Notes under the pieces: model-generated
What the model saw: the letters and a program-made list of their open reading frames with translations, nothing else
The model's database searches: none
Told to the model about the DNA's origin: nothing
Made by a program: the position numbers and the translations under genes
Shown here: positions 1 to 64,000 of the stretch, piece by piece
How positions within the stretch are numbered: position 1 is the first letter of the stretch
How the letters are laid out: each line of letters opens with the position of its first letter
DNA from: Variovorax paradoxus
Lineage (GTDB): Bacteria; Pseudomonadota; Gammaproteobacteria; Burkholderiales; Burkholderiaceae_C
DNA length: 64,000 bases
Assembly (NCBI GenBank): GCA_016806145.1
Contig: CP063167.1
Coordinates: forward strand, 1,484,501 to 1,548,500
Direction of reading: 5' to 3'

Positions 1-191
1 TGGCGGCCGAGGCCGGCTACAAGGCCTGCGAGACCGCGGTGATGACGCACGGCGGCTATGGCTACGCGAAGGAATACCACGTCGAACGCTACCTGCGCGA
101 ATCGCTGATCCCGCGCATCGCGCCGATCAGCCCGCAGCTGATCCTGTGCTTCATCGCCGAGAAGGTGCTCGGCCTGCCCAAATCGTACTGA
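1..191 (+). CDS. Acyl-CoA dehydrogenase, C-terminal part (5' end outside window)
   Basis: Only the last 62 codons are present, reading in the third frame and ending in TGA at 189-191. The visible segment contains HGGYGYAKEYHVERYLRE, the FAD/dimer-interface motif near the C-terminus of acyl-CoA dehydrogenases, followed by a short helical tail ending in GLPKSY. Family members oxidise acyl-CoA to 2-enoyl-CoA using FAD. The next gene (MaoC-like) starts 30 bp downstream on the same strand, so this is probably the upstream member of the operon that continues to 3.5 kb. Substrate cannot be judged from the fragment. Confidence 0.8.
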   Translation, partial: AAEAGYKACETAVMTHGGYGYAKEYHVERYLRESLIPRIAPISPQLILCFIAEKVLGLPKSY

Positions 192-221
192 TCCTCGTAC
201 TGATCCGAACGGAGTGCTTCC

Positions 222-683
222 TTGATCCAGCTGAACACCGGCTTTCATTTCGACGACCTGCCCGTCGGCACGCGCTTTCGCTCGCGCGCGCGCACCGTGA
301 CCGAGGCCGACCTCGTGAACTTCATCAACCTGAGCTGGCTCCACGAGGAACTGTTCACCGACACCAGCGACCGCACGCACATGGCGATCCCGGGCCGGGT
401 GGTGCCGGGCGCGCTGGTCTATGCCTTCGCCGAGGGCCTGATCACGCCGTCGATGCAGGGCACGGGGCTCGCGTTCCTGCATGCCGAGCTCGACATCGCG
501 GCGCCGACCTTCGTGGGCGACACCATTCATGTCGAATGCGAGGTGATCGAGCAGCGGGCCACCTCCAAGCCCGGCCGCGGCCTCGTGCGCACGCGCAACG
601 TCGTGCACAACCAGCACGGCAAGGCCGTGCTGAGCTACACGCCGCTGCGCATGATGCGCATGCGCGACGGCGGGAAGGACTGA
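222..683 (+). CDS. MaoC-like hot-dog dehydratase/hydratase
   Basis: A 153-residue single hot-dog protein with a TTG start preceded by GGAG about 10 bp upstream. It resembles the MaoC/(R)-hydratase family in size and in the segment around residues 27-40 (DLVNFINLSWLHEELF), followed by a hydrophobic helix containing VVPGALVYAFAEG. The canonical hydratase-2 signature (GDxNPxH) is not intact: the GD and NP residues are absent, while Asn and His remain. It may act on an unusual acyl-CoA or be a hot-dog protein of another activity. It lies between an acyl-CoA dehydrogenase and a crotonase, with a 1-bp gap to the latter, so a role in the same CoA-ester pathway is likely. Confidence 0.75.
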   Translation: MIQLNTGFHFDDLPVGTRFRSRARTVTEADLVNFINLSWLHEELFTDTSDRTHMAIPGRVVPGALVYAFAEGLITPSMQGTGLAFLHAELDIAAPTFVGDTIHVECEVIEQRATSKPGRGLVRTRNVVHNQHGKAVLSYTPLRMMRMRDGGKD

Positions 684-684
684 G

Positions 685-1512
685 ATGCAGGACTTCCTCC
701 AGATCGAACGCGAGGGCGCGATCGCCATCGTGACCATGAACCGGCCGCAGACCCGCAACGCGCTGTCCGACCCCGATGCCATCGAGGCCCTGCTCGCGCT
801 GTGCGAGGCCGTGAACCGCGACCTGTCGGTGCGCGTGCTGGTGCTGACCGGCGCGGGCCCGGCCTTCTCGTCGGGCGGCAACCTGAAGACCCTGCGCGAC
901 AGCGTGGGCAGCGGCCTCGGCGAGCCGGCGCACAGCCGCTACGCCTACCGCGACGGCATCCAGCGCCTGCCGCTGGCGCTGTGCAATCTCGAGGTGCCGA
1001 CCATCGCCGCCGTCAACGGCCCGGCCCATGGCGCGGGCAACGACCTGGCCTGCATGTGCGACATCCGCATCGCCTCGCGCCGTGCCGTGTTCGCCGAGAG
1101 CTTCGTCAAGCTCGGCCTGATCCCGGGCGATGGCGGCGCCTGGCTGCTGCCGCGCGCCATTGGCATGTCGCGCGCCTGCGAGATGGCCTTCACCGGCGAG
1201 GCCATCGATGCCGCGCAGGCGCTGCAATGGGGGCTGGTGTCCGAGGTGGTCGAGCCCGAGGCGCTGCTGCCCACGGCGCTCGGGCTCGCGCGCCGCATCG
1301 CCGCCAACCCGCCGCATGCCTTGCGCATGACCAAGCGGCTGCTGCGCGAGGCACAGCAGTCGCGGCTCGACACCGTGCTCGAGATGTCGGCCGGCTTCCA
1401 GGCCCTGGCCCATCACACGGCGGCGCACGAGTCCGCGCTCGACGCCTTCGTCGCCGCGGCCGAGGCCCGTTCCGCCGCGCGCGCATCCGCATCCATCGAA
1501 CCGGGGAAATGA
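685..1512 (+). CDS. Crotonase-family protein, PaaG/isomerase-like
   Basis: This 275-residue crotonase has the oxyanion-hole segments FSSGGNLK (about 61-68) and GPAHGAGNDLACMCD (about 112-126). Both glutamates used by true enoyl-CoA hydratases appear to be replaced: the first position reads Asp in GAGND, and the second lies in a stretch reading FVKLGLIPGDGG. That stretch resembles the PaaG/enoyl-CoA isomerase subgroup, which uses an Asp. An isomerase or other crotonase reaction is therefore more likely than simple hydration. The stop codon overlaps the start of the following Bug receptor gene (ATGA), indicating translational coupling. Confidence 0.85.
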   Translation: MQDFLQIEREGAIAIVTMNRPQTRNALSDPDAIEALLALCEAVNRDLSVRVLVLTGAGPAFSSGGNLKTLRDSVGSGLGEPAHSRYAYRDGIQRLPLALCNLEVPTIAAVNGPAHGAGNDLACMCDIRIASRRAVFAESFVKLGLIPGDGGAWLLPRAIGMSRACEMAFTGEAIDAAQALQWGLVSEVVEPEALLPTALGLARRIAANPPHALRMTKRLLREAQQSRLDTVLEMSAGFQALAHHTAAHESALDAFVAAAEARSAARASASIEPGK

Positions 1513-2504
1513 CCATGCCTTTGCAACGACGCCACCTGCTGCACGCCGCCGGCGCGCTCGCCATCTCGCCGCTGATGCAGGCCGCGCGCGCGGCCGGCGA
1601 GCCCAACGCCTGGCCGCAGAAGCCGATCCGGCTCGTGCTGCCCTATGCGGCCGGCGGGCCCACCGACGTGGTGGCGCGCGCCATCGGCTTTCGGCTGGCG
1701 CAATTGCTCGGGCAGCCGGTGGTGGTCGACAACCGCACCGGCGCCAGCGGCAACATCGCGACCGAGTTCGTCGCGCGCTCGGCACCCGACGGCTATACCG
1801 TGCTCTATCACTCCTCGGGCCTGGCGATCAGTCCGGCGCTGCACCGGCGCCTGCCCTACGACACCTTGCGCGATCTCGTGCCGGTGGCGCTGCCGGCGCT
1901 GATCCCGACCGTGCTGATGGCCAGCCCGAAGCTGCCGGTCGGCAACGTCGAGGAGTTCGTGCGCTACATGCGCGCCAACCCGGGGCGGCTCAGCTATGGC
2001 TCGGGCGGGCAGGGCAATGTCACGCACCTGGGCGTGGCGCTGTTCCTGCAGGCGCTGCAGCTCGACGCGGTGCACGTGCCCTACAAGGGCACGGCGCCGG
2101 CCATGGCCGACCTGATGAGCGGGCAGACGCAGTTCCTGCTCGATGCGGTGAACTCGTCGCTGCCCTTCATCCGCGACGGCCGGGTGCGCGCGCTGGCGGT
2201 GGCCGGCAAGTCGCGCGTGGCGGTGCTGCCGGGCGTGCCCGCGCTCGGCGAATCGCTGATCCCGGGCTTCGATGCGCCGACCTGGCACGGCCTGCTGGTG
2301 CCGACGGGCACGCCGCCGGCCGTCGTGCAGGCGCTCAACGAGGCGGTCAACCGCGCGGTGGCCGATCCGGCGCTGCGCGGCCAGTTCGAACCGCAGGGCG
2401 TGCTGCTGCAGGCCTCCACGCCGGCCCAGTTCGGCAGCTATCTGCGCGCGGAACTGCAGCGCTGGGCCGGGGCCGTGCAGGCCGCGCGCATCGAGCCCGA
2501 GTGA
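1509..2504 (+). CDS. Bug-type tripartite tricarboxylate transporter receptor
   Basis: A 331-residue periplasmic solute receptor of the Bug/TctC family. The N-terminus has a twin-arginine-like start (LQRRHLLHAAGALAIS) and an Ala-rich cleavage region near residue 30. The mature part begins with WPQKPIRLVLPYAAGGPTD, the usual first strand and substrate loop. Later landmarks are VVVDNRTGASGNIA, DGYTVLYHSSG, VPYKGTAPAMADLMSGQ and GRVRALAVAG. The start at 1509 is chosen because ATG overlaps the upstream TGA; an ATG at 1515 is also possible. No TctA/TctB membrane partners are nearby. It probably binds a carboxylate fed into the adjacent CoA pathway; the ligand cannot be read from sequence. Confidence 0.92.
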   Translation: MTMPLQRRHLLHAAGALAISPLMQAARAAGEPNAWPQKPIRLVLPYAAGGPTDVVARAIGFRLAQLLGQPVVVDNRTGASGNIATEFVARSAPDGYTVLYHSSGLAISPALHRRLPYDTLRDLVPVALPALIPTVLMASPKLPVGNVEEFVRYMRANPGRLSYGSGGQGNVTHLGVALFLQALQLDAVHVPYKGTAPAMADLMSGQTQFLLDAVNSSLPFIRDGRVRALAVAGKSRVAVLPGVPALGESLIPGFDAPTWHGLLVPTGTPPAVVQALNEAVNRAVADPALRGQFEPQGVLLQASTPAQFGSYLRAELQRWAGAVQAARIEPE

Positions 2505-2557
2505 ACATGGGCACCATGCCCTGATACCCGCGACAACAACGACAAGGACACCGAGAC

Positions 2558-3529
2558 ATGACCATCCCCCGCTTCCTCCCGCGCTGGCTGCTGGCGCTGC
2601 TGCTCGGCTGCGCCGCCACCCTGGCCGCGGCCGACTATCCCGACAAGCCCGTGAAGCTGATCGTCTCGCTGCCGCCGGGCAGCGGCGCCGACACCACCGC
2701 GCGCTTTCTCGCCCGGCACCTGAGCGAGAAATTCGGCCAGCCCTTCCTGGTCGACAACCGCCCCGGTGCCGACAGCTTCATCGCCGCGCGCGCGGTGGCG
2801 GCCTCGCCGCCCGACGGCTACACCCTGTTCGTGGCCAGCAACTCGCCGATGGTGACCAACGTGGCCGTGTTCCGGCAACTGCCCTACGACGCGGTGAAGG
2901 ACTTCCAGCCGCTCGCGCGCATCGCACGCTTCCCGATGGTGCTGGTGGTCCCGGCCAACTCGCCCTTCAAGACCCTGCAGGACCTGGTGGCCGCGGCGCG
3001 CCAGGCGCCGGGCAAGCTCAACTTCGGCAGCGGCACCGCCACCTACCGGGTCGCGCTCGAACTGCTGCACGAACGCAACCAGATCAAGGCCACGGCCGTG
3101 CCCTACAAGGGCACCTCGGCCGCCATGACCGACCTGGCCGGCGGCAACATCGACTACACGATGGCCGAGGTCAGCGCCGTGATGCCGCTGGTGCGCGGCG
3201 GCCGGGTGCGCGCGCTCGCGGTCGCGGCCGGCGAACGCATCAAGGAGCTGCCCGAGGTGCCGACCGTGAGCGAGAGCGGCACCGCCGGCTACGAGTCCTA
3301 TGCCTGGACCGGGGTGTTCTTCCCGGCCAACGTGCCGCCGCCGGTGCTCGCGCGCATGTCGCAGGCGATCAAGGAACTGATGGAGGGCGACGACGCCAAG
3401 GCCTTCATCGCGGCGCAGGGCGGCACCGTGTTCTACGGCGCGCCGCAACCCTTCGCCGAGTTCCAGCGCGCCGAGATCGAGCGCGCCCGGCGCGTCGTGC
3501 GCAGCGCCAACATCGGCTACGAAGATTGA
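2558..3529 (+). CDS. Bug-type tripartite tricarboxylate transporter receptor
   Basis: A second Bug receptor of 323 residues, directly downstream of the first in the same direction (53-bp gap). It has a Sec-type signal peptide (LPRWLLALLLGCAATLAAA) and the family landmarks DKPVKLIVSLPPGSGADTT, FLVDNRPGADSF, DGYTLFVASNS, VPYKGTSAAMTDLAGG and GGRVRALAVAAGERIKELP. Two adjacent receptors suggest that related carboxylates are captured. The 3' end overlaps the 3' end of the convergent LysR gene by 13 bp. No membrane subunits are present. Confidence 0.92.
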   Translation: MTIPRFLPRWLLALLLGCAATLAAADYPDKPVKLIVSLPPGSGADTTARFLARHLSEKFGQPFLVDNRPGADSFIAARAVAASPPDGYTLFVASNSPMVTNVAVFRQLPYDAVKDFQPLARIARFPMVLVVPANSPFKTLQDLVAAARQAPGKLNFGSGTATYRVALELLHERNQIKATAVPYKGTSAAMTDLAGGNIDYTMAEVSAVMPLVRGGRVRALAVAAGERIKELPEVPTVSESGTAGYESYAWTGVFFPANVPPPVLARMSQAIKELMEGDDAKAFIAAQGGTVFYGAPQPFAEFQRAEIERARRVVRSANIGYED

Positions 3530-4425
3530 GCCATCGGCTGGACGGCAGCATGAGCGACCGCAATGAAATTGCGCGCGGCCGGCGTGAGCGCGTCGGCCAG
3601 CGTCGCCATCGCGATGCCCACGGTGTACTTCGAGGGCATGTCGGTCAGCGGCAGCAGTCGCACGCCGTTGCTGGCGTAGCGCTGCACCACGGCCGGCACC
3701 AGCGCCACGCCGAGCCCGCTTTCCACCAGGCCGAGGATGGTCTGGACCTGCACCGCCTCCTGCGCGATGCGCGGTCGCACGCCGGCATCCTGGAACACCT
3801 GCATCGTCAGCACGTGCATGGCGGGCACGAGGGTGCGCGAGTAGGCGATGAAGGGCTCGGCCGCGAGGTCGGCGATGGCGACCTTGCCGCGCTGCGCGAG
3901 CGCCGAGTCGGCGCTCACCGCGAGCACCAGGTGATCGAGCTGCAGCACCGTGAGCAGCGCGGTGGTGGGCGACAGCACCGGGTGGCGCACCAGCGCGATG
4001 TCGAGCGAATGGTCCTCGATGCGGCGCAGCAGTTCGGTGGTGGTCGACTCCTCGATCACCAGGTCGACGCGCGGGTACTGGCGATGGAAGCCGCGAACGA
4101 TCTGCGGCATCAGCGAGTAGGTGGCCGAGCCGACGAAGCCGATGCGCAGCAGCCCCTGCTCGCCGGCCATGCCTTCGCGCGCGGCGCGGCGGATCTCGTC
4201 GGCATAGAACAGCGCGCGCTTGGCGTTCTGCAGCACGGCCTCGCCCGCGGGCGTGACTTGCAGCCCGGTCGACAGGCGCTCGAACAGCAGCACGCCGAGC
4301 TCTTCCTCGAGCTTCTTGATCGATGTCGACAGCGGCGGTTGCGCCATGTGCAGCCGTTCGGCCGCGCGATGGAAGTTGAGCGTTTCGGACAGGACGAGGA
4401 CCTGCCGCAGCTGGCGAAGCTCCAT
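3517..4425 (-). CDS. LysR-family transcriptional regulator
   Basis: A 302-residue LysR regulator. The start is placed at the ATG opening MELRQLRQVLVLSETLNFHRAAERLHMAQPPLS in pieces (residues 1-33), the standard winged helix-turn-helix; an upstream in-frame extension has no family resemblance. The effector domain follows, with GLLRIGFVGSATYSLMP near residue 90 as its first strand. The gene is divergent from the acyl-CoA dehydrogenase gene starting at 4530, separated by 104 bp, so it most likely controls that operon and itself. The inducer is unknown, probably an intermediate of the pathway. Confidence 0.92.
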   Translation of the reverse strand: MELRQLRQVLVLSETLNFHRAAERLHMAQPPLSTSIKKLEEELGVLLFERLSTGLQVTPAGEAVLQNAKRALFYADEIRRAAREGMAGEQGLLRIGFVGSATYSLMPQIVRGFHRQYPRVDLVIEESTTTELLRRIEDHSLDIALVRHPVLSPTTALLTVLQLDHLVLAVSADSALAQRGKVAIADLAAEPFIAYSRTLVPAMHVLTMQVFQDAGVRPRIAQEAVQVQTILGLVESGLGVALVPAVVQRYASNGVRLLPLTDMPSKYTVGIAMATLADALTPAARNFIAVAHAAVQPMAQSS

Positions 4426-4529
4426 GGATGTGAATGTCTCGGTGATGGCGGCAGCCTGCCGATTATGTCGACCGCGCGCGCTCCGCGCAGCGGGGCAAAA
4501 CCCCATGCCATCTCGAGGAGGGCGTCCCG

Positions 4530-5690
4530 ATGAACCCGTTGCAATCCTTCGCGCTCGCCGCGATCCCCGCGCAGGACGAGGCGCTGCGCGCACCGGTGCG
4601 CGACTTCCTGCGCTCGGCGCTGCAGGGCGTGCCCGACGCGGTGCGCGCGCGCTCGTGGATGGGCTTCGATGCCGACTTCAGCCGCGCCCTCGGCGCACGC
4701 GGCTGGATCGGCCTTACGCTGCCGACGGCCTATGGCGGCGGCGGGCGCAGCAGCTTCGCGCGCTTCGTGCTGCTCGAGGAACTGCTCGCGGCCGGCGCAC
4801 CGGTCTCGGCCCACTGGATCGCCGACCGCCAGACCGCGCCGCTGATCCTGCGCTACGGCACGCCCGCGCAGCGCGCCTTCTTCATTCCGCGCATCGTGCG
4901 CGGCGAGCTATTCATCAGCATCGGCATGAGCGAGCCCGACACCGGCTCCGACCTCGCGGGCGTGCGTTCGCGCGCAGTGCCCACGGCCGGCGGCGGCTGG
5001 CGCCTGAACGGACGCAAGATCTGGACGACCAATGCGCACCGCGCCCACTACCTGTGCGCGCTGGTGCGAACCTCGGGCGCGCCCGAGGACCGGCACCGGG
5101 GCCTGTCGCAGCTGCTGGTCGACCTCTCGCTGCCGGGCATCACGGTACGGCCGATCCGCGACCTCAGTGGCGATGGCCATTTCTGCGAGGTGCTGTTCGA
5201 GGACGTCGAGCTGCCCGCCGATGCGCTGGTCGGCGAGGAAGGCGCGGGCTGGCAGCAGGTGACGGCCGAGCTGGCCTTCGAACGCAGCGGACCCGAGCGC
5301 ATCCATTCGAGCCTGGTGCTGGCCGAGGCCTGGCTGGCGGAACTGCGGCGCGCGCCGCGGGTGCCGGACGGCGCGCTGGCCGTGGCCGGGCGCATCGCCG
5401 GGCGCATGGCGGTGCTGCGCGCGATGTCGCTGAGCGTGGCGCGGCAGCTGGGGCAGGGCCTCGACCCGGCCTTCGAGGCCGCGCTCGTGAAAGACCTGGG
5501 CACCGAGTTCGAGCAGGCCCTGCCGGGCTGGATCGAGGAGGCCTTCGATGCGCCCGGGCATCCCGCGCCCTCCGAGGGGCTGCGGCAGACCCTGGCCTAC
5601 GTGACGCAACTGGCGCCGAGCTTCTCGCTGCGCGGCGGCACGCGCCAGATCATGCGCGGCATCATCGCGCGCGGCCTGGGCGTTCGGTAG
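4530..5690 (+). CDS. Acyl-CoA dehydrogenase, catalytic-type subunit
   Basis: A 386-residue acyl-CoA dehydrogenase preceded by GAGGAGGG as ribosome-binding site. The FAD/substrate segment SIGMSEPDTGSDLAGVRS lies near residues 130-147, followed by GRKIWTTNA. The C-terminal motif reads RGGTRQIMRG, so the Glu used by medium-chain enzymes is Gly. A Glu in the segment ELAFERSGPER matches the alternative position used by LCAD/IVD-type enzymes. A shorter acyl-CoA dehydrogenase gene follows 12 bp downstream; such pairs can form heterotetramers in which only one subunit carries the base. Probably desaturates a branched or cyclic acyl-CoA. Confidence 0.88.
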   Translation: MNPLQSFALAAIPAQDEALRAPVRDFLRSALQGVPDAVRARSWMGFDADFSRALGARGWIGLTLPTAYGGGGRSSFARFVLLEELLAAGAPVSAHWIADRQTAPLILRYGTPAQRAFFIPRIVRGELFISIGMSEPDTGSDLAGVRSRAVPTAGGGWRLNGRKIWTTNAHRAHYLCALVRTSGAPEDRHRGLSQLLVDLSLPGITVRPIRDLSGDGHFCEVLFEDVELPADALVGEEGAGWQQVTAELAFERSGPERIHSSLVLAEAWLAELRRAPRVPDGALAVAGRIAGRMAVLRAMSLSVARQLGQGLDPAFEAALVKDLGTEFEQALPGWIEEAFDAPGHPAPSEGLRQTLAYVTQLAPSFSLRGGTRQIMRGIIARGLGVR

Positions 5691-5702
5691 GAGGAGAACG
5701 AG

Positions 5703-6722
5703 ATGAACGACGACATGCTGCTCGACGACTTCGAGCGTCCGCTGGCCGACCTGTGCACCGACGACACGCTGCGCGCCATCGAGGCGGGGGCTTCCGCCGA
5801 GGCGCTGTGGCGAGCCATCGACGGCCTCGGCTTTACCGACGCACTGCTGCCCGAGGCGCGAGGCGGCGCGGGCCTGTCGCTGCGCGAGCTGTTCGCGCCG
5901 GCCTTCGCCGCGGGCCGCGCGGGGCTCGCGCTGCCGTTCGCCGAGACCGCCGTGGCGCGCGCCCTGCTGGTCGCGGCCGGCCAGCGCGAAGCGGGCGGCG
6001 ACGGGCCGATCGCCATCGCACCGGCGGCGGCGCACGAAGGCGATGCCATCGTCTGCCGCGACGTGCCCGGCGGCGCACTGGCGCAATGGGTGCTGGTCGG
6101 CTCGCAAGGCCACTGGCTGCTGCTGCCGCGCGAATGCGCCGTGGCGCAGCCCGGTGCCTGGCGTCCGCGGGTTTCGGCCACCCTGCACTGGGACACGCCC
6201 GCGCTCGCCGTGGCGCGCTTCGAGAGGGGCGATGCCGATGCCACGGCGCTGTGCAATGCGCTGCATGCCGCGGGCATGGCGGGCGCGATGGCGCGCGTGC
6301 TGGAACTCACCACGGCCTATGCGCAGGACCGCCGGCAGTTCGGCCGCCCGATCGCGCAGTTCCAGGCCATCCAGCAGGAGCTCGCGGTGCTGGCCGAGCA
6401 GGCGCATTCGGCCACGCTGGCCGCGCGCCTGGGCTGCAGCGCCGAGGGCTGGCAGCCCGATGCGTTGCTGGCCGCCGTCGCCAAGCTGCGCGCCTGCGAG
6501 GCCGCGCGCGGTGTCGCGGCCATCTCCCACGCCGTGTTCGGCGCCATCGGCATCACCGAGGAGCATGTGCTGGGCCTCTACACGCGGCGCCTGCATGAAT
6601 GGCGCCAGGCACCGGGCACCGAGGCGCAGTGCGCGCGCCTGCTCGGCGAAGCCGTGCTGGCACGGCCCGAGGGGCTGCTCGATGCCGTCCGGCTGAGGCT
6701 GGCGTCGGCGGTGCACGACTGA
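5703..6722 (+). CDS. Short acyl-CoA dehydrogenase-family protein, possible non-catalytic partner
   Basis: A 339-residue acyl-CoA dehydrogenase-fold protein, shorter than the usual 380-390. The middle domain lacks the SEPxxGSD-type FAD loop, while the C-terminal helical domain is recognisable (AYAQDRRQFGRPIAQFQAIQ near residues 204-223, and ISHAVFGAIGITEEH near 275). No Glu is seen at either known catalytic position. Together with its larger neighbour this resembles the alpha/beta subunit pairs described for actinobacterial steroid acyl-CoA dehydrogenases. The start is an ATG with GGAGGAG eight bases upstream. Confidence 0.82.
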   Translation: MNDDMLLDDFERPLADLCTDDTLRAIEAGASAEALWRAIDGLGFTDALLPEARGGAGLSLRELFAPAFAAGRAGLALPFAETAVARALLVAAGQREAGGDGPIAIAPAAAHEGDAIVCRDVPGGALAQWVLVGSQGHWLLLPRECAVAQPGAWRPRVSATLHWDTPALAVARFERGDADATALCNALHAAGMAGAMARVLELTTAYAQDRRQFGRPIAQFQAIQQELAVLAEQAHSATLAARLGCSAEGWQPDALLAAVAKLRACEAARGVAAISHAVFGAIGITEEHVLGLYTRRLHEWRQAPGTEAQCARLLGEAVLARPEGLLDAVRLRLASAVHD

Positions 6723-6747
6723 ATCATCCAACGATCCGAAAGCGCGA

Positions 6748-7932
6748 ATGACCGAACCGACTTCTCCCCCGACCCGCCAGGGTCCGCTCGCCGGCGTGAA
6801 GGTGATCGAACTCGCGGGCATCGGCCCGGGCCCGATGGGCGCGATGCTGCTGGCCGACATGGGCGCCGAGGTGCTGCGCATCGACCGGCAGACGCCGGCC
6901 GACCTCGGCGTCAAGCGGCCGCTGCAATACAACCTGCTGATGCGCAACCGCCGCTCGATCGCGCTCGACCTCAAGGACCCCGAGGCGGTGGCGCTGGTGC
7001 TCGAGCTGATCGAAGGCGCCGATGCGCTGATCGAGGGCTTCCGCCCCGGCGTCACCGAACGGCTGGGCCTCGGGCCCGAGACCTGCCTGGCGCGCAACCC
7101 GCGCCTGGTCTACGGCCGCATCACGGGCTGGGGCCAGGACGGGCCGCTGGCGCAGGCCGCGGGGCACGACCTCAACTACATCGCGCTGACCGGCGTGCTG
7201 CATGCCATCGGCCGCAAGGACCAGCCGGCGTCGATCCCGTTGGCGGTGGTCGGTGACTTCGGCGGCGGCGCGCTCTATCTGGCGATGGGCGTGCTGGCCG
7301 GCATCATCGAGGCGCGCGGCTCGGGCCGCGGCCAGGTGGTCGATGCCGCGGTGGTCGACGGCGTGTCCCACATGGCCACGGCCTTCTTCGGCATGCGCGC
7401 GGCCGGCCAGTGGCGCGACGAGCGCGGCAGCAACGTGCTCGATTCCGGCGCGCCCTTCTACGAGGTCTACGAATGCGCCGACGGCCTCTGGATCTCGATC
7501 GGCCCGATCGAGGCGCGCTTCCATGCCGAGCTGCTGCAGCGGCTGGGCATCGCGCCCGAGGCCGTCGGCACGCAGCTCGATCCGCGCGACTGGCCGCGCG
7601 CGCGCGCCGTCTTCGCCGCGGCCTTCCGCACGCGCACGCGCCAGGCCTGGTGCGAGCTGCTCGAGGGCAGCGACGTCTGCTTCGCGCCGGTGCTGTCCTT
7701 CGGCGAGGCGCCCGCGCATCCGCACCTGCAGGCGCGCGGCAGCTTCGTCGAGATCGAGGGCATGACGCAACCGGCACCGGCGCCGCGCTTCAGCCGCACG
7801 CCCTCGGGCCGGCCCACCGCGCCACAGGCACCGAGCGACGACGGCCTCGAAGGCTGGCTCGCGCCGGCGCGCATCGAGGACTGGCGCCGCGCGGGCGTGA
7901 TGGGCGCCGCGCCCGCTCAGCCCCAGTCGTAG
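6748..7932 (+). CDS. Alpha-methylacyl-CoA racemase (class III CoA-transferase fold)
   Basis: A 394-residue protein of the CaiB/BaiF family with racemase features. His140 in GHDLNY, Asp170 in GDFGGG and Glu255 in GPIEARF match the catalytic His126, Asp156 and Glu241 of mycobacterial MCR, with the same spacing between all three. It should interconvert (2R)- and (2S)-2-methylacyl-CoA so that a stereospecific acyl-CoA dehydrogenase can act. It lies 25 bp after the acyl-CoA dehydrogenase pair, supporting breakdown of an alpha-methyl-branched acyl-CoA. The 3' end overlaps the convergent crotonase gene by 16 bp. Confidence 0.88.
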   Translation: MTEPTSPPTRQGPLAGVKVIELAGIGPGPMGAMLLADMGAEVLRIDRQTPADLGVKRPLQYNLLMRNRRSIALDLKDPEAVALVLELIEGADALIEGFRPGVTERLGLGPETCLARNPRLVYGRITGWGQDGPLAQAAGHDLNYIALTGVLHAIGRKDQPASIPLAVVGDFGGGALYLAMGVLAGIIEARGSGRGQVVDAAVVDGVSHMATAFFGMRAAGQWRDERGSNVLDSGAPFYEVYECADGLWISIGPIEARFHAELLQRLGIAPEAVGTQLDPRDWPRARAVFAAAFRTRTRQAWCELLEGSDVCFAPVLSFGEAPAHPHLQARGSFVEIEGMTQPAPAPRFSRTPSGRPTAPQAPSDDGLEGWLAPARIEDWRRAGVMGAAPAQPQS

Positions 7933-8756
7933 AGCGGCGGCTGGCGGTTCGCGAAGCGCGCCGCGGCCTCCGCATGGAAGGCCGTGGTCAGCGCCACCGC
8001 CTGCTGGTGGGCCTCGATCTCGCCCATGGTCTGGTAGTCGACATCGAAGCTGCGGTTGAGCGAGCTCTTGATCATGCCGAGCGCCTCGCGCGGACCCCGT
8101 GCCAGCCGCGCGGCCAGCGCATGCGCGGCCGGCAGCAGGTCTTCCGGCGCATGCACCGCGTGCACCATGCCCATGGCCCGGGCCTCCTCGGCGCCGAAGC
8201 GGCGCGCCGTCATCGCGAGCTCCTTCGCACGAGTCAGGCCGAGCAGCCGCGGCAGCATGTAGAAGGCGCCGAAGTCGGGCACCGCGCCGATGCGCGCGAA
8301 GGCGCAGCAGAAATCGGCGCGCGTGGAGGCGAGCACGAAGTCGGCCATCAGCGACAGCGACAGGCCCGCGCCGTAGGCGGCGCCGTCGACCGCCGCGATC
8401 ACCGGCACGTCGAGCGAGCGCAGCCGGTCGAGCCAGCCGCGGTGCACCGCCAGCAGGCGCTGGCGCGTGGCGGCCGCCACGCCGGGTTCGCTGGCGCGCG
8501 ACAGCATGGCCTTCACGTCGCCGCCGGCGCAGAAGCTGCCGCCCGAGCCGGTGAGGATCAGCACGCGTACTTCGGGCGTGCGCTCGACCAGCTCGAGCAC
8601 CTCGATGTAGTCGGCGCGCAGTTCGAGCGACATCACGTTGCGCACCGCGGGCCGCTGGTGCGAGAGCTCGGCGATGCCGTCGCGCACGCGCAGGCACGAT
8701 TCGCGCAGCGTGCGCTCCAGGGGCGCCGCGCCCTCGGGGGTGTCAGCGGATCTCAT
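7917..8756 (-). CDS. Crotonase-family protein, PaaG/isomerase-like
   Basis: A 279-residue crotonase with oxyanion-hole segments GSGGSFCAGGDVKAM (about residues 70-84) and DGAAYGAGLSLSLMAD. As in the crotonase at 685, the hydratase glutamates are not where expected; the third segment reads FARIGAVPDFGAFYMLPRLL, like PaaG-type isomerases. It may move a double bond or process a beta-hydroxy/beta-keto acyl-CoA. The ATG overlaps the last codons of the upstream Bug receptor gene by 14 bp, so both belong to one minus-strand unit. Confidence 0.85.
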   Translation of the reverse strand: MRSADTPEGAAPLERTLRESCLRVRDGIAELSHQRPAVRNVMSLELRADYIEVLELVERTPEVRVLILTGSGGSFCAGGDVKAMLSRASEPGVAAATRQRLLAVHRGWLDRLRSLDVPVIAAVDGAAYGAGLSLSLMADFVLASTRADFCCAFARIGAVPDFGAFYMLPRLLGLTRAKELAMTARRFGAEEARAMGMVHAVHAPEDLLPAAHALAARLARGPREALGMIKSSLNRSFDVDYQTMGEIEAHQQAVALTTAFHAEAAARFANRQPPLYDWG

Positions 8757-9726
8757 CGCCGACCAGCTTCGCGAGTTCGCGGTAGCGCACCGCCTCGTCG
8801 GCGATCAGCTGCGTGAATTCCTTGCGGCCGGTGCCCACCACCTCGCCGCCGCTCTGCTGCGCGAGCTGCGCGCGCACGGCCGGGTCGGCCATCACCTTGC
8901 GCATCATCTCCTCGAGCTTGCGCGCCACCGGCGCCGGCGTCTTGGCATGGATCGCGAAGCCGATGAAGGTGTAGAGCGTATAGCCCGGATAGCCGGCCTC
9001 CTGCACCGTGGCCACCTCGGGCAGCAGCGGATGGCGCGTGGCGCCCGCCACGGCCAGCGCGCGTACCTTGCCCGCGTTCACCAGCGGCGCGGCGCCCGCG
9101 ATGTCCATCAGCGCGAGGTCGACCGCGCCGCCGACCACGTCGGTCACCGCCTGCGAGGCGCCCTTGTAGGGCACGTGGTTGAACGCGATGCCGGCGCGCT
9201 GGCCGAGGTCGAGCGCGCCCAGGCGGTAGGTGTTGCCATAGGTGCCGAGGCTGACGCCGCCCTTGTCGCGCCGCGCGGCGGCGACCACGTCGGCCAGGCT
9301 CTTGTAGCGCGAGTCGGGCGAGGTGATGAGCACGGCCACGTGGCGCGTCATGTTGAGCACCGGCAGCAGGTCCTCGGGGCGGTAGGGCAGGTTCTTCACG
9401 AACAGAGGATTGATCACGGTGGCGCTCGGGCTCACCAGCACCACCGTGTAGCCGTCGGCCGGCGCGCTCAGCGCGGCCTGCGTGCCGAGCGTGAGGTCGG
9501 CGCCGGGCTTGTTCTCCACCACCGCGGGCTGGCCCGCGACTTCGCGGAAGTGCTCGGCGAAGGTGCGGGTCATGGTGTCGCCGCTGCTGCCGGGCCCGAT
9601 GGGCACGATGAAGCGGATCGGCCGCGACGGATAGTCGGCGGCCTGCGCGCGGGCCGGCGGCGTCGCCGTCAGCAGCGAGGCGCAGGCGAAGGCGGCCGCG
9701 ATCCACGCGATCCTGGCGTTGGGCAT
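8743..9726 (-). CDS. Bug-type tripartite tricarboxylate transporter receptor
   Basis: A 327-residue Bug receptor. The start at 9726 gives a clean signal peptide (ARIAWIAAAFACASLLTA, cleaved around ARAQA) and has an AGGAGACA ribosome-binding site; a longer upstream reading is leaderless and rejected. The mature protein has the family segments YPSRPIRFIVPIGPGSSGD, AVVENKPGADL, DGYTVVLVSPSA and VPYKGASQAVTDVVGG. The 118 bp upstream, shared with the LysR gene behind it, contains a perfect 9-bp inverted repeat that is a good operator candidate. Confidence 0.92.
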   Translation of the reverse strand: MPNARIAWIAAAFACASLLTATPPARAQAADYPSRPIRFIVPIGPGSSGDTMTRTFAEHFREVAGQPAVVENKPGADLTLGTQAALSAPADGYTVVLVSPSATVINPLFVKNLPYRPEDLLPVLNMTRHVAVLITSPDSRYKSLADVVAAARRDKGGVSLGTYGNTYRLGALDLGQRAGIAFNHVPYKGASQAVTDVVGGAVDLALMDIAGAAPLVNAGKVRALAVAGATRHPLLPEVATVQEAGYPGYTLYTFIGFAIHAKTPAPVARKLEEMMRKVMADPAVRAQLAQQSGGEVVGTGRKEFTQLIADEAVRYRELAKLVGDEIR

Positions 9727-9744
9727 GGTCTTGTCTCCTGTGGT

Positions 9745-9773
9745 TCCTGTCGCGTTCCACGATAGCGACAGGA
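9745..9773. promoter_or_regulatory. Perfect 9-bp inverted repeat upstream of Bug receptor gene
   Basis: TCCTGTCGC (9745-9753) and GCGACAGGA (9765-9773) form an uninterrupted 9-bp dyad around an 11-bp spacer. It begins 18 bp upstream of the Bug start codon at 9726 and lies between that gene and the LysR gene ending at 9845. Position and symmetry suggest a regulator-binding site. A transcript hairpin is also possible, but no T-run follows on either strand. Confidence 0.5.
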
Positions 9774-9844
9774 CCCCGCGCAAGCCATGCGGAAAGGGGC
9801 AATCAGCTATGCGCGATCCGGGCACCGGGCCGCGCCGGACGTAC

Positions 9845-10819
9845 TCAGGCCGGCTGCGTCTCGCGCGCCTGCAGCAGCCGCAGCACGCGCTCGTGGTGGT
9901 CGCGCAGCACCGACACCACGCAGCGCTCGACCGCGAGGCTCGCGCGGTTGATGCGGTGCTTGGCGCCGGTGGCGCAGAAGGTGTGCAGCGTCAGCGCGGG
10001 GCTCACGATGCGTGCACTGGCGAGGTCGCGCTCGTCCTTCGACAGGTAGTCGACCACGCGGTGCACCTGGATGATGGCGTAGCGCCCGCTGTGGCGCACC
10101 ACGTCGCGGATCATCGCGCCCGAGTTGATCTCGAGGTCGGCGCGCAGGTCGAGATCCATGCCCTTGGCCATCTCGCGCACCACGGCCTCGACCGGGTTCG
10201 GCGTGGGCGGTATGACGAGCGGAATGCCGCTGAGCGCCGACAGCGGCAGCGTGGGCTGGCGCATCAGCGGCGAGTCGCGGCGGCCCAGCAGCACCAGATC
10301 GGACGAGAACAGCAGCTGGGCCTGCGCGGGCGGCTCGGCATGGCAGCTGTTGAACACGCCCACGTCGAGCTTGCCGGCGGCCAGCCGGTCCATCACGTCG
10401 CGGCTGTAGCTCTCGTGGATCACCAGCCGGATCTTCGGGAACTGCTCGGTGATGTGGTTCACCAGCGTCGACACCGGCCCTTCGGCGGCCCAGCGCGGCA
10501 GCGCGATCTCGACCGTGCCCGAGGGCTGTTCGTTGGTAGAGGAGGCGAGCTCGAGGAAGCCGGTGGCGCCGTCGAGCAGGCCGTGCGCCACGGGCAGCAG
10601 CGAGGAGCCGAGCTCGGTCAGCAGCACGCCGCGGCCGGTGCGGTTGAAGAGCCGGCCGCCCACCAGCTCCTCGAGCTCGAGCACGCGCCGGCTCAGCATG
10701 GACTGCGAGCACCCGCGCAGCAGGGCGGCTTGCGAGAAGCTGCCCGACTCGGCCGTGGCGACGAAGGCCGAGACGTTTTCGATCTTCAGATCGTCGGCCG
10801 CGCGAACCAGCAACTTCAC
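9845..10819 (-). CDS. LysR-family transcriptional regulator
   Basis: A 324-residue LysR regulator. I place the start at the GTG at 10819 because GGAGGAGA sits six bases upstream; an in-frame ATG 39 bp further upstream lacks such a site. The N-terminal helix-turn-helix covers roughly residues 10-65 (IENVSAFVATAESGSFSQAA, then MLSRRVLELEELVGGRLFNR). The co-inducer domain follows from about residue 90. It is upstream of the Bug/crotonase pair on the same strand and divergent from the DUF2889 gene and the 11.6-19.5 kb operon. Either or both could be its targets. Confidence 0.92.
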   Translation of the reverse strand: MKLLVRAADDLKIENVSAFVATAESGSFSQAALLRGCSQSMLSRRVLELEELVGGRLFNRTGRGVLLTELGSSLLPVAHGLLDGATGFLELASSTNEQPSGTVEIALPRWAAEGPVSTLVNHITEQFPKIRLVIHESYSRDVMDRLAAGKLDVGVFNSCHAEPPAQAQLLFSSDLVLLGRRDSPLMRQPTLPLSALSGIPLVIPPTPNPVEAVVREMAKGMDLDLRADLEINSGAMIRDVVRHSGRYAIIQVHRVVDYLSKDERDLASARIVSPALTLHTFCATGAKHRINRASLAVERCVVSVLRDHHERVLRLLQARETQPA

Positions 10820-10920
10820 TTTCTGTCTCCTCCCGGCAGCAGGACTTGCGGCCTGCAATTTTCACATAGCAGGCATGCGCGGTGCAGGGCTGCGAGGCCG
10901 CTTCGCGGGTTCTAGAGTCC

Positions 10921-10932
10921 GGGTATTTACCC
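10921..10932. promoter_or_regulatory. GGGTA-TT-TACCC dyad between LysR gene and DUF2889 gene
   Basis: A short palindrome with 5-bp arms and a 2-bp spacer lies 28 bp upstream of the DUF2889 start codon at 10961, in the 141-bp divergent region. Flanking CTAGAG copies at 10912-10917 and 10933-10938 frame it. This could be part of the binding site of the divergently encoded LysR regulator, but it is short and not a textbook T-N11-A box. Confidence 0.3.
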
Positions 10933-10960
10933 TAGAGCGGCGGTTCGCGTCGCATGCGCG

Positions 10961-11545
10961 ATGACGACTTCCGACCCCTCCATCTCCTCGCCCGCGCGGC
11001 GTCTGCTCCACACGCGTGAAGTGCTCTGCCAGGGCTACGAGCGCGACGACGGCCTGTGGGACATCGAGGCGCGCATGAGCGACGTCAAGACCCACCCGAT
11101 GCACCACGACGACGGCCGCGTGCGCCTGCCCGCGGGCCGCTTCATGCATCGCATGGGCCTGTGCCTCACGGTGGACGAGGGCCTGCGCATCGTCGCGGCG
11201 CGTGCCTGGACCGAGCATGCGCCCAATGCCGAGTGCATGGACATCGGGGCGTCCTACGAGGCGCTGGTCGGCCTGTCGATCGGGCCCGGCTTCACCTCGC
11301 GCGTGAAGGAGCGCTTCGGCGGCGCGGCCGGCTGCACGCACCTGACCGAGCTGCTCGGTCCCGTGGCCACCACTGCGTTCCAGACGCTGTTCCCGGTGTT
11401 CGAGCAGCGGCGCCGCGCGCGCTTGCTGAGCGACCCCGAAGGCGCGGCGCGCACGCGGCCGCCGCTGCTCGACAGCTGCTTCGCGCTGCGCGCCGAGGGC
11501 GAGGTCGCGCGCGGGCGCTGGCCGGCCTTCGCCAAACCTGCATAG
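10961..11545 (+). CDS. DUF2889 family protein
   Basis: A 194-residue soluble protein that I assign to DUF2889 from its pattern: RRLLHTREVLCQGYERDDGL, then LWDIEARMSDVKTHP, a central GRFMHRMGLCLTVDEGLRI strand pair, and the C-terminal FGGAAGCTHLTELLGPVA. The function of the family is not known; members often sit beside acyl-CoA catabolic genes. The conserved Cys-Thr-His-Leu near residue 125 could be a ligand or metal site (inference). It is the first gene of a plus-strand run leading into the SDR operon 100 bp downstream. Confidence 0.85.
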   Translation: MTTSDPSISSPARRLLHTREVLCQGYERDDGLWDIEARMSDVKTHPMHHDDGRVRLPAGRFMHRMGLCLTVDEGLRIVAARAWTEHAPNAECMDIGASYEALVGLSIGPGFTSRVKERFGGAAGCTHLTELLGPVATTAFQTLFPVFEQRRRARLLSDPEGAARTRPPLLDSCFALRAEGEVARGRWPAFAKPA

Positions 11546-11645
11546 CTGCCATCCGCATCGCGTGGGTACGCCGCGCGGCCTCGCTGCCTACATTGAACGC
11601 ATCCCGTTCGTTGTTGAACCGGATCGAACATTCACAGGAGACGAA

Positions 11646-12563
11646 ATGGCAGGAGTTCTGGAAGGAAAGGTCGTGCTCGTGACCGGCGCGGGCCGGGGCG
11701 TGGGACGCGAGATCGCGCTGCTGGCGGCGCGGCAGGGCGCGAGCGTGGTGGTCAACGACCTCGGCGGCGCATCCGACGGCGAAGGCGAGGGCACGATCGA
11801 TCCCGCCTCGGAGGTGGTGAACCTGATCCGCGCCGAGGGCGGCAAGGCGGTGGCCAACGGCGACAGCGTGTCGAATGCCGACGCCGCGGCGCGCATGGTG
11901 CAGGCCGCGATCGACAACTTCGGCCGGCTCGACGGCGTGGTCAACAACGCGGGCATCCTGCGCGACCGCATGTTCCACAAGATGAGCACGCTCGACTGGC
12001 AGCAGGTGATCGACGTGCACCTGCAGGGCACCTACCACGTGAGCCGCGCGGCCGCGATGCTGTTCCGCGAGCAGCAGTCGGGCGCCTACGTGCACATGAC
12101 CTCGGCCGCGGGGCTGGTCGGCAACATCGGCCAGGCCAACTACTCGGCCGCCAAGCTCGGCATCGTCGGCATCTCGCGCTCGATCGCGCTCGAGATGGCG
12201 CGCTGCCACGTGCGCTCCAACTGTGTCTCGCCCTGGGCCTGGAGCCGCCTGATCGGCACCCTGCCCGCGGAGACCGAGGAGCAGAAGCGCCGGCTCGAGC
12301 GCTTCAAGCAGATGACGGCCGACAAGATCGCGCCGATGGTCGTGTACCTGCTGTCGGACCTCGCCGCGGCGGTGAGCGGCCAGATCTTCGGCGTGCGCAA
12401 GAACGAGATCATGCTGTTCAGCCAGCCGCGGCCGCTGCGCACCGTGCACCGCTCGGAGGGCTGGACCGTCGAGAGCATCGCCGAGCACGCCATGCCCGCG
12501 ATGCAATCCAGCCTGGTGCCGATGGAAAGCGCGCGCGAGGCCTTCGCATGGACGCCGGTGTGA
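11646..12563 (+). CDS. SDR oxidoreductase, MFE-2-like (R)-3-hydroxyacyl-CoA dehydrogenase
   Basis: A 305-residue short-chain dehydrogenase. The NAD-binding motif TGAGRGVG is at residues 13-20, followed by VVVNDLGG; Ser153, Tyr166 and Lys170 form the catalytic set (YSAAK). The NDLGG stretch and overall length resemble the dehydrogenase domain of peroxisomal multifunctional enzyme type 2. The start is the ATG at 11646 with AGGAGA upstream; the longer open frame is not SDR-like. The hydratase-2 gene overlaps the 3' end by 16 bp, so together they look like a split MFE-2 acting on (R)-3-hydroxyacyl-CoA. Confidence 0.88.
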   Translation: MAGVLEGKVVLVTGAGRGVGREIALLAARQGASVVVNDLGGASDGEGEGTIDPASEVVNLIRAEGGKAVANGDSVSNADAAARMVQAAIDNFGRLDGVVNNAGILRDRMFHKMSTLDWQQVIDVHLQGTYHVSRAAAMLFREQQSGAYVHMTSAAGLVGNIGQANYSAAKLGIVGISRSIALEMARCHVRSNCVSPWAWSRLIGTLPAETEEQKRRLERFKQMTADKIAPMVVYLLSDLAAAVSGQIFGVRKNEIMLFSQPRPLRTVHRSEGWTVESIAEHAMPAMQSSLVPMESAREAFAWTPV

Positions 12564-13447
12564 GTCGCGCGATGGCCTTCGATCCCGACAAGCTGCTGCA
12601 GCGCCGCTTCGCGCCGGTGGCGCAGAGCTATACCGCCAAGGACTCGATCCTCTACGCGCTGGGCCTGGGCTTCGGCCGCGACCCGCTCGATGCGCGCGAG
12701 CTGCCCTTCGTCTACGAGGAACGGCAGCAGGCCGTGCCGACCCAGGCCGCCGTGCTCGGCTATCCGGGCTTCTGGATGAAGGAGCCCGACACCGGCATCG
12801 ACTGGCGCAAGGTGCTGCATGCCAGCCAGTCGGTGCAGCTGCACCGGCCGCTCGCGCCGGCCGCCACCGTGATCGGGCGCACGCGCGTCAAGGCGATCCT
12901 CGACAAGGGGCCCGAGGTGGGCGCGCTGTTCTTCGTCGAGCGCACGCTCGAGGACGGCGACGGCGAATTGCTGGCCACGGTGGAGCAGGCGGTGATGGCG
13001 CGCGGCAACGGCGGCTTCGGCGGCGCGAGTGGCCCGTCGCCCGCGGCACCCAAGGTGCCCGACACGCCGCCCGACCACGTGTGTGACCTGCCGACCTCGC
13101 CCTCGCAGGCGCTGCTGTACCGGCTCTCGGGCGACCTGAATCCGCTGCATGCCGACCCCGAGGTGGCGCGCGTCGGCGGCTTCGAGCGGCCGATCCTGCA
13201 TGGCCTGTGCACCTACGGCATCGCCTGCCATGCGCTGCTGCGCACGCTGTGCGGCTACGTGCCGCAGCGGCTGCGGCGCATCGACACGCGCTTCACCTCG
13301 CCGGTGTATCCGGGCGAGACGATTCGCGTCGAGATCTGGGGCTCGCAGGGCGAGGTGCGCTTTCGCGCGACCGCGCTCGAGCGCCAGGTCATGGTGCTGA
13401 ACAACGGCCTGGCCGTGATCGACGCTGCCGCGGGAGGCCCGCGATGA
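12548..13447 (+). CDS. Hydratase-2-type MaoC protein (double hot-dog)
   Basis: A 299-residue two-domain hot-dog protein. The second half carries the complete hydratase-2 signature SGDLNPLH with Asp196, Asn198 and His201, followed by FERPILHGLCTYG. Size and arrangement match the (R)-specific 2-enoyl-CoA hydratase 2 of eukaryotic MFE-2, in which the N-terminal domain has lost the catalytic residues and binds bulky acyl chains. It should hydrate 2-enoyl-CoA to (R)-3-hydroxyacyl-CoA for the SDR encoded just upstream. The stop overlaps the next start (ATGA). Confidence 0.92.
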   Translation: MDAGVSRAMAFDPDKLLQRRFAPVAQSYTAKDSILYALGLGFGRDPLDARELPFVYEERQQAVPTQAAVLGYPGFWMKEPDTGIDWRKVLHASQSVQLHRPLAPAATVIGRTRVKAILDKGPEVGALFFVERTLEDGDGELLATVEQAVMARGNGGFGGASGPSPAAPKVPDTPPDHVCDLPTSPSQALLYRLSGDLNPLHADPEVARVGGFERPILHGLCTYGIACHALLRTLCGYVPQRLRRIDTRFTSPVYPGETIRVEIWGSQGEVRFRATALERQVMVLNNGLAVIDAAAGGPR

Positions 13448-14916
13448 ACGGCATCGTGGCCTTCGGTGCCTACGTTCCGCGACTGCGTCTGCAGCGCGAG
13501 GCCGTGGTGCGCGCCAACGCCTGGTTCGACGGATCGCTGGCGGCGCACCGCGCGGGCGAACGCGCCATGTGCAACTTCGACGAGGACGCGGTCACGATGG
13601 CGGTGGAGGCCGCGCGCGACTGCCTCGGCGCGCTCGATGCGGCGAAGGTCGACGACCTGCAGCTGGCCTCGACCTCGCTGCCCTATGCGAGCCGCCTGAA
13701 CGCGAGCATCGTCGCGCAGGCGCTGAACCTCGGCGAGGAGGTCGGCGCGATCGACGTCACCGGTTCGCAGCGCGGCGCCACCTCGGCGCTGATGCAGGCC
13801 CTGCGCGGCGGCGCGGGCCGCCGCACCCTGGTGGTCGCGAGCGACCGGCGCAAGGCCAAGGTGGCCAGCGCGCAGGAACTGCTCTACGGCGATGCGGCCG
13901 CGGCGGTGCTGGTCGGCGACGGCGAGGTCATCGCGCAGCCGCTGGCCCTGGTGAGCCGTACGGTCGACATGGCCGACCACTACCGCGGTGCCGGCGCCGC
14001 CACCGACACCTACTGGGAGGAGCGCTGGATCCGCGAGGAGGGCCATCTGCGGCAGGTGCCGCCGGCCATCGCGGATGCGCTCGCGCAGGCTGGGCTGACG
14101 GCGGCGCAGGTCGACCGGCTGTGCATCGCCCTGCCCCACAAGGGCGTGCCGCAGCGCCTGGCCAAGCTCGCGGGCATCGCCTCCGAACGCCTGCACGACA
14201 CACTCGCCGCGAGCGTCGGCAATGCCGGCGCGGCCCATCCGCTGCTGATGCTCGCGCATGCGTTGGGCGAGGCGGCACCGGGCCAGGTGCTGGTGCTGGT
14301 GGCCTTCGGGCAGGGCGTGGACGTGCTGGTGCTGCGCACCACCGAGGCGCTGCGCGCGCGGCCGCCGCGCACCGGCGCGCAGGGCTGGCTGGCGCGCGGC
14401 AGCGCCGAGCACAACTACATGAAGTTCCTGGTCTTCAACGACCTGCTGCCGCTGGAGCGCGGCATGCGCGCGGACAACGACAAGCTCACGCCGCTGAGCG
14501 TGGAGTACCGCCACCGCAAGACGGTGCACGGCTTCGTCGGCGGCCGCTGCGGTGCCTGCGGCACCGCGCAGTGGCCGCGCACCGACATCTGCGTCAACCC
14601 GGCCTGCGGCGCCACCGGCACGCAGCAGGACCTGCCGTTCGCCGACACGCCGGCGCGCGTCATGACCTACACCGCCGACCGGCTGGCCTATTCGCCGAGC
14701 CCGCCGGCCTGCTACGGCATGGTGCAGTTCGAGGGCGGGGGCCGGCTGATGATGGATTTCACCGACGTAGACGAGCAGCAGCTCGCCGTCGGCCTGCCGA
14801 TGCGCATGAGCTTCCGCATCAAGGCCGTCGACACCGCCCGCGGCTACGTCCGCTATTTCTGGAAGGCGGCCGTCGCAGGTCCGCAGGAGAACACGCATGG
14901 CAACGGGAATTCGTGA
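13444..14916 (+). CDS. HMG-CoA-synthase-like / Zn-ribbon OB-fold (DUF35) fusion, catalytic Cys replaced by Gln
   Basis: A 490-residue fusion. Residues 1 to about 330 follow the HMG-CoA synthase fold; about 345-480 is a DUF35-type Zn-ribbon/OB-fold domain with an intact CxxC-x10-CxxxxC cluster (CGAC ... CVNPAC). In the synthase part the catalytic Cys position, aligned by CxxAT-type spacing, reads Gln109 in GSQRGATSAL; the general-base Glu position reads Thr77 in ASTS; His232 in LPHKG and the Asn of VGNAG are kept. These positions match S. aureus MvaS Cys111, Glu79 and His233 within two residues. It is unlikely to condense acetyl-CoA. The DUF35 domain probably docks on the thiolase encoded next, as in archaeal thiolase/HMGCS/DUF35 and BbsAB complexes. 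The next gene overlaps by 20 bp. Confidence 0.82.
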   Translation: MNGIVAFGAYVPRLRLQREAVVRANAWFDGSLAAHRAGERAMCNFDEDAVTMAVEAARDCLGALDAAKVDDLQLASTSLPYASRLNASIVAQALNLGEEVGAIDVTGSQRGATSALMQALRGGAGRRTLVVASDRRKAKVASAQELLYGDAAAAVLVGDGEVIAQPLALVSRTVDMADHYRGAGAATDTYWEERWIREEGHLRQVPPAIADALAQAGLTAAQVDRLCIALPHKGVPQRLAKLAGIASERLHDTLAASVGNAGAAHPLLMLAHALGEAAPGQVLVLVAFGQGVDVLVLRTTEALRARPPRTGAQGWLARGSAEHNYMKFLVFNDLLPLERGMRADNDKLTPLSVEYRHRKTVHGFVGGRCGACGTAQWPRTDICVNPACGATGTQQDLPFADTPARVMTYTADRLAYSPSPPACYGMVQFEGGGRLMMDFTDVDEQQLAVGLPMRMSFRIKAVDTARGYVRYFWKAAVAGPQENTHGNGNS

Positions 14917-16102
14917 CAAGGTCGTCATCCTCGGCATGGGCTGCTCGCGCTTCGGCGAGCGCTGGGACTGCAGCGCCGAGAACCTCGCGGTGGAGGCCTT
15001 CACCGAATGCCTGGCCGACGCGGGCATCGGCAAGGAGCAGCTGCAGGCCGCCTGGCTCGGCATGGGCATCGAGACCCAGCACCTGGGCAGCGGCGGCGTG
15101 CCGCTGGGCGTGACCTTGCGGCTGCCGAACATCCCGGTGTCGCGCGTGGAGAACTTCTGCGCCTCGGGCTCGGAGGCATTGCGCGGCGCGGCCTATGCGG
15201 TGGCGTCGGGCGCCTGCGACTTCGCGCTGGCCTTCGGCATCGAGAAGCTCAAGGACACCGGCTACGGCGGCCTGCCGCAGCGCCCGCGCGGCCCGTTCAA
15301 CGACATGGTGTGGCCCAACATCAGCGCGCCGGGCTCGTTCGCGCAGCTGGCCAGCGCCTACCGCGCCAAGCACCGCATCGACGCGAAGGACCTCAAGCGC
15401 GCGATCGCCCACGTGTCGGTGAAGAGCCATGCCAACGCGGGCCGCAATCCCAAGGCCCACCTGCGCAACCCGATCACCATGGACGACGTCATCCACTCGC
15501 CGATGATCGCCGAGCCGCTGGGCCTGTACGACTGCTGCGGCGTGTCCGACGGCGCGGCCTGCGCCATCCTGACCACGCCCGACATCGCGCGCGGCCTGGG
15601 CAAGAAGGACCTGGTGGCGCTGAAGGCGCTGCAGCTCGCGGTCTCCAGCGGCAGCGAGGCCTCGTTCGACGACTGGGACGGCAGCTACTTCCAGACCACG
15701 CGCGTGGCCTCGGCGCGCGCCTACGAGGAGGCCGGCATCCGCCGCCCGCGCGAGCAGATCGACCTGCTCGAGGTGCACGACTGCTTCTCCATCACCGAGC
15801 TGGTGACCATGGAGGACATGCACATCTCGCCCGAGGGCCGCGCCTCGCACGACGTGCTCGACGGCTTCTACGACGCCGACGGCACCATGCCCTGCCAGAT
15901 CGACGGCGGCCTCAAGTGCTTCGGCCATCCGATCGGCGCGACGGGCCTGCGCATGGCCTACGAGATGTACCTGCAGATGCAGGGCCGCGCCGGCGCCCGC
16001 CAGCGCAGCGACGACCCGTCCCTCGGCGTGATCCACAACCTGGGCGGCTTCCCCTGGCAGAACGTGTGCAGCGTGTCGGTGCTGGGCAAGTACGGCGCCT
16101 GA
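14897..16102 (+). CDS. Thiolase, SCP2/non-decarboxylating type
   Basis: A 401-residue thiolase. Cys88 in ENFCASGSEA is the acyl-accepting cysteine; EVHDCFSITE and CFGHPIGATG carry the conserved Asn/His-type loop and catalytic His. It belongs to the SCP2-like branch rather than the FadA branch. In the archaeal mevalonate complex, in BbsAB of toluene degradation and in Ltp2 of steroid degradation, related thiolase-fold enzymes require a DUF35 partner; here that domain is fused to the preceding gene product, with which this gene overlaps. Expected reaction: thiolytic or retro-Claisen/aldol cleavage of a branched 3-ketoacyl- or 3-hydroxyacyl-CoA. Confidence 0.9.
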   Translation: MATGIRDKVVILGMGCSRFGERWDCSAENLAVEAFTECLADAGIGKEQLQAAWLGMGIETQHLGSGGVPLGVTLRLPNIPVSRVENFCASGSEALRGAAYAVASGACDFALAFGIEKLKDTGYGGLPQRPRGPFNDMVWPNISAPGSFAQLASAYRAKHRIDAKDLKRAIAHVSVKSHANAGRNPKAHLRNPITMDDVIHSPMIAEPLGLYDCCGVSDGAACAILTTPDIARGLGKKDLVALKALQLAVSSGSEASFDDWDGSYFQTTRVASARAYEEAGIRRPREQIDLLEVHDCFSITELVTMEDMHISPEGRASHDVLDGFYDADGTMPCQIDGGLKCFGHPIGATGLRMAYEMYLQMQGRAGARQRSDDPSLGVIHNLGGFPWQNVCSVSVLGKYGA

Positions 16103-16137
16103 AGCGGCGCCGGACAAAAACACAAAGGAGACATACC

Positions 16138-17295
16138 GTGCTGATGGACGAATACCGATCGCCCTGGCGAACGCCCGAGGTCGAGCAGTTCCAGGAAACC
16201 GCGCGCCGCTTCTGGACGGCCGAACTGATCCCCCACGTGGAACGCTGGGAGGCCCAGGGCCACATCGACCGCGGCGTGTGGAGGCGGCTGGGCGAGATGG
16301 GCTTCCTGCTGGCCGACCTGCCCTCCGGCTACGGCGGCGGCGATGGCGACTACGCGCACCTGGCCGCGCTGGTGGAGACCAGCGCCGCGTGCGGCTTCGG
16401 GCCGGGCTTCGGCCCGCACTACATCGTGGGCCACTACCTGCACCACTACGGCAGCGAGGCGCAGAAGCGGCGCTGGCTGCCGGGCATGGCCAGCGGCGAC
16501 ATCGTGGCCTCGATCGGCATGTCCGAGCCCGGCGCGGGCTCCGACCTGCAGGGCATCCGCACGCGGGCGCGGCGCGATGGCGAGCACTACGTCATCGACG
16601 GCTCGAAGACCTTCAACACCAACGGCCACCATGCCGACCTGGTGATGCTGGCGGTGAAGACCGACGCGGCGCTGGGCGCGAAGGGCGTGTCGCTGCTGAT
16701 GGTCGAGACGCGCGATCTCGCGGGCTTTCGCCGCGGTGCGCCGCTCGACAAGATCGGCCTGAAGGCGCAGGACACGGTGGAGCTGTTCTTCGACCAGGTG
16801 CGGGTGCCGGTGTCGAGCCTGCTGGGCACGGGCGAGGGGCAGGGCTTCGCGCAGATGATGTCGCAGCTGCCCTACGAGCGCATGCTGATCGGCATCCGGG
16901 CCGTCTGCAACATGGAGCGCGCGCTCGAGCTCACGCTGGCGCACGTGCACCAGCGCCAGGCCTTCGGGCAGCCGCTGTTCAAGCTGCAGAACACGCGCTT
17001 CGAGCTGGCCGAGATGAAGACCGAGGCCACGCTGGCGCGGCTGTTCGTCGACCAGTGCATCGGCTGGCAGCAGGAGGGGCGGCTCGATGCGGCCACCGCC
17101 GCGATGGCCAAGTGGTGGGGCACGCAGAAGGAGTGCGAGACCATCGACCGCTGCCTGCAGCTGTTCGGCGGCTACGGCTTCATGCGCGAGTACCCGATCG
17201 GGCGCATGTTCGTCGACTCGCGCGGCCAGAAGATCTACGGCGGCGCCAACGAGGTGATGAAGGAGATCATCGCCCGCCAGCTGGTGCCCCGATGA
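16138..17295 (+). CDS. Acyl-CoA dehydrogenase
   Basis: A 385-residue acyl-CoA dehydrogenase. I choose the GTG at 16138 because AAGGAG ends seven bases upstream; an ATG six bases later is the alternative. SIGMSEPGAGSDLQGIR (about 123-139) contacts FAD and substrate. The C-terminal loop reads IYGGANEVMKE, so the medium-chain Glu is absent, but the Glu of QLPYERML fits the LCAD-type catalytic base. It should introduce the 2,3-double bond hydrated by the upstream hydratase-2. The stop overlaps the next start (ATGA). Confidence 0.92.
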   Translation: MLMDEYRSPWRTPEVEQFQETARRFWTAELIPHVERWEAQGHIDRGVWRRLGEMGFLLADLPSGYGGGDGDYAHLAALVETSAACGFGPGFGPHYIVGHYLHHYGSEAQKRRWLPGMASGDIVASIGMSEPGAGSDLQGIRTRARRDGEHYVIDGSKTFNTNGHHADLVMLAVKTDAALGAKGVSLLMVETRDLAGFRRGAPLDKIGLKAQDTVELFFDQVRVPVSSLLGTGEGQGFAQMMSQLPYERMLIGIRAVCNMERALELTLAHVHQRQAFGQPLFKLQNTRFELAEMKTEATLARLFVDQCIGWQQEGRLDAATAAMAKWWGTQKECETIDRCLQLFGGYGFMREYPIGRMFVDSRGQKIYGGANEVMKEIIARQLVPR

Positions 17296-18509
17296 GCGCC
17301 GAGAACCACACCGGGAGCGGCCCGCTCGCGGGCCTGCGGGTGCTCGACATCGCGACCGTGCTGGCCGGCCCCTTCGCCGCCACCCTGCTGGCGGACTACG
17401 GCGCCGACGTGCTCAAGCTCGAGCTGCCCGGCAAGGGCGACGGCATGCGCGCCTTCCCGCCCTTCAAGGACGGCAAGAGCATCTGGTGGAAGGCGGCGCA
17501 GCGCGGCAAGCGCTTCGGCACGCTCGACCTGCGCCGGCCCCAGGGGCTCGCGCTCTTCAAGCAGCTGCTGCCGCAGTTCGACGTGCTGATCGAGAACTTC
17601 CGACCCGGCACGCTCGACCGCTGGGGCCTGGGCAAGGAGGTGCTGTGGGCGCTGAAGCCCAACCTCGTGATCCTGCGCGTCACCGGCTTCGGCCAGACCG
17701 GGCCCTATTCGGAGCGGCCCGGCTTCGCGCGCATCTTCGAGGCCATGGGCGGGCTGACCACGGTCACCGGCCACGCGGACGGCGAGCCGATGCACGCGGG
17801 CGTGCCGCTCGGCGACTCGATCGGCGGGCTGTTCGGCGCCATCGGCATCCTGACCGCGCTGTGGCCGCGCGCGCGCGATCCCTCGCTGCCGGGCGAGGAG
17901 ATCGACCTCTCGCTGACCGAGTGCATCACTCGGCTGCTGGACTTCATGCCCGGCGTCTACGAGCAGCTCGGCACCGTGCCCACGCGCAGCGGTAACCGCA
18001 GCCCGTATTCGGCGCCCTCGGCCGTCTATCGCACGCGCGACGACCGCTGGGTGTCGATGGCGGGATCGATCAACTCGATGTTCGCGAACAACTGCTGCGC
18101 CATCGGCCGGCCCGAGCTCATCGACGACCCGCGCTTCGCCGACAACGCGAGCCGCGTGGTGCACGAGCAGGAGCTCAACCGCATCTTCATCGACTGGTGC
18201 GCGGCGCGCGATCTGGAGGAGGTCCTGGCCGCCTTCGCGCAGGCCGGCGGCACGCTGGCGCCGATCTACGGCATCGACCAGGTGGTGAGCGATCCGCAGG
18301 TGCGCGCGCGGCGCTCGATCGTGCCGGTGCCCGACCGCGACTTCGGCAGCCTCCAGATGCCGGCGGTGGTGCCGCGCTTCGCCGGCAGCCCGAGCGTGCC
18401 GCGCCACGCGGGCGCGGCGCTCGGGCAGGACAACGCGCAGGTGTACCGCGAGCTGCTCGGCCTGCCCGACGACACGCTCGCGCAGTTGCGCGCCGACGGC
18501 GTGATCTGA
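17292..18509 (+). CDS. Class III CoA-transferase (CaiB/BaiF family)
   Basis: A 405-residue family III CoA-transferase. Asp175 in PLGDSIGG corresponds to the aspartyl-CoA nucleophile of formyl-CoA transferase. The His that marks racemases (GHDxNY) is missing; the equivalent segment reads GFARIFEAMGG, so a transferase is favoured over a racemase. It probably activates the imported acid by moving CoA from a donor such as succinyl-CoA. The operon contains no CoA ligase, which makes this the likely entry step. The Bug receptor gene follows 30 bp downstream. Confidence 0.88.
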   Translation: MSAENHTGSGPLAGLRVLDIATVLAGPFAATLLADYGADVLKLELPGKGDGMRAFPPFKDGKSIWWKAAQRGKRFGTLDLRRPQGLALFKQLLPQFDVLIENFRPGTLDRWGLGKEVLWALKPNLVILRVTGFGQTGPYSERPGFARIFEAMGGLTTVTGHADGEPMHAGVPLGDSIGGLFGAIGILTALWPRARDPSLPGEEIDLSLTECITRLLDFMPGVYEQLGTVPTRSGNRSPYSAPSAVYRTRDDRWVSMAGSINSMFANNCCAIGRPELIDDPRFADNASRVVHEQELNRIFIDWCAARDLEEVLAAFAQAGGTLAPIYGIDQVVSDPQVRARRSIVPVPDRDFGSLQMPAVVPRFAGSPSVPRHAGAALGQDNAQVYRELLGLPDDTLAQLRADGVI

Positions 18510-18539
18510 CCCCCTCACGAGGACGAACGGAGACAGGAC

Positions 18540-19517
18540 ATGAAATCACTCGCGCGCCTGCGGGCGCTGCTCGGAGGGTTGCTGGCCGCGCTGTGCGCCG
18601 GCACCGCGGCCTGGGCCGCCCCCTACCCGGAACACCCCGTGCGCCTCGTCGTGCCGTACCCGGCGGGCGGCGCCACCGACGGCGCGATCCGGGTGCTGGC
18701 CGAGCGGCTCGGTGCCGCCTGGGGCCAGCCCGTCATCGTGGACAACCGGGCCGGCGCCTCGGGCCGGCTGGGCCTCGCGCTGGTGGCCAAGAGCCCGCAC
18801 AGCTACAACTTCGTGGCCGCCACCAACTCGACCATCAGCGACGAGCTGACGCGCGGCGGCGATGGTTCCTTCCTGCTGGCGCGCGACCTGGTGCCCGTGG
18901 TCACCATCTTCACGACGCCGGTCGCGCTGCTGGTGCACACCGGCACGGGCGTCGACAGCATGGCGCAGTACATCGCGCTGGCGCAGCGGCGCCCGGGCGC
19001 CGTGAGCTTCGGCTCCAGCGGCGAGGGCACCAGCACCCACTTCTACGGCGAGCTGCTCAAGCGCGAGAGCCGCATCGACATCACGCACATTCCGTTCGCG
19101 GGAGAGGGGCCCAACCTCACGGAGCTGCTCGGCGGGCACATCCAGAGCGCCTTCCTCAGCGCCTCGGGCGCGAAGAAGGCGCAGCAGACCGGCAAGACCA
19201 GGATCCTCGCGATCTCCACGCCCGGCGGCTCGATGCTGCTGCCCGGCGTTCCCAGCTTCACGCAGCTGGGCATCGCGGGGCTCGACCGCGATTCGTGGGT
19301 CGGCCTGTTCGCGCCGCTGGGCACGTCGCAGGCGGTGCGCGACGAGGTGGCGCGCGAGGTCCGCAAGGCCTTCGCCGTGCCCGAGGTGCGCGAGCGCTAC
19401 GTGCAGCTCGGCCTGATCGCCGAGGGCGGAACGCCGCAGGAGCTCGAGCAGCGCGTGCAGGCCGACCGGGCCTACTGGACGCGCGTGGTGCAGGAGACGG
19501 GCATCAAGCTCAAGTAG
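18540..19517 (+). CDS. Bug-type tripartite tricarboxylate transporter receptor
   Basis: A 325-residue Bug receptor with a Sec signal peptide (ALLGGLLAALCAGTAAWA). Family landmarks are YPEHPVRLVVPYPAGGATD, VIVDNRAGASGRLG, FGSSGEGTSTHFYGELL and ALSTPGG-type segments; the GSSGEGTSTH loop covers the ligand pocket. It is the last gene of the SDR-to-CoA-transferase operon and likely captures the substrate of that pathway for import. It converges on the TonB receptor gene, 17 bp away. Confidence 0.9.
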   Translation: MKSLARLRALLGGLLAALCAGTAAWAAPYPEHPVRLVVPYPAGGATDGAIRVLAERLGAAWGQPVIVDNRAGASGRLGLALVAKSPHSYNFVAATNSTISDELTRGGDGSFLLARDLVPVVTIFTTPVALLVHTGTGVDSMAQYIALAQRRPGAVSFGSSGEGTSTHFYGELLKRESRIDITHIPFAGEGPNLTELLGGHIQSAFLSASGAKKAQQTGKTRILAISTPGGSMLLPGVPSFTQLGIAGLDRDSWVGLFAPLGTSQAVRDEVAREVRKAFAVPEVRERYVQLGLIAEGGTPQELEQRVQADRAYWTRVVQETGIKLK

Positions 19518-19534
19518 CGCCGCGCCCGCCTGGC

Positions 19535-21976
19535 CTACCAGCGGTAGGTCGCCGTCGCCAGCACCTTGCGCGGCTCCCCGTAGTAGCAGCTGCCCGAGCT
19601 GCAGTTCGCCACGTAGTTGCGGTTGCCCAGGTTGCGAAGGTTCAGCGCGAGGCTCCAGCGCTCGAAGTCGTAGCCCAGCAACGCGTCGAACACGGTGTAC
19701 GAGGGCACGGGCACCGGCGTGCTCTGCTGGTAGCCGCGGTTCGAGCCCATGAAGCGCGCGCCCAGGCCGAGCTTCACGCCGTTGGCGAAGCGGTAGTCGG
19801 CCCACACCGAGAGCTGGTTGCGCGATACGGCCTGCATCTGCTTGCCGATCTCGCTGGGCGTGCTGCTGGCCGTGACCTCGGCCTTGGGCGTGTAGGTGTA
19901 GGCGGCCGTCACGTTCATGCGCGGCATGGGTTCGAACGAGGCCTCGAGCTCGAGGCCGCGCACCAGGATCTCGCCGGTCTGGCGCGGCGTGTAGTCGGCG
20001 TCGTAGGTGATGTAGTTCTGGCGCCGCAGGTCGAACACGGCGGCGCTGTACTTGTCCTTGCGGCCCACCGGCTGGTAGCGCACGCCCACCTCGTACTGGC
20101 GGCCGGTCTCGGGCTTCAGGGGCTGGTTGGTCTGCGGGTCGACCGTGACCGTGGGCGAGAACGACTCCGAGTAGCTGAAGTAGGGCGCCCAGCCGCTCGG
20201 ATGCAGGTAGACCAGGCCCGCGCGGCTGGTGAACTTGTGGTCGTCGATGCGCGTGGTCGAGCCGTCGATGTGGCTGAAGGACACGGCGCGCGCGCTGTCG
20301 TAGCGGCCGCCCAGCGTGGCGACCCAGTCGCCCCACTTGATCTGGTCCTGCAGGTAGAAGCCGGTCTGCGACAGCGTGGTGCGCGCATCGAACCACGGGT
20401 CGGCGGTGGTGGTGAGGCCGGTGCTCACCGGCAGGTAGCCGTCGATGTCGCTCACGGTGCCGCTGTTGGAGGTGCGCTGGTCGTTGCGCGAGCGCTGGTA
20501 GTCGAGGCCGACCAGCAGCGTGTGCTGCCAGTCGCCCCAGCGCAGCTTCGCCTGCAGCTGGTTGTCGATCGAGGCGATGCGCGCGGCCTCCTTGCTCGCG
20601 AACGGGAAGCGGCTCAGCACGCGGTAGTTGGCGGGGCTGGCCGGGTTGTCGGCATCCACGGTCACGAAGCTGGGCTGGTTGTAGACCTGCCCGTAGTCGA
20701 CCTTGATCGAGCCGTAGCGCGCGTTCTGGCGAAAGCTCAGCGTGTCGTTCAGGCGATGCTCGAACAGGTAGCCGACCATCCATTGGTCCTGGTTGAAGCG
20801 GTCGAAGTTCGGGTCGCCGACGTAGGTCTTGCGCGAGAACTGGCCGTTGGGGTTGGGCAGCAGGGTGCCGACCTCGGGGAAGCTGCCGTAGGAGCTGCCG
20901 TCGCGGATGCGCAGGTAGTGCGACAGCAGGGTCAGCGAGGTGTCGCCCGAAGGCTTCCAGGTCAGCGAGGGCGCGATGAAGCTGCGGTCGTTCGGCAGGC
21001 CGCTGGCCGGCAGGCTGGCATCGCGCAGCAGGCCCGTGAGGCGGTAGAGCAGCTTGCCCTCGGCATCGAGCGGGCCCGAGAAATCGCCCGCGATCTGGCG
21101 CCGCGCGTTGTCGCCGAACTGCAGCTGCAGTTCGCGCAGCGGCTGCGCGGTGGGGCGCTTGCTGACCACGTTGATCATGCCGCCCGGACCGTTCTGGCCG
21201 TAGAGCACCGAGCTCGGGCCGCGCAGCACCTCCACGCGCTCGGTACCGTAGCTCTCGGTCTGCCAGATGGCCCAGCCGTTGTTGTTGCGCAGCTGCAGGC
21301 CGTCGAGGTAGTAGCCGGGCGCCTGCGCGTCGAAGCCGCGCAGGATGGTCCAGTCGAAGCGCGAGTCGGCGCCCCAGGGCGAAACGTTGATGCCCGGCGT
21401 GTAGGCCAGCGACTCCTTGAGCCGGGTGGCGCCCGTGGCCTCGATGAAGTCGGCGGTGACCACCGAGATCGATTGCGGCGTCTCGATGATCGGCGTGTCG
21501 GTCTTGCTGCCGGCGGTGGCGCGCCGCGCGATGTAGCCGGGAACATGGCCGGTGGCGGTCTCCTCGGTGCCGGCCGTGACCACGATCGGCGGCAGCGCGC
21601 CGGTGTCGCCGGCCGAGGCGCGCACCACGGTGAAGGCCGCGTCGCCGTTGCGCACGTAGCCCAGGCCGCTGCCCGCGAGCACGCGCTCGAGCGCCTGCTG
21701 CAGCGTGACGGCGCCGCGCACCGCGGGTGCGGTGCGGCCCTCGAGCAGCGAGCTCTCGCCGCCGATGGCGATGCCGTACTGGCGCGACAGCACGCCCAGG
21801 CTCTGGGCCAGCGGCTGGGCCGGCAGCGCGAGCTGCAACGTGGTCGACGGGGCCGCCGGCGCGCCTTGCGCACGCGCGGGGCCGCCCATTGCGAGCAGCG
21901 CCGAGGCGATGGCGCAGGCGAGGGCCGCGGCCTGGAGGGAATCGATGCGGGGGCGCCGCGGGGTCTGCTGGTTCAT
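19535..21976 (-). CDS. TonB-dependent siderophore receptor with STN signalling domain
   Basis: An 813-residue outer-membrane receptor. The start at 21976 gives a signal peptide ending near residue 37 (GGPARAQ); the longer open frame lacks one. Residues about 45-105 form an STN (secretin/TonB N-terminal) domain (LALPAQPLAQSLGVLSRQYG), as in transducing receptors such as FecA. The plug follows (TPQSISVVTADFIEATGA, then VEVLRGPSSVLYGQNGPGG), and a 22-strand-type barrel ends in the aromatic Trp813 expected for Bam assembly. With the FecR and ECF sigma genes upstream it should import a ferric siderophore and signal its presence. Ligand unknown. Confidence 0.95.
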   Translation of the reverse strand: MNQQTPRRPRIDSLQAAALACAIASALLAMGGPARAQGAPAAPSTTLQLALPAQPLAQSLGVLSRQYGIAIGGESSLLEGRTAPAVRGAVTLQQALERVLAGSGLGYVRNGDAAFTVVRASAGDTGALPPIVVTAGTEETATGHVPGYIARRATAGSKTDTPIIETPQSISVVTADFIEATGATRLKESLAYTPGINVSPWGADSRFDWTILRGFDAQAPGYYLDGLQLRNNNGWAIWQTESYGTERVEVLRGPSSVLYGQNGPGGMINVVSKRPTAQPLRELQLQFGDNARRQIAGDFSGPLDAEGKLLYRLTGLLRDASLPASGLPNDRSFIAPSLTWKPSGDTSLTLLSHYLRIRDGSSYGSFPEVGTLLPNPNGQFSRKTYVGDPNFDRFNQDQWMVGYLFEHRLNDTLSFRQNARYGSIKVDYGQVYNQPSFVTVDADNPASPANYRVLSRFPFASKEAARIASIDNQLQAKLRWGDWQHTLLVGLDYQRSRNDQRTSNSGTVSDIDGYLPVSTGLTTTADPWFDARTTLSQTGFYLQDQIKWGDWVATLGGRYDSARAVSFSHIDGSTTRIDDHKFTSRAGLVYLHPSGWAPYFSYSESFSPTVTVDPQTNQPLKPETGRQYEVGVRYQPVGRKDKYSAAVFDLRRQNYITYDADYTPRQTGEILVRGLELEASFEPMPRMNVTAAYTYTPKAEVTASSTPSEIGKQMQAVSRNQLSVWADYRFANGVKLGLGARFMGSNRGYQQSTPVPVPSYTVFDALLGYDFERWSLALNLRNLGNRNYVANCSSGSCYYGEPRKVLATATYRW

Positions 21977-22055
21977 GTCCGAAGGTCCTGGAGCTGGTTT
22001 GCTACAGAAGACCAGCGAGACGCCGCGTACCCCCCAAAAATAATCAAAACTTTTT

Positions 22056-23090
22056 TCAGGGCCGCCGCGCCGTGCCGGCGGCATGGCCGACGATTCGCGT
22101 GCCGCCGTCGGCCAGGCGCTGCGTGCGCACCGGCAGCATCACCGGCAGCGCGCCCACGAAGGCCTGCGGATCGCGCAGCCGGTAGCTGCCGGTCACGCGC
22201 AGCTCGCGCAGCGCGGGGTCGTCGGCCAGCTGCAGCGGCTGGCGCAGGTAGTCGTTCCAGCGCGCCACGGCCTCGGGCAGGCGCGTGTTGCGGAACACCA
22301 GCCAGCCCTGTTGCCAGTCGGCCACCTCGCCGACGTCGACGCTGCTGCGCGGGCCCAGCCCGCGCGCATCGGCCTCGATGGCCTCGCCGGCCTGCAGCAC
22401 GGTGCTGGGGGCGGCCGCCTCGTCCTGCCCTGCGGCCCAGACCGCGACCCGGCCCTCGGCCACAGCGAGGCGCATGCGGCCCTCGCGCACCGACACCGTG
22501 AACACCGTGCCGAGCACGCGCACGCGGCCCCAGTCGGTCGTCACGGTGAAGGGGCGCTCGGCATCGCGCGCGACCGCAAAGCGCGCCTCGCCGCGCGCCA
22601 GGTGCACCGTGCGGCGGTCGCGGTAGAGCAGAACATGCAGCGCCGTGTTGGCTGCCAGGTCGAGCGTGCTGCCGTCGGGCAGCGCATGGGCCAGGGTCTG
22701 CGCCTGGCCGGTGCTCGGCATCGCCTCGTAGACCGGCTGCTGCCAGTACCAGCGTCCGCCGGCACCGGTCAGCGCGGCCAGGCCGGTCACGCCCAGCAGG
22801 CCGATCGTGCGGCGCCGCGCGCGCCGTTCCTGCGCGGCGCTCGGCGGCATCGGCAACTGGCCGCGCAGCGCGCCGTCGTCGACCGCGTTCCAGATCCGGT
22901 GCGCGGTCGCCGCGGCATCGGCGTTGGCGGGCGACAGCGCGCGCCAGCGGCCCAGCTCGGCCTGCGCGGCGTCGGCGGCCTCGGGGCTGCCGCGGTGGAT
23001 GCGGCCGATCAGCGTCAGCGCATGCTCGACCAGCGCGCGCGGCGCGCGCCGTTCGTCGGCGCCGAGCAGGGGTTGTGCGCGCGCGGCCAT
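22056..23090 (-). CDS. FecR-family anti-sigma/sigma-regulator protein
   Basis: A 344-residue FecR-type inner-membrane protein. The N-terminal cytoplasmic part (DUF4880-like) binds the sigma factor; one membrane segment lies near residues 88-105 (RTIGLLGVTGLAALTGAGG); the periplasmic part has the FecR core (DGSTLDLAANTALHV, LARGEARFAVARDAERPF, VRVLGTVFTVS) that contacts the receptor's STN domain. The ATG at 23090 lies 2 bp after the sigma-factor stop, indicating coupling. The TonB receptor gene follows 79 bp downstream. Confidence 0.93.
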   Translation of the reverse strand: MAARAQPLLGADERRAPRALVEHALTLIGRIHRGSPEAADAAQAELGRWRALSPANADAAATAHRIWNAVDDGALRGQLPMPPSAAQERRARRRTIGLLGVTGLAALTGAGGRWYWQQPVYEAMPSTGQAQTLAHALPDGSTLDLAANTALHVLLYRDRRTVHLARGEARFAVARDAERPFTVTTDWGRVRVLGTVFTVSVREGRMRLAVAEGRVAVWAAGQDEAAAPSTVLQAGEAIEADARGLGPRSSVDVGEVADWQQGWLVFRNTRLPEAVARWNDYLRQPLQLADDPALRELRVTGSYRLRDPQAFVGALPVMLPVRTQRLADGGTRIVGHAAGTARRP

Positions 23091-23092
23091 GG

Positions 23093-23569
23093 TCAGTCGG
23101 TTCCCCCGCCGTAGCCCGCGCAGTCGAGCAGGGCGCGCGTCATGTGGTGCTCGACCGCCTTCTCGCTGATCTCCATGTGGGCCGCGGTCTGCGCATAGCT
23201 GAGGCCGTGGATGCGCACGAGCAGGAAGGCATGGCGGCGCTTGCGCGGCATGGCCTCGAGCAGCGCGACCAGCCGCTGCAGTTGCTGCCGGGCCGCCACG
23301 TGGCGTTCCACCGAGGGCGCGCTGTCGGGCGCGACCAGCGCCAGCGTGTCGAGCATGCGCAGCTCGGCGGCGCGCCGCGTGGCCTGGGTGGCGAGCAGGT
23401 TGCGGCCGGTCTGGTAGAGCAGCGCGCGCGGTTCGAGCACCAGGCCGCCCGCGTCCTGGTGGCCGAGCACGCGCGCATAGGCTTCCTGCACGAGGTCGGC
23501 GGCGGTGTCGCCATCGCCGGCCTTGCGGGTGAAATAGCGCAGCAATTCTCTGTGGTAGCGCTCGAGCAC
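23093..23569 (-). CDS. FecI-type ECF sigma factor
   Basis: A 158-residue extracytoplasmic-function sigma factor with a GTG start (GAGGTG eight bases upstream). Region 2 is seen around ADLVQEAYARVL (residues 24-35) and region 4 around LSYAQTAAHMEISEKAVEHH (residues 123-142), the promoter-recognition helix-turn-helix. It heads the sigma/FecR/TonB-receptor unit on the minus strand and should direct transcription of the receptor gene when FecR is triggered. Iron control through Fur is usual for this family, but I did not identify a convincing Fur box in the 109 bp upstream. Confidence 0.93.
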   Translation of the reverse strand: MLERYHRELLRYFTRKAGDGDTAADLVQEAYARVLGHQDAGGLVLEPRALLYQTGRNLLATQATRRAAELRMLDTLALVAPDSAPSVERHVAARQQLQRLVALLEAMPRKRRHAFLLVRIHGLSYAQTAAHMEISEKAVEHHMTRALLDCAGYGGGTD

Positions 23570-23678
23570 GGTACACCTCAGCCGGTGTGGAAACAGGGAA
23601 CTCCCGTCTTGGCTGAGATGTGGCGGCGGCTGATCCGTGGCGCGGGAGAGGGAGCGGAAATTATAGGGAGCGGCCGTG

Positions 23679-24656
23679 TCAGCCCGCCTTGCGCTGCATC
23701 TTGCGCGCCGTCTCCACCACCACCGCGCGCAGCGACTGCACCATCGGCTGCCCCTCCAGTTCCTTCAGCGTGAAGAAGCTCACCGGCGGCAGGTTCCAGC
23801 TCAGGCGATAGGGAAGCGCGGCCCAGTGGCCGGCCTGTTCCATCTCGGCCACCACGTCGCGCGCGAGGATGGCGATGGCGTTGGGCTCGGTGCGCAGCAC
23901 GGTTTCCATGCTGCGGATGGCGGTGGTCTCGAGCATCGGCACCGGCGGCTGCACGCCGGCGCCGACGAAGATCGCGTTGTAGGTGCGGCGCATCGGCGTG
24001 TTCGGCGGCGGCAGGATCCAGTCGAGCTGCGCGAGCCGGGCCCAGTCGAGCGGCCCGCGCGAGAGCCGCTTCGCGCTCTTGGCCGACACCACCAGGCAGG
24101 GCTCCTGTTGGTGGATCGCCTCCTGCACCAGGCCGGTGGCGTCGCCGTCGTACGAGCGGCCGATCGCGCAGTCGAGCTCGCGCGCGAGCAGGCCGGCCAC
24201 CAGTTCGTCGGTGGTGCCCTCGCGCGTCATCACCGCCATGCGCGGCGTGCGGTCGAGCAGATGCGCGAGCGCGGCCGACAGCAATTGCTGCGGCACCTGC
24301 TGCGTGAGCCCCAGGCGCAGGCGGCCGCCGCGGCCCGCCTCGAGCGAGGTCAGCACGCGCGTGGTGGCCTCGAGCTCGGCGAGCCAGCGCCGCGCGTAAT
24401 GCAGCACCGCCTCGCCGGCCGCGGTGGGCACCAGGCCGCGGCTGCTGCGCTCGAACAGGCGGTTGCCGAAGATGTCCTCGGTCTCGCGCAGCGCCTTGGT
24501 GATCGCGGGCTGGCTCAGCCGCATCTCGGCCGCCACGCGGCCCAGCGTGCGGTGCCGGTCGATGGCCTGCAGCAGCGAGAGCTGGCGCAGCTTGAGGCGC
24601 GAGAGCAGCGCGTGCTGCAGGTCGGCGGCGGGGTCGCGGGCGGTCGGAGAGGCCAT
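23679..24656 (-). CDS. LysR-family transcriptional regulator
   Basis: A 325-residue LysR regulator with an unusually long N-terminal lead before the helix-turn-helix, which begins at about residue 19 (SRLKLRQLSLLQAIDRH, then LSQPAITKALRETEDIFG). The layout resembles the PcaQ/GbpR-type branch that controls aromatic-acid and sugar-acid catabolism. It is divergent from the GAF/monooxygenase operon starting at 24726, with 69 bp between, and is its likely regulator. Confidence 0.92.
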   Translation of the reverse strand: MASPTARDPAADLQHALLSRLKLRQLSLLQAIDRHRTLGRVAAEMRLSQPAITKALRETEDIFGNRLFERSSRGLVPTAAGEAVLHYARRWLAELEATTRVLTSLEAGRGGRLRLGLTQQVPQQLLSAALAHLLDRTPRMAVMTREGTTDELVAGLLARELDCAIGRSYDGDATGLVQEAIHQQEPCLVVSAKSAKRLSRGPLDWARLAQLDWILPPPNTPMRRTYNAIFVGAGVQPPVPMLETTAIRSMETVLRTEPNAIAILARDVVAEMEQAGHWAALPYRLSWNLPPVSFFTLKELEGQPMVQSLRAVVVETARKMQRKAG

Positions 24657-24725
24657 AACCGTCAGGTTATCGCCCGATCAGAATTTAGTCCACTTTGGTG
24701 AATCGCGAGGCCTAGACTTTTCTCC

Positions 24726-25316
24726 ATGCCCACAGCCACCGCCACGACGCTCATGGCCACCTTGGCCGATCTCCTCGACGCGCTCGACGCAGCGCGCGAC
24801 GCCGACGAGGCGCTGCGGCGGATCGATCGCTGCCGGCGCGAGCTCGTGCCCGGCAGCATCTTCAGCATCCAGCAGAACGTGACGACCAAAGACGATCCGG
24901 CCGGCGAGATCCGGCTGCGCCGCTTCTATTCGTCGGAGGCGCACCGCTACCCGGTCAATGGCGCCAAGCGCAAGACGCACACGAGCTGGACCGACCGCCT
25001 GTTCCGCCAGGGCCGCGTGTTCGTGGGCGAGGGCGCCCAGGTGCTGGCGCGCCACTTCGACGACTTCGAGCAGATGCGGCCCGCGGGCCTGTGCAGCGTG
25101 GTCAACGTGCCGCTGCTGCGGGGCGCGCTGTGTTTCGCCACCTTCAACGTGTTCGGCATCCGCGAGCGCTGGCAGCCCGAGGAGGTGCTCGGCATCCGCA
25201 TGCTGGCGCTGGCCGCCGCGCGCTGGGTGCCGGTCGCGCCCGGCCTCGCCTACCGCTTCGCCGCCGACGCGGTGCCGATCGACTTCCCCGCTCTCTCTCC
25301 TGAAGTGAAGGCCTGA
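24726..25316 (+). CDS. GAF-domain-like small protein
   Basis: A 196-residue protein whose middle (about residues 55-165) resembles a GAF domain: TSWTDRLFRQGRVFVGEGAQ, then MRPAGLCSVVNVPLL and CFATFNVFGIRERWQ. There is no output domain. It is the first gene of the operon and ends 2 bp before the flavin monooxygenase start. Similar stand-alone GAF proteins occur beside aromatic hydroxylases and may bind a substrate or act as an accessory sensor; this role is inferred. Confidence 0.75.
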   Translation: MPTATATTLMATLADLLDALDAARDADEALRRIDRCRRELVPGSIFSIQQNVTTKDDPAGEIRLRRFYSSEAHRYPVNGAKRKTHTSWTDRLFRQGRVFVGEGAQVLARHFDDFEQMRPAGLCSVVNVPLLRGALCFATFNVFGIRERWQPEEVLGIRMLALAAARWVPVAPGLAYRFAADAVPIDFPALSPEVKA

Positions 25317-25318
25317 CC

Positions 25319-26920
25319 ATGCAATCCAAGAACCTCGTCGTGATCGTTGGTGGCGGGCCCGTGGGCCTCTCGATGGCGATCCTGCTGCAGCGCTTCGGCG
25401 TCGACTTCGTGCTGCTCGAGCGCAGCCCGACCACCACCGACCATCCGAAGGCGCGCGGCACCTACACGCGCACGATGGAGATCTTTCGCCAGTGGGGCAT
25501 CGACGGCCTGATGAAGCGCCATGCGCTGCCCGACGGCGCCGACTTCTTCGCCTTCTGCGAATCGATGACCGGCCACGAATGGGGTCGCACCAACCCTGAG
25601 CCGAACCTGGGCCATTCGCCGTGCTGGAAGATCATCCAGTCGCAGGACACGGTGGAGCAGGAGCTGCTGGCCCATGCCAAGAAGAGCGAGGTCGGCCGCT
25701 TCCTGTTCGGCCACGAGTTCCTGCACTACGCCGAGAGCGCCGACGGCATCGCCGTGACCGGCCGCCGGCTCGACACCGGCGAGACGCTGACCTGGCAGGC
25801 GCAATACCTGATCGCGGCCGACGGCGCCGCGAGCTCGGTGCGGCGCCAGGCCGACATCGAGATGCGCGGGCCGGCCACGCTGGCCGTGATGGCCAACGAG
25901 TTCTGGCAGGCCGACCTCTCGCAGGTGCGCGATTCGGCCACCTGCGCCGGCTGGCGCGTCTACGCCAAGGAGTCGCCGTACCCGATCACCACCGTGCTCA
26001 ACACCAACGGAAAGGACCGCTGGCTCAACCTGCTGCCGGTGGGCCGCGAGACCGACGAGCGCACCGGCGCGCGCAGCGACGCCGAGGTGGTGCAGCTCGC
26101 TCGCACCGTCTCGGGCGTGCCCAACCTCGAGGTGAAGGTCATCAACCGCTCGGTGTGGCGCATGAGCCGCCAGGTGGCCGCGAACTTCCGGCGCGGCCGC
26201 GTGCTGCTGGTCGGCGATTCGGCGCACCGCTTTCCGCCCAATGGCGGCTACGGCATGAACTCCGGTATCCAGGACGCGCACAACCTGGCCTGGAAGCTGG
26301 CCTTCGTGCTCAGCGGGCGTGCCAGCGCACGGCTGCTCGACAGCTACGAGAGCGAGCGCCGGCCGATCGCCGAATCGAACGCCGACTTCAGCCTGCACAA
26401 CGCGATGCGCTTCAACCACTGCGACGAGGCGCTGCGCTCGGGCAACCGCGAGCGCATCGAGTTCTGGATCCGCGACAGCGACAACCACATCCACAGCATC
26501 GGCCAGTCGCTGGGCTTCTGCTACGAGGACGGCGCCGTGATCCCCGACGGCACCGGCCGCCACGTGATGCGCGCGCGCTGGTACGAGCCGGCCGACAAGC
26601 CCGGCATGCGCTTTCCGCATCTGTGGCTGGACCTCGCGCGGCGCCACACCACGCTCGACTGGTTCGACCGCGAGTTCGTGCTCGTGGCCGGCCCGCGCGC
26701 CGATGCCTGGATGGAGGCGGCGCGGCAGGTGTCGGGCCGCAACGGCCGCGTGGTGCAAGCGCGCCAGCTCGAGGACGCGCACGAGAAGGACGGCCTGCTG
26801 CTGGGCCAGCACGGCGCGGTGCTGGTGCGGCCCGACGGCCACGTCGCCTTCCGCATGCCGTGGACGCCGACGGACCCGGCCGCCGAGCTGTCGGCCGTGC
26901 TGTCGAAGCTGCTGGACTGA
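25319..26920 (+). CDS. FAD-dependent aromatic monooxygenase (PheA/TfdB/MhpA type)
   Basis: A 533-residue class A flavoprotein hydroxylase. The dinucleotide motif VGGGPVGLSMA is at residues 10-20, and the second FAD motif reads LLVGDSAHRFPPNGGYGMN near residue 298. A C-terminal thioredoxin-like domain of about 150 residues follows, as in phenol and 3-(3-hydroxyphenyl)propionate hydroxylases. It would hydroxylate an aromatic ring using NAD(P)H and O2. The next genes encode a VOC protein and an alpha/beta hydrolase, which suggests a ring-cleavage route. Confidence 0.9.
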   Translation: MQSKNLVVIVGGGPVGLSMAILLQRFGVDFVLLERSPTTTDHPKARGTYTRTMEIFRQWGIDGLMKRHALPDGADFFAFCESMTGHEWGRTNPEPNLGHSPCWKIIQSQDTVEQELLAHAKKSEVGRFLFGHEFLHYAESADGIAVTGRRLDTGETLTWQAQYLIAADGAASSVRRQADIEMRGPATLAVMANEFWQADLSQVRDSATCAGWRVYAKESPYPITTVLNTNGKDRWLNLLPVGRETDERTGARSDAEVVQLARTVSGVPNLEVKVINRSVWRMSRQVAANFRRGRVLLVGDSAHRFPPNGGYGMNSGIQDAHNLAWKLAFVLSGRASARLLDSYESERRPIAESNADFSLHNAMRFNHCDEALRSGNRERIEFWIRDSDNHIHSIGQSLGFCYEDGAVIPDGTGRHVMRARWYEPADKPGMRFPHLWLDLARRHTTLDWFDREFVLVAGPRADAWMEAARQVSGRNGRVVQARQLEDAHEKDGLLLGQHGAVLVRPDGHVAFRMPWTPTDPAAELSAVLSKLLD

Positions 26921-26924
26921 CGCC

Positions 26925-27341
26925 ATGCCCGTCACCGCGCTGCACCACTTCACGATCCGCTGCACGCCAGCGGAGCTGCCGCCGCTGCTGGACTTCTACA
27001 CGCGCGTGTTGCGCCTGGAAGCCGGCGCGCGGCCCGAGATTCCCGCGCCCGGCGCCTGGCTCTATGCCGAGGGCCAGCCCATCGTGCACCTGTTCGCCCA
27101 CCTCGCGACGGCCGATGCGCCGCCGCACCCGCCCACGGGCCACGTCGACCACATCTCGTTCCGCGCCCACGGGCTGCGCGAGATGCGCGTCCACCTGCGC
27201 GCGCTCGACGTGCCCTTCGCCGAGGCGCCGATCCCGGGCTGGGACATCCACCAGCTCTTTCTGCACGACCCGCGCGGACTGAAGATCGAGATGACCTTCT
27301 GGCTGGACCGCGAGGAAGAACCGTGGGAGGAAGCGGCATGA
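26925..27341 (+). CDS. VOC-family (glyoxalase/extradiol dioxygenase-like) protein
   Basis: A 138-residue protein with two beta-alpha-beta-beta-beta modules of the vicinal oxygen chelate fold. Likely metal ligands are the His of LHHFTIR (residue 7-8), the His of GHVDHISF and the Glu of LKIEMTFW. It is half the length of classical two-domain extradiol dioxygenases, so it may be a small type dioxygenase, a lyase or an isomerase. The start lies 4 bp after the monooxygenase stop and the stop overlaps the next start (ATGA), so it belongs to the same pathway. Confidence 0.85.
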   Translation: MPVTALHHFTIRCTPAELPPLLDFYTRVLRLEAGARPEIPAPGAWLYAEGQPIVHLFAHLATADAPPHPPTGHVDHISFRAHGLREMRVHLRALDVPFAEAPIPGWDIHQLFLHDPRGLKIEMTFWLDREEEPWEEAA

Positions 27342-28129
27342 CCGAGTTCGTGCAGGCCGGCGAGGTCCGCATCGCCTTCGACCGCGCGGGCCAGGGCCCG
27401 GCGCTGCTGCTGATGCATGGCGCGGAAGCCTCGCGCCAGACGTTCGCCGCGCTGGTGCCGCATCTGGCGAAGCAGTTCACCGTGATCGCCTACGACCAGC
27501 GCGACTGCGGCGACACGGAAGCGCCCGAGCGCGCGGCCACGTTGGCGGACCTCGCAAACGACGCGCAGCAGCTCGTGAAGGCGCTGGGCCTCAAGCGCGC
27601 GCATGTGTTCGGCTCCTCTTTCGGCGGCCGCGTTGCGCAGGCGCTCGCGCTGCTGCATCCGCGCGCGGTCGACCGGCTCGTGCTCGGCAGCACCTGGCCG
27701 CTACCGCGCCCCTATGAAGAGCTGTGCCCCGATGCGCACCGCCTGGCCGAGCTGCGCCGCGGCCTGCCGGGCACGGCAGAGGAACTCGCGACCTGGTTCT
27801 TTCCCGAGGCCTTTCTCGCGCAGCGCCCCGAGCTGCGGTGCGTGTTCGCCGCCGCGCGGCCCGAGACCGCGCGCTCGGCGCGGCGCATGGCGACCGTCGC
27901 CACCACCTTGCCGCAGGGCGTGGCCGACATCGTCGCGCCGACCCTGGTGCTCGCCGGCGAGCTCGACCGCGTGGTGCCTCCGACCGTGACGCTCGCGATG
28001 GCCGGCCGCATCCGCGGCGCCGATGCCGTGCTGCTGCCCGCCATCGGCCACGTGACCGCGATGCAGGCGCCCGAGGTGCTCGCGCGCCACATGGTCCGTT
28101 TTCTGAACCCCGAAGGAGTCCACGCATGA
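27338..28129 (+). CDS. Alpha/beta hydrolase
   Basis: A 263-residue alpha/beta hydrolase. The oxyanion stretch LLMHGAEAS is near residue 29 and the nucleophile elbow GSSFGGR near residue 92 (Ser). The acid is probably the Asp of AGELDRVVPP and the base the His of AIGHVTAM. In context it may hydrolyse a ring-fission product, as MhpC does, or a lactone, as PcaD does. Both ends overlap neighbours through ATGA, so it is tightly coupled to the VOC and ABC transporter genes. Confidence 0.88.
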   Translation: MTEFVQAGEVRIAFDRAGQGPALLLMHGAEASRQTFAALVPHLAKQFTVIAYDQRDCGDTEAPERAATLADLANDAQQLVKALGLKRAHVFGSSFGGRVAQALALLHPRAVDRLVLGSTWPLPRPYEELCPDAHRLAELRRGLPGTAEELATWFFPEAFLAQRPELRCVFAAARPETARSARRMATVATTLPQGVADIVAPTLVLAGELDRVVPPTVTLAMAGRIRGADAVLLPAIGHVTAMQAPEVLARHMVRFLNPEGVHA

Positions 28130-28953
28130 ATGCCGTCCTGGAACCCGAGATTGCCTCCGCCGCACCCGTCGTACCCGCCGGCAAGGAGGACTACATCCGC
28201 GTCGAGGGCCTGTCGAAGACCTTCGGCGGCGGCAGCGAGGGCGTGCTCGCACTGAAGCAGATCGACTTCGGCATCCGCCAGGGCTCCTTCGTCACCATCG
28301 TCGGCCCGAGCGGCTGCGGCAAGAGCACGCTGCTGCGCATCCTGGCCGGCCTGCTCGACTACGAGGTCGGCACCGTGCTGCTCGACGGCCAGCCGATCCG
28401 CGGCACGCGGCGCGACGTGGGCGTGGTGTTCCAGAGCTCGATCCTGCTGCCCTGGCGCAGCATCCTCGAGAACGTGATGCTGCCGGCCGAGGTGCTGGGC
28501 CTCGACAAGGCGAAGGCGCGCGAGCGCGCGATGCAGCTGCTCGCGATGGTGCGGCTCGAGGGCTTCGAGCACAAGCTGCCGCGCCAGCTCAGCGGCGGCA
28601 TGCAGCAGCGTGCCTCGATCGCGCGGGCGCTACTGCACGACCCCAAGATCCTGCTGATGGACGAGCCCTTCGGCGCGCTCGACGCGATGACGCGCGAGCG
28701 CATGAACCTCGAGCTGCAGCGCATCTGGATGGAGAGCGGCAAGACCGTGGTGCTGATCACGCACTCCATTCCCGAGGCCGTGTTCCTCGGCGACCGCGTG
28801 TTCGTGATGTCGCCGCGCCCCGGCATGCTCGAGCGCGTGCTGCCCATCGACCTGCCGCGCCCGCGCGGCATGGAGGCGATGTCGCATCCGGCCTTCGCGG
28901 CCGCGGCCGCCTCGATCCGCGAGCGCTTCTCGCATGCCGCTTCCTTCGATTGA
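28126..28953 (+). CDS. ABC transporter ATP-binding protein, NitT/TauT type
   Basis: A 275-residue ATPase. Walker A GPSGCGKST is at residues 60-68, the Q-loop lies in VVFQSSILLPW, the signature is LSGGMQQR, Walker B with the catalytic Glu is ILLMDEPFGALD, and the switch His is in ITHSIPEA. The sequence fits the nitrate/sulfonate/taurine importer group (SsuB/TauB-like), whose members also import aromatic acids. It energises the permease and receptor encoded by the next two genes. Confidence 0.95.
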   Translation: MNAVLEPEIASAAPVVPAGKEDYIRVEGLSKTFGGGSEGVLALKQIDFGIRQGSFVTIVGPSGCGKSTLLRILAGLLDYEVGTVLLDGQPIRGTRRDVGVVFQSSILLPWRSILENVMLPAEVLGLDKAKARERAMQLLAMVRLEGFEHKLPRQLSGGMQQRASIARALLHDPKILLMDEPFGALDAMTRERMNLELQRIWMESGKTVVLITHSIPEAVFLGDRVFVMSPRPGMLERVLPIDLPRPRGMEAMSHPAFAAAAASIRERFSHAASFD

Positions 28954-28969
28954 GAGAAAGGCCGACGCC

Positions 28970-29836
28970 ATGACCACCGCCCTGTTGAGTTCCGAGGCCG
29001 CACCGCTAAAGGCGAAGCCACCGCGCCCGCGCCGCACCAACCCGCTGGCCTCGCCGCGCGTGCAGTCGATCCTGCTGCTGATCACGCTGCTCGGTTCGTG
29101 GGAAGGCGCCGTGCGGCTGTTCAAGGTGCCCAGGCACCTGGTGCCGCCGGTCAGCGACATCGCGATCGCGCTGTGGCGCGGCCTCGCCACCGGGCCGTTT
29201 GCGAAGGACGGCTTCTGGTACCACGGCGGCATCACGCTGGCCGAGATCCTGCTGGGCTTCTTCGTCGGCGGCGGCATCGGTCTCGCGATCGGCATCGTGG
29301 TCTCGCAGATGCCGCGGCTCGAGCGCCTGCTCGAGCCCTACGTGGCCGCGCTGCAGAGCGTGCCCAAGGTGGCGGTGGCGCCGATCATCGTGGTCTGGCT
29401 GGGCTTCGGCATCAGCTCCAAGGTGATGATCATCTGCCTCTTGACCTTCTTCCCGGTGCTGGTGACCAGCATCGCTGGCTTCAAGGCCGTGGACCCGGAC
29501 CGCATCGACCTGCTGCGTTCGCTGTCGGCCACGCCGTGGCAGATCTTCCGCAAGGCCAAGTTCCCGAGCGCGCTGCCCTACATCTTCGCGGGCCTCAACA
29601 TGGCCGCGGCCTTCAGCGTGGTCGGCGCCGTGGTGGGCGAGTTCGTCGGTGCCCAGGCCGGGCTCGGCGTGCTGATCCTGCAGATGGAAGCCCAGGCCGA
29701 CAGCGGCGGCAGCTTCGCCGTCTGCGTGGTGCTCTCTGTGATCGGCATCGCGCTGACCAGTGCACTGCGCCGCGTGCAGCAGCGCGTGCTGCACTGGATG
29801 CCGGCCGATGCCTCGCAGCGCACGGTCAACGTCTGA
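28970..29836 (+). CDS. ABC transporter permease, NitT/TauT type
   Basis: A 288-residue inner-membrane permease starting at the ATG at 28970. A first membrane helix is near residues 27-43 (SILLLITLLGSWEGAV) and about five more follow, such as ITLAEILLGFFVGGGIGLAI. The cytoplasmic coupling loop resembling the EAA motif lies around IDLLRSLSATPWQIFRKAKF. It pairs with the ATPase encoded 16 bp upstream and the substrate-binding protein downstream. Confidence 0.93.
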   Translation: MTTALLSSEAAPLKAKPPRPRRTNPLASPRVQSILLLITLLGSWEGAVRLFKVPRHLVPPVSDIAIALWRGLATGPFAKDGFWYHGGITLAEILLGFFVGGGIGLAIGIVVSQMPRLERLLEPYVAALQSVPKVAVAPIIVVWLGFGISSKVMIICLLTFFPVLVTSIAGFKAVDPDRIDLLRSLSATPWQIFRKAKFPSALPYIFAGLNMAAAFSVVGAVVGEFVGAQAGLGVLILQMEAQADSGGSFAVCVVLSVIGIALTSALRRVQQRVLHWMPADASQRTVNV

Positions 29837-29904
29837 TCCCTTCCTTCCCCTTTTTTCTCTTTCCATCTAGCAACGTCCGGCGCGACGCCGGTGAGGAGCG
29901 AACC

Positions 29905-31002
29905 ATGTGGACACGACGCGATTTCAGCCAGGGCCTCGGCGCCCTGGGATTGACGGGCAGCCTGCCGGCCCTGGCGCAGAAGCTGCGCGTGATGAAGGTG
30001 GCGAACACCGCCGGCGTCAACGACCCGCAGCAGTGCTTCGTGACCGCGGGCCAGCATCCGCGCCTGAACTTCTACAAGCCCGAGGGCGTGGACGTCGAGT
30101 ACGTCAACATGTCGAGCATGACGCAGGCGCTGCAGAGCCTGCGCGCCGGCCACGTCGACTACGGGCCGGCCGTGCCCGGCATCCTGCTGCCCGCGATGGC
30201 CAAGGACCCGGGGCTCGACCTCGTGAGCGTCTACAAGTGGCTGCCGCGCAATGCCAATGTCGTCGTCGTCAAGCCCGGCAGCCCGATCCGCTCGGTGGCC
30301 GATCTCGCGGGCAAGCGCATCGGCGTGCGCAGCCAGGGCGACACCGGCATCGTCGTCACCCGCACCATGCTGGCCGAACTGGGCCTGAAGGACGACCGAT
30401 GCGAATACATCGCCATCGGCGACGGCGCGCCGGCCGGCGCGGCGATCGACAACGACCGCGTCGACGCGATGGTGGCCTTCGACACCGCGGCCGCGCGCGT
30501 CGAACTCGTCGGCACCAAGCTGCGCTATGTGCCGCTCACACCGAAGTTCGCGCAGTTCGGCTCGGGCTGGCTGTGCGTGCCGCGCGAGCTGCTGAAGAAG
30601 GAGCGCAAGGCCCTGGTGGGCCTGTTCCGCGGCATGGCCAAGTCCACCCTGTTCGCACACCACAACCTCGAGGCCGGCATCGACCTGCACTGGGCCGTGT
30701 ATCCCGAGAGCCGGCCCAAGGGCCGCAGCGAGGACGAGGCACGCAAGGAGCTGGCCTTCATCCTCAAGGACCGCCGCAACAGCTGGATGCGCCGGCCCGA
30801 CGATCCCGATCAGCGCATCGGCGCCTCGTCGCTGGCCGAGTGGAAGTCCAACATCGAGATGGCCGTGGACGGCAGCAGGAACCCGAAGCTGGCCGACGAA
30901 CTCGGCGATCCGAACCGGCTGTTCACCAACGAGCTGATCGACGAGGTCAACGCCTTCGACAGGCAGGCGGTGGTGGAGATGGCGAAGTCGTTCAGGTTGT
31001 AG
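29905..31002 (+). CDS. NMT1/TauA-type ABC substrate-binding protein
   Basis: A 365-residue periplasmic binding protein with a twin-arginine signal (TRRDFSQGLGALGLTG) cleaved after about residue 24. The fold matches NMT1/SsuA-type receptors: QALQSLRAGHVDYGPA near residue 75, then DLAGKRIGVRSQGDTG and the lobe-crossing AIGDGAPAGAAIDNDRVDAM. It should deliver a small anionic, possibly aromatic, substrate to the permease and ATPase. It is the last gene of the 24.7-31.0 kb operon, 68 bp after the permease; GAGGAG precedes the ATG. Confidence 0.9.
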   Translation: MWTRRDFSQGLGALGLTGSLPALAQKLRVMKVANTAGVNDPQQCFVTAGQHPRLNFYKPEGVDVEYVNMSSMTQALQSLRAGHVDYGPAVPGILLPAMAKDPGLDLVSVYKWLPRNANVVVVKPGSPIRSVADLAGKRIGVRSQGDTGIVVTRTMLAELGLKDDRCEYIAIGDGAPAGAAIDNDRVDAMVAFDTAAARVELVGTKLRYVPLTPKFAQFGSGWLCVPRELLKKERKALVGLFRGMAKSTLFAHHNLEAGIDLHWAVYPESRPKGRSEDEARKELAFILKDRRNSWMRRPDDPDQRIGASSLAEWKSNIEMAVDGSRNPKLADELGDPNRLFTNELIDEVNAFDRQAVVEMAKSFRL

Positions 31003-31012
31003 CCGACCCGGC

Positions 31013-31507
31013 TCAAGCCACGTAGCCGAGGTCGCGGATGTCGGCGCGCACCGACTCGCGGTCGGAGCCGTACAGCGGCAGGCTGGCCAGCAGCTCGAGG
31101 CGCCGCCGCAGCGAATAGAGGATCTGCAGCGCCTTGTGCGCCGCTTCTTCGGGATCGTCGATGACGGCCGTGTCGGGATAGGCCCACAGCGCGGTGTGCG
31201 GCTGGCCGGGCCAGGCCGGCTGCAGGCGATCGATGTCGGCATCGAGCGCGATCACGAACTCGGCCTCGAAGCCGCGCGCGGGCACGAACTCGTTCCAGCC
31301 GCGCGGCTTGATGTCGGGTAAGGGAATACCCGCGGTGCGCAGCGCGGACACGGCCGCGGGATCCACCGCCGTGCCGACGCGCAGCGGCAGGCCGCAGGAG
31401 CGGGCGTGAAAGCGTTTCTCGGCGATGTGGGTGAGACAGGCCTGCGCCATGATGCTGCGCAGCGTGTTTCGTCGGGAGACGAAGAGCACGTTGATTTTTC
31501 TGTGCAT
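31013..31507 (-). CDS. Low-molecular-weight phosphatase/arsenate-reductase-like protein lacking the catalytic Cys
   Basis: A 164-residue protein with the N-terminal layout of LMW protein-tyrosine phosphatases and ArsC enzymes: NVLFVSRRNTLRSIMAQA. The CX5R loop has Ser11 (TCC) in place of the nucleophilic Cys, while Arg17 is kept. A later segment, AYPDTAVIDDPEEAAHK, resembles the general-acid loop. With Ser it should not form the phospho- or arseno-cysteine intermediate, so it may bind phosphate or arsenate without turnover, or have another role. It is convergent with the ABC substrate-binding gene, 10 bp away. Confidence 0.8.
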   Translation of the reverse strand: MHRKINVLFVSRRNTLRSIMAQACLTHIAEKRFHARSCGLPLRVGTAVDPAAVSALRTAGIPLPDIKPRGWNEFVPARGFEAEFVIALDADIDRLQPAWPGQPHTALWAYPDTAVIDDPEEAAHKALQILYSLRRRLELLASLPLYGSDRESVRADIRDLGYVA

Positions 31508-31587
31508 GACTGCGGAATGTAGCGCGGGCTTGGCGGGCGTGCTGCGGCGAGCTCGGTCGACGGACCGCGCGACAGATCGGTGGGCTT

Positions 31588-31599
31588 GTGTTGCAACAC
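31588..31599. promoter_or_regulatory. Perfect 12-bp palindrome GTGTTGCAACAC
   Basis: A 12-bp perfect palindrome lies 80 bp upstream of the phosphatase-like start codon, in a 175-bp gap that holds no gene. Its symmetry suits a dimeric regulator. No regulator gene is adjacent, and it could instead be incidental. Confidence 0.35.
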
Positions 31600-31682
31600 G
31601 AGCGCCGTAGTGGCCGAGGCATCGACCCAGCGATGCAGCTGCGCGGGTGGACGGATCCCGCGCACCGGCCTCGCCATGCCCA

Positions 31683-32783
31683 CTAACCCCGCAGCGCCAG
31701 ATTGTTCAGTTTGTCCAGGCGCTCCGGCAAGGTGCCCTCGTTCGCCGACTGCAGCAGGATGCGCGTCCACGCCACCCAGGCTTCCCATTGCACGCGCTTG
31801 TCCCAGGCATTGCCCCACTGGCTGAAGAGTTGCAGCGCGCTTTCGGCGGCCGCGCGCGCCTCATCGCGCCTGCCGGCCGACAGATACAGCTGGGCCAGCA
31901 CCATCTGCGGTTCGCCCACCCATGGGTTGTGGCGCACCGCCTGCTCCAGCACGGCGATGGCGGCGTCGGCTTGCACCAGCGGCTGGTCCTGCTGGATCAC
32001 TGACCAGTACAGCGATGTGGCCGCGGCTTCGTCGGCGGCGGTCAACGCTCGCGTGCAACCGGCGAACATTGGCGGCAGCGGCAACAGGGCGCTCAGCGCG
32101 GGATGTCGCAGTGCCTCGCCCAGCCGGGAGATCCGATGAACCATGCGCGCGCTCGGCCGCATGGGGCCGGGCCACAGCGATGCCATCCAGTGCACGGACT
32201 GCGGCCGGTGCGCCACCTGCGGAAAGCCCGAGAAGATGTCGTCCTGCCAGCTGAACCATTGCTCCATGAAGTCGGCCATGCTGACGACGAGGAAGGCCGC
32301 CACTTCGTACGCGCCGAGGCGCACGGTGCCTTGCGCCTGGCCGATGCGCTCGACCGAGACGCTGCCGTCCGCCTCGACCTCGCCGGCCAGCAAGCGCTGG
32401 GTGAACTGCGCGCGGTTGACGGTGCAGAACAGGTAGACCAGCTGCTCGGCCGTGTCACCGACCAGATCGCGCAGCCGACCGCGCTCGTGGCCGGCGTCGA
32501 ACTTGACCAGGTCCACGAACGCATTGCCGTATACGCTGTGCAGGAGCCCCAGCAGGCGCACGTCGCGCGGCTGCTGCCATTGCGCGAGCGAACGTGCAAC
32601 GCCCACCAGGTGATGGCGGAAGGTGCCGGCCTTGTGCCAGTCATGCCCGACACCACGCGCCAGCACCACGGGAAGCACGGGCGCCAGATCGGCGTCCTTC
32701 GCGAGCCAGTCCTCGTCGAGCAGGGATCGGGCGCGCCCGAACAGCGACGGTTCTAGCGCGTGCAATGGAAGAGGTGTCGTCAT
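31683..32783 (-). CDS. Uncharacterised HD-like plus TPR-like protein
   Basis: A 366-residue soluble protein starting at the ATG at 32783. The N-terminal half has a His-rich segment (GHDWHKAGTFRHHLVGVARS, then LLGLLHSVYGNAF) that recalls HD-type domains and proteins annotated as DUF6817; the latter assignment is from memory. The C-terminal third has TPR-like helices (AIAVLEQAVRHNPWVGEPQM, then DEARAAAESALQLFSQWG). Function unknown. It lies just outside the low-GC block and has intermediate GC. Metal binding by the His cluster is an inference. Confidence 0.6.
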   Translation of the reverse strand: MTTPLPLHALEPSLFGRARSLLDEDWLAKDADLAPVLPVVLARGVGHDWHKAGTFRHHLVGVARSLAQWQQPRDVRLLGLLHSVYGNAFVDLVKFDAGHERGRLRDLVGDTAEQLVYLFCTVNRAQFTQRLLAGEVEADGSVSVERIGQAQGTVRLGAYEVAAFLVVSMADFMEQWFSWQDDIFSGFPQVAHRPQSVHWMASLWPGPMRPSARMVHRISRLGEALRHPALSALLPLPPMFAGCTRALTAADEAAATSLYWSVIQQDQPLVQADAAIAVLEQAVRHNPWVGEPQMVLAQLYLSAGRRDEARAAAESALQLFSQWGNAWDKRVQWEAWVAWTRILLQSANEGTLPERLDKLNNLALRG

Positions 32784-32847
32784 GCTGAATTTCTCGGGAG
32801 ACTTTCCGAGGCGCAAGCGGATTCCGGGGCGCCCGAGTCACTGAGGT

Positions 32848-34509
32848 TCAATCTTCCGTCTCCGAAGCCGTGATCGCGCTGACCGATCCCGCCCGGGTGC
32901 GGAGATCGAATTTTTGAATCTTGCCCGTGGACGTCTTGGGCAGTTCGCCGAAGATCACGGTGCGCGGCACCTTGAAAGCTGCCAGATGCCTGCGGCAGTG
33001 CTCCACGATGTCGGAGGGCGTCGTCCGAGCACCGGCCTTGAGCTCGACGAAGGCGCATGGCGTCTCCCCCCACTTCCTGTCGGGCATCGCAACGACTGCT
33101 GCCGCCAACACGTCGGCATGCTGATAGAGAACGTCTTCCACCTCGATGGACGAGATGTTTTCTCCCCCGGAAATGATGACGTCCTTGCTCCTGTCCTTGA
33201 TCCGGATGTATCCATCGGGATACTGAACGGCGAGGTCTCCGGTGTGGAACCAACCGCCGGCAAATGCTTCCTGCGTGGCCGCTGCGTTCTTGAGGTAGCC
33301 TTTCATTGCGATGTTGCCGCGAAACATGACTTCACCGATGGTGTGGCCATCCGTCGGAACGGGGCTCATGGTGAGAGGGTCGATGACCGTTGCAGCCTGC
33401 TGCAAGTGATAGCGGACGCCTTGTCTACCGTTCAGCCGAGCGCGTTCGGCAATGTCCGTCTCGTCCCAGCTTTCGTGCTTCGCGCATACGGTCGCGGGAC
33501 CGTACACCTCGGTCAACCCGTAGACATGAGTCAGATCGAAACCGAGGCGCTCCATGCCCTCGATCATCGAAGCCGGGGGCGACGCACCAGCCACCATGGC
33601 CTTGACGCCGCGCGGCAGATCGTTCTTGAGTTCCTGGGGGGCGTTCATCAACAGGTTGTGAACCACCGGAGCGCCGCAGTAGTGAGTGACGCCGTGGCGC
33701 GCGATGGACTCGACGATGGCTCGGGCATCGACTCGGCGCATGCAAACGTTCACGCCCGCGCGCGCTGCCAGCGTCCAGGGAAAGCACCATCCGTTGCAAT
33801 GGAACATGGGCAGCGTCCACAGATAGACCGGGTGCTTGGGCATGTCCCATTCGAGAATGTTGGAGATCGCGTTCACGGCGGCGCCACGGTGGTGATACAC
33901 CACGCCTTTGGGATTGCCCGTGGTTCCGCTCGTGTAGTTGAGCGCGATGGCGTCCCATTCGTCTTCCGGCGGCTGCCAGGCGTAAGAGGGGTCGCCTTCG
34001 GACAACAAGTCTTCGTAGCTCAGATCGCCGATGCGTTGTCCGGCGCCAGCGAAAAGCGAATCCTCCGCGTCGATCACGAGCAGCGGTTCCCGGCTCTTGC
34101 GAAGTCGGACAGCGTCGTCGATCACCGCGGCGAATTCCGGATCGACGATGACGACCTTCGCTTCGCCGTGATCGAGCATGAAGGCAATGGTCGCCGCGTC
34201 GAGTCGTGTGTTCAGCGTGTTGAGCACGGCACCGGCCATCGGCACGAAGAAGTGCGCCTCGACCATCGCGGGCGTGTTCGGCAGCATGACCGCCACCGTG
34301 TCGTTGCGCCCGATCCCCCGTGCTCGCAGTGCGCTGGCAAGGCGCCTGCATCGTTCGTAGGTCTGGGCCCATGTTTGCCGCATCGCGCCGTGGACGACGG
34401 CTGGATGGTGCGGATATACCTGCGCCGAACGTTCGAGAAATGCGATCGGGGTCAGTGGCGTGTGATTGGCGGGGGTTCGCGGGAGGTCGGTGTCGAAGAT
34501 GGATTTCAT
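32848..34509 (-). CDS. Acyl-CoA synthetase (AMP-forming ligase)
   Basis: A 553-residue acyl/aryl-CoA ligase. The P-loop YTSGTTGNPKG is at residues 192-202; YGLTEVYGPA is the A5-like motif, WFHTGDLAV the A7 motif, and the C-terminal KTSTGKIQKFDLR holds the catalytic Lys region. It resembles medium-chain fatty-acid/cinnamate-type ligases. It activates a carboxylic acid with ATP and CoA and is the last gene of a five-gene minus-strand operon, probably processing the acid released by the upstream hydrolases. GC is clearly below that of the flanks. Confidence 0.93.
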   Translation of the reverse strand: MKSIFDTDLPRTPANHTPLTPIAFLERSAQVYPHHPAVVHGAMRQTWAQTYERCRRLASALRARGIGRNDTVAVMLPNTPAMVEAHFFVPMAGAVLNTLNTRLDAATIAFMLDHGEAKVVIVDPEFAAVIDDAVRLRKSREPLLVIDAEDSLFAGAGQRIGDLSYEDLLSEGDPSYAWQPPEDEWDAIALNYTSGTTGNPKGVVYHHRGAAVNAISNILEWDMPKHPVYLWTLPMFHCNGWCFPWTLAARAGVNVCMRRVDARAIVESIARHGVTHYCGAPVVHNLLMNAPQELKNDLPRGVKAMVAGASPPASMIEGMERLGFDLTHVYGLTEVYGPATVCAKHESWDETDIAERARLNGRQGVRYHLQQAATVIDPLTMSPVPTDGHTIGEVMFRGNIAMKGYLKNAAATQEAFAGGWFHTGDLAVQYPDGYIRIKDRSKDVIISGGENISSIEVEDVLYQHADVLAAAVVAMPDRKWGETPCAFVELKAGARTTPSDIVEHCRRHLAAFKVPRTVIFGELPKTSTGKIQKFDLRTRAGSVSAITASETED

Positions 34510-34518
34510 GGGCTGCTC

Positions 34519-35850
34519 TCACGCGCTTGCAAGTTCGAGTGCCGGCAACACTTCGCCACGACATTCGCCGAAGCCGATGCGTGCGGCGCCTGGTTTTTCG
34601 CACCAGCCCTTGATCGTGACGCTGTCGCCATCTTCGAGGAAATGCCGCGTTTCTCCGGTCCCGGGAAGCAACACCGGCCGCGTGCCACCCCTGCTCAGTT
34701 CGACCAGCGCGCCAGCTTCGTCTGGCGCGGGACCGGAGATCGTGCCGGTGCCCATGAGGTCGCCGCTGCGCAGGTTGCAGCCGCCAATGGTGTGCTGAAC
34801 GAGCATTTGCGCGATGGTCCAATACTGGTGGCGAAAGCTCGTGGCCGTGATGCGGTCGCCAGCAAGATGCTGTGCGCGATGCAGCCGCGACTGCACCGAC
34901 ACCTCGAGATGCACGTCGAAGCTTCCGCTGGCGCGCTCTGTGGCATCGTCGAGATAGGGCAAAGGCTGCGGCTCGGTTGCAGGGCGATCAAAGGCGACGC
35001 GATACGGCTCCAGCGCCTCCATGGAAACGATCCAGGGCGAAATGCTGGTGCAGAAGTTCTTGCCCAGGAATGGTCCGAGCGGATCCATTTCCCAGAACTG
35101 GTGGTCGCGCGCCGACCAGTCGTTCAGCAAGCACATGCCGAAGATGCGATCGCGCGCTTGCGAGAGCGACAAGGGCTCGCCGAGCGTGGTTTCCTGTCCG
35201 ACGAAGAAACCCATTTCAAGCTCGAAATCGAGTCGTCGACAGGGACCGAACGCAGGAGCGCGGTTGTCGGTCGGTCTCGATTGGCCGTTGGGCCGGCGGA
35301 ATCCCGTGCCGCTGAGCACCACGCTCGATGCTCGGCCGTGATAGGCAATCGGCAGCCACTGAAAATTGGGAGTCAGCGGATTCTCGGGGCGCATCACGCG
35401 ACCCACATTGATCGCGTGGTGCAGGGAAGTGTAGAAGTCCGTGTAGTTGCGCACCTCTACCGGCATCTTCATGGTGGCGTCGCTCATCGGCAGCATGCAT
35501 GCGCGCACTTTTTGCTGCGTCGTTGCATCCATTTCCGACGACAGCAGCTTGAACAGAGCATGCCTCAACGGTTGCCAACGCTCGCGACCCATTGCCATGA
35601 AGGCGTTGAGTGTCGAGTCTGCGGCGACGCAGCAGGCTGCCCTTGCCGGCTCCATCAGCAGACCGCTGACGGCCAAGTGAGCGAGGTCCAGAACCTGGTC
35701 ACCGATGGCAATCCCGCCGCGGGGGGCTTTGTCGCTCCCTTCGCGCACGAAGATGCCGAACGGCAGATTCTGCAGTGTGAAGTCACAGCCGGGCGCCTGT
35801 GCCGAGTCGACCCAGCTTCGAGCGGCCGGGTCATGGGTGAAGTTAAGCAT
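34519..35850 (-). CDS. fahA: Fumarylacetoacetase
   Basis: A 443-residue fumarylacetoacetate hydrolase. Metal and catalytic residues of the mouse enzyme are recognisable: Asp in NYTDFYTSLHHA with the following His, the two Glu of DFELEMGFFVG, and Asp in NDWSARD followed by PLGPFLGKNF. It cleaves a C-C bond in fumarylacetoacetate-like diketo acids, the last step of homogentisate breakdown. No homogentisate dioxygenase or isomerase is nearby, so it may act on an analogous diketone. The start at 35850 overlaps the cyclase gene by 8 bp (ATGCTTAA); an upstream in-frame ATG at 35883 is possible. Confidence 0.92.
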   Translation of the reverse strand: MLNFTHDPAARSWVDSAQAPGCDFTLQNLPFGIFVREGSDKAPRGGIAIGDQVLDLAHLAVSGLLMEPARAACCVAADSTLNAFMAMGRERWQPLRHALFKLLSSEMDATTQQKVRACMLPMSDATMKMPVEVRNYTDFYTSLHHAINVGRVMRPENPLTPNFQWLPIAYHGRASSVVLSGTGFRRPNGQSRPTDNRAPAFGPCRRLDFELEMGFFVGQETTLGEPLSLSQARDRIFGMCLLNDWSARDHQFWEMDPLGPFLGKNFCTSISPWIVSMEALEPYRVAFDRPATEPQPLPYLDDATERASGSFDVHLEVSVQSRLHRAQHLAGDRITATSFRHQYWTIAQMLVQHTIGGCNLRSGDLMGTGTISGPAPDEAGALVELSRGGTRPVLLPGTGETRHFLEDGDSVTIKGWCEKPGAARIGFGECRGEVLPALELASA

Positions 35851-36667
35851 GTGGAAGCGATCGGTTGTCGGGCTGCAAGGCATCGTCGAAGATGGCGACG
35901 GCTCGCGTCCATCCGGCAGAAGCGCCGCGTATCTTGTGTGGAAAGCAGCTGATGAAGAATCCGTTCGCGGGCAGCACCTCGAGGTTGTGCAGTTTTTCGA
36001 GATGGCAATAGCCGATGTCTCGTCCCGCTTTGTGACCTTCCCAGATCAGCGATGCATCGCGCGTGGCCTCGTATCTCTTTGCCGTGTGCACGAAGGGTGC
36101 GTCCCAGCTCCAGGCGTCCGTGCCGGTCAGCCGCACGCCGCGCTCCAGCAAGTACATCGTTGCTTCATAGCCCATGCCACAGCCGGACGAGACGTAGTCC
36201 GGCTGGCCATACCTGCTGCCGGCGCGCGTGTTGACCACCACGATCTCCAGTGGCTGGAGCGTGTGATCGATGCGCCCGAGTTCTTCTTCGACTTCCCTCG
36301 CGGTGACGACGTGGCCATCGGGAAGGTGCCGAAAGTCCAGCTTGACGCCGGGCTGGAAGCACCACGCGAGCGGAACTTCGTCGATGGTGGTCGAGCGCTG
36401 TGCGTTGCCCAGCGCCTTGTTCATCGTGCTGTGGAAGTGATACGGCGCATCGAGATGCGTGCCGTTGTGCGTCGACAGCCGCACGGTTTCCGCCGCCCAG
36501 CCTTCGCCATCCGGCAGATCGCCTTTGCGAAGCCCGGGGAAGAAGGCGGCAATCTGCTCCGGAGAGTCCTCGTGCGTCACGTAGTCGATGTGCGGCGCGA
36601 ACGCGGGAGGGTCGCTCAGGACGTCGTTTTCCAGATAGATGGACAGGTCAACAAAGCTGCGCGGCAT
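35843..36667 (-). CDS. Cyclase-family metal-dependent hydrolase (kynurenine-formamidase-like)
   Basis: A 274-residue member of the cyclase/KynB family. The metal-binding motif HNGTHLDAPYHF (HxGTHxDxPxH) is near residues 66-77. Other conserved stretches are VVVNTRAGSRYG and TGTDAWSWD. Members hydrolyse amides, lactones or cyclic intermediates. At 274 residues it is longer than KynB (about 210), like the fungal and aromatic-pathway homologues. It sits between Bug receptor and fumarylacetoacetase genes with a 1-bp gap and an 8-bp overlap, so it is part of the cassette pathway. Confidence 0.88.
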   Translation of the reverse strand: MPRSFVDLSIYLENDVLSDPPAFAPHIDYVTHEDSPEQIAAFFPGLRKGDLPDGEGWAAETVRLSTHNGTHLDAPYHFHSTMNKALGNAQRSTTIDEVPLAWCFQPGVKLDFRHLPDGHVVTAREVEEELGRIDHTLQPLEIVVVNTRAGSRYGQPDYVSSGCGMGYEATMYLLERGVRLTGTDAWSWDAPFVHTAKRYEATRDASLIWEGHKAGRDIGYCHLEKLHNLEVLPANGFFISCFPHKIRGASAGWTRAVAIFDDALQPDNRSLPHA

Positions 36668-36668
36668 G

Positions 36669-37652
36669 TCAATCGATGGTGATTTTTCGGGCCTTGACCA
36701 GGTCGCCCCAGGTCCGCTTCTCCTGGCTCAGCAGGGTCGACATGGCATCGATGCTTGCACTCATGGGCTCGCTGCCCGTCTCGGCGATCTGCTTTTGCAC
36801 ATCGGGTGTCTGGGTGATGCGCGTGAGCGCCGCATTGAGTTTCTGGACCACATCGCTAGGCACCCCTGTCGGCGCCCAAATGCCATGCCAGCCGACAACG
36901 GCAACGGCCGGGTATGTTTCGGAGATCGTCGGTACATGGGGAAGCTGAGCGTGGCGATGACTGCCGCTGTAGGCAATCGCGCGCACCTTCCCCGCGTTGA
37001 TCATGGGAATGGCCGAAGCAGCGGGCTCGACGCACAGCGGAATCTGTCCCGACACGACGTCTATCAGTGGAGGGCCTTTGTACGGCACGTGCAGCATCTG
37101 CACCTTGGCGCTCTGGTTGAACAGCTCCATGATCAGGTGGAGGAAGCTTCCGACGCCGTTGGTGCCGTAGGCCAGCTTGTCGGGGTGCGCGGTGGCGTAG
37201 TCGACAAGCTCCTTCACCGTCTTGAAGGGCATGTCGTTGTTGGCGACCAGGAAGGCGCCCTGCGACAGCAGCGGCGAAACGGGTCGCAGCTCTTTCTCGG
37301 GGTCGAACTTCAGCTTGGAGTAGAGCCAGGGATTGACCGTGAAAGAGCTCGACACGGTGTACAGCAGCGTGTAGCCGTCCGCGGGAGCCTTGGCCACGTA
37401 ATCCGATGCGATGTTTCCCGCCACGCCCGGCCGGTTCTCGATGATCACCGGGACGTTCAATGCCCTGGACAGCCTCTCCGCGTAGATCCGGTTGTAGGTA
37501 TCGGGCGCGGTGCCGGGCGGCCCCATGTTCACGAACCGGATGGTGCGCGATGGCCACGCCTGCTGCGCAGACGCAGCCTGCCAGGGTCGAAGGGTTGCAA
37601 CCGCGCATGCGGCGGCTGCGCGGGCGATGATCGCGCGGCGTTTGATGGCCAT
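36669..37652 (-). CDS. Bug-type tripartite tricarboxylate transporter receptor
   Basis: A 327-residue Bug receptor in the low-GC operon. The start at 37652 has AAGGA upstream and gives a Tat/Sec-like leader (IKRRAIIARAAAACAVATL). Landmarks are WPSRTIRFVNMGPPGTAPD, VIIENRPGVAGNIAS, DGYTLLYTVSSS, VPYKGPPLIDVVSG and INAGKVRAIAYSG. It should bind the cassette's substrate in the periplasm. The cassette has no TctA/TctB genes, so it would depend on host membrane components. Confidence 0.92.
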   Translation of the reverse strand: MAIKRRAIIARAAAACAVATLRPWQAASAQQAWPSRTIRFVNMGPPGTAPDTYNRIYAERLSRALNVPVIIENRPGVAGNIASDYVAKAPADGYTLLYTVSSSFTVNPWLYSKLKFDPEKELRPVSPLLSQGAFLVANNDMPFKTVKELVDYATAHPDKLAYGTNGVGSFLHLIMELFNQSAKVQMLHVPYKGPPLIDVVSGQIPLCVEPAASAIPMINAGKVRAIAYSGSHRHAQLPHVPTISETYPAVAVVGWHGIWAPTGVPSDVVQKLNAALTRITQTPDVQKQIAETGSEPMSASIDAMSTLLSQEKRTWGDLVKARKITID

Positions 37653-37662
37653 GGGGATTCCT

Positions 37663-39375
37663 TTACGGCTTGGCCGGCACGACAGGTAGCAGCAGGAACG
37701 ATGGATGCGCGCCACCGGTGTGGATCGTGATCTCTCCTCCGAAGCGCTCCGGCGTCCGGTCTTCAGGGTGGTCGTGCAGCAGAACGGAAGAGCCTCGCAA
37801 TGGCTTGCCGTAGATTTCGGGCCAGGGTCCCGGGAGGTCATGCTGGAAGTCGGTGCTGCCAACCGTCAGGACCAATCGCCAGCCCTTGGGGAACACGAAG
37901 GACATCGGCCAGATTTCGACCTGCAGTTCATAGATCACCCCGGGTTCGAGAAACTGGAGTTCGTCGTGGACGAGCACGGGCTGCCACGGTCGCGACTTCA
38001 CGGGATCGAGCTTGCGGTGGGAGGCACGCAACCAGCCTTGCGCCATCGGCGCGTTGAACTCGGAAGCCGCGACGATCAGATGCTCCTTGCCGGCCGTGTC
38101 GTAGGCGCGGACCGTCAAGAACAGATCGGCGTCCTTTGCCGTCGTCGATACATGGAGCGTGGCCGCGATCGGACCCGTCACTTCCGTCTCTTGCTCGAAG
38201 GGAGCGGTGCTGAAACTTGCCTTGCCGTCCAAGCCGTCGAATCGCGCTTGCGCATCCACGCCGGAGGGCTCGCTCGTCAGGCGGAATTTGCTGGCGTCCA
38301 GATAGCTTCGTGTCCACAGCGTACGGGCCAATGGCCACTCCTGCTCCGCCCTTTCGACGAAGCCATCGACGTGCCGCACCAGCATGCTGATCGGCGCCTT
38401 CTTGTCCCAGCCGTTGTCCTCGCCCTTCAGGAAATGATCGAAGAACTGCTTCTGAAGGGCGACGCCGTAGTCCGTGTAGAACTCGGTCCAATGCTCACGG
38501 CCGTGGAACTCCATCCACTTCTGCCTGGATCCCGCACCCAGCCAGCCCTGGATGTTGCCGCGCAGGTGGACACCGTGGCCGCCCCAGTTGCCGCAAGAGA
38601 GCACCGGCACCTCGATCGCCGCCAGGTCCGGCGTGCGTTCCTTGTAGTAGCTGTCGTCCAGGAGTTCCGCCGACAGCAATTTGCCCGGGATGTCCCTGCG
38701 GTTGGCGCGCAATGCTTCGTCGCTCAGTTCGTCGGGCCCGGCGATCGAGACCCCGGTGTTCGGATTGACGCGTGCGCGCGAGCCCAGGCCGTTCTGGACG
38801 TTGGCGATCTGATTCGGATACCAGTTCATCAGGAAGGTGTTCAGTATTCCCCCGTGCCGGCACGCGTCGCGGTAGATGTCCGTGTAGCCCTCGAACGGGC
38901 AGATGGCGGCCAGATGCCGGGGGCGCCTGGCGGCCACTTGCCACTGGGTGCTGGCGTAGTACGAGACACCCGCCAAGCCGACCTTCCCGTTGCTCCAGGG
39001 TTGCGTGCCGGCCCATTCGATGCAATCGCTGAAGTCATCGATCTCGCGGGGCGACCAGCAGTCGATGAACCCGGGCGAACGACCGGCTCCACGCGAATCG
39101 ACGCGGATGCAGACATAGCCGAAGGGCACCCACCGTTCGGGGTCGACAGTCTCCCAGTTGGCATAGCGGCCTGTGCTTCCACGCAAGACCTCGGGATAGT
39201 CGGATGTCAGGCCCTTCCACTGCATCGGAAAGCCTTCGCCGAAGTGCAGGCCCTTGGCATAGGGACCGCATGACATCAACACCGGGAAGGGGCCTTCGCC
39301 GTCCGGACGAAAGATGTCGGCACGGACGACCGACCCATCGCTGGTGGCGATCTCGATATCCCAATCGATCTGCAT
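37663..39375 (-). CDS. CocE/NonD-family (X-Pro dipeptidyl-peptidase-like) hydrolase
   Basis: A 570-residue serine hydrolase of the CocE/NonD family. The nucleophile elbow reads GVSYYAST near residue 150, and the preceding RVDSRGAGRSPG is typical of the family; the C-terminal third is the jelly-roll domain (LRGSSVLLHD). The start is the ATG at 39375 with GGAG eight bases upstream; a TTG 30 bp upstream is possible. CocE-type enzymes hydrolyse esters, amides or acylated beta-lactams. It is the promoter-proximal gene of the cassette operon. No signal peptide is seen, so it is probably cytoplasmic. Confidence 0.9.
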   Translation of the reverse strand: MQIDWDIEIATSDGSVVRADIFRPDGEGPFPVLMSCGPYAKGLHFGEGFPMQWKGLTSDYPEVLRGSTGRYANWETVDPERWVPFGYVCIRVDSRGAGRSPGFIDCWSPREIDDFSDCIEWAGTQPWSNGKVGLAGVSYYASTQWQVAARRPRHLAAICPFEGYTDIYRDACRHGGILNTFLMNWYPNQIANVQNGLGSRARVNPNTGVSIAGPDELSDEALRANRRDIPGKLLSAELLDDSYYKERTPDLAAIEVPVLSCGNWGGHGVHLRGNIQGWLGAGSRQKWMEFHGREHWTEFYTDYGVALQKQFFDHFLKGEDNGWDKKAPISMLVRHVDGFVERAEQEWPLARTLWTRSYLDASKFRLTSEPSGVDAQARFDGLDGKASFSTAPFEQETEVTGPIAATLHVSTTAKDADLFLTVRAYDTAGKEHLIVAASEFNAPMAQGWLRASHRKLDPVKSRPWQPVLVHDELQFLEPGVIYELQVEIWPMSFVFPKGWRLVLTVGSTDFQHDLPGPWPEIYGKPLRGSSVLLHDHPEDRTPERFGGEITIHTGGAHPSFLLLPVVPAKP

Positions 39376-39399
39376 TCGGGCACTCCAATCAGTTGTATG

Positions 39400-39413
39400 A
39401 AACAAGCGTTTAA
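39400..39413. promoter_or_regulatory. PsrA-like palindromic operator 1 (AAAC-N4-GTTT)
   Basis: AAACAAGCGTTTAA, with GAAAC-N4-GTTT symmetry, is centred about 30 bp upstream of the CocE-type hydrolase start at 39375. The form matches the (G/C)AAAC-N2-4-GTTT(G/C) pattern known for the TetR-family regulator PsrA. It is placed to control the minus-strand operon. Confidence 0.6.
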
Positions 39414-39466
39414 TTTAACAAGACCTCGCGCCGCGGGTACTGGTACAAACCCAAATCCGATGTTTC

Positions 39467-39480
39467 AAACAGCGGTTTAA
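39467..39480. promoter_or_regulatory. PsrA-like palindromic operator 2 (AAAC-N4-GTTT)
   Basis: AAACAGCGGTTTAA repeats the arms of operator 1 with a different spacer, 54 bp apart centre-to-centre minus the small offset (67 bp start to start). It lies 10 bp upstream of the TetR start codon, so it is placed for autoregulation. The outer flanks TTTC and AAAA extend the dyad almost perfectly. Confidence 0.6.
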
Positions 39481-39490
39481 AATACCGCGA

Positions 39491-40153
39491 ATGAAGTCTC
39501 GATCGACACCAGCAGCAGGACAAGGTGCGAGCGATGTGCGCGAGCGCATCCTTGTCACCGCGGAACTTCTTTTCGCACGGCAGGGGGTCGACAAGACCTC
39601 GACGCGCGACATCACGACGGAGGCGGGCGTGAATGTCGCTTCGGTCAACTACTACTTCCGGTCCAAGGAGGCCCTGGCCGAAGAAATCTTCATGCGCCTT
39701 GCTCAACGAGTCACGGTGCTCAGGCTTGCCGACCTCTCGAGGGTCATGGACGCTTCGCGTGAGAACAGGACCGCGCTGCGGCTGGAAGATCTTGTCGACT
39801 GCTTCATCAGGCCCTATTTCGAGCCTGGGGTCCACGGCGCCTTGCTGGCACGATTCATCCTCCAGCACAGGTTGGATCCGAGCGAGATGACTCACCGGGT
39901 TTTCGAGCAGTATCTGAACCCCTTCGCCATGGAGTTCATCGAAGCGCTCTGCCTGACGGACAAACGGATCAGCAGGGTTGACTGGCTGTGGCGCTACACC
40001 TTGCTGACTGGCACCGTGATGCTTGCCATGACGGATGTCGGCCCGAAGAACCGCATGTCCGCCTTGTCGGATGGGCAAGCGGATGCCTCGCGCACCGAAG
40101 ATCTAAAGCATCAGTTGGCGGACTATCTTTGCCGTGCGCTGAGAAGCGGCTAG
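39491..40153 (+). CDS. TetR-family regulator, PsrA/FadR-like
   Basis: A 220-residue TetR repressor. The DNA-binding domain spans about residues 15-62 (RERILVTAELLFARQGVDKT, then VNVASVNYYFRSKEALAEEI). The C-terminal ligand domain resembles PsrA-type TetR regulators, which respond to fatty acids or acyl-CoA. It is divergent from the CocE-hydrolase operon, and two AAAC-N4-GTTT palindromes lie in the 115-bp intergenic region. It should repress the operon until a pathway intermediate, perhaps the product of the operon's own acyl-CoA ligase, binds. Its GC is low like the rest of the cassette. Confidence 0.9.
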   Translation: MKSRSTPAAGQGASDVRERILVTAELLFARQGVDKTSTRDITTEAGVNVASVNYYFRSKEALAEEIFMRLAQRVTVLRLADLSRVMDASRENRTALRLEDLVDCFIRPYFEPGVHGALLARFILQHRLDPSEMTHRVFEQYLNPFAMEFIEALCLTDKRISRVDWLWRYTLLTGTVMLAMTDVGPKNRMSALSDGQADASRTEDLKHQLADYLCRALRSG

Positions 40154-40599
40154 GCAGCAGCAGGCGATTCGGCACGTGCCGAGCGCGCCGACACGATCGC
40201 ATGCTCATCGGCCCGCAAGACCGAGCCCGGCGTCGCCGACTCGGCACGGCGCGCGCGCCGGCATCGACCGCTTCCTCGTGCCCGCCACCTGCGTCGGCGT
40301 GCGGCCGGGCGAGCTCCATGCGCCGCATGGGCTGGAACTGCTGTACGAGGGCGTGCTCACGATGAATCCGCTGACGCCGCACCGCGAACTGTTCGAGCGC
40401 AAGGCGGCCTCGTACCGCGCGCGCTGGCCGTGGTTGCGCATCGAAGCCTGAGCGATGCGCTAACATCCGGCCCGCGGTTGCAAGCCGCGCCCGGGCCCGC
40501 GGGAAGGGTTGAACCCACTTGCCTTCGCACGCTGAGCAACCAGCCGTCCTTTGTGCAGCCGAATTTGCGGGTCTTCGGCGTCGATGCACGGAGGTTCCT
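40154..40599 (+). other. 446-bp gap at the edge of the low-GC block
   Basis: High-GC sequence directly follows the TetR stop. It contains a 3' gene remnant (see next entry), then a short G+C-rich inverted repeat near 40474-40488 (GCGG-N7-CCGC) and the leader of the ankyrin-like gene, including GGAGG five bases before its GTG start. No transposon end or integrase site was recognised. Confidence 0.5.
40176..40451 (+). pseudogene. Unidentified gene remnant (C-terminal piece)
   Basis: The last about 65 codons read like real protein: GIDRFLVPATCVGVRPGEL, then HGLELLYEGVLTMNPLTPHR and a basic/aromatic tail SYRARWPWLRIEA ending in TGA. The preceding 20-25 codons of the open frame are Arg/Pro/Ala-rich low-quality sequence without a ribosome-binding site. 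I do not recognise the family. The likeliest reading is a host gene whose 5' part was lost when the neighbouring low-GC cassette arrived; a short intact gene is less likely. Confidence 0.35.
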
Positions 40600-42267
40600 G
40601 TGAAGCGCATCCCCCCTCGGCCCGACCTGGGCCATCTCAAGAAGCAAGCCAAGACGCTGCTGTCGTCCTACCGCCAGGGCGACGCGGCGGCCATCGCCCG
40701 GTTTCGCGCGCACCTGCCGGCCGCGGCCGCCAAGAGCGACGCGGCCATCGCCGCCATGGCCTTTCGATTGCACGACGCGCAGTCGTGCATCGCGCGCGAA
40801 TACGGCTTCGTCTCCTGGACCGACCTGCAGGGCTTCGTGCTCGCGCGCCAGGCGGCCGTGGCCGATCCCGCGAAGGCGTTGCGGCATTGGCTCGGCCTGG
40901 TCTATGCAGGCGACGTGGCCGGCGGCACGAATCGCGCGCGGCCCGCGGTGGCCGAGCGATTGCTCGCCGAAACGCCGCAACTGCTGGGCGACGATCCCTG
41001 GCTGGCCTGCGCCATCGGCGACGAGCCCACGCTGCGCGCCGCGATCGCGCGCGATCCCGCGTGGGTGCATCGCGCGGGCGGACCGCTGAAGCTGCCGCCG
41101 CTGGTGGCCGTCACGCACTCGGCCTTCCTGCAGTTGCCGGCCTACCGCGAGCGCATGCGCGCATGCGTGCGCCTGTTGCTCGAGGCCGGCGCGCAGGCCA
41201 ACCAGTCCATCGGCAACCGCTGGCCGCCTGCGTCGCTGGCCACACCGAACGAGGACGAGCGGCTGACCGCGCTGTACGGCGCGGCCGGCCAGCAGCGTGA
41301 CCCCGAGACCACGCGGCTGCTGCTCGATGCCGGCGCCGATCCCGACGACAACGAGTCGCTGTACCACTCGCTCGAGAACCGCGCCTGCACCGCGCTGCTG
41401 CTGGCCGCGGGTGCGCGCGTGACGGGCACCAACGCGCTCTACCGCGTGCTCGACCTCGACGATGTCGAAGCGCTGAAGCTGCTGCTCGCCCATGGCGGCG
41501 ATGCCAACGAGGGCGCCGGCAGCGCACCGACCAACGAGTGGGGCACGCCGCTGTTGTGGGCGATTCGCCGCCGCCGTTCGCCGGCCCACATCGAAGCCCT
41601 GCTGGCCGCGGGGGCCGATGCGTCGGTGCGCACGCGCGAAGGCATCGATGCGCGCACGCTGGCGCTGCGCTTCGGGCTGGTCGAGGTCGCGCGCCTGCTG
41701 GCAGGTGCCGGCGTCGACGCGCAAGGCTCGCCGCAGGAGGCCTTCATCGCGGCCTGCGCGCGCGCCGACGAGCCGGCGGCCCGCGCGCTGCAGGCCGCGC
41801 ATCCCGGCCTGATCGACACGCTCTCCGCATCGCAGCTGCGCCTGCTGTCCGAACTCGCGGCGCAGGAAGGCTGCGGCGACGCGGTGCGCACCATGGTGCA
41901 CTGCGGCTGGCCGATCGCCGCGCGTGGCGGCGACTGGGATGCCTCGGCCCTCAACCAGGCCGTGTTCCGCGGCGACGCCGCGATCGCGCGCTTCCTGCTC
42001 GAGCACGGCGCGAGTTGGACCGAGAAGCATGGCTATGGCGACAACGCGATCGGCTCGTTGTCGTGGGCTTCGTACAACGAGCCTGTCGAAGGCGGCGACT
42101 GGCTCGGCTGCGCCGAGGCACTGGTCGCGCACGGCATGCCGACCGCGCAGCCCGATCCGGCGAGTGCCGATACCGTGCTGATCGATGGGCAGCGCAAGGC
42201 GTTCTCGGAGGAGGTGACGGAGTTTCTGCTGGCTGCGTCGTTGCCCGGAACGCCGCCAGAAGGCTGA
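40600..42267 (+). CDS. Ankyrin-repeat-like protein
   Basis: A 555-residue soluble protein. The start is the GTG at 40600, with GGAGG five bases upstream. Residues 1 to about 70 form a helical lead (DLGHLKKQAKTLLSSYRQGD, then REYGFVSWTDLQGFV) found in front of several bacterial ankyrin proteins. From about residue 180 on, ankyrin-type units are visible, for example ACVRLLLEAGAQANQ, TTRLLLDAGADPDDNE, ALKLLLAHGGDANEG and HIEALLAAGADASVRT. Such repeats mediate protein binding. No secretion signal or enzymatic domain is seen; partner unknown. Confidence 0.88.
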   Translation: MKRIPPRPDLGHLKKQAKTLLSSYRQGDAAAIARFRAHLPAAAAKSDAAIAAMAFRLHDAQSCIAREYGFVSWTDLQGFVLARQAAVADPAKALRHWLGLVYAGDVAGGTNRARPAVAERLLAETPQLLGDDPWLACAIGDEPTLRAAIARDPAWVHRAGGPLKLPPLVAVTHSAFLQLPAYRERMRACVRLLLEAGAQANQSIGNRWPPASLATPNEDERLTALYGAAGQQRDPETTRLLLDAGADPDDNESLYHSLENRACTALLLAAGARVTGTNALYRVLDLDDVEALKLLLAHGGDANEGAGSAPTNEWGTPLLWAIRRRRSPAHIEALLAAGADASVRTREGIDARTLALRFGLVEVARLLAGAGVDAQGSPQEAFIAACARADEPAARALQAAHPGLIDTLSASQLRLLSELAAQEGCGDAVRTMVHCGWPIAARGGDWDASALNQAVFRGDAAIARFLLEHGASWTEKHGYGDNAIGSLSWASYNEPVEGGDWLGCAEALVAHGMPTAQPDPASADTVLIDGQRKAFSEEVTEFLLAASLPGTPPEG

Positions 42268-42321
42268 GCCGCGCGCGCGACCTTCGTGGCCACGGCGGCG
42301 CGCTGAACGCCGCCCGTGGCC

Positions 42322-45300
42322 TCAACTTTCCAATACCTCCCGCACCTTCACCGCCAGCGCCTCCAGCGTATAGGGCTTCCCGATCAGTTCCACCCCCGCA
42401 TCGAGCACCCCGTTGTGCACCACCGCATTGCGCGTGTAGCCCGTGGTGAACAGGATCTTCACCGCGGGCCAGCGGCGCCGCACTTCCTCGGCGAGCTTGG
42501 CGCCGTTGACCTCGGGCATGACGACGTCGGTGAACAGCAGCGCGATCTCGGGATGGGCCTCGAGCTGGCGCAGGGCGGCGGCGGCGCCGTCGGCCTCGAG
42601 CACGCGGTAGCCAAGCTCGGTCAGCGCGTCGACGCTGAACTGACGCACGGCCGGCTCGTCCTCCACCACCAGCACCACCTCCTGCATCTCGCCGAGCGGC
42701 ACCTCGTCGGCGCGCTCGGCATCGGGATCTTCCGCACCGGTGCCGGCGAAGCGCGGCAGGTAGACCTTGACGGTGGTGCCGTGGCCGACCTCCGAATAGA
42801 TCTTCACGTGGCCGCCGGTCTGCTTGACGAAGCCGTAGACCTGGCTCAGGCCCAGGCCGGTGCCCTTGCCGACGCCCTTGGTGGTGAAGAAGGGGTCGAA
42901 GGCCTTGGCGATGACCTCCTCGCTCATGCCCATGCCGGTGTCGGTCACGGCGATCATCACGTACTGCCCCGAGGGCACGCCCAGGTGGGTGCTGGCGTAG
43001 TGGCCGTCGAGGTGGGCGTTCTGGGTCTCGATGGTGAGGCGGCCGCCCTCGGGCATGGCGTCGCGCGCGTTCACCGCGAGGTTGAGGATGACGTTCTCGA
43101 GCTGGTTCGGGTCGGCGTGCGCGCGCCACAGGCCGCCGGCCAGCACGGTCTCGAGTTGCACCTCGGCGCCGAGCGCGCGGCGCAGCAGGTCCGACATGCC
43201 GGCCACCAGCTTGTTGGCGTCGATGGCCTCGGGCCGCAGCGGCTGCTGGCGCGAGAAGGCGAGCAGCCGCTGGGTCAGCACGGCGGCGCGGCGCGCGCCG
43301 TCCATGGCCGATTCGGTGTAGCGCTGGGCGCGCGGGTCGCTGTCGCCCATGCGGCGCTTGAGCAGCTCGAGCGAGCCCATGACCACCGCCAGCATGTTGT
43401 TGAAGTCGTGCGCGATGCCGCCGGTGAGCTGGCCCACGGCCTCCATCTTCTGCGATTGGTGCAGCCGCTCGTGCGCGAGTTCGAGCTCGGCGGTGCGCGC
43501 CTTCACGCGCTCCTCGAGCTGGGTGTTGGCATGCTGCACGGCATCGAACAGCCGCGCGTTGTCGATCGCGATCGCGGCCTGCGCGGCCAGGCCGACCATC
43601 ACGCGTTCCGAGCGCTCGCTGAACATGCCGGTCTGCACATGGCCGAAGAACAGCCCGCCGATGACCTCGCCCGAGCGCGAGACCACGGGCACGGCGAGGT
43701 AGCTGCGCACCGGCAGATGCCCCTTGGGCATGCCCTTGTTGGGCGGGTTCTGCGCATAGCGCGGGTCCTGCAGGATGTCGTCCGAGCGGATCACGCCCTC
43801 GCCGCGGAAGGTGGGCGCGAACACGGGCGTGGCGCGCGGCATGCCGAAGTTCTCGAAGGCGGCGCGGTCGGCGCCCGAGAGCGAATAGAGCATGTAGCGC
43901 TCGCCGGCATCGTCGAGCACGTTGTAGAAGAAGGCGCCGAAGCTCGCGCCCGTGAGTTCCACGCCGGCATCGACCACGTGCTGCACCAGCTTCTGCAGGT
44001 CGAGCTCGGCGGCGATCTGCGCGCCGGTGCCGTTGATGATCTCCAGCGTCTGCGTCTCCATCGCGAGCCGGTCGCGGCTGTCGCGCAGCCGCGCCTCGAC
44101 GCGCGCGCGCTCGGCCGCGTCCCAGGTGCGCTCGGCGGTCAGCTCGGCCAGTTCGATCTCGTGCGACGTCCACGGCCTGGGCGCGGCTTCGTGCAGATAG
44201 AACACGGCCCGCAGCGCGCCCGCGCGCAGCAGCGGCACTACGACCAGCGCGCGCGTGCCGATGCTCTCCCAGGTGTCGGCATATGCGCCGCCCGCGCGCG
44301 CATCGGCGCGGAAGTCCGCGATGACGAGCGTGCGGCCGGCCTTGAGCTCGGCCACCACCTCGGGGCCGAAGCCGTCGAGCACGCGCGACTCGCCCGCGAG
44401 GCTGGGCAGGTCGCCGGCACTCCAGTCGCGCGCCACGGTCACGTGCTTCTGCGTGGCGTCGACCACGCCATAGCCCGCGCGCCCCACTGCGAGATGGCGG
44501 CCCAGCAGTTCGGCGGCGGCGCGGGTCACGGCCACCGGGTCGGCCAGGTCGCGCACCGTGTCGCTGAGCTTGAGCAGGAAGCGCTCGCGCTCCTCCACGG
44601 CCTTTCGCTCCGAGATGTCGCGGTAGAAGATCGCGAGCCCGTCGGCCGAGGGATAGGCGCGCATCTCGATCCAGGCGCTGCGCCCGCTGGGCCAGGTGTA
44701 GAAGTGCTCGATCTCGACGCGCCGGCGCTCGCTCATCGCCTGGCGGTAGAGCCGGCCGAAGGCGCTGTCGATCGTGCCCGGCCAGGCCTCCCACAGGGTG
44801 CGGCCGAGGATCTCCTCGCGCGAGCGCGTCTCCAGCCGCATGCCCTCGGCGTTGATGGCCAGCACGCGGTACTCGGCATCGACCAGCACGAAGCCCTCGG
44901 CCATGCCCTCGAGCACGCCGTTGGCGCGCGCCTCGCTCTCGCGCAGCGCGGCCTCGGCATGCACGCGCTCGGTGGTCTCGATGACGATCGCCAGCACGCC
45001 GGCCGGGCGGCCGCTCTCGTCGAGCACCGGGGAGTAGTCGAGGTTCATCCACACCGGCTCGGGTTTGCCGTGGCGGTGCAGCACCAGCTCCTGGTCCTTG
45101 AAGGCCAGGGTGCCGCCGGCCAGGCCGACCTTCATCACGTGGTCGTTGAAGTCGGCCACCTCGGGCCAGCCCTGGCGCACCTCGGAGCCCAGCAACTGCG
45201 GATGGCGTCCGCCCGCGAACACCGAGTAGGCGTCGTTGTAGATCATGAAGCCAAGCTCGCCCCACAGCATCACGATCGGCACCGGCGAGCGCAGCAGCAG

Positions 45301-45474
45301 GCTGGTCGCGGTCCGCAGGCTCTGCGGCCAGGTGGCGATCGGGCCGAGCGAGGTGCGCTCCCAAGGGAAGTCGCGCACCAGGCGGCCCAGTTCGCCGCCG
45401 CCTTCCAGGAAGGCCAGGTGCGTGCGTTCTCCTTCGTCGTCCGTTCGCTGCGTGTTGCCGGAACCGTCCATCAT
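42322..45474 (-). CDS. Hybrid sensor histidine kinase (PAS-PAS-GAF-GAF-HisKA-HATPase-REC)
   Basis: A 1050-residue cytoplasmic sensor kinase. In order: two PAS-like domains (about 40-150 and 165-290), a GAF domain (about 310-450), a second GAF (about 480-640), a short coiled coil, the HisKA box with the phospho-His in GGIAHDFNNML, the ATPase domain with DTGMGM and GTGLGLSQVYGFV, and a C-terminal receiver with the phospho-Asp in LLFTDVVMPEVNG and Lys in IGKPYTLEAL. There are no membrane helices and no separate response regulator nearby, so the signal and output are unknown. ATGATG at 45474/45471 gives two possible starts. Confidence 0.9.
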   Translation of the reverse strand: MMDGSGNTQRTDDEGERTHLAFLEGGGELGRLVRDFPWERTSLGPIATWPQSLRTATSLLLRSPVPIVMLWGELGFMIYNDAYSVFAGGRHPQLLGSEVRQGWPEVADFNDHVMKVGLAGGTLAFKDQELVLHRHGKPEPVWMNLDYSPVLDESGRPAGVLAIVIETTERVHAEAALRESEARANGVLEGMAEGFVLVDAEYRVLAINAEGMRLETRSREEILGRTLWEAWPGTIDSAFGRLYRQAMSERRRVEIEHFYTWPSGRSAWIEMRAYPSADGLAIFYRDISERKAVEERERFLLKLSDTVRDLADPVAVTRAAAELLGRHLAVGRAGYGVVDATQKHVTVARDWSAGDLPSLAGESRVLDGFGPEVVAELKAGRTLVIADFRADARAGGAYADTWESIGTRALVVVPLLRAGALRAVFYLHEAAPRPWTSHEIELAELTAERTWDAAERARVEARLRDSRDRLAMETQTLEIINGTGAQIAAELDLQKLVQHVVDAGVELTGASFGAFFYNVLDDAGERYMLYSLSGADRAAFENFGMPRATPVFAPTFRGEGVIRSDDILQDPRYAQNPPNKGMPKGHLPVRSYLAVPVVSRSGEVIGGLFFGHVQTGMFSERSERVMVGLAAQAAIAIDNARLFDAVQHANTQLEERVKARTAELELAHERLHQSQKMEAVGQLTGGIAHDFNNMLAVVMGSLELLKRRMGDSDPRAQRYTESAMDGARRAAVLTQRLLAFSRQQPLRPEAIDANKLVAGMSDLLRRALGAEVQLETVLAGGLWRAHADPNQLENVILNLAVNARDAMPEGGRLTIETQNAHLDGHYASTHLGVPSGQYVMIAVTDTGMGMSEEVIAKAFDPFFTTKGVGKGTGLGLSQVYGFVKQTGGHVKIYSEVGHGTTVKVYLPRFAGTGAEDPDAERADEVPLGEMQEVVLVVEDEPAVRQFSVDALTELGYRVLEADGAAAALRQLEAHPEIALLFTDVVMPEVNGAKLAEEVRRRWPAVKILFTTGYTRNAVVHNGVLDAGVELIGKPYTLEALAVKVREVLES

Positions 45475-45650
45475 TGCCTGTGCCTTTCGTGGGCGAGCCG
45501 CAGCCTCGCCGTCGCCATCGCCTCGCCGGGCGGAAATGCCGGCAAATATAGAGGGGCGCGGTGCCAGCGGGAAGTCAGAGGGGTTCAGCGCGTGCCGAGG
45601 GGCAGCCGCTGACAGGGCGGAAGGACCGGGGCTGTCCGCCCGGGCCTCGT

Positions 45651-46538
45651 TCAACGCCGCGACTTGCGCAGCCGATGGATCAGGAAGGCCTCGAGCAGTT
45701 CGGTCGCCTTGCGCCCCGGCAGCGGCGCGGTGGCGAGCCAGGCCTCGGACTCGGGCAAGGCGGGCAGGCCTTCCTTGGCCCCGAGGATGCGCAGCCGCTT
45801 GGAGATCGTGGCCTCGCGGAACACGCCCACCGCGATGCCGGCACGCACCGCCGCTTCGAGCCCGGTGACGGTGGTGCTGGTGTAGGCGATGCGCCAGGCG
45901 ATGCCGGCACGGTCGAGCGCATGGGTGGCCCAGTCGCGCAGCATCGCGCCCTCGGGATTGAGCGCCAGCGGCAGCGGCCGCTGCAGATGCGTCGACGAGC
46001 CCGGCGCGGCGGCCCAGACGATGCGCGACTTCGACAGCGGCAGCCCCTCGCCCGAACCGACCGGGCCGATGCCGATGACCAGGTCGTAGCGCGCGCCCAG
46101 CTCCGCATGCATCAGCGACGACACGCCGTGCTGCAGCTCCACGTGAATGCGCGGGTGCAGCCGGCAGAACTCGGCGATCAGCGCCGGCAGCACGCGCGTG
46201 GCGTAGTGCTCGATCGAGCCCAGGCGCACGCTGCCCGAGACCTCCTGCGCATCGACGTCGCGAAACAGCTGGTCGTTGAGCCGCAGCATCTGGCGCGCCA
46301 GCGGCAGCAGCTGCAGCCCCTCGGCCGTGGGCACCAGCTTGCGGCTGCCGCGCTCCACCAGCTGCACGCCGAGCTGCTCCTCGAGCCGGCGCATCTGCAT
46401 GCTGACCGCCGACTGCGTGCGCGACAGCGCCTTGGCCGCGGTGGTGAAGCTGCCGATGCGCACCAGCGTGTCGAACACGCGCAGCAGGTCGATGTCGGCC
46501 GTGTGGCTGCGCGGGGCGGGGGTGTTCGGGGTGGGCAT
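45651..46538 (-). CDS. LysR-family transcriptional regulator
   Basis: A 295-residue LysR regulator. The helix-turn-helix occupies about residues 15-70 (LLRVFDTLVRIGSFTTAAKA, then TQSAVSMQMRRLEEQLG). The effector domain begins around SGSVRLGSIEHYATRVLP. I take the ATG at 46538; a TTG 15 bp upstream is possible. It is divergent from the Bug/hydrolase/FAD-oxidoreductase operon, separated by 122 bp that contain a perfect LysR-type dyad, so it very likely regulates that operon. Confidence 0.92.
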   Translation of the reverse strand: MPTPNTPAPRSHTADIDLLRVFDTLVRIGSFTTAAKALSRTQSAVSMQMRRLEEQLGVQLVERGSRKLVPTAEGLQLLPLARQMLRLNDQLFRDVDAQEVSGSVRLGSIEHYATRVLPALIAEFCRLHPRIHVELQHGVSSLMHAELGARYDLVIGIGPVGSGEGLPLSKSRIVWAAAPGSSTHLQRPLPLALNPEGAMLRDWATHALDRAGIAWRIAYTSTTVTGLEAAVRAGIAVGVFREATISKRLRILGAKEGLPALPESEAWLATAPLPGRKATELLEAFLIHRLRKSRR

Positions 46539-46552
46539 GGGGCCTCGATTCA

Positions 46553-46567
46553 ATCACGGAACGTGAT
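46553..46567. promoter_or_regulatory. LysR-type T-N11-A dyad (ATCACG-GAA-CGTGAT)
   Basis: A perfect inverted repeat with 6-bp arms and a 3-bp centre, fitting the T-N11-A rule of LysR recognition sites. It lies 14 bp upstream of the LysR start at 46538 and 94 bp upstream of the divergent Bug gene, as expected for an autoregulatory/activation site. Confidence 0.55.
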
Positions 46568-46660
46568 GGAAGCGATCATCAAACATCAAGTTCCGAGCTG
46601 GATCGCGGGTCAAGAATGAAGCCTCACGGGACCCACGAGCCCGAACAGGAGACCGCATCC

Positions 46661-47668
46661 ATGCATCACCCCTCGTTCTTCTCGCCGCCGCGGCGGCGCC
46701 TGCTGCAGGGCGCGCTCGCCGCCTCGGTCGTGTCCGCCTGGGTGCGGCCGGCGCGGGCCGCGGCGCCCTGGCCGCAGAAGCCCGTGCGCCTGGTCGTCGG
46801 CTTTCCGCCGGGCTCCTCGCCCGACGCGCTGGCGCGCACCGTCGCCGATCCGCTGGCGCAGGCGCTGGGCCAGGCGGTGATCGTCGAGAACAAGGTCGGC
46901 GCCGCCGGCACCATCGGCGTGACCGCGGTGGCCCGGGCCACCGATGGCCACACCATCGGCCTGACCGGCAACGGCCCGCTGACCACCGCCAAGCTGCTCA
47001 ACCCCGCCGTGCCTTACGACGTGGCGCGCGACCTGCGGCCGATCTCGCTGGTGGGCAGCAGCCCCTTCGTGCTGGCCGGCAGCACCGACATGCCCGCCAC
47101 CGACCTGCGCGGCCTGCTGGCCCATGCCCGCTCGCGCGGCGACCGGCTCAGCTACGGCTCGGTCGGGCCGGGTTCGGGCTCGCACCTGGCGATGGAGCTG
47201 CTCAAGACGCTGAGCGGCATCCAGGCGGTGCACGTGCCGTTTCCGGGCTTCCCGCAGGTGGCGACCGCGCTGATGGGCCAGCAGATCGACCTGTCGTTCA
47301 TGATCCCGTCGATCGCCGTGCCGCAGGCGCGCAACGGGCGGCTGCGGCTCTATGGCGTCAGCACCGCGGCGCCGTTCCCGGCCTTCGCGGACCTGCCGTC
47401 GCTGCAGTCGGCGCTGGCGGCCGGCCAGTCCTTCGACGTGGCTTCGTGGAACGCGATCTTCGGCCCCGCGAGCCTGCCGGCGCCGGTGGCGCAGCGGCTG
47501 TCGGAAGAGATCGCGCGCATCCTCAAGGCGCCCGAGGTGCGGCAGCGGCTGTTCGACCAGGGCTGGCAGGCGCTGGGCACCGCGCCCGAGGCGCTGACGC
47601 GCACCATCGCCCAGGACACGGCGATGTGGGGCGGCGTGATCCAGCGCACCGGCGTGCGCGGCGAATGA
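46661..47668 (+). CDS. Bug-type tripartite tricarboxylate transporter receptor
   Basis: A 335-residue Bug receptor opening the 46.7-53.6 kb operon. The start at 46661 has AGGAG nine bases upstream and gives a twin-arginine-like leader (PPRRRLLQGALAASVVS) cleaved near ARAAA. Landmarks are WPQKPVRLVVGFPPGSSPD, VIVENKVGAAGTIG, YGSVGPGSGSHLAMELL and VPFPGFPQVATALMGQ. The usual VPYKG loop reads VPFPG, a small deviation in the ligand-proximal segment. It probably supplies the substrate for the enzymes that follow. Confidence 0.92.
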   Translation: MHHPSFFSPPRRRLLQGALAASVVSAWVRPARAAAPWPQKPVRLVVGFPPGSSPDALARTVADPLAQALGQAVIVENKVGAAGTIGVTAVARATDGHTIGLTGNGPLTTAKLLNPAVPYDVARDLRPISLVGSSPFVLAGSTDMPATDLRGLLAHARSRGDRLSYGSVGPGSGSHLAMELLKTLSGIQAVHVPFPGFPQVATALMGQQIDLSFMIPSIAVPQARNGRLRLYGVSTAAPFPAFADLPSLQSALAAGQSFDVASWNAIFGPASLPAPVAQRLSEEIARILKAPEVRQRLFDQGWQALGTAPEALTRTIAQDTAMWGGVIQRTGVRGE

Positions 47669-47678
47669 GGGGCCGCGC

Positions 47679-48506
47679 ATGAAACGCCGACACCTCCTCT
47701 CGGGCGCGGCCGGCATCGCCGGTGCCAGCATTGCATCCGCCGCCATCGCGCAGCCGACGCGCACCGCACAACCCTCGACCTTCGTGCTCGTGCACGGCGC
47801 CTGGCATGGCGGCTGGTGCTGGTCGCGCGTGGCGGCACGTCTGCGCGAACGTGGCGACGCGGTGTACACGCCCACGCTCACCGGCCTCGGTGAGCGGCGC
47901 CACCTGATCTCGCCGCAGGTCAACCTCGACACGCATGTGGAAGACGTCGTCAACCTGCTGCAGTTCGAGGAGCTCGAGCGCGTGGTGCTGGTGGGCCACA
48001 GCTACGCGGGCATCGTGATCTCGGGCGTGGCCGACCGCGTGCCGCAGCGGCTGCGCCAGCTCGTCTACCTCGATGCCTTGCTGCTCGAGCCCGGCAAGAG
48101 CCTGTTCTCGGACTTCCCGCCGGCCGTGGTCGAGCAACGCCTGAAGGCCATCCGCGAGACGGGCGGCGGCGTGGGCGCGGCCGCCGCGCTGCCGCCCGCG
48201 GCCTTCGGCGTGAAGGACCCGGCCGACGCGGCCTGGGTCGCGCGCCACCTCACGCCGCAGCCCGTGGGCACCTACCTGCAGCCGCTGCTGCTGAAGGCGC
48301 CGCTGGGCAACGGCCTGTCCAAGACCTACATCGAGTGCACGGGCGACCCGATCGCCACGCTCGAACCCACCAAGGCGCGCGTGCGCGCCGATGCCGGCTG
48401 GCGGCTGCGCACGCTGGCCACCGGGCACGACGCCATGGTCACCGCGCCCGCCGCGCTGACCGAACTGCTGACCGATCTCGCGGCCTCAGCCGCTTCTACC
48501 TCCTGA
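47679..48506 (+). CDS. Tat-exported alpha/beta hydrolase (methylesterase-like)
   Basis: A 275-residue alpha/beta hydrolase with a twin-arginine leader (MKRRHLLSGAAGIAGASIAS). After the leader, FVLVHGAWHGGWCWSRVA resembles the first strand of plant methylesterases and hydroxynitrile lyases. The nucleophile elbow reads GHSYAGIV (Ser near residue 108). The base may be the His of ATGHDAM. Export implies hydrolysis of an ester in the periplasm before uptake by the Bug system encoded 10 bp upstream. Substrate unknown. Confidence 0.85.
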   Translation: MKRRHLLSGAAGIAGASIASAAIAQPTRTAQPSTFVLVHGAWHGGWCWSRVAARLRERGDAVYTPTLTGLGERRHLISPQVNLDTHVEDVVNLLQFEELERVVLVGHSYAGIVISGVADRVPQRLRQLVYLDALLLEPGKSLFSDFPPAVVEQRLKAIRETGGGVGAAAALPPAAFGVKDPADAAWVARHLTPQPVGTYLQPLLLKAPLGNGLSKTYIECTGDPIATLEPTKARVRADAGWRLRTLATGHDAMVTAPAALTELLTDLAASAASTS

Positions 48507-48520
48507 ATGAAAGCCTCGCG

Positions 48521-49963
48521 ATGGGAACCCTGACCCCCGAAGAACGCCATTTTTTCCGCTCCGACGTGCACGCACGCCAGGGCGAGCGCCGCACCCGCCA
48601 GCCGCATGGCCACATCACCGAGCCGGCGCGCCAGGTGCCGGTGCACGAGCGCTGCGACGTGCTGGTGCTCGGCGGCGGTCCGTCGGGCGTGGCGGCGGCC
48701 GTGGCGGCGGCGCGCAGCGGTGCGCGCACGGTGCTGCTCGAGCGCTACAACCACCTGGGCGGTCTGTCGACCGGCGGCCTCGTGATCTGGATCGACCGCA
48801 TGAGCGACTGGTCGGGCCGGCACGTGATCCAGGGCCTGGCGGCCGAGTTCATGGACCGCCTGGGCCGCGACGCGGTCGCGGGCCCGCCGCGCGAGGACTG
48901 GGGTTCGCGCGACGCCGCCAAGGCCGAGCACTGGTCGCTGCGCACCGCGGCCTTCCACGGCGTGGTAACCCATTCGCCGACCATCGATCCCGAGATGCTC
49001 AAGGGCGTGTATCACCAGATGGTGCGCGAGGCCGGCGTCGACCTGATCCTGCACGGCTGGATGGTCGCGCCGATCGCCGAGGCCGGGCGCGTGACCGGCG
49101 CCGTGTTCGAGAGCAAGCAGGGCCGGCGCGCCATCCTCGCGCGCGTGGTGGTCGACACCACGGGCGAGGGCGACCTCTACGCCGCCGCGGGCGCGGCCTT
49201 CTCGTCCGACATCGACGCGCACGACATCCATCACTGCATCAACACCTCGTGGCTGTTCGCGGGCGTCGACATGCGGCGCTGGCTCGACTTCCGCGCGCAC
49301 CAGCCGCAGGCCTATTCGGCGCTGCTGGCGCGGGGGCGCGAGACGCTGGGCAGCTTCGAGAAGCCCATCGTCTCCTGGCGCGACGACGTCGCCACCTTCC
49401 TCGGTCCGCGCAAGTCGGGCTTCAGCGCGCTCGACGTCGACGAGATGACGCAGGTCGAATGGGAGTCGCGCCGCAGCATGGCCGAGCACCTGGCCTTCTA
49501 CCGCGCGCATGCGCCGGGCTTCGAGCAGGCCTGGCCGATGCTGATGGCGCCGCAGATCGGCACCCGGCATGGCCGGCGGCTCGCGGGCGTCAAGAGCGTG
49601 CGGCGCGCGGACTGGGACGCGGGCGCGGTCGAGGCCGACGAGATCGGCATCAGCCCCAGTCCTTCGCCGAAGTTTCCGAACATCTCGGTGCCCTATGGCG
49701 CGCTGGTGCCCGAGCGGCTCGACGGCGTGCTCGCCGCGGGCAAGCACATCTCGTGCGACACCAACTCGCACGGCTTCATGCGCGAGATCCCGCAATGCTG
49801 GCTCACGGGCCAGGCGGCCGGCACCGCGGCCGCACTCGCCGCCGATGCGGGCGTTCTGCCGCGTGAGGTCGATGTGGGCCGGCTGCAGGCGCTGTTGATG
49901 GCGCAGGGTGTGCCGCTGCGCCAGACCGCGCCGGTGGCAACGGAAGCGCAGGCGACCGCATGA
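48521..49963 (+). CDS. FAD-dependent oxidoreductase (PF12831-like)
   Basis: A 480-residue flavoprotein. The dinucleotide motif VLGGGPSGVAAAVAAARSG begins near residue 48, and a second FAD-contact stretch is VVVDTTGEGDLYAAAGAAF. The C-terminal part has CDTNSHGFMREIPQCWLTGQ in pieces, typical of the FAD-dependent oxidoreductase group fused in other species to glycosyl-hydrolase-like modules. Substrate unknown. A sugar- or cyclitol-derived acid would fit the TIM-barrel and shikimate-dehydrogenase-like genes behind it, but that is inference. The stop overlaps the next start (ATGA). Confidence 0.85.
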   Translation: MGTLTPEERHFFRSDVHARQGERRTRQPHGHITEPARQVPVHERCDVLVLGGGPSGVAAAVAAARSGARTVLLERYNHLGGLSTGGLVIWIDRMSDWSGRHVIQGLAAEFMDRLGRDAVAGPPREDWGSRDAAKAEHWSLRTAAFHGVVTHSPTIDPEMLKGVYHQMVREAGVDLILHGWMVAPIAEAGRVTGAVFESKQGRRAILARVVVDTTGEGDLYAAAGAAFSSDIDAHDIHHCINTSWLFAGVDMRRWLDFRAHQPQAYSALLARGRETLGSFEKPIVSWRDDVATFLGPRKSGFSALDVDEMTQVEWESRRSMAEHLAFYRAHAPGFEQAWPMLMAPQIGTRHGRRLAGVKSVRRADWDAGAVEADEIGISPSPSPKFPNISVPYGALVPERLDGVLAAGKHISCDTNSHGFMREIPQCWLTGQAAGTAAALAADAGVLPREVDVGRLQALLMAQGVPLRQTAPVATEAQATA

Positions 49964-50778
49964 GCTTCCGGCTCGCACTGGCCCATCTCGGCATGCTCGA
50001 TGCGACGCCGCCGCGGCTGGTCGAGGCCGCGCATGCGGCGGGCTTCGCGGGTGTCGGCATCCGCTTGCTGCCCGCGCGCCTCGGCGAGGCGCCGTTCCCG
50101 ATGGCCGTGGGCGGCACGATGCTGCGCGAAACGCTGGCGCGGCTGGGCGACCTGGGCATGGCGGTGCACGACATCGAGATCGCGCGCATCAAGCCGGACT
50201 TCGATGCCACGGCACTGGCCGGCGTGCTCGAGTCGGCGCAGGCATTGGGCGCGCGCTGCCTCATGGTCAATGTCGACGATGCCGACCTCGCGCGCGCCGC
50301 CGACGGCATTGCCGCGCTGGCCGAACGCGCGCGGCCGCATGGGCTGTCGCTCGGCGTCGAGTTCATGGTCTACACCGCCGCGCGCAGCCTGGCCGATGCG
50401 CAGCGGTTGGTGGCCGCGGTGCCGGGGTCCGATGCGCGCATCGTGGTCGACGCCTTGCATTTCTGCCGCGCCGGCTGCGAGCCTGCGCAGATGCATGCCG
50501 AGCGCATCGACCACGGCTTCATGCAGATCAACGACGCGCCCCCGCAGCGCCACCCGGGCCTCTCGCCTGCCGAGGAAGGCCGGGCCCACCGGCTGTTTCC
50601 GGGCGAGGGCGCGCTGCCGCTGGCCGCGCTGCTCGCCTCCCTGGCCGGCGATGCGCTGCTGTCGGTCGAGGCACCCAGCGCCATCCGCATGGCCACGATG
50701 GATCCACAGGCGCGCGCCGCGGCCGCCCATCGCGCCACCACTTCCTTCCTGCAACGAAACGGCTACGCCCATGCCTGA
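49960..50778 (+). CDS. TIM-barrel sugar-phosphate isomerase/dehydroshikimate-dehydratase-like protein
   Basis: A 272-residue xylose-isomerase-like (AP_endonuc_2) barrel. Candidate metal ligands are the Glu of LGVEFMVYT, the Asp and His of VVDALHF, the Gln/Asn of FMQINDAP and the Glu of SVEAPS. The family includes sugar isomerases/epimerases and 3-dehydroshikimate dehydratases (AsbF/QuiC type). The next gene is a shikimate-dehydrogenase-like protein, overlapping by 8 bp, which makes a dehydratase or isomerase on a cyclic polyol acid plausible. Activity is not proved by sequence. Confidence 0.82.
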   Translation: MSFRLALAHLGMLDATPPRLVEAAHAAGFAGVGIRLLPARLGEAPFPMAVGGTMLRETLARLGDLGMAVHDIEIARIKPDFDATALAGVLESAQALGARCLMVNVDDADLARAADGIAALAERARPHGLSLGVEFMVYTAARSLADAQRLVAAVPGSDARIVVDALHFCRAGCEPAQMHAERIDHGFMQINDAPPQRHPGLSPAEEGRAHRLFPGEGALPLAALLASLAGDALLSVEAPSAIRMATMDPQARAAAAHRATTSFLQRNGYAHA

Positions 50779-51586
50779 CACCCCCCTCGACTGGAACGGC
50801 CTCAAGCTCGACGGCGGCACCGCCGTGCTCGGCATCATCGGCGACCCGATCGCGCAGGTGAAGGCGCCGTTGCCGCTGACGCAGCGCCTGCAGCGGCGCG
50901 GCCTCAACGCCGTGCTGGTGCCACTGCATGTGCACGCCGACGACGTGGCGCCGCTGCTGCAGAGCCTGCATGCGGTGCGCAACCTCGCGGGCATCGTCGT
51001 CACCGTGCCGCACAAGCAGCAGGTGGCGTCATTGCCGATCGAACTGATGCGCGCGGCGCGTGAAGCCCGCGCCGTGAACGTGCTGCGCCGCCATGGCCAG
51101 GGCTGGCAGGGCGAGCTGCTCGATGGCGCCGGCTTTCTCGCGGGCCTGGTGCGCAATGACTTCGAGGTGCGGGGCCGCAGCGTCGGTCTCGCGGGCGCCG
51201 GTGGCGCGGGCAATGCGATCGCCTTCGCGCTGGCCGCCGCGGGGGCCGCCTCCATCGACATCCGCGATGCCGACGACGCGAAGCGCGCCGATCTCGTCGC
51301 GCGGTTGCGTGCATCGGGCTGCAACGCCGGCGCATGGGATGGCGAGAGCCCGCGCGACCTGCTCGTCAACGCCACGCCCGCCGGCATGCGCGCGGACGAC
51401 CCGCTGCCGATCGCGCCCTCCGCGATCCGCGCGGGCCAGACGGTGGCCGACGTGATCATGGAGCCGCCCACCACCGCGCTGCTCGCGCTCGCCGAATCCA
51501 TGGGCGCGCGCATCGTGCATGGCCGCCACATGATGGACGAGCAGCTCGAGGCCATGGCCGACTTCTTCGCCGAGGTGCTGCGATGA
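50771..51586 (+). CDS. Shikimate-dehydrogenase-like protein with altered substrate site
   Basis: A 271-residue AroE-fold protein. Catalytic Lys82 (VTVPHK) and the Asp of ELLDGAGF are retained, as is the glycine-rich NADP site LAGAGGAGNA. The shikimate-binding loop, GNPIAHSKSP in E. coli AroE, reads GDPIAQVKAP: both serines are gone (Val30, Ala32) and His is Gln. The usual Asn before TVP is Val. It therefore probably oxidises a different hydroxy-acid and is not the housekeeping AroE. It overlaps both neighbours, so it is part of the catabolic operon. Confidence 0.85.
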   Translation: MPDTPLDWNGLKLDGGTAVLGIIGDPIAQVKAPLPLTQRLQRRGLNAVLVPLHVHADDVAPLLQSLHAVRNLAGIVVTVPHKQQVASLPIELMRAAREARAVNVLRRHGQGWQGELLDGAGFLAGLVRNDFEVRGRSVGLAGAGGAGNAIAFALAAAGAASIDIRDADDAKRADLVARLRASGCNAGAWDGESPRDLLVNATPAGMRADDPLPIAPSAIRAGQTVADVIMEPPTTALLALAESMGARIVHGRHMMDEQLEAMADFFAEVLR

Positions 51587-52473
51587 GCACGCCTTTCTTT
51601 CCTGGTTTCGAGGCGCGCAGCATCGAACTCGGCGATGCGCGGATCCACGTCGAAGTCGGCGGCAGCGGACCGCCCTTGTTGCTTCTGCATGGCTACCCGC
51701 AGACGCATGTGGCCTGGCACCGCGTCGCACCCGTGCTCGCACGGCATTTCACGGTGGTCGCGCCGGACCTGCGCGGCTATGGCGACAGCACCGGGCCCGC
51801 CGGCGATCCGTTGCACCTCAACCACTGCAAGCGCACGCTGGCCGCCGACAAGCTCGCGCTGATGCGCGCGCTGGGCTTCGAGCGTTTCGCCGTCATGGCC
51901 CACGACCGCGGCGCGCGCGTGGGCTACCGCCTGGCGCTCGACACGCCCGAGGCCGTGCGCTGCTTCGTCTCGCTCACCGTGATTCCCACCGAGGAGATGT
52001 GGAAGCGCGCGGGCATGGCCTTCGGGCTCAAGGCCTTCCACTGGTACCTGTTCGCGCAGCCCTTCGACCTGCCCGAGCGCATGCTGCGCGCCGACCCCGC
52101 CTACTACCTCGACTGGACCCTGCGCAACATGGTGCAGAAGGTCGATGCCGTCACGCCCGAGGCGCTGGCCGAGTACCACCGCGCCTTCGCGAAGGAATCG
52201 GTGCGCCACGCGATGCTCGAGGACTACCGCGCCGCCTCCTCGATCGACCTGCAACACGACCGCGAGGACCTCGCGGCCGGCCGTCGCCTGGCCTGCCCGG
52301 TGCAGGTGCTGTGGAGCGCGTCGAACGCCGCGCGGCCCGACCTCGCCGAAGTCTGGAAGACCTGGGCCGATACCGTGGAGGGCGGCACCGTCGACTGCGG
52401 CCACCTGATGGCCGAGGAGGCGCCCGACGAGGTGCTGGCACAGGTGCTGCCGTTCCTGCGGCGCCACGCCTGA
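51583..52473 (+). CDS. Haloacetate/fluoroacetate-dehalogenase-like alpha/beta hydrolase
   Basis: A 296-residue alpha/beta hydrolase closest in motif pattern to fluoroacetate dehalogenase. Nucleophile Asp108 with Arg109 and Arg112 (HDRGAR), His153-Trp154 (FHWYL), Tyr215 (EDYRA) and base His274 (CGHLM) match Asp110, Arg111, Arg114, His155, Trp156, Tyr219 and His280 of the R. palustris enzyme. The third triad member, Asp134, appears replaced by Thr132 (LTVIPT in place of LDILPT). It may dehalogenate slowly, use another acid, or hydrolyse an epoxide or ester. It starts with an ATGA overlap. Confidence 0.85.
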   Translation: MSTPFFPGFEARSIELGDARIHVEVGGSGPPLLLLHGYPQTHVAWHRVAPVLARHFTVVAPDLRGYGDSTGPAGDPLHLNHCKRTLAADKLALMRALGFERFAVMAHDRGARVGYRLALDTPEAVRCFVSLTVIPTEEMWKRAGMAFGLKAFHWYLFAQPFDLPERMLRADPAYYLDWTLRNMVQKVDAVTPEALAEYHRAFAKESVRHAMLEDYRAASSIDLQHDREDLAAGRRLACPVQVLWSASNAARPDLAEVWKTWADTVEGGTVDCGHLMAEEAPDEVLAQVLPFLRRHA

Positions 52474-52508
52474 ATGCCGCACCCGGATTCACGAAGGAGA
52501 AGAAGACC

Positions 52509-53639
52509 ATGAGAGACAAGACCTTGCGTTCGCGCCTGCTGGCGCCCCTGTGCATCGCGCTGGCGCTGTTGCAATCCACCGTGGCGCACGCGCAGTCCCA
52601 GCCACCCGTGCGCCTGAGCGGCCTGCAGGATGCGGCGCTCGCGCGCCAGCAGGAGTTCTTTCCATCGACCGCGTTCGAGACCGTGCATGCGGGCGGCTGC
52701 GGCGTGATGGAGGGCATCGCCACCGCATCGGACGGCAGCGTCTATTTCACCGAGATCACGCGCTCGGTCGGCTGCAGCGATGCCAGGGGCGTGCAGGGCG
52801 GCCGCATCTGGGTGATTCCACCGGGCGGGCGGCCGCGCGTGTTCCGCGAGCCCAGCAACATGGCGGCGGGCCTGGCCATCGATGCGCAGGACCGCCTGGT
52901 GGTGGCCGAGGGCGCCGACTTCGGCGGCCGTCGCGTGTCGGTGACCGACCTGCGCAGCGGCGACTACCGCGTGGTCGCCTACTTCCACGACAACCGGCAG
53001 CTCAATGCGCCCAACGACGTGGCCATCGACCGCGCGGGCCGCATCTATTTCTCCGACCTGCGGCTGTTCGGCCCCGAGACCATCGAGCAGCGCATCCATG
53101 CCGTCTACCGGCTCGACCCGCCGGCCGCGGGCAGCAGCGCCAAGGGCCTGTGGCCCATCGTCCGCATCCTCGGCGACAACGCCAAGGTCAACGGCGTCGA
53201 ACTCTCGCCCGACGGGCGCACGCTCTACGCGGGCCTGTGCGACCCCGGCACCAACGCGCTCGGCGAGCAAGGCCCGGCCCCGCTCGACCGCACGGGTTCG
53301 GGCGGCCTGCTGGCCTATGCGCTCGATGCCGCGGGCCAGCCCGGTGCGCCGCGCGTGCTGCTCGACCTCGAGAAGGCCGGCTGCGTCGACGGCATGGCCA
53401 CCGACGCCGAGGGCAACGTCTACCTCGCGCTGCCGTCCTCGCCCGGCGGGCCGGGCCTCTACGTGCTCACGCCCGCGGGCCAACTCGTGGCGCGGCTGGT
53501 GCTGCCGAATCGCGAGAGCCCGGTGAACGTGGGCTTCGGACGCGGCGCCGAGGCGAACATGCTGTACGTGGCGACGGTGGGCGTGGGCAAGGTCTACCGG
53601 CTGCGCGTGGGCAAGAGCGGGTCGGCACCCGCGCCCTGA
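52509..53639 (+). CDS. SMP-30/gluconolactonase-like secreted beta-propeller
   Basis: A 376-residue protein with a Sec signal peptide (LLAPLCIALALLQSTVAHA). The body is a six-bladed propeller of the SMP-30/gluconolactonase type: GVMEGIATASDGSVYFTEI, LNAPNDVAIDRAGRIYFSD and VNGVELSPDGRTLYAG in order. These segments supply the Glu, Asn and Asp metal ligands. It probably opens a lactone in the periplasm. It is the last gene of the operon, 35 bp after the dehalogenase-like gene, with AAGGAG upstream. Confidence 0.87.
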   Translation: MRDKTLRSRLLAPLCIALALLQSTVAHAQSQPPVRLSGLQDAALARQQEFFPSTAFETVHAGGCGVMEGIATASDGSVYFTEITRSVGCSDARGVQGGRIWVIPPGGRPRVFREPSNMAAGLAIDAQDRLVVAEGADFGGRRVSVTDLRSGDYRVVAYFHDNRQLNAPNDVAIDRAGRIYFSDLRLFGPETIEQRIHAVYRLDPPAAGSSAKGLWPIVRILGDNAKVNGVELSPDGRTLYAGLCDPGTNALGEQGPAPLDRTGSGGLLAYALDAAGQPGAPRVLLDLEKAGCVDGMATDAEGNVYLALPSSPGGPGLYVLTPAGQLVARLVLPNRESPVNVGFGRGAEANMLYVATVGVGKVYRLRVGKSGSAPAP

Positions 53640-53655
53640 GACCGCGAAGCCCTCG

Positions 53656-54606
53656 TCAGGACTGCGCCTGGCCGCGCGGCCGCATGCCGGTGGCGCGCTT
53701 GAACGAGCGCGAGAGCGCAAGCCCGTTCGAGTAGCCCACCTGCTGCGCCACCTGGTCGAGCGTGAGCCGCTGTTCCTTCAGCAGCCGCGCGGCGATGCGC
53801 ATGCGCGTGCGGAAGAGATAGCGCAGCGGCGGCAGGCCGAACTGCTGGCTGAAGCGCGAAGCGAAGGCGCTGCGGCTCAGGTGGCACAGCGCCGCCAGCG
53901 CATCGACGGTCCAGTTGCGCGCCGGATGTTCGTGCATCGCGAGCACGGCCGACGAGAGCTGGCGATCGCGGCGTCCGGGCGGGGCCTCGAGTGCCACCGC
54001 ATGGGCCGGGTCGGCGAAGTGGCGCGACAGCAGCATGCGCAGGATGGCGTTGATCGAAGGCCCCATCGCCATCGCATTGCCCGTGTCGAGGTCGGAGATC
54101 CAGCGCACCCAGTCGACCACGCGCGCATCCCCGGCGCCTTCGCCGGCCTTGCAGTGCACCAGCTCGGGCAACAGCGCCATCAGCGGGTGTTCCATCAGGG
54201 CACTGGTCTCGAAGAAGCTGCCCGCAACGAGCGCGTCGTGCTCGGAGCCGACCGCATAGACGCCGTGGCGGTTGCGAAAGCCCGCGCGAACCAGGTCCTC
54301 GATGCCGCGCGGCACGACCTGTTCGTCGCGAAACACCAGATGCGCGCCGCCGCGCGGCAGGAACAGGATGTCGCCCTTGTTCGCGAGATGAACCCCGTCG
54401 GCCGTCCGCACGCGCCAGCCGTCGTCGCAGAACACGTACAGCGGCGCATGCGAGCGACTGCGGACCTCGACCGCGTCGCTTCTCGCGCAGCGGTACTGGA
54501 AGCTCAGCATCGGCTCGAACCACAGGCGTGCGATGAGCCGTTCGGTGTCGGGCGCGGTCTCGTGCGGGTTCGCGTGGCGGTGCCCGCGCTTGAAGGTCTT
54601 CGACAT
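53656..54606 (-). CDS. AraC-family transcriptional regulator
   Basis: A 316-residue AraC regulator. Residues about 20-200 form a cupin-like sensor domain (GDILFLPRGGAHLVFRDEQ); the C-terminal two helix-turn-helix motifs start near residue 215 (WTVDALAALCHLSRSAFASR, then LTLDQVAQQVGYSNGLALSR). The start at 54606 is the first ATG giving a plausible protein; a longer frame exists but lacks family resemblance. It converges on the SMP-30 gene (16 bp). It could regulate the 46.7-53.6 kb operon or a distant target. Confidence 0.9.
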   Translation of the reverse strand: MSKTFKRGHRHANPHETAPDTERLIARLWFEPMLSFQYRCARSDAVEVRSRSHAPLYVFCDDGWRVRTADGVHLANKGDILFLPRGGAHLVFRDEQVVPRGIEDLVRAGFRNRHGVYAVGSEHDALVAGSFFETSALMEHPLMALLPELVHCKAGEGAGDARVVDWVRWISDLDTGNAMAMGPSINAILRMLLSRHFADPAHAVALEAPPGRRDRQLSSAVLAMHEHPARNWTVDALAALCHLSRSAFASRFSQQFGLPPLRYLFRTRMRIAARLLKEQRLTLDQVAQQVGYSNGLALSRSFKRATGMRPRGQAQS

Positions 54607-54673
54607 GCCAGGGAGAAATCGGAAAACAGCGCATGCTAGTGATCGCACGCCGCTTTGACACTCCGCCGGAGGT

Positions 54674-54719
54674 CCTAAGGCGCCCCTTGCCGCGTTGGCC
54701 ATTGGCGATAGGCCTTAGG
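54674..54719. repeat. 8-bp inverted repeat CCTAAGGC/GCCTTAGG downstream of PAAR gene
   Basis: CCTAAGGC (54674-54681) and GCCTTAGG (54712-54719) enclose 30 bp that contain a smaller GCCA-T-TGGC palindrome. It overlaps the stop of the PAAR gene and lies 68 bp upstream of the AraC start. It may be a transcript stem at the end of the T6SS cluster or an operator. There is no T-run, so a classical terminator is not supported. Confidence 0.4.
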
Positions 54720-55110
54720 GTGCGAGGATCAGCACCAGCGTCTGGCTCGGCGCGATGCGCGCGCCCATGGCGTTGGTGCTGTTCTGCATGGTGGTGCTGG
54801 TGAGGCGGGTGGCGGGCATGCCGTGGTAGAGAACGGTGGTGGACCCGGTCGTATGGCGGCTCGGCCCCATCACCGTGCCCGAGGCCACGCCGAGCAACAC
54901 GCCCGCGTTGTCGCCGTTGGTCATGGGGATGGTGGTGGCCATGTTGTGGACCGGGCCGCCCATGATCAGCACGGTCGGGCAGTTCGGTATGGCCATCGGT
55001 CCCATCGCGATGTTGGGGTAGGGCACCGGGATCGGCGACGGCGCGGCCGGCGTCATGCAGACGTCGGGAAAGGCCATGTCGGTGCCCATGAGCTGGCAGT
55101 TCGAGAACAT
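54715..55110 (-). CDS. PAAR-like (DUF4150) T6SS spike-tip protein
   Basis: A 131-residue PAAR-like protein of the DUF4150 type. It has the characteristic short Pro/Gly/Asn-rich beta segments: MAFPDVCMTPAAPSPIPVPY near residues 12-31, then VLIMGGPVHNMATTIPMTNG and GPSRHTTGSTTVLYHGMPA. Such proteins cap the VgrG trimer and carry effectors or adaptors. There is no C-terminal toxin extension, so an effector must be recruited otherwise. It is the last gene of the VgrG-DUF2169-pentapeptide-DUF3540 cluster. Confidence 0.88.
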   Translation of the reverse strand: MFSNCQLMGTDMAFPDVCMTPAAPSPIPVPYPNIAMGPMAIPNCPTVLIMGGPVHNMATTIPMTNGDNAGVLLGVASGTVMGPSRHTTGSTTVLYHGMPATRLTSTTMQNSTNAMGARIAPSQTLVLILAP

Positions 55111-55117
55111 CGCGGCC

Positions 55118-55747
55118 TCACCCGAAGTGGATCTGGCCGCCGCGCGCCTTGACCAGCTTCTCGCCGTCGATCAGCGTGTGTTCCGAGCTGATGCGCAGCA
55201 AGGTGTCGGCCTCCTGCTCGAGGTGTTCCGCATGGACGCGGTCCAGTCCCTCGGTGCGCCGCAGGTAGCTGCGGCTGAAATGGCTGACCCGGTCGAACAC
55301 GCTGTGGAGCATGGCGCCGACGAACCGCACCTGTCGGCTCATGAGGCTCACGCGCTCGCCGACGAAAAGCGTCTCGTCGGCCGTGAACTCGACGCTGCGC
55401 GAGCGGACCGCGAAGCGCGGGCTGTCGATGCGCACATCCGCGCCCGCGATCGCGAGTCCGCCGCCGACTTCGAGCCGCGCCGGCCCGTCGCAATGCCAGG
55501 TCTGCGGCGTGCCCTCCGCGCGGTCGAGCACCGCGGTGATCCACCATTCGCCGATCGCCACGCGCATGCAGGCGACGCTGTCGCCGACCTCGGGCCGCAG
55601 CAGGCAGCTGGCGGCGCGGCGCGCCCGATGGCTCGCACCGGCATCGGCCACGGTCCAGCCGTCGGGCAGCGCGGCGGTGACGATCGCCACGAAGGCCTCG
55701 GCGCGGGTGGAAGGGGCGAGGCGCTCGAGCGCCGGGAGGTTCGACAT
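55118..55747 (-). CDS. DUF3540 family T6SS-associated protein
   Basis: A 209-residue protein recognised as DUF3540 from its context and beta-rich C-terminal half (RIDSPRFAVRSRSVEFTA, then GAMLHSVFDRVSHFSRSYLR and LLRISSEHTLIDGEKLVK). The last segment resembles the repeat stalk of VgrG/gp5, which suggests docking onto the spike. The role is unknown. I take the ATG at 55747 (MSNLPALERL); an ATG at 55792, immediately after the upstream stop, would add 15 residues. It ends 7 bp before the PAAR gene start. Confidence 0.82.
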   Translation of the reverse strand: MSNLPALERLAPSTRAEAFVAIVTAALPDGWTVADAGASHRARRAASCLLRPEVGDSVACMRVAIGEWWITAVLDRAEGTPQTWHCDGPARLEVGGGLAIAGADVRIDSPRFAVRSRSVEFTADETLFVGERVSLMSRQVRFVGAMLHSVFDRVSHFSRSYLRRTEGLDRVHAEHLEQEADTLLRISSEHTLIDGEKLVKARGGQIHFG

Positions 55748-55792
55748 GGTGTCCGTGCTTTCGTCTTCTTCTTGGCGGTGGGGAGGGTGCAT

Positions 55793-56845
55793 TCAGGCCG
55801 CGACCGGCCGCCAGGCATCGGCCCGCGCGCGGTCTTCGTCGATCTCGATGGCGCGCGCCCGGTCGGGCAGTTGCGCATCGTCGGTGCGGGCGCCATGCAG
55901 CATCGCGCGCACGAGCGTCGCGCCGCGTGCATCCACGCCGCAGAGGTCGGCGCCGCTGAAGTCGGCATGGCTCAGGTCGGCATCGCGCAGCGACGCGCGC
56001 TGCAGTTGCGCGTCGGCGAAATGGCACTGGTGCAGGTTGGCGGCATCGAAGCGCGCGCCCGGCAGCGTGGCACCGGTGAACAGGGCCTGCGACAGATGGG
56101 CCCCGGCGAAAAGGACGCCGCTGCCGGAAGCGCCGCAGAAGATCGCCTGGGGCGCGCGGGCGCGCGTGAAGTCGGCGTCGTCGAGTTGCGCGCGCATGAA
56201 GTTGCACTGCGCGAGCGCGACCTCGCGGAAGTCGGCACCCGAGAGGCGTGCCTCGTTGAACTGGCAGGCCTCGAGCGCGAGGCCGCGGAACGACTTGCGC
56301 TCCAGGCCCGTCTTGTGGAAGGTGACCCGCCGCAGCGTCGCGCGCTCCCAGGTCAGCCGCGACGCGTCGCATTCGATCATCGCCGCATGCTCCCAGTGCG
56401 TGTCGTCGGCGTTCACGTCGACCAGGCTGCAGCTGCTGAAGCTGCTCGACTGCAGTCCCGCGCCCGCCATGCCCGCATGGTCGAGCGTGCAGCGCGTGAA
56501 GGTGGCCATCGCGAGCGCGGCACCCGAGAGCTGGGCATGCGTCGCGCGGCATTCGGAGAACACGGCGCCCTGCAGGTTGGCGTCGCGAAAGTCCGCATGG
56601 TCGATCTCGCACTGGTTGAAGACCGTGCGGCGCAGGTTGGCGCCGCCGAACAGCACGCCGCGCAGGTCGCAGCGATCGAACACGCATTCGCGTGCATCGG
56701 CGCCACGCAGGTCCGCCTCGTTCAGCTGGCTGCGCGAGAAGACGCCGCCCGCCACGCGGGCGCCCGCATAGGCGCCCTTGCGGAAGTCCTTGCCCTCCAG
56801 GGTCTCGCCGAACAGGATCGCGATGCCCAGCAGCGTGGCGTTCAT
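55793..56845 (-). CDS. Pentapeptide-repeat protein, T6SS-associated
   Basis: A 350-residue protein made almost entirely of A(D/N)LxX pentapeptide repeats forming a quadrilateral beta-helix, e.g. LNEADLRGADARE, CDLRGVLFGGANLRRT and ADLSHADFSGADLCG. Counting shows at least two long stretches interrupted near residue 140. No catalytic domain or signal peptide is present. Solenoids of this kind often bind proteins or mimic DNA; in this cluster a chaperone or spike-interaction role is likely. The start overlaps the DUF2169 gene stop (ATGA). Confidence 0.88.
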   Translation of the reverse strand: MNATLLGIAILFGETLEGKDFRKGAYAGARVAGGVFSRSQLNEADLRGADARECVFDRCDLRGVLFGGANLRRTVFNQCEIDHADFRDANLQGAVFSECRATHAQLSGAALAMATFTRCTLDHAGMAGAGLQSSSFSSCSLVDVNADDTHWEHAAMIECDASRLTWERATLRRVTFHKTGLERKSFRGLALEACQFNEARLSGADFREVALAQCNFMRAQLDDADFTRARAPQAIFCGASGSGVLFAGAHLSQALFTGATLPGARFDAANLHQCHFADAQLQRASLRDADLSHADFSGADLCGVDARGATLVRAMLHGARTDDAQLPDRARAIEIDEDRARADAWRPVAA

Positions 56846-59490
56846 GCGGGCTGCTCCAGGGCCTGTGCGCGTGCGTGCGCCTGGCGCGCGGCCGCCGCCT
56901 GCTGCTCGGGCGTCAGTCGCGGATAGGTTCGTGCGCGCGTCAACAAGGCCCCGTCGAAGCGGGCGTCGGCGTCGAGCTGAATGCGCGACAGGTCGGCCCC
57001 GAACAGGTTGGCGTTGCGCAGGTCGCAGCCGCGCAGGTCGGCATGCTGCAGGATCGCCTCGCGCAGGTTCGCGCCCGAGAGCCTGGCACCGGCCCAGCGC
57101 GAACGCGAGAGCATCGCGCCGCGCGCGCTGAGGAGTTCGGCATCGCAGTGCTCGAAGCAGGCGCCCGCGAGGTGGGCGCCGTCGAGCACGGCGCTCGTGA
57201 GCCGGGCCGCGCCCAGATCGCAGTCCGCCAGATTGGCGCCGTCGAGCCGGGCGTCCGACAGGTCCGCGCCGCGCAGCACGCAGGACTGCACGAAGGTGGC
57301 TCCGGACAGGTTCGCACCCGCGAGGCGGGCGTCGTCGAGGCGGCATCCGACGAAGGTGCTGCCCGTGAAGACCGCATCGCGCGCGCTCAGGCCCTCGAGG
57401 CGGCATTCGAGAAACTGGCAGCCGGTCAGCCGCGCGCCATCGAGCACCAGGCCCCGCAGGTCGAGCTTGTGGAACAGCAGGCCGGCACCGCGCGCGCCGC
57501 TCCAGTCGGCCGGTCCCCAGCTGGTGTCCATCGATTGCAGGTTGTCGATGACGGCCTCGCGCAACTGCGTGGCGGCAAGCGCCGTGCCGCCGAGCTGCGC
57601 GCCCGTGAGGTCGGCGCGGTCGAACACCGCGTTCGCGAGCCGCGCGCCGCCGAGGTTGCTGCCCTGGAGCTGCGCCTCGATGGCCACCGCACCTTCGAGG
57701 CAGGCGTGCGAGAGGACGCACAGGCGCAGCACCGCGCCCGTCAGGTTGGCGTTCGTGAGGTTCGCGCTCTCGAGCCAGGAACCCGTCATGTCGACGCCGC
57801 GCAGGTCGAGGTTCGACAGGTCGACGCCGGTCAGGTCGAAGCCCAGCCAGCGCCGGAAGCCGTGCGCCAGCATCCATTGCAGCTCGCGCCGGCGTTCGGC
57901 CGCCTGCTCCGCCGGCAGCGGATCCATTGGCGGCTGGTGATGCGCCGATTGCAGGTAGTTCGAACGCGCAACGGCTTCCGCCTGCTGCAGCCGGGGCACG
58001 AAGGCATTGCGGTCGAAGGCCTTGCCGGCGCCGGCATGGGCCGATTCGAGGCGCGCGAGTTCGTCACGCGCGCTGAACCGCGGCGGCCCGCGGTGCTGCG
58101 CCTGCTTCAGGTCGACCCGGTGTTTCTGCGCGAATTCCCTGGCGTTCTCGAGCAACGTGACCGTGTCCTCCAGGGCGGCCCACTCCTGGGCCTCCATGTC
58201 CTTGATCGTGCGTTCGATGAAGGCGGGCATCTCCTCGGGTTTGGGCGGCTGCTGGCGCGGCGGCAGCCGAAGTCCCAGCGCATCGGGATCCTTGCCCTGG
58301 GTGCGCACCTGGTCCCGTGCCATCTCGACGTCGATCGCGGCGCGGCGGTACTGCGCGTCCTCCTGAAGCCCGTCGGGGCGCAGCGCGGCCTGCGCGGCTT
58401 CGGTGGCAGGGTCGGCGGTGTCGATGCCCGGCGGCAGCAGCGCGCTGTCGTCGAGCGCATGGAGCGCGGCATGCCTGCCGGTGGCGCGCTTGTTCAGCGT
58501 GTCGAGGTAGTGCTGCGGATCGCGCGGCTCGTCGATGCGCTCGACCGCGCCGAGCAGGCGCGTGATGTCGCAGGCATCGTCGCGCGTGGTCTGCGCCAGC
58601 CCGTGAAAGACCAGCACCAGCCGCTCGGCATGCGGAAAGCACCAGACGGTGGTGAGCTGCATCGGGATCTCGTCGAGCGTCGCGGGCTCGCCGCTTCCCT
58701 GGTCCGGCGCGCGGCCCGCGAACACACGCACGCGCAGGCCCGGCAGGCGGCCCGCGACGTACGGCCGGTCGGGATGCATGTGATCGAAGGCGAAGTCCTC
58801 GTCGCCCTTCAGCGGCGCATCGAACCATTGATCCTGGCTAGCGAGATTGAAGAAGCGCCAATCGGTATCGGGCGCGAACCCGGGCGCATGCCGCGTGAGC
58901 CAGTCCTCGTCGTAGGTGCCGCGCCAGGCCGCGCGCTGCGGATGCGTCAGATCGAGCGGACCGAAAGCCGCCGGCGCGATGGCCTGGTCGATCTCGAGCA
59001 GGCGATCGTGCGGCAGTTCGAGGTGGGGCAGGGCGCGAATGCCTTCGAGCACCACGCGGCCCTTGCCCTGCGGATTCGCCGGGTGATCGGGGCCGCCGTA
59101 GGCATGGGCCCAGTCGAGCGGGATCTTGGAGAACGGCAACGGTGCCGTGGGGTCGCGCCCTTCCCATCGACGCTCGCCGAAGACCAGCACGGTCTTCTCC
59201 CGCTGGCCGATGCGTGCGCGCACCGCGACGGCGCGCGTGTCCACCGCGGGTGCGTAGGCATGGCCATGGACCAGGAATTCGGGATGCAGCTTGGCGATGC
59301 CTTCGTCGATGACGGGCGACGCCATCTCCTTGGCCAGGAAGTCCCACATCGATTGCTCGGCCCAGAGCGTACCGCGCTCGGCCTGGGCGAAGGGGACATG
59401 GAGGTAGCCGGAGACGCTGAGGCCGAAGCGGTGGCGGAACTCCATGGGGCGGAAGGACAGGCCCAGGGATTGGGGCTTGATGATGTGCAT
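56842..59490 (-). CDS. DUF2169 / pentapeptide-repeat fusion, T6SS adaptor
   Basis: An 882-residue protein. Residues 1 to about 300 are DUF2169 (SLGLSFRPMEFRHRFGLSVS, then PLDWAHAYGGPDHPANPQG), a T6SS effector-adaptor family. About 360-600 is helical and Ala/Glu/Arg-rich. From about 600 the protein is a long pentapeptide solenoid (VDLSNLDLRGVDMTGSWLES in pieces) to near residue 850, ending in a helical tail rich in Gln/Ala. It probably links cargo to VgrG/PAAR. The next gene encodes a second, separate pentapeptide protein. Start: ATG at 59490, 34 bp after the VgrG stop. Confidence 0.9.
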   Translation of the reverse strand: MHIIKPQSLGLSFRPMEFRHRFGLSVSGYLHVPFAQAERGTLWAEQSMWDFLAKEMASPVIDEGIAKLHPEFLVHGHAYAPAVDTRAVAVRARIGQREKTVLVFGERRWEGRDPTAPLPFSKIPLDWAHAYGGPDHPANPQGKGRVVLEGIRALPHLELPHDRLLEIDQAIAPAAFGPLDLTHPQRAAWRGTYDEDWLTRHAPGFAPDTDWRFFNLASQDQWFDAPLKGDEDFAFDHMHPDRPYVAGRLPGLRVRVFAGRAPDQGSGEPATLDEIPMQLTTVWCFPHAERLVLVFHGLAQTTRDDACDITRLLGAVERIDEPRDPQHYLDTLNKRATGRHAALHALDDSALLPPGIDTADPATEAAQAALRPDGLQEDAQYRRAAIDVEMARDQVRTQGKDPDALGLRLPPRQQPPKPEEMPAFIERTIKDMEAQEWAALEDTVTLLENAREFAQKHRVDLKQAQHRGPPRFSARDELARLESAHAGAGKAFDRNAFVPRLQQAEAVARSNYLQSAHHQPPMDPLPAEQAAERRRELQWMLAHGFRRWLGFDLTGVDLSNLDLRGVDMTGSWLESANLTNANLTGAVLRLCVLSHACLEGAVAIEAQLQGSNLGGARLANAVFDRADLTGAQLGGTALAATQLREAVIDNLQSMDTSWGPADWSGARGAGLLFHKLDLRGLVLDGARLTGCQFLECRLEGLSARDAVFTGSTFVGCRLDDARLAGANLSGATFVQSCVLRGADLSDARLDGANLADCDLGAARLTSAVLDGAHLAGACFEHCDAELLSARGAMLSRSRWAGARLSGANLREAILQHADLRGCDLRNANLFGADLSRIQLDADARFDGALLTRARTYPRLTPEQQAAAARQAHARAQALEQPA

Positions 59491-59524
59491 AAGACTTTCG
59501 GCGATCGAGTCCGAGTGCGCTTCG

Positions 59525-62473
59525 TTAGAGCGGCTTGTCCTTGTCCGGCTCCGTGGTGCCATCCTTGCTTCCCGCATCGGGCTTCGGTTCGTCGAGAAAC
59601 TTGGGGCGCTTGGGACCATAGGCGCCGCCAAAATCCTTTTCCGGGTTGAAGACGAACATGCGGGAATTCGCGCGCGTGTCGTACTGCGAGTAATCGAGGT
59701 CGCCAGGTTTCGGTATCCGTCCAGGCGTCTGGGGATCCACGGAATAGTCGTAGTAGTCTTTGGTGAACTCGTCGCCCTTGGTCGATCTCGTATTGGTCGG
59801 CGCGTCCTTGGCCATCGAGCCAGAACCATCGTCGATCAGGCGACGCAGACGCGCAGCCAATCCGTGGTGACCGGCGTTGGCTGCGGCGTGCGCCGCTTCC
59901 CTCAACTCCTTCTCTGCGCCGCTGCCCTGTTCTCCCCATTCGACAAGCCCTGCCAGTCCAGAGAGAAAGCCGACACTGACGGACCCCGCAATCGCATTCC
60001 ACGTGGCAGATTCGCTCAATACGATGGGAGCCGCTGCAGGGCCGCCACCGGGAGGCGCAAAGATCTTCATCGGCGTCGTCTCGATGCTGGACACGCTGCT
60101 CACGCTCAGTTCATACCCGGCCGTCATCTCGACGTCGAACCCGAATGCGGTACGCAACGATCCCCCAATTGCCGAATCCATGGAGAGTGCGATGGAGGTA
60201 CTGCGAGCGAGTCCCAGGGTAACGTCGCTCGATAGTCCGAAGTAGGCGCCGTTGTTGTTGCCGTAGGCGGTGGTGTTGTTCTCGATGGAGATCTGGTTGA
60301 TGTCGCCGACGGCGATGATGGATGCGTCGGTGTTGCTCGTCAGCGTGAACTTGTTGGCAATGATCGAGTAAGGACCGTCTGGAGACTCCAGAACCATCGA
60401 ATTCGCACCTGTCACTTTGAAATCGATGTGCTCCGCCTCGAAGGTCATGTTGGTGGCCTTGTAGCCGAGGTCTCCCTCGACGATGAAGGTCTGGTTGCCC
60501 TTCACCAGGCGCCGCTCCTCGCCGTCCGTCATGTCTTGCCGCGATGCTTGCGTATGGGTGAACAAATTGCCCTTGACCGTTGTCGACTGAACGCCATCCA
60601 CCTGCGTGACCTGGTTCGACACAACATGGGTGTGCTGCTCTTCGCCGACCTTCGTGCGCTGCGTCAGGTCGACCTGATGCGATTCATTCTTGCGAATGTG
60701 CAGCTTGCGCTCATGGTCCACCAGCAAGGTCTGGTCGCGGTGCACATGCGTGTGCTGGTCGCGATCCACGCGCAGCCACTGATCGCGGCCGATGCCGGTC
60801 GTGTCGTCGCGCTCCACGCTGCGCCGCATGTCCCGCTCCGCATGCACCGACAACAGCTCCTCCCCCTTGCGATCCTCGAACTGGATCTCGTTGTAGTTGC
60901 TCGCATCGCCGCCGGGCGTGGAGCGCGTGCGGAAGCCGCTCTGCGTGGGCGACTTGTAGGGGATGGGCTGGTCGTCGTTGTAGACCCGCCCCACGATCAC
61001 GGGCCGGTCGGGGTCGCCGTTGAGGAAGTCGACGATCACCTCCTGCCCGATGCGCGGCGCGAAGTAGCCACCCCAGCCCTTGCCGGCCCAGGGTTGCGAC
61101 ACGCGCACCCAGCAGGTCGACTTCTCGTTGCGCTCGTCGTAGCGGTCCCAGTGGAAGTGCACCTTCACGCGGCCATGCTCGTCCACGTGCAGCTCGTCGC
61201 CTTCGGGGCCGACCACGATCGCGGTCTGCGGGCCGGGCATGGTCACGCGCGGCGTGAGACGCGGCGGGCGGAACGGCAGCTGCATCGGCAGCACGGTGAG
61301 GAAGAACACGCAGACGCCGCGCTGGGCATCGTGCAGCGTGCGTTCGGTGCGGATCAGTTCGTCGAGCACCCCGTCCATGCCGTCGTTGACCGGGTCGTCC
61401 GCGATCAGGCCGCACAGCCGCTCGGCATGCCATTTGCGCGTGCGCTCGTCGTCGGCGCCTTCGTAGCCCGGATGGGTGACGACGAAGCTGCAGGCACCGA
61501 TCAGGTGTTCGCCGCGCGCCAGTTCGGGCGCATCGCCCTCGAGCACGAAGCTGCGGCCCACGCCCACGTCGGGCCAGGTCGTCACGGCCCAGTGGCGGTC
61601 GCGGCGCGCGATCAATTCCTCGCCGCGGATCCTGGCCGTGGCCTCGGCCTTCTCCACGTCGAAGTAGTCGCCCGGGTATTCGAAGTCCTCGAAGTCCGCG
61701 AGCTCGTGCTCGTCGGCGGTGTCGATGGTGGCACCGATGTTCTTGCGGATCGCCTTGAAGTCGCTGTCGCGCGCCGCATGCTTGCCGGTGTCCAGCCGCT
61801 GCGTGGAGATCCAGCGCGTGATCTCGTTGAAGCGCGCCTCGCCCGCGACGCCGGTGTAGTGCAGCACCGGCGTGGCCGGCAGGCGCTCGTGCGCGACGAA
61901 GCTGGTGTCGGCGAGCTGCAGCCGACCCGGCTCGTCGTGCGCGTCGAACCAGTAATAGATGCCCTCGGCCTCGAGCAGCCGCGAGAGGAAATCGTGGTCG
62001 CTCTCCTGGAACTGCACGCAGTAGCGGTGCGGTTCGTGCGCGCCGATCACGCCGTCGGCAGTGGTCTTGCGGATGCGCCGCGCCGGGCTGTCCTCGAACA
62101 CCGCGTTGAGCACGTCGAGCACCGGCTTGTCCTGGAAGATGCGCGAGTTGCGCCGCTTGGTCAGCAGCCAGAACCAGGAGCGCAGCGTGATGCGGTAGCG
62201 GTGGTAGCGCCCGGTGCGGCCTTCGCGCAGGAAGCGCACGGCATGCCCGTGGCAGTGGCGGGTATGGGGGAGTTCATGGGCGTCGATGAAGTCGATGCCG
62301 ATGTCGAAGGCGCGGCCCAGGATGTCCCTGGGTTGCACATGCCCGTTCTTCGACAGCACCGTGAGCTCATAGGCCGCGGCGCGCGAAAGGCCCTCGTGGC
62401 CGACGAGGCTCCAGAACATGAGGTCGTTGGCGACGGGGGAGTCGGTGTCGATGCGGATGTCGTGCGTGTGCAT
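59525..62473 (-). CDS. vgrG: T6SS spike protein VgrG with C-terminal extension
   Basis: A 982-residue VgrG. Residues 1 to about 400 are gp27-like (VLDVLNAVFEDSP, then YCVQFQESDHDFLSRLLEAEGIYYWF in pieces), about 411-505 the gp5 OB-fold (GPEGDELHVDEHGRVKVHFH, RIGQEVIVDFLNGDPDRPVI), and about 540-660 the repetitive beta-stalk (VDRDQHTHVHRDQTLLVDHE). Beyond the stalk about 300 residues follow, including a hydrophobic Gly/Ala/Ser segment (IAGSVSVGFLSGLAGLV) and a Pro/Lys/Asp-rich end. GC falls to about 55-60 % over the last 0.9 kb, unlike the 70 % core. The tail may carry cargo-binding or effector activity. Confidence 0.93.
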   Translation of the reverse strand: MHTHDIRIDTDSPVANDLMFWSLVGHEGLSRAAAYELTVLSKNGHVQPRDILGRAFDIGIDFIDAHELPHTRHCHGHAVRFLREGRTGRYHRYRITLRSWFWLLTKRRNSRIFQDKPVLDVLNAVFEDSPARRIRKTTADGVIGAHEPHRYCVQFQESDHDFLSRLLEAEGIYYWFDAHDEPGRLQLADTSFVAHERLPATPVLHYTGVAGEARFNEITRWISTQRLDTGKHAARDSDFKAIRKNIGATIDTADEHELADFEDFEYPGDYFDVEKAEATARIRGEELIARRDRHWAVTTWPDVGVGRSFVLEGDAPELARGEHLIGACSFVVTHPGYEGADDERTRKWHAERLCGLIADDPVNDGMDGVLDELIRTERTLHDAQRGVCVFFLTVLPMQLPFRPPRLTPRVTMPGPQTAIVVGPEGDELHVDEHGRVKVHFHWDRYDERNEKSTCWVRVSQPWAGKGWGGYFAPRIGQEVIVDFLNGDPDRPVIVGRVYNDDQPIPYKSPTQSGFRTRSTPGGDASNYNEIQFEDRKGEELLSVHAERDMRRSVERDDTTGIGRDQWLRVDRDQHTHVHRDQTLLVDHERKLHIRKNESHQVDLTQRTKVGEEQHTHVVSNQVTQVDGVQSTTVKGNLFTHTQASRQDMTDGEERRLVKGNQTFIVEGDLGYKATNMTFEAEHIDFKVTGANSMVLESPDGPYSIIANKFTLTSNTDASIIAVGDINQISIENNTTAYGNNNGAYFGLSSDVTLGLARSTSIALSMDSAIGGSLRTAFGFDVEMTAGYELSVSSVSSIETTPMKIFAPPGGGPAAAPIVLSESATWNAIAGSVSVGFLSGLAGLVEWGEQGSGAEKELREAAHAAANAGHHGLAARLRRLIDDGSGSMAKDAPTNTRSTKGDEFTKDYYDYSVDPQTPGRIPKPGDLDYSQYDTRANSRMFVFNPEKDFGGAYGPKRPKFLDEPKPDAGSKDGTTEPDKDKPL

Positions 62474-62577
62474 GGGACATCCATTGTTCGAAATCGGCGA
62501 GCGTGGCGCGATGGTCGTGCCACTCGAATGGATGGCCGTGCGTCCTGCGATGGCCGCGAATTCCGCGGCCGTTCGCT

Positions 62578-63513
62578 TCAAGGGCCCATGCCCACCAGCC
62601 GCAGCAGATTGCCGCGCGCCACCAGCGCACGCGCATCGGGACTGAGCTGGACCAGGAAGTTCTGCACGCTCGCGAACTTCATCGTCTCGGTGTCGGCCGA
62701 GCGGTGGCTCGCGTCGGTGCCGATCAGAAAGCGGTGCGGTTGCGCCTCGATCAGCGCGAGCCATTCGGGCCAGACGTTCTGGCCGTCGCGCAGCACGGTG
62801 TAGTCGGGCGAGCGCGGATGGCGCGGCCAGGTGCGCGCGCTGAGCTCGTAGTGCAGGTTCGGATGTCGCTCGAGCAACCGCCGCGCGAGAAACAGCGGCG
62901 TGTAGCCGCCATGGGCCCAGATCACCGGCACGTCGGGAAAGCGCTCGAGCATCTGCTGCAGCTCGGCCATGCGCATGATTTCCACATGCACCATCACCGG
63001 CAGCCGGTACTTGCGCGCGAGCACCATGATGCCGGTCATGATCGCGCCGGTCGGGCTGTAGTCGGTTTCCGCGAAGCCCGACGCGGCGAAATGCGCAATC
63101 GAGATCTCGCCGATGCCCTTGTAGAGCCCGGTGGCCAGCAGTGCGTCGAGCTGCGCGAGCAGTACCGGATCGTCGGCGTTCCAGGCGGGACGATAGATGC
63201 TGCGCTCGGGCGAGATCGATGCGAAGGGGATCAGCCGGTCGGGATGGCGCCGCGCGGCCTCGGCCACCGATTCGTTGCTGCTGCGCGCGCCCCAGGACAC
63301 CACGGCATGCGTCGCGCCCCAGCGGTCCATCAGCACGAGCTGCATCGCGAGGTCGTTGAGGTGCACGTGCGCGTCGGCGAAGGGGATCAACGTCGCGGGC
63401 GGCGATGGCGGGATCTGCGGCCAGGCGGGCAGGGTCGCGGCCCACAGCAGGATGGCGTGCAGCCAGAGCATGCGGGCGCGGCGGGGCAGTCGTTGTCGAT
63501 CGGTCCGATCCAT
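62578..63513 (-). CDS. Exported amidohydrolase-family protein
   Basis: A 311-residue protein with a hydrophobic leader (MLWLHAILLWAATLPAWPQ at residues 15-33) followed by an amidohydrolase (PF04909-like) barrel: FADAHVHLNDLA carries the HxH metal site, MVHVEIMR and IWAHGGYTP supply further His, and FLIGTDASHRS the Asp. The start at 63513 has GAGGA seven bases upstream. Activity could be hydrolase or decarboxylase. It lies 104 bp upstream of vgrG on the same strand, but no T6SS link is demonstrated. Confidence 0.82.
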   Translation of the reverse strand: MDRTDRQRLPRRARMLWLHAILLWAATLPAWPQIPPSPPATLIPFADAHVHLNDLAMQLVLMDRWGATHAVVSWGARSSNESVAEAARRHPDRLIPFASISPERSIYRPAWNADDPVLLAQLDALLATGLYKGIGEISIAHFAASGFAETDYSPTGAIMTGIMVLARKYRLPVMVHVEIMRMAELQQMLERFPDVPVIWAHGGYTPLFLARRLLERHPNLHYELSARTWPRHPRSPDYTVLRDGQNVWPEWLALIEAQPHRFLIGTDASHRSADTETMKFASVQNFLVQLSPDARALVARGNLLRLVGMGP

Positions 63514-63666
63514 GGGGTTTCCTCGTGCGGCAAGGAGGAATTTCCCCAGGGAAGATGTTCCTCGACTCGAAGTTCTTCAAGACGAACGAGGCCCGGCGTT
63601 TTTCAACCCGCGGATCCCGGGGTGCGCCAGAATCCCGGACCGATCCCGTCCGATTCCTCCGCTGCC

Positions 63667-64000
63667 ATGCACCGCACCGTCGCCCTGCTCGTTTTCTCCG
63701 GCGTCCAGTCGCTCGACGTCAGCGGCCCGATGGACGTGTTCTCGGAAGCCAACCGCTTCCTGCCGGACGAGGACCACTACCGGCTCGAGACCATCGGCGT
63801 GGAGCACGGCACCATGCCGTGCTCGAACGGCCTTTCGTTGCAGGCGCACCGCCACTATGCCGAGGTCGACGATGCCTTCGACCTGCTGCTGGTGGCCGGC
63901 GGACCGGCGCTGGTGCGGCAGCATTTCGATCCGGCGCTGTACCGCTGGCTCGAGGCCGCGAGCGCGCGGGCCGCGAGCTTCGGTTCGATCTGCAGCGGCG
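63667..64000 (+). CDS. GlxA-family regulator, N-terminal part (3' end outside window)
   Basis: The first 111 codons of a plus-strand gene run off the window. They encode a DJ-1/PfpI-like (class I glutamine amidotransferase-type) domain: VALLVFSGVQSLDVSGPMDV at the N-terminus, then FDLLLVAGGPAL, and a Cys-centred loop FGSICSG. This layout is typical of GlxA/FtrA-type AraC regulators, whose DNA-binding domain would lie beyond the end. Start: ATG at 63667, leading the divergent pair with the amidohydrolase. Confidence 0.82.
   Translation, partial: MHRTVALLVFSGVQSLDVSGPMDVFSEANRFLPDEDHYRLETIGVEHGTMPCSNGLSLQAHRHYAEVDDAFDLLLVAGGPALVRQHFDPALYRWLEAASARAASFGSICSG

Follow-up and report, generated by a model that had tools for sequence, protein, structure and literature searches.

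The locus analysed here raises the question of what an HMG-CoA synthase (HMGCS)-like domain does when it is fused to a DUF35 domain, carries glutamine where the synthase has its catalytic cysteine, and is encoded next to a thiolase. The gene lies in a window of 64,000 nt of Variovorax paradoxus (GCA_016806145.1, CP063167.1, positions 1,484,501-1,548,500, forward strand). All coordinates below are positions in this window, except where another locus is named.

Architecture of the fusion protein

The fusion gene (13444..14916, + strand) is an intact open reading frame that starts with ATG and encodes 490 residues. The protein is composed of an HMGCS-like domain (residues ~1-305), predicted to be inactive, and a Zn-ribbon/OB-fold DUF35 domain (~356-478), connected by a linker. 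The Pfam matches ACP_syn_III_C (213-292), zf-ChsH2 (362-391), and OB_ChsH2_C (404-458) each exceed their own cut-offs. The DUF35 part, fused in the same protein, scores 36.7 bits against a cut-off of 27.1 for PF01796 and 26.3 bits against 23.2 for PF12172. The synthase domain has the thiolase/KASIII fold of HMGCS, and the AlphaFold2 model of the fusion has a pLDDT of 89 and a pTM of 0.92. The nearest solved structures are HMGCS-like subunits from multi-component thiolase-type complexes, and the closest PDB sequence matches are PhlA proteins.

The four cysteines of the ribbon (C369, C372, C383, and C388) are each present in 120 or 121 of the 121 near sequences, counting the window protein. Over 79 genome loci they are present in 78, 73, 73, and 73, respectively, and the zinc ligands are thus not universal. 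A preliminary description of this DNA had placed both domains in one reading frame and called the Zn-ribbon OB-fold domain intact; the reading frame, the Pfam matches, and the ribbon cysteines bear this out.

Catalytic positions of the synthase domain

We aligned a profile of 114 sequences (A1) with S. aureus MvaS (1tvz) and the archaeal HMGCS 6esq_I using HMMER, and repeated the alignment with MAFFT. In the A1 alignment, residue T77 (codon 13672..13674, + strand) pairs with E79 of MvaS, Q109 (13768..13770, + strand) with C111, and residue 229 (14128..14130, + strand) with the catalytic histidine of the FHVP motif. The same positions pair with the Glu, the Cys, and the His (FHQP) of 6esq_I.

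Gln109, Thr77, and His232 had been named as the residues of interest. All three exist at these numbers in the translated ORF, and the assignment of Gln109 to the Cys position and Thr77 to the Glu position, with the spacing of MvaS, agrees with the profile alignment. The claim of an intact His232, however, does not hold, as the catalytic His of both reference structures pairs with Ala229 instead. His232 lies three residues past the catalytic-His position and is present in two of the 121 near sequences (window protein counted) and in none of the 79 loci. At position 229, where the window protein has Ala, 109 of the 120 nearest homologues have Pro and the other 11 have Ala. Therefore, all three catalytic residues are lost, not two. 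Judged by these alignments, the synthase domain is most likely catalytically dead.

A genuine HMG-CoA synthase that works with other residues would account for the fold and the family likeness. This reading has next to no probability, and we reject it: Glu, Cys, and His are all gone, and the NCBIfam equivalog scores fall far below their cut-offs (NF003274, 157.6 against 244; TIGR00748, 103.4 against 353.35; TIGR01835, 43.4 against 360.35).

Conservation across homologues

Residues were scored in 368 proteins of at least 430 aa, consisting of the 120 nearest homologues, 114 proteins obtained with an actinobacterial query, 120 obtained with a haloarchaeal query, and 14 from plasmids; six shorter proteins were dropped. 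The 79 genome loci may overlap the set of 120 nearest proteins. None of the 368 fusion-length homologues has Cys or Glu at the corresponding catalytic position, and 338 of them have Thr at the Glu position.

The Cys column of the 120 nearest homologues contains Q (113), L (5), V (1), and R (1), so that Gln109 is present in 114 of the 121 closest sequences once the window protein is included. The 79 loci have L (39), Q (35), M (2), R (1), or a gap (2). Among the haloarchaeal rows, the column is filled by T (97), P (17), A (3), S (2), or M (1). For most actinobacterial rows it is empty (97 gaps), and the others have A (14), I (1), P (1), or V (1); which residue stands there depends on gap placement, since another placing could fill the column. 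Gln is found in this column in 0 of 114 actinobacterial and 0 of 120 haloarchaeal rows. According to the preliminary description, homologues with another residue at position 109 would speak against its proposal, and such homologues are common.

The proposal in question is that Gln109, standing in for Cys as in KSQ domains, makes the protein decarboxylate a malonyl-type CoA for the thiolase. It is consistent with the Gln of the window protein and most near homologues, and the FabH C112Q structures 9ka5 and 9ka6, judging by their titles, show that Gln fits such a pocket. However, about half of the loci have Leu there, most haloarchaeal rows have Thr or Pro, and most actinobacterial rows have a gap or Ala. 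In addition, the catalytic-His position is Ala or Pro in 120 of 120 near homologues, and the operon looks catabolic. We regard a KSQ-like decarboxylase as very improbable, and the variable residue 109 and the absent catalytic His lead us to reject it.

A His does occupy the catalytic-His position of 87 of the 120 haloarchaeal rows and of one plasmid row; the haloarchaeal relatives (P0241-P0360) mostly carry Thr or Pro for Cys. In addition, a Cys is found two columns downstream of the Cys column in at least 8 actinobacterial rows and one plasmid row. Owing to this His and this nearby Cys, residual chemistry is possible in other branches.

The downstream thiolase

The partner thiolase (14897..16102, + strand, 401 aa) is encoded directly downstream of the fusion, and the two genes share 20 nt; the preliminary description had also noted an adjacent thiolase. 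A Cys nucleophile, HDCF, and GHP are what we take to be the active-site motifs of SCP2-type thiolases, and all are there (Cys86, HDCF, GHP). In 82 thiolases, the Cys and both the His and the Cys of HDCF are kept in 82, and the His of GHP is kept in 81, with one gap. The PDB matches of the window thiolase include 7yvy (3.5e-57), 6esq_A (4.1e-47), SCP2 thiolases, and 7pxp_C of BbsAB; PhlC chains reach 1.7e-15 at best. A retro-aldolase like Sal/Ltp2 is not favoured, because both the Cys and the HDCF motif of thiolases are intact in the partner.

The thiolase starts at most 400 nt downstream of the fusion, on the same strand, in 71 of the 79 loci. It lies 1.7-3.7 kb further on in three loci, and the contig ends within 283 nt in the other five. 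From 38 plasmid matches, 14 loci were fetched, and the thiolase adjoins the fusion in all 14 (13 annotated, one found by tblastn); in two haloarchaeal plasmid loci it lies upstream. The locus that required tblastn (L103, 8454-9640, Paraburkholderia) has no gene-table entry for the thiolase, and the match falls in two overlapping pieces, possibly a frameshift. The pairwise distances of fusions and thiolases are correlated with r of 0.961, a value that shared ancestry alone could give.

Operon context

The fusion and thiolase genes lie in an operon on the + strand whose other genes were assigned by Pfam. Upstream are genes for a short-chain dehydrogenase (SDR; 11646..12563, with an inferred start) and a MaoC-type (MFE-2-like) hydratase (12548..13447), the latter with a 4-nt overlap with the fusion gene. 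Downstream are genes for an acyl-CoA dehydrogenase (16144..17295), a class III (CaiB-like) CoA-transferase (17292..18509), and a TctC-type solute receptor (18540..19517). A LysR-type regulator (9845..10858, - strand; Pfam) is divergent from the operon, and a DUF2889 protein (10961-11545, + strand; Pfam) is encoded between them. The operon genes can supply each step of one beta-oxidation round. Prediction gave 0 promoters and 2 terminators, against 0.2 and 2.1 in shuffles, and PADLOC gave no match to a defence system.

The window contains what looks like a second acid-degradation cluster (2558-3529, 4530-5690, 5703-6722, and 6748-7932, + strand), which likewise includes genes for a CaiB CoA-transferase and a TctC receptor. 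Two acyl-CoA dehydrogenase genes are adjacent there, one of which matches just the N-terminal and middle domains and the other just the C-terminal domain, and the pair looks like that of a heteromeric dehydrogenase.

The order SDR-MaoC-fusion-thiolase-acyl-CoA dehydrogenase-CaiB is common to three Achromobacter loci (L009, L010, and L065; 79-92% identity) and recurs in Sphingomonas (L100). In the remaining loci it is chiefly the fusion and the thiolase that are conserved, frequently with an SDR. Ring-hydroxylating dioxygenases adjoin relatives in Variovorax, Niveispirillum, Rhodococcus, and M. avium, and the family is therefore probably active in several catabolic routes. Loci L101, L106, L108, and L112 have the fusion and thiolase near such dioxygenases, with AMP-ligases too in L106, L108, and L112. 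A CoA ester lyase is found near the pair in L105 and in L113, a Sphingobium Tom-strain plasmid.

This context bears on whether the complex is a PhlABC-like acyltransferase, not a degradative thiolase, as the PhlA matches of the fusion could suggest. We consider this unlikely, since the operon has acyl-CoA dehydrogenase, hydratase, dehydrogenase, and CoA-transferase genes, and the partner thiolase is far nearer to 7yvy, 6esq_A, and SCP2 thiolases than to PhlC chains.

A probable dead partner of a thiolase

The preliminary description had offered a decarboxylating or a structural partner of the thiolase. The structural half is well supported by sequence comparison, through the lost residues, the intact thiolase adjoining nearly all loci, and the nearest structures; the decarboxylating half is not supported, given the varying Gln and the missing His. 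With a probability of roughly three in four, the fusion is a dead HMGCS-like subunit with a DUF35 bridge, which would bind the downstream thiolase to form a heteromeric thiolase resembling the archaeal HMGCS/thiolase complex or PhlABC, for the thiolytic cleavage of a 3-ketoacyl-CoA.

In such a complex, the DUF35 part would clamp the dead HMGCS-like part onto the thiolase. The thiolase alone would perform the chemistry, using Cys86, HDCF, and GHP, and the cleavage would end a beta-oxidation cassette formed by the CaiB CoA-transferase, the acyl-CoA dehydrogenase, the MaoC hydratase, and the SDR. The dead domain would contribute stability and walls of a shared cavity, and perhaps substrate selection too. 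That the proteins physically associate, in which direction the reaction runs, and what the substrate is are inferences from the sequences. Analogy with the thiolases that other DUF35 proteins accompany suggests that the acid may be alpha-branched or bulky.

A more specific role is possible but doubtful, namely that the putative dead pocket acts as a selectivity element by holding the thiolase substrate at its CoA tail or its acyl group, the CoA site being shared as it is in the archaeal complex. Residues S76, T77, P80, R110, W191, E192, W195, and G259 are invariant in the 114 A1 rows, and all 79 loci retain W191, E192, R194, and W195. In addition, excerpts of PMC6392133 describe a PhlABC cavity walled by all three subunits and CoA bound at the three-protein interface of the archaeal complex. 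However, the same excerpts say that PhlABC is without CoA-binding residues, position 110 is Lys in 57 of the 79 loci, and the former active-site segments are on average not significantly more conserved than the rest of the domain (of 305 circular shifts, 40 gave a value as low).

Distribution and evolution

In the phylum of the window, 10 of 398 genomes have a match at E <= 1e-40, and 8 of 299 have one at 1e-16, one of the eight being a 63-bit partial match. Therefore, the family is sporadic there. The window protein has at least 4965 matches at E <= 0.001, the best 120 of which were examined; not all need be fusions. One 9.4-Mb genome (G000) has eleven DUF35 matches and one match to the A1 profile. 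The homologue at L090 (genome G139) has one in-frame TGA within the match. A 3-kb contig binned as Desulfovibrionaceae (L011, 1-3029) carries MaoC, fusion, and thiolase pieces with 72-81% identity to the window and is perhaps a mis-binned betaproteobacterial piece or a recent transfer.

In a tree of 67 domains, rooted at the midpoint only and with MvaS on a long branch, the 64 fusions stand apart from archaeal HMGCS, PhlA, and MvaS (support 100/98). They split into haloarchaeal, actinobacterial, and proteobacterial branches. The Thr at the Glu position and the drifting Cys position are compatible with one old loss of the catalytic residues. A bolder reading, to which we give less than even odds, is that the fusions of Pseudomonadota, Actinomycetota, and haloarchaea form a third functional branch of thiolase/DUF35/HMGCS complexes. 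The HMGCS active site would there have been lost early and re-used as a pocket that selects a bulky or branched substrate for a degradative thiolase.

Many family members are named 'hydroxymethylglutaryl-CoA synthase' in the source records, and others OB-fold or zinc-ribbon proteins. As no scored member has the catalytic Cys or Glu, a mevalonate-type function is not to be read from the name. The main value of the analysis lies in the breadth of the family and in this misleading name. The fusion is also a tractable system for asking why thiolases recruit dead partners, and an excerpt of PMC12329534 poses the question of whether channelling occurs in other DUF35 complexes.

Comparison with known systems

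In the archaeal HMGCS/thiolase complex (6esq), the HMGCS keeps Glu82, Cys114, and the His, unlike the fusion, and DUF35 is a separate chain, whereas it is fused in the window protein. The BbsAB benzoylsuccinyl-CoA thiolase and IpfDE resemble the present system in pairing a thiolase with a DUF35/OB-fold partner in catabolism. To our knowledge, BbsAB and IpfDE are without an HMGCS-like domain. IpfDE is termed a thiolase in PMC9195938, and IpfE an OB-fold protein in PMC11347016. The MucABC acyltransferase of Streptococcus macacae (9vbo) also consists of separate chains, in contrast to the fusion; for MucABC of S. mutans, C-3 acetylation of a tetramate is proposed (PMC10161427).

The preliminary description took the function to be undescribed, which is mistaken in kind. 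In excerpts of PMC6392133 and PMC2954200, PhlA is already the inactive HMGCS-like subunit of phloroglucinol acyltransferase, accompanied by DUF35 (PhlB) and a catalytic thiolase (PhlC); those of PMC2954200 also record DUF35 homologues fused to thiolase-superfamily members and the active and inactive pair in phlABC. Among the literature matches listed, fusions of this sort were not found described as thiolase partners, a weak negative given the short lists.

PhlA, which forms the monoacetylphloroglucinol acyltransferase with PhlB and PhlC in Pseudomonas protegens and Chromobacterium sphagni, has, like the fusion, an HMGCS-like fold with Cys and Glu lost, and is needed alongside its DUF35 and catalytic thiolase-fold partners. 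The window locus has the same set: the HMGCS fold without Cys and Glu, the DUF35 part, and an adjacent thiolase with intact Cys and His. At the Cys position, PhlA has Gly, whereas the fusions have Gln or Leu. PhlABC is made of three separate proteins and serves antibiotic biosynthesis, whereas the fusion is encoded in a beta-oxidation-type operon. What appears to be new here is that catabolic operons contain a fused branch of the PhlA-like kind, whose members often carry the name 'HMG-CoA synthase'.

Follow-up and report, generated by a model that had tools for sequence, protein, structure and literature searches.

Genes and domains at the locus

The window, that is, the whole stretch of 64,000 nucleotides of Variovorax paradoxus DNA that was analysed, contains a run of genes on the + strand, headed by a gene for a DUF2889 protein (10961..11545), that can be regarded as a putative operon. 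It continues with an SDR, the probable 3-hydroxyacyl-CoA dehydrogenase, whose start codon is uncertain (11643..12563), a MaoC/MFE-2-type hydratase (12548..13447), the fusion protein considered here (13444..14916), a thiolase (14897..16102), an acyl-CoA dehydrogenase (16144..17295), a family III CoA-transferase that probably activates the substrate (17292..18509), and a TctC-type substrate-binding receptor (18540..19517). Together, the CoA-transferase, dehydrogenase, hydratase, SDR, and thiolase would provide a full turn of beta-oxidation for an acid, which the TctC receptor perhaps binds. A scan for promoters (0 found, 0.4 expected) and terminators (2 found, 2.1 expected) was uninformative. 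Beside the operon, on the - strand, a large ORF (19535-22084) resembles a TonB-dependent receptor by eye.

The gene at 13444..14916 was originally predicted to encode a fusion of an HMG-CoA-synthase (HMGCS)-like domain and a DUF35 domain, and this holds: it is a single open frame of 490 aa with Pfam matches to ACP_syn_III_C (residues 213-292), zf-ChsH2 (362-391), and OB_ChsH2_C (404-458). The synthase-like domain, of the HMGCS/KASIII fold and without the catalytic triad, spans about residues 1-305 (13444..14358, +), and its fold is that expected of the synthase part in three-part complexes of thiolase, HMGCS-like, and DUF35 proteins. The DUF35 domain spans about residues 354-480 (14503..14883, +) and consists of a Zn ribbon and an OB fold, intact and fused as had been proposed; the ribbon cysteines 369, 372, 383, and 388 are all present and are kept in 204, 196, 196, and 196, respectively, of the 205 aligned rows described hereunder. 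The fusion gene overlaps both of its neighbours: its ATG shares bases with the stop codon of the MaoC gene (ATGA), and its last 20 bases also form the start of the thiolase gene. The synthase-like, DUF35, and thiolase parts are encoded together at this locus. The closest solved relatives of the fusion are PhlA, its best sequence match (1e-27), and the archaeal HMGCS of 6ESQ, while the DUF35 part matches 6ESQ chain E (2.5e-7) and PhlB (7e-4).

The partner thiolase has 401 aa and is a member of NCBIfam NF004810, scoring 650 bits against a cut-off of 403, with 7YVY (acetyl-CoA acetyltransferase) and 6ESQ chain A as its nearest solved relatives. Its Cys88, HDCF motif (residues 294-297), and His344 are intact, and it carries the Cys nucleophile, HDCF, and GHP of degradative SCP2/archaeal-type thiolases. 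Among 101 thiolase sequences from the loci examined, Cys88 is found in all 101 and His344 in 97 (4 gaps). A steroid-aldolase reading of the partner was considered and rejected for these loci, where HDCF is intact in 100/101 (1 gap) and is not the YDCY of Sal.

Homologue sampling and selection

Of 7993 candidates scored in the database search, 4964 matched with E <= 0.001, and the best 120 of the 4964 were used. One alignment of 205 rows comprises the window protein, 119 of these best 120 matches (all but P0003, which is 99% identical; P0002 represents the reverse strand), and 85 frames from loci; the overlap between sources was retained. A second, of 231 rows, adds 12 frames from a phylum sample and 14 named plasmid loci (14/38 plasmid records); it includes three non-fused frames (L100, L101, and L106) and one (L084) that is cut by a contig end. 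A 72% identical copy at 367-1833 of a 3 kb contig (L013), filed under a Desulfovibrionaceae MAG, is probably there through a binning error.

When the synthase domain is compared with three Achromobacter genes, dN/dS is 0.17-0.25 (0.128/0.505, 0.153/0.887, and 0.128/0.701), so the domain is not a decaying relic. With a dN of 0.128-0.153, it changes at nearly the rate of the MaoC gene (0.112-0.120), and the thiolase evolves more slowly (about 0.05). The dead synthase domain is maintained by purifying selection.

Assignment of the active-site positions

Residue positions were read from a phmmer alignment to chain I of 6ESQ, an archaeal HMG-CoA synthase, and from a profile-profile comparison (probability 99.9) in which 25 family members were set against the 6ESQ synthase and PhlA. 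Both place Gln109 (13768..13770, +) on the 6ESQ Cys and Thr77 (13672..13674, +) on the 6ESQ Glu, in agreement with what had been proposed for these two residues. The third assignment, an intact catalytic His at residue 232, was mistaken: the 6ESQ His (motif FHQPNGK) aligns with Ala229 (14128..14130, +), and His232 (14137..14139, +) falls on an Asn three residues later and is a His in only 1 of 231 rows, the window protein itself. The near-identical spacing to MvaS noted by the original prediction is therefore a coincidence at the His.

Column 109 of the 231 rows holds Gln in 164, Leu in 45, Arg and Ala in 5 each, Met and Thr in 2 each, and Val, Ser, Pro, Gly, and Cys in one each, with 3 gaps. 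The only Cys belongs to L101, a non-fused, MvaS-like frame that has the Glu and His too; loss of the Cys is thus general among fused rows with a letter in this column. Conservation of Gln109, one of the tests that the original prediction had set for itself, was not found, since the 7 rows that are 65-73% identical to the window protein include 4 with another residue (3 Leu and 1 Val, with Gln in the remaining 3) and R, A, T, G, S, M, and P occur elsewhere. On a quick tree of 76 rows of less than 80% mutual identity (4 of them references), built with column 109 left out, at least 8 changes between Gln and any other letter are needed.

Thr occupies column 77 in 221 of 231 rows. Column 229 most often holds Pro (200 rows), followed by Ala (20), His and Val (3 each), Ser (2), and Cys, Thr, and Gln (one each). 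Gln109 is thus common yet exchangeable, and the position of the catalytic His is mostly a Pro in the family. A His is found at column 229 in the MvaS-like L101 and in two fused members, L102 and L110, that have Arg at column 109. These two retain the His within a VHEP motif and may form a sub-group.

Other positions are strongly kept: besides Thr77, the residues R15, R84, D175, D178, R181, His265, and the stretch W191-R197 are nearly invariant. His265 is present in 218/231 rows, the 13 without it including both haloarchaeal and four actinobacterial members. It lies five residues past the position of the active-site Asn of FabH and is not known to be catalytic.

Pairing of the fusion with the thiolase

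For the count of neighbouring genes, we used 107 loci of at least 80 bits, without L001 and L090 (the window again) and the haloarchaeal L106 and L115; the thiolase was sought by similarity to that of the window, and distances were taken between matched stretches. A thiolase gene lies downstream on the same strand in 100/107 loci, and within 150 bases in 90 of these. In three of the 100, it is 1.7-3.7 kb from the synthase gene, which counts against the subunit reading discussed hereafter. Five of the seven loci with no thiolase end within 283 bases. In another (L096), the contig ends 834 bases on, and the thiolase of that genome begins another contig. The last (L097, genome G186) has the synthase and thiolase genes on different contigs; nothing homologous to the window's thiolase was found in the 14 kb surrounding the former, and this locus likewise counts against the subunit reading. 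The family member of this genome (L117, 7790-9232) keeps one of the four Zn-ribbon Cys and has Thr, Ser, and Asn in place of the others.

Among 398 genomes of the phylum sample, a full-length fusion (E at most 1e-100) is found in 10, in 11 copies, and an NF004810 thiolase above the curated cut-off is found in the same 10, also in 11 copies; one genome (G229) has two of each, and none has one of the pair alone. The limit of 1e-100 was chosen after inspection of the list, where the next match is at 6e-20, and copy numbers may be low, with 3 or 4 candidates scored per genome. Likewise, among 41 relatives, the fusion and the thiolase (counted at identity of at least 63%, all others being at most 36%) occur in the same 6 genomes; there are 7 copies of either gene, and one genome (G018) has both in duplicate. 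Fisher tests, uncorrected for kinship, give p = 4e-20 for the 398 genomes and 2e-7 for the 41. This one-to-one co-occurrence is the strongest new evidence that fusion and thiolase work as one unit, and it upholds, together with the downstream thiolases, the earlier suggestion that a synthase that has lost its nucleophile is the partner of the adjacent thiolase.

Two weaker matches in the 398 genomes are not fusions. One, in G242, is the MvaS-like L101, and the other (L100, in G376) is a frame of 333 aa with Ala at the Cys column. The latter (C1:149645-150190) starts 6 bases past a thiolase of 276 bits, below the NF004810 cut-off; L100 and its thiolase represent the pair in a more distant form, without the fusion.

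The association does not extend to the SDR. A conserved triad of SDR, synthase, and thiolase was considered as a general arrangement and rejected: counting only loci with room and neighbours of at least 60 bits to the window's SDR, a match lies within 1.5 kb of the synthase gene in 23/100 loci and is adjacent, upstream, and on the same strand in 12/100.

Occurrence of the pair in other organisms

The pair is found in a variety of settings. In Novosphingobium ES2-1 (L103), where the family protein is about 30% identical to that of the window, it lies in an estrogen-type operon, near thiolase, SDR, and acyl-CoA dehydrogenase genes. In Rhodococcus, Variovorax, and a Mycobacterium avium plasmid, it has ring-hydroxylating dioxygenases as neighbours; in Sphingopyxis, Tistrella, and Sphingobium, it is accompanied by acyl-CoA dehydrogenases. 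Operons with the pair most likely break down unusual acids, aromatics, and steroids, and the role of a thiolase subunit fits all these named loci.

In four stretches (L108, L111, L112, and L116), dioxygenase genes are near the pair, and three of the four have a CoA-ligase-type gene. These settings recall the ipf genes for ibuprofen, where the thiolase encoded by ipfDE is described as yielding propionyl-CoA (PMC9195938). The two haloarchaeal members have Thr instead of the Cys and an annotated thiolase upstream; one (L115, 3986-5422) is a single gene, whereas the other (L106) has the synthase (5001-5951) and OB-fold (5951-6370) as separate genes.

Proposed role and alternative explanations

We consider it likely that the fusion is a non-catalytic, DUF35-fused subunit of the adjacent catabolic thiolase. 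The synthase-like domain is a pseudoenzyme and, with the same confidence, an integral, non-catalytic part of the thiolase complex. This reading rests on the lost triad, the intact active-site residues of the thiolase, the one-to-one co-occurrence, the purifying selection, and the homology of the synthase-like, DUF35, and thiolase parts to the known complexes. In such a complex, which we infer to be a physical one with a stoichiometry that may resemble (A2C2)2B4, the synthase-like and DUF35 halves would hold the thiolase dimer and complete its acyl-CoA site, much as PhlA and PhlB do for PhlC, and HMGCS and DUF35 for the archaeal thiolase. The chemistry would be left to the thiolase alone and would presumably be thiolytic cleavage of a 3-ketoacyl-CoA that the operon's own acyl-CoA dehydrogenase, MaoC hydratase, and SDR supply. 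The substrate is probably an unusual acid, whether bulky, branched, or alicyclic. Besides the exceptional loci noted earlier, two observations count against the subunit reading: Thr77, Pro at column 229, and His265 are kept more strongly than a pure scaffold needs, and two fused members have His at the catalytic position.

A sharper form of the subunit explanation, and one compatible with it, is that the dead site has kept the capacity to bind CoA or the acyl chain, shares a pocket with the thiolase, and sets its substrate range. We regard this specificity role as a serious possibility, at a little less than even chances. The nearly invariant residues listed earlier speak for it, as does 6ESQ, in which CoA lies at the interface of all three proteins (PMC6392133), whereas the account of PhlABC in the same paper reports it as having no CoA-binding residues, and Q, L, R, A, M, T, G, V, S, and P are all accepted at column 109. 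More tentative still is a generalization, namely, that catabolic thiolases of Pseudomonadota and Actinomycetota include a widespread, obligately two-component class, each with its own dead synthase-DUF35 protein whose former site would serve as the substrate gate for steroid, aromatic-diol, or alicyclic CoA esters.

The nearly invariant Thr77, His265, and Arg residues could instead belong to a new catalytic activity of the synthase domain, such as hydrolysis or a different C-C cleavage, and the 2020 paper on the estrogen homologue guessed at another activity, for example that of a thiolase (PMC7793797). Such an activity is improbable. An intact thiolase accompanies the fusion in each of the 10 phylum genomes that have it, and His265, which is not known to be catalytic, is dispensed with in the 13 rows mentioned earlier.

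A Gln at the Cys position is linked to decarboxylation in KSQ domains, and the original prediction had raised the possibility that Gln109 and a His decarboxylate a malonyl-type acyl-CoA. The 164 Gln rows are in keeping with this analogy, but the position of the catalytic His is not a His in the window or in most of the family, and Gln109 is exchangeable, even among the nearest relatives, which together argue against a KSQ-like decarboxylase. Moreover, the three rows with an aligned His have Arg or Cys at column 109 and never Gln, and the operon looks degradative, so we rate this idea as very unlikely. Database names suggest that the fusion is an active condensing enzyme of the HMG-CoA or KASIII type, a reading that deserves practically no credence: its best NCBIfam match is indeed the HMG-CoA synthase PRK04262, but at 157.6 it does not reach the cut-off of 244 (nor does TIGR00748, at 103.4 and 353.35), the Cys, Glu, and His are absent, and without the Cys a Cys-dependent condensing mechanism is already excluded by the sequence.

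The non-catalytic subunit remains our preferred explanation. Databases name such genes HMG-CoA or ketoacyl-ACP synthases in pathways where these enzymes make no sense. If the fusions are obligate thiolase subunits, the puzzling gene of the estrogen pathway and of many pollutant-degradation operons gains a role, and the thiolases would need co-expression with the fusion for assay, which makes the proposal directly testable.

Comparison with known systems

The archaeal complex of acetoacetyl-CoA thiolase, HMGCS, and DUF35 (6ESQ, 6ET9) differs from the pair in that its DUF35 protein is separate, whereas that of the window is fused. The 6ESQ HMGCS has Cys114 and Glu82 and is described as active (PMC6392133); in contrast, the Cys, Glu, and His are all lost from the window protein.

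PhlA, PhlB, and PhlC (PpATase, CsATase; the diacetylphloroglucinol acyltransferase) likewise combine synthase-like and DUF35 subunits with a catalytic thiolase-like one, which has Cys88. PhlA has Gly115 at the Cys, Cys83 at the Glu, and Gln at the His column, and only residues of PhlC are described as catalytic, PhlA being without the Cys and Glu (PMC6392133). The fusion resembles PhlA in that the Cys and Glu are lost and the thiolase-fold partner is intact. There are, however, differences: in PhlABC the synthase and DUF35 parts are separate proteins and in the window one protein, the window thiolase carries HDCF and resembles PhlC only remotely (1e-14), and the window operon is degradative, unlike PhlABC. 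A further relative is MucA of the MucABC acyltransferase of Streptococcus macacae (9VBO, 9VBT), at about 18% identity; the muc cluster is described as serving tetramate biosynthesis (PMC10161427). In a quick tree with 6ESQ as the root, neither PhlA nor MucA groups with the catabolic rows; the supports are 94 and 89, neither of them starred, and the branches are long.

In Sal/Shy, Ltp2/ChsH2, and BbsB/BbsA, too, a DUF35 domain binds a partner of the thiolase fold, and in Sal this domain is reported to shape the site (PMC12329534), but no synthase-like subunit is described for them, and Sal has the motif YDCY where the partner thiolase of the window has HDCF.

The literature searched, which lay mostly outside subscription papers, assigns no role to a catabolic HMGCS-like/DUF35 fusion. 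The earlier statement that such a function had not been described holds only in part: PhlA is a solved synthase-like subunit without the Cys and Glu beside a catalytic thiolase-like one (PMC6392133), and an estrogen homologue was already under suspicion of having no condensation activity. The latter is the 'HMG-CoA synthase' EGO55_13555 of the edc operon of Novosphingobium tardaugens, noted in 2020 in an account that, in its treatment of the operon, gives it no role; its authors doubted a condensation, which would be senseless in the estrogen pathway (PMC7793797). Compared by that description rather than by the EGO55_13555 sequence, the edc operon has the gene order of the Novosphingobium ES2-1 locus, in which the pair is present.
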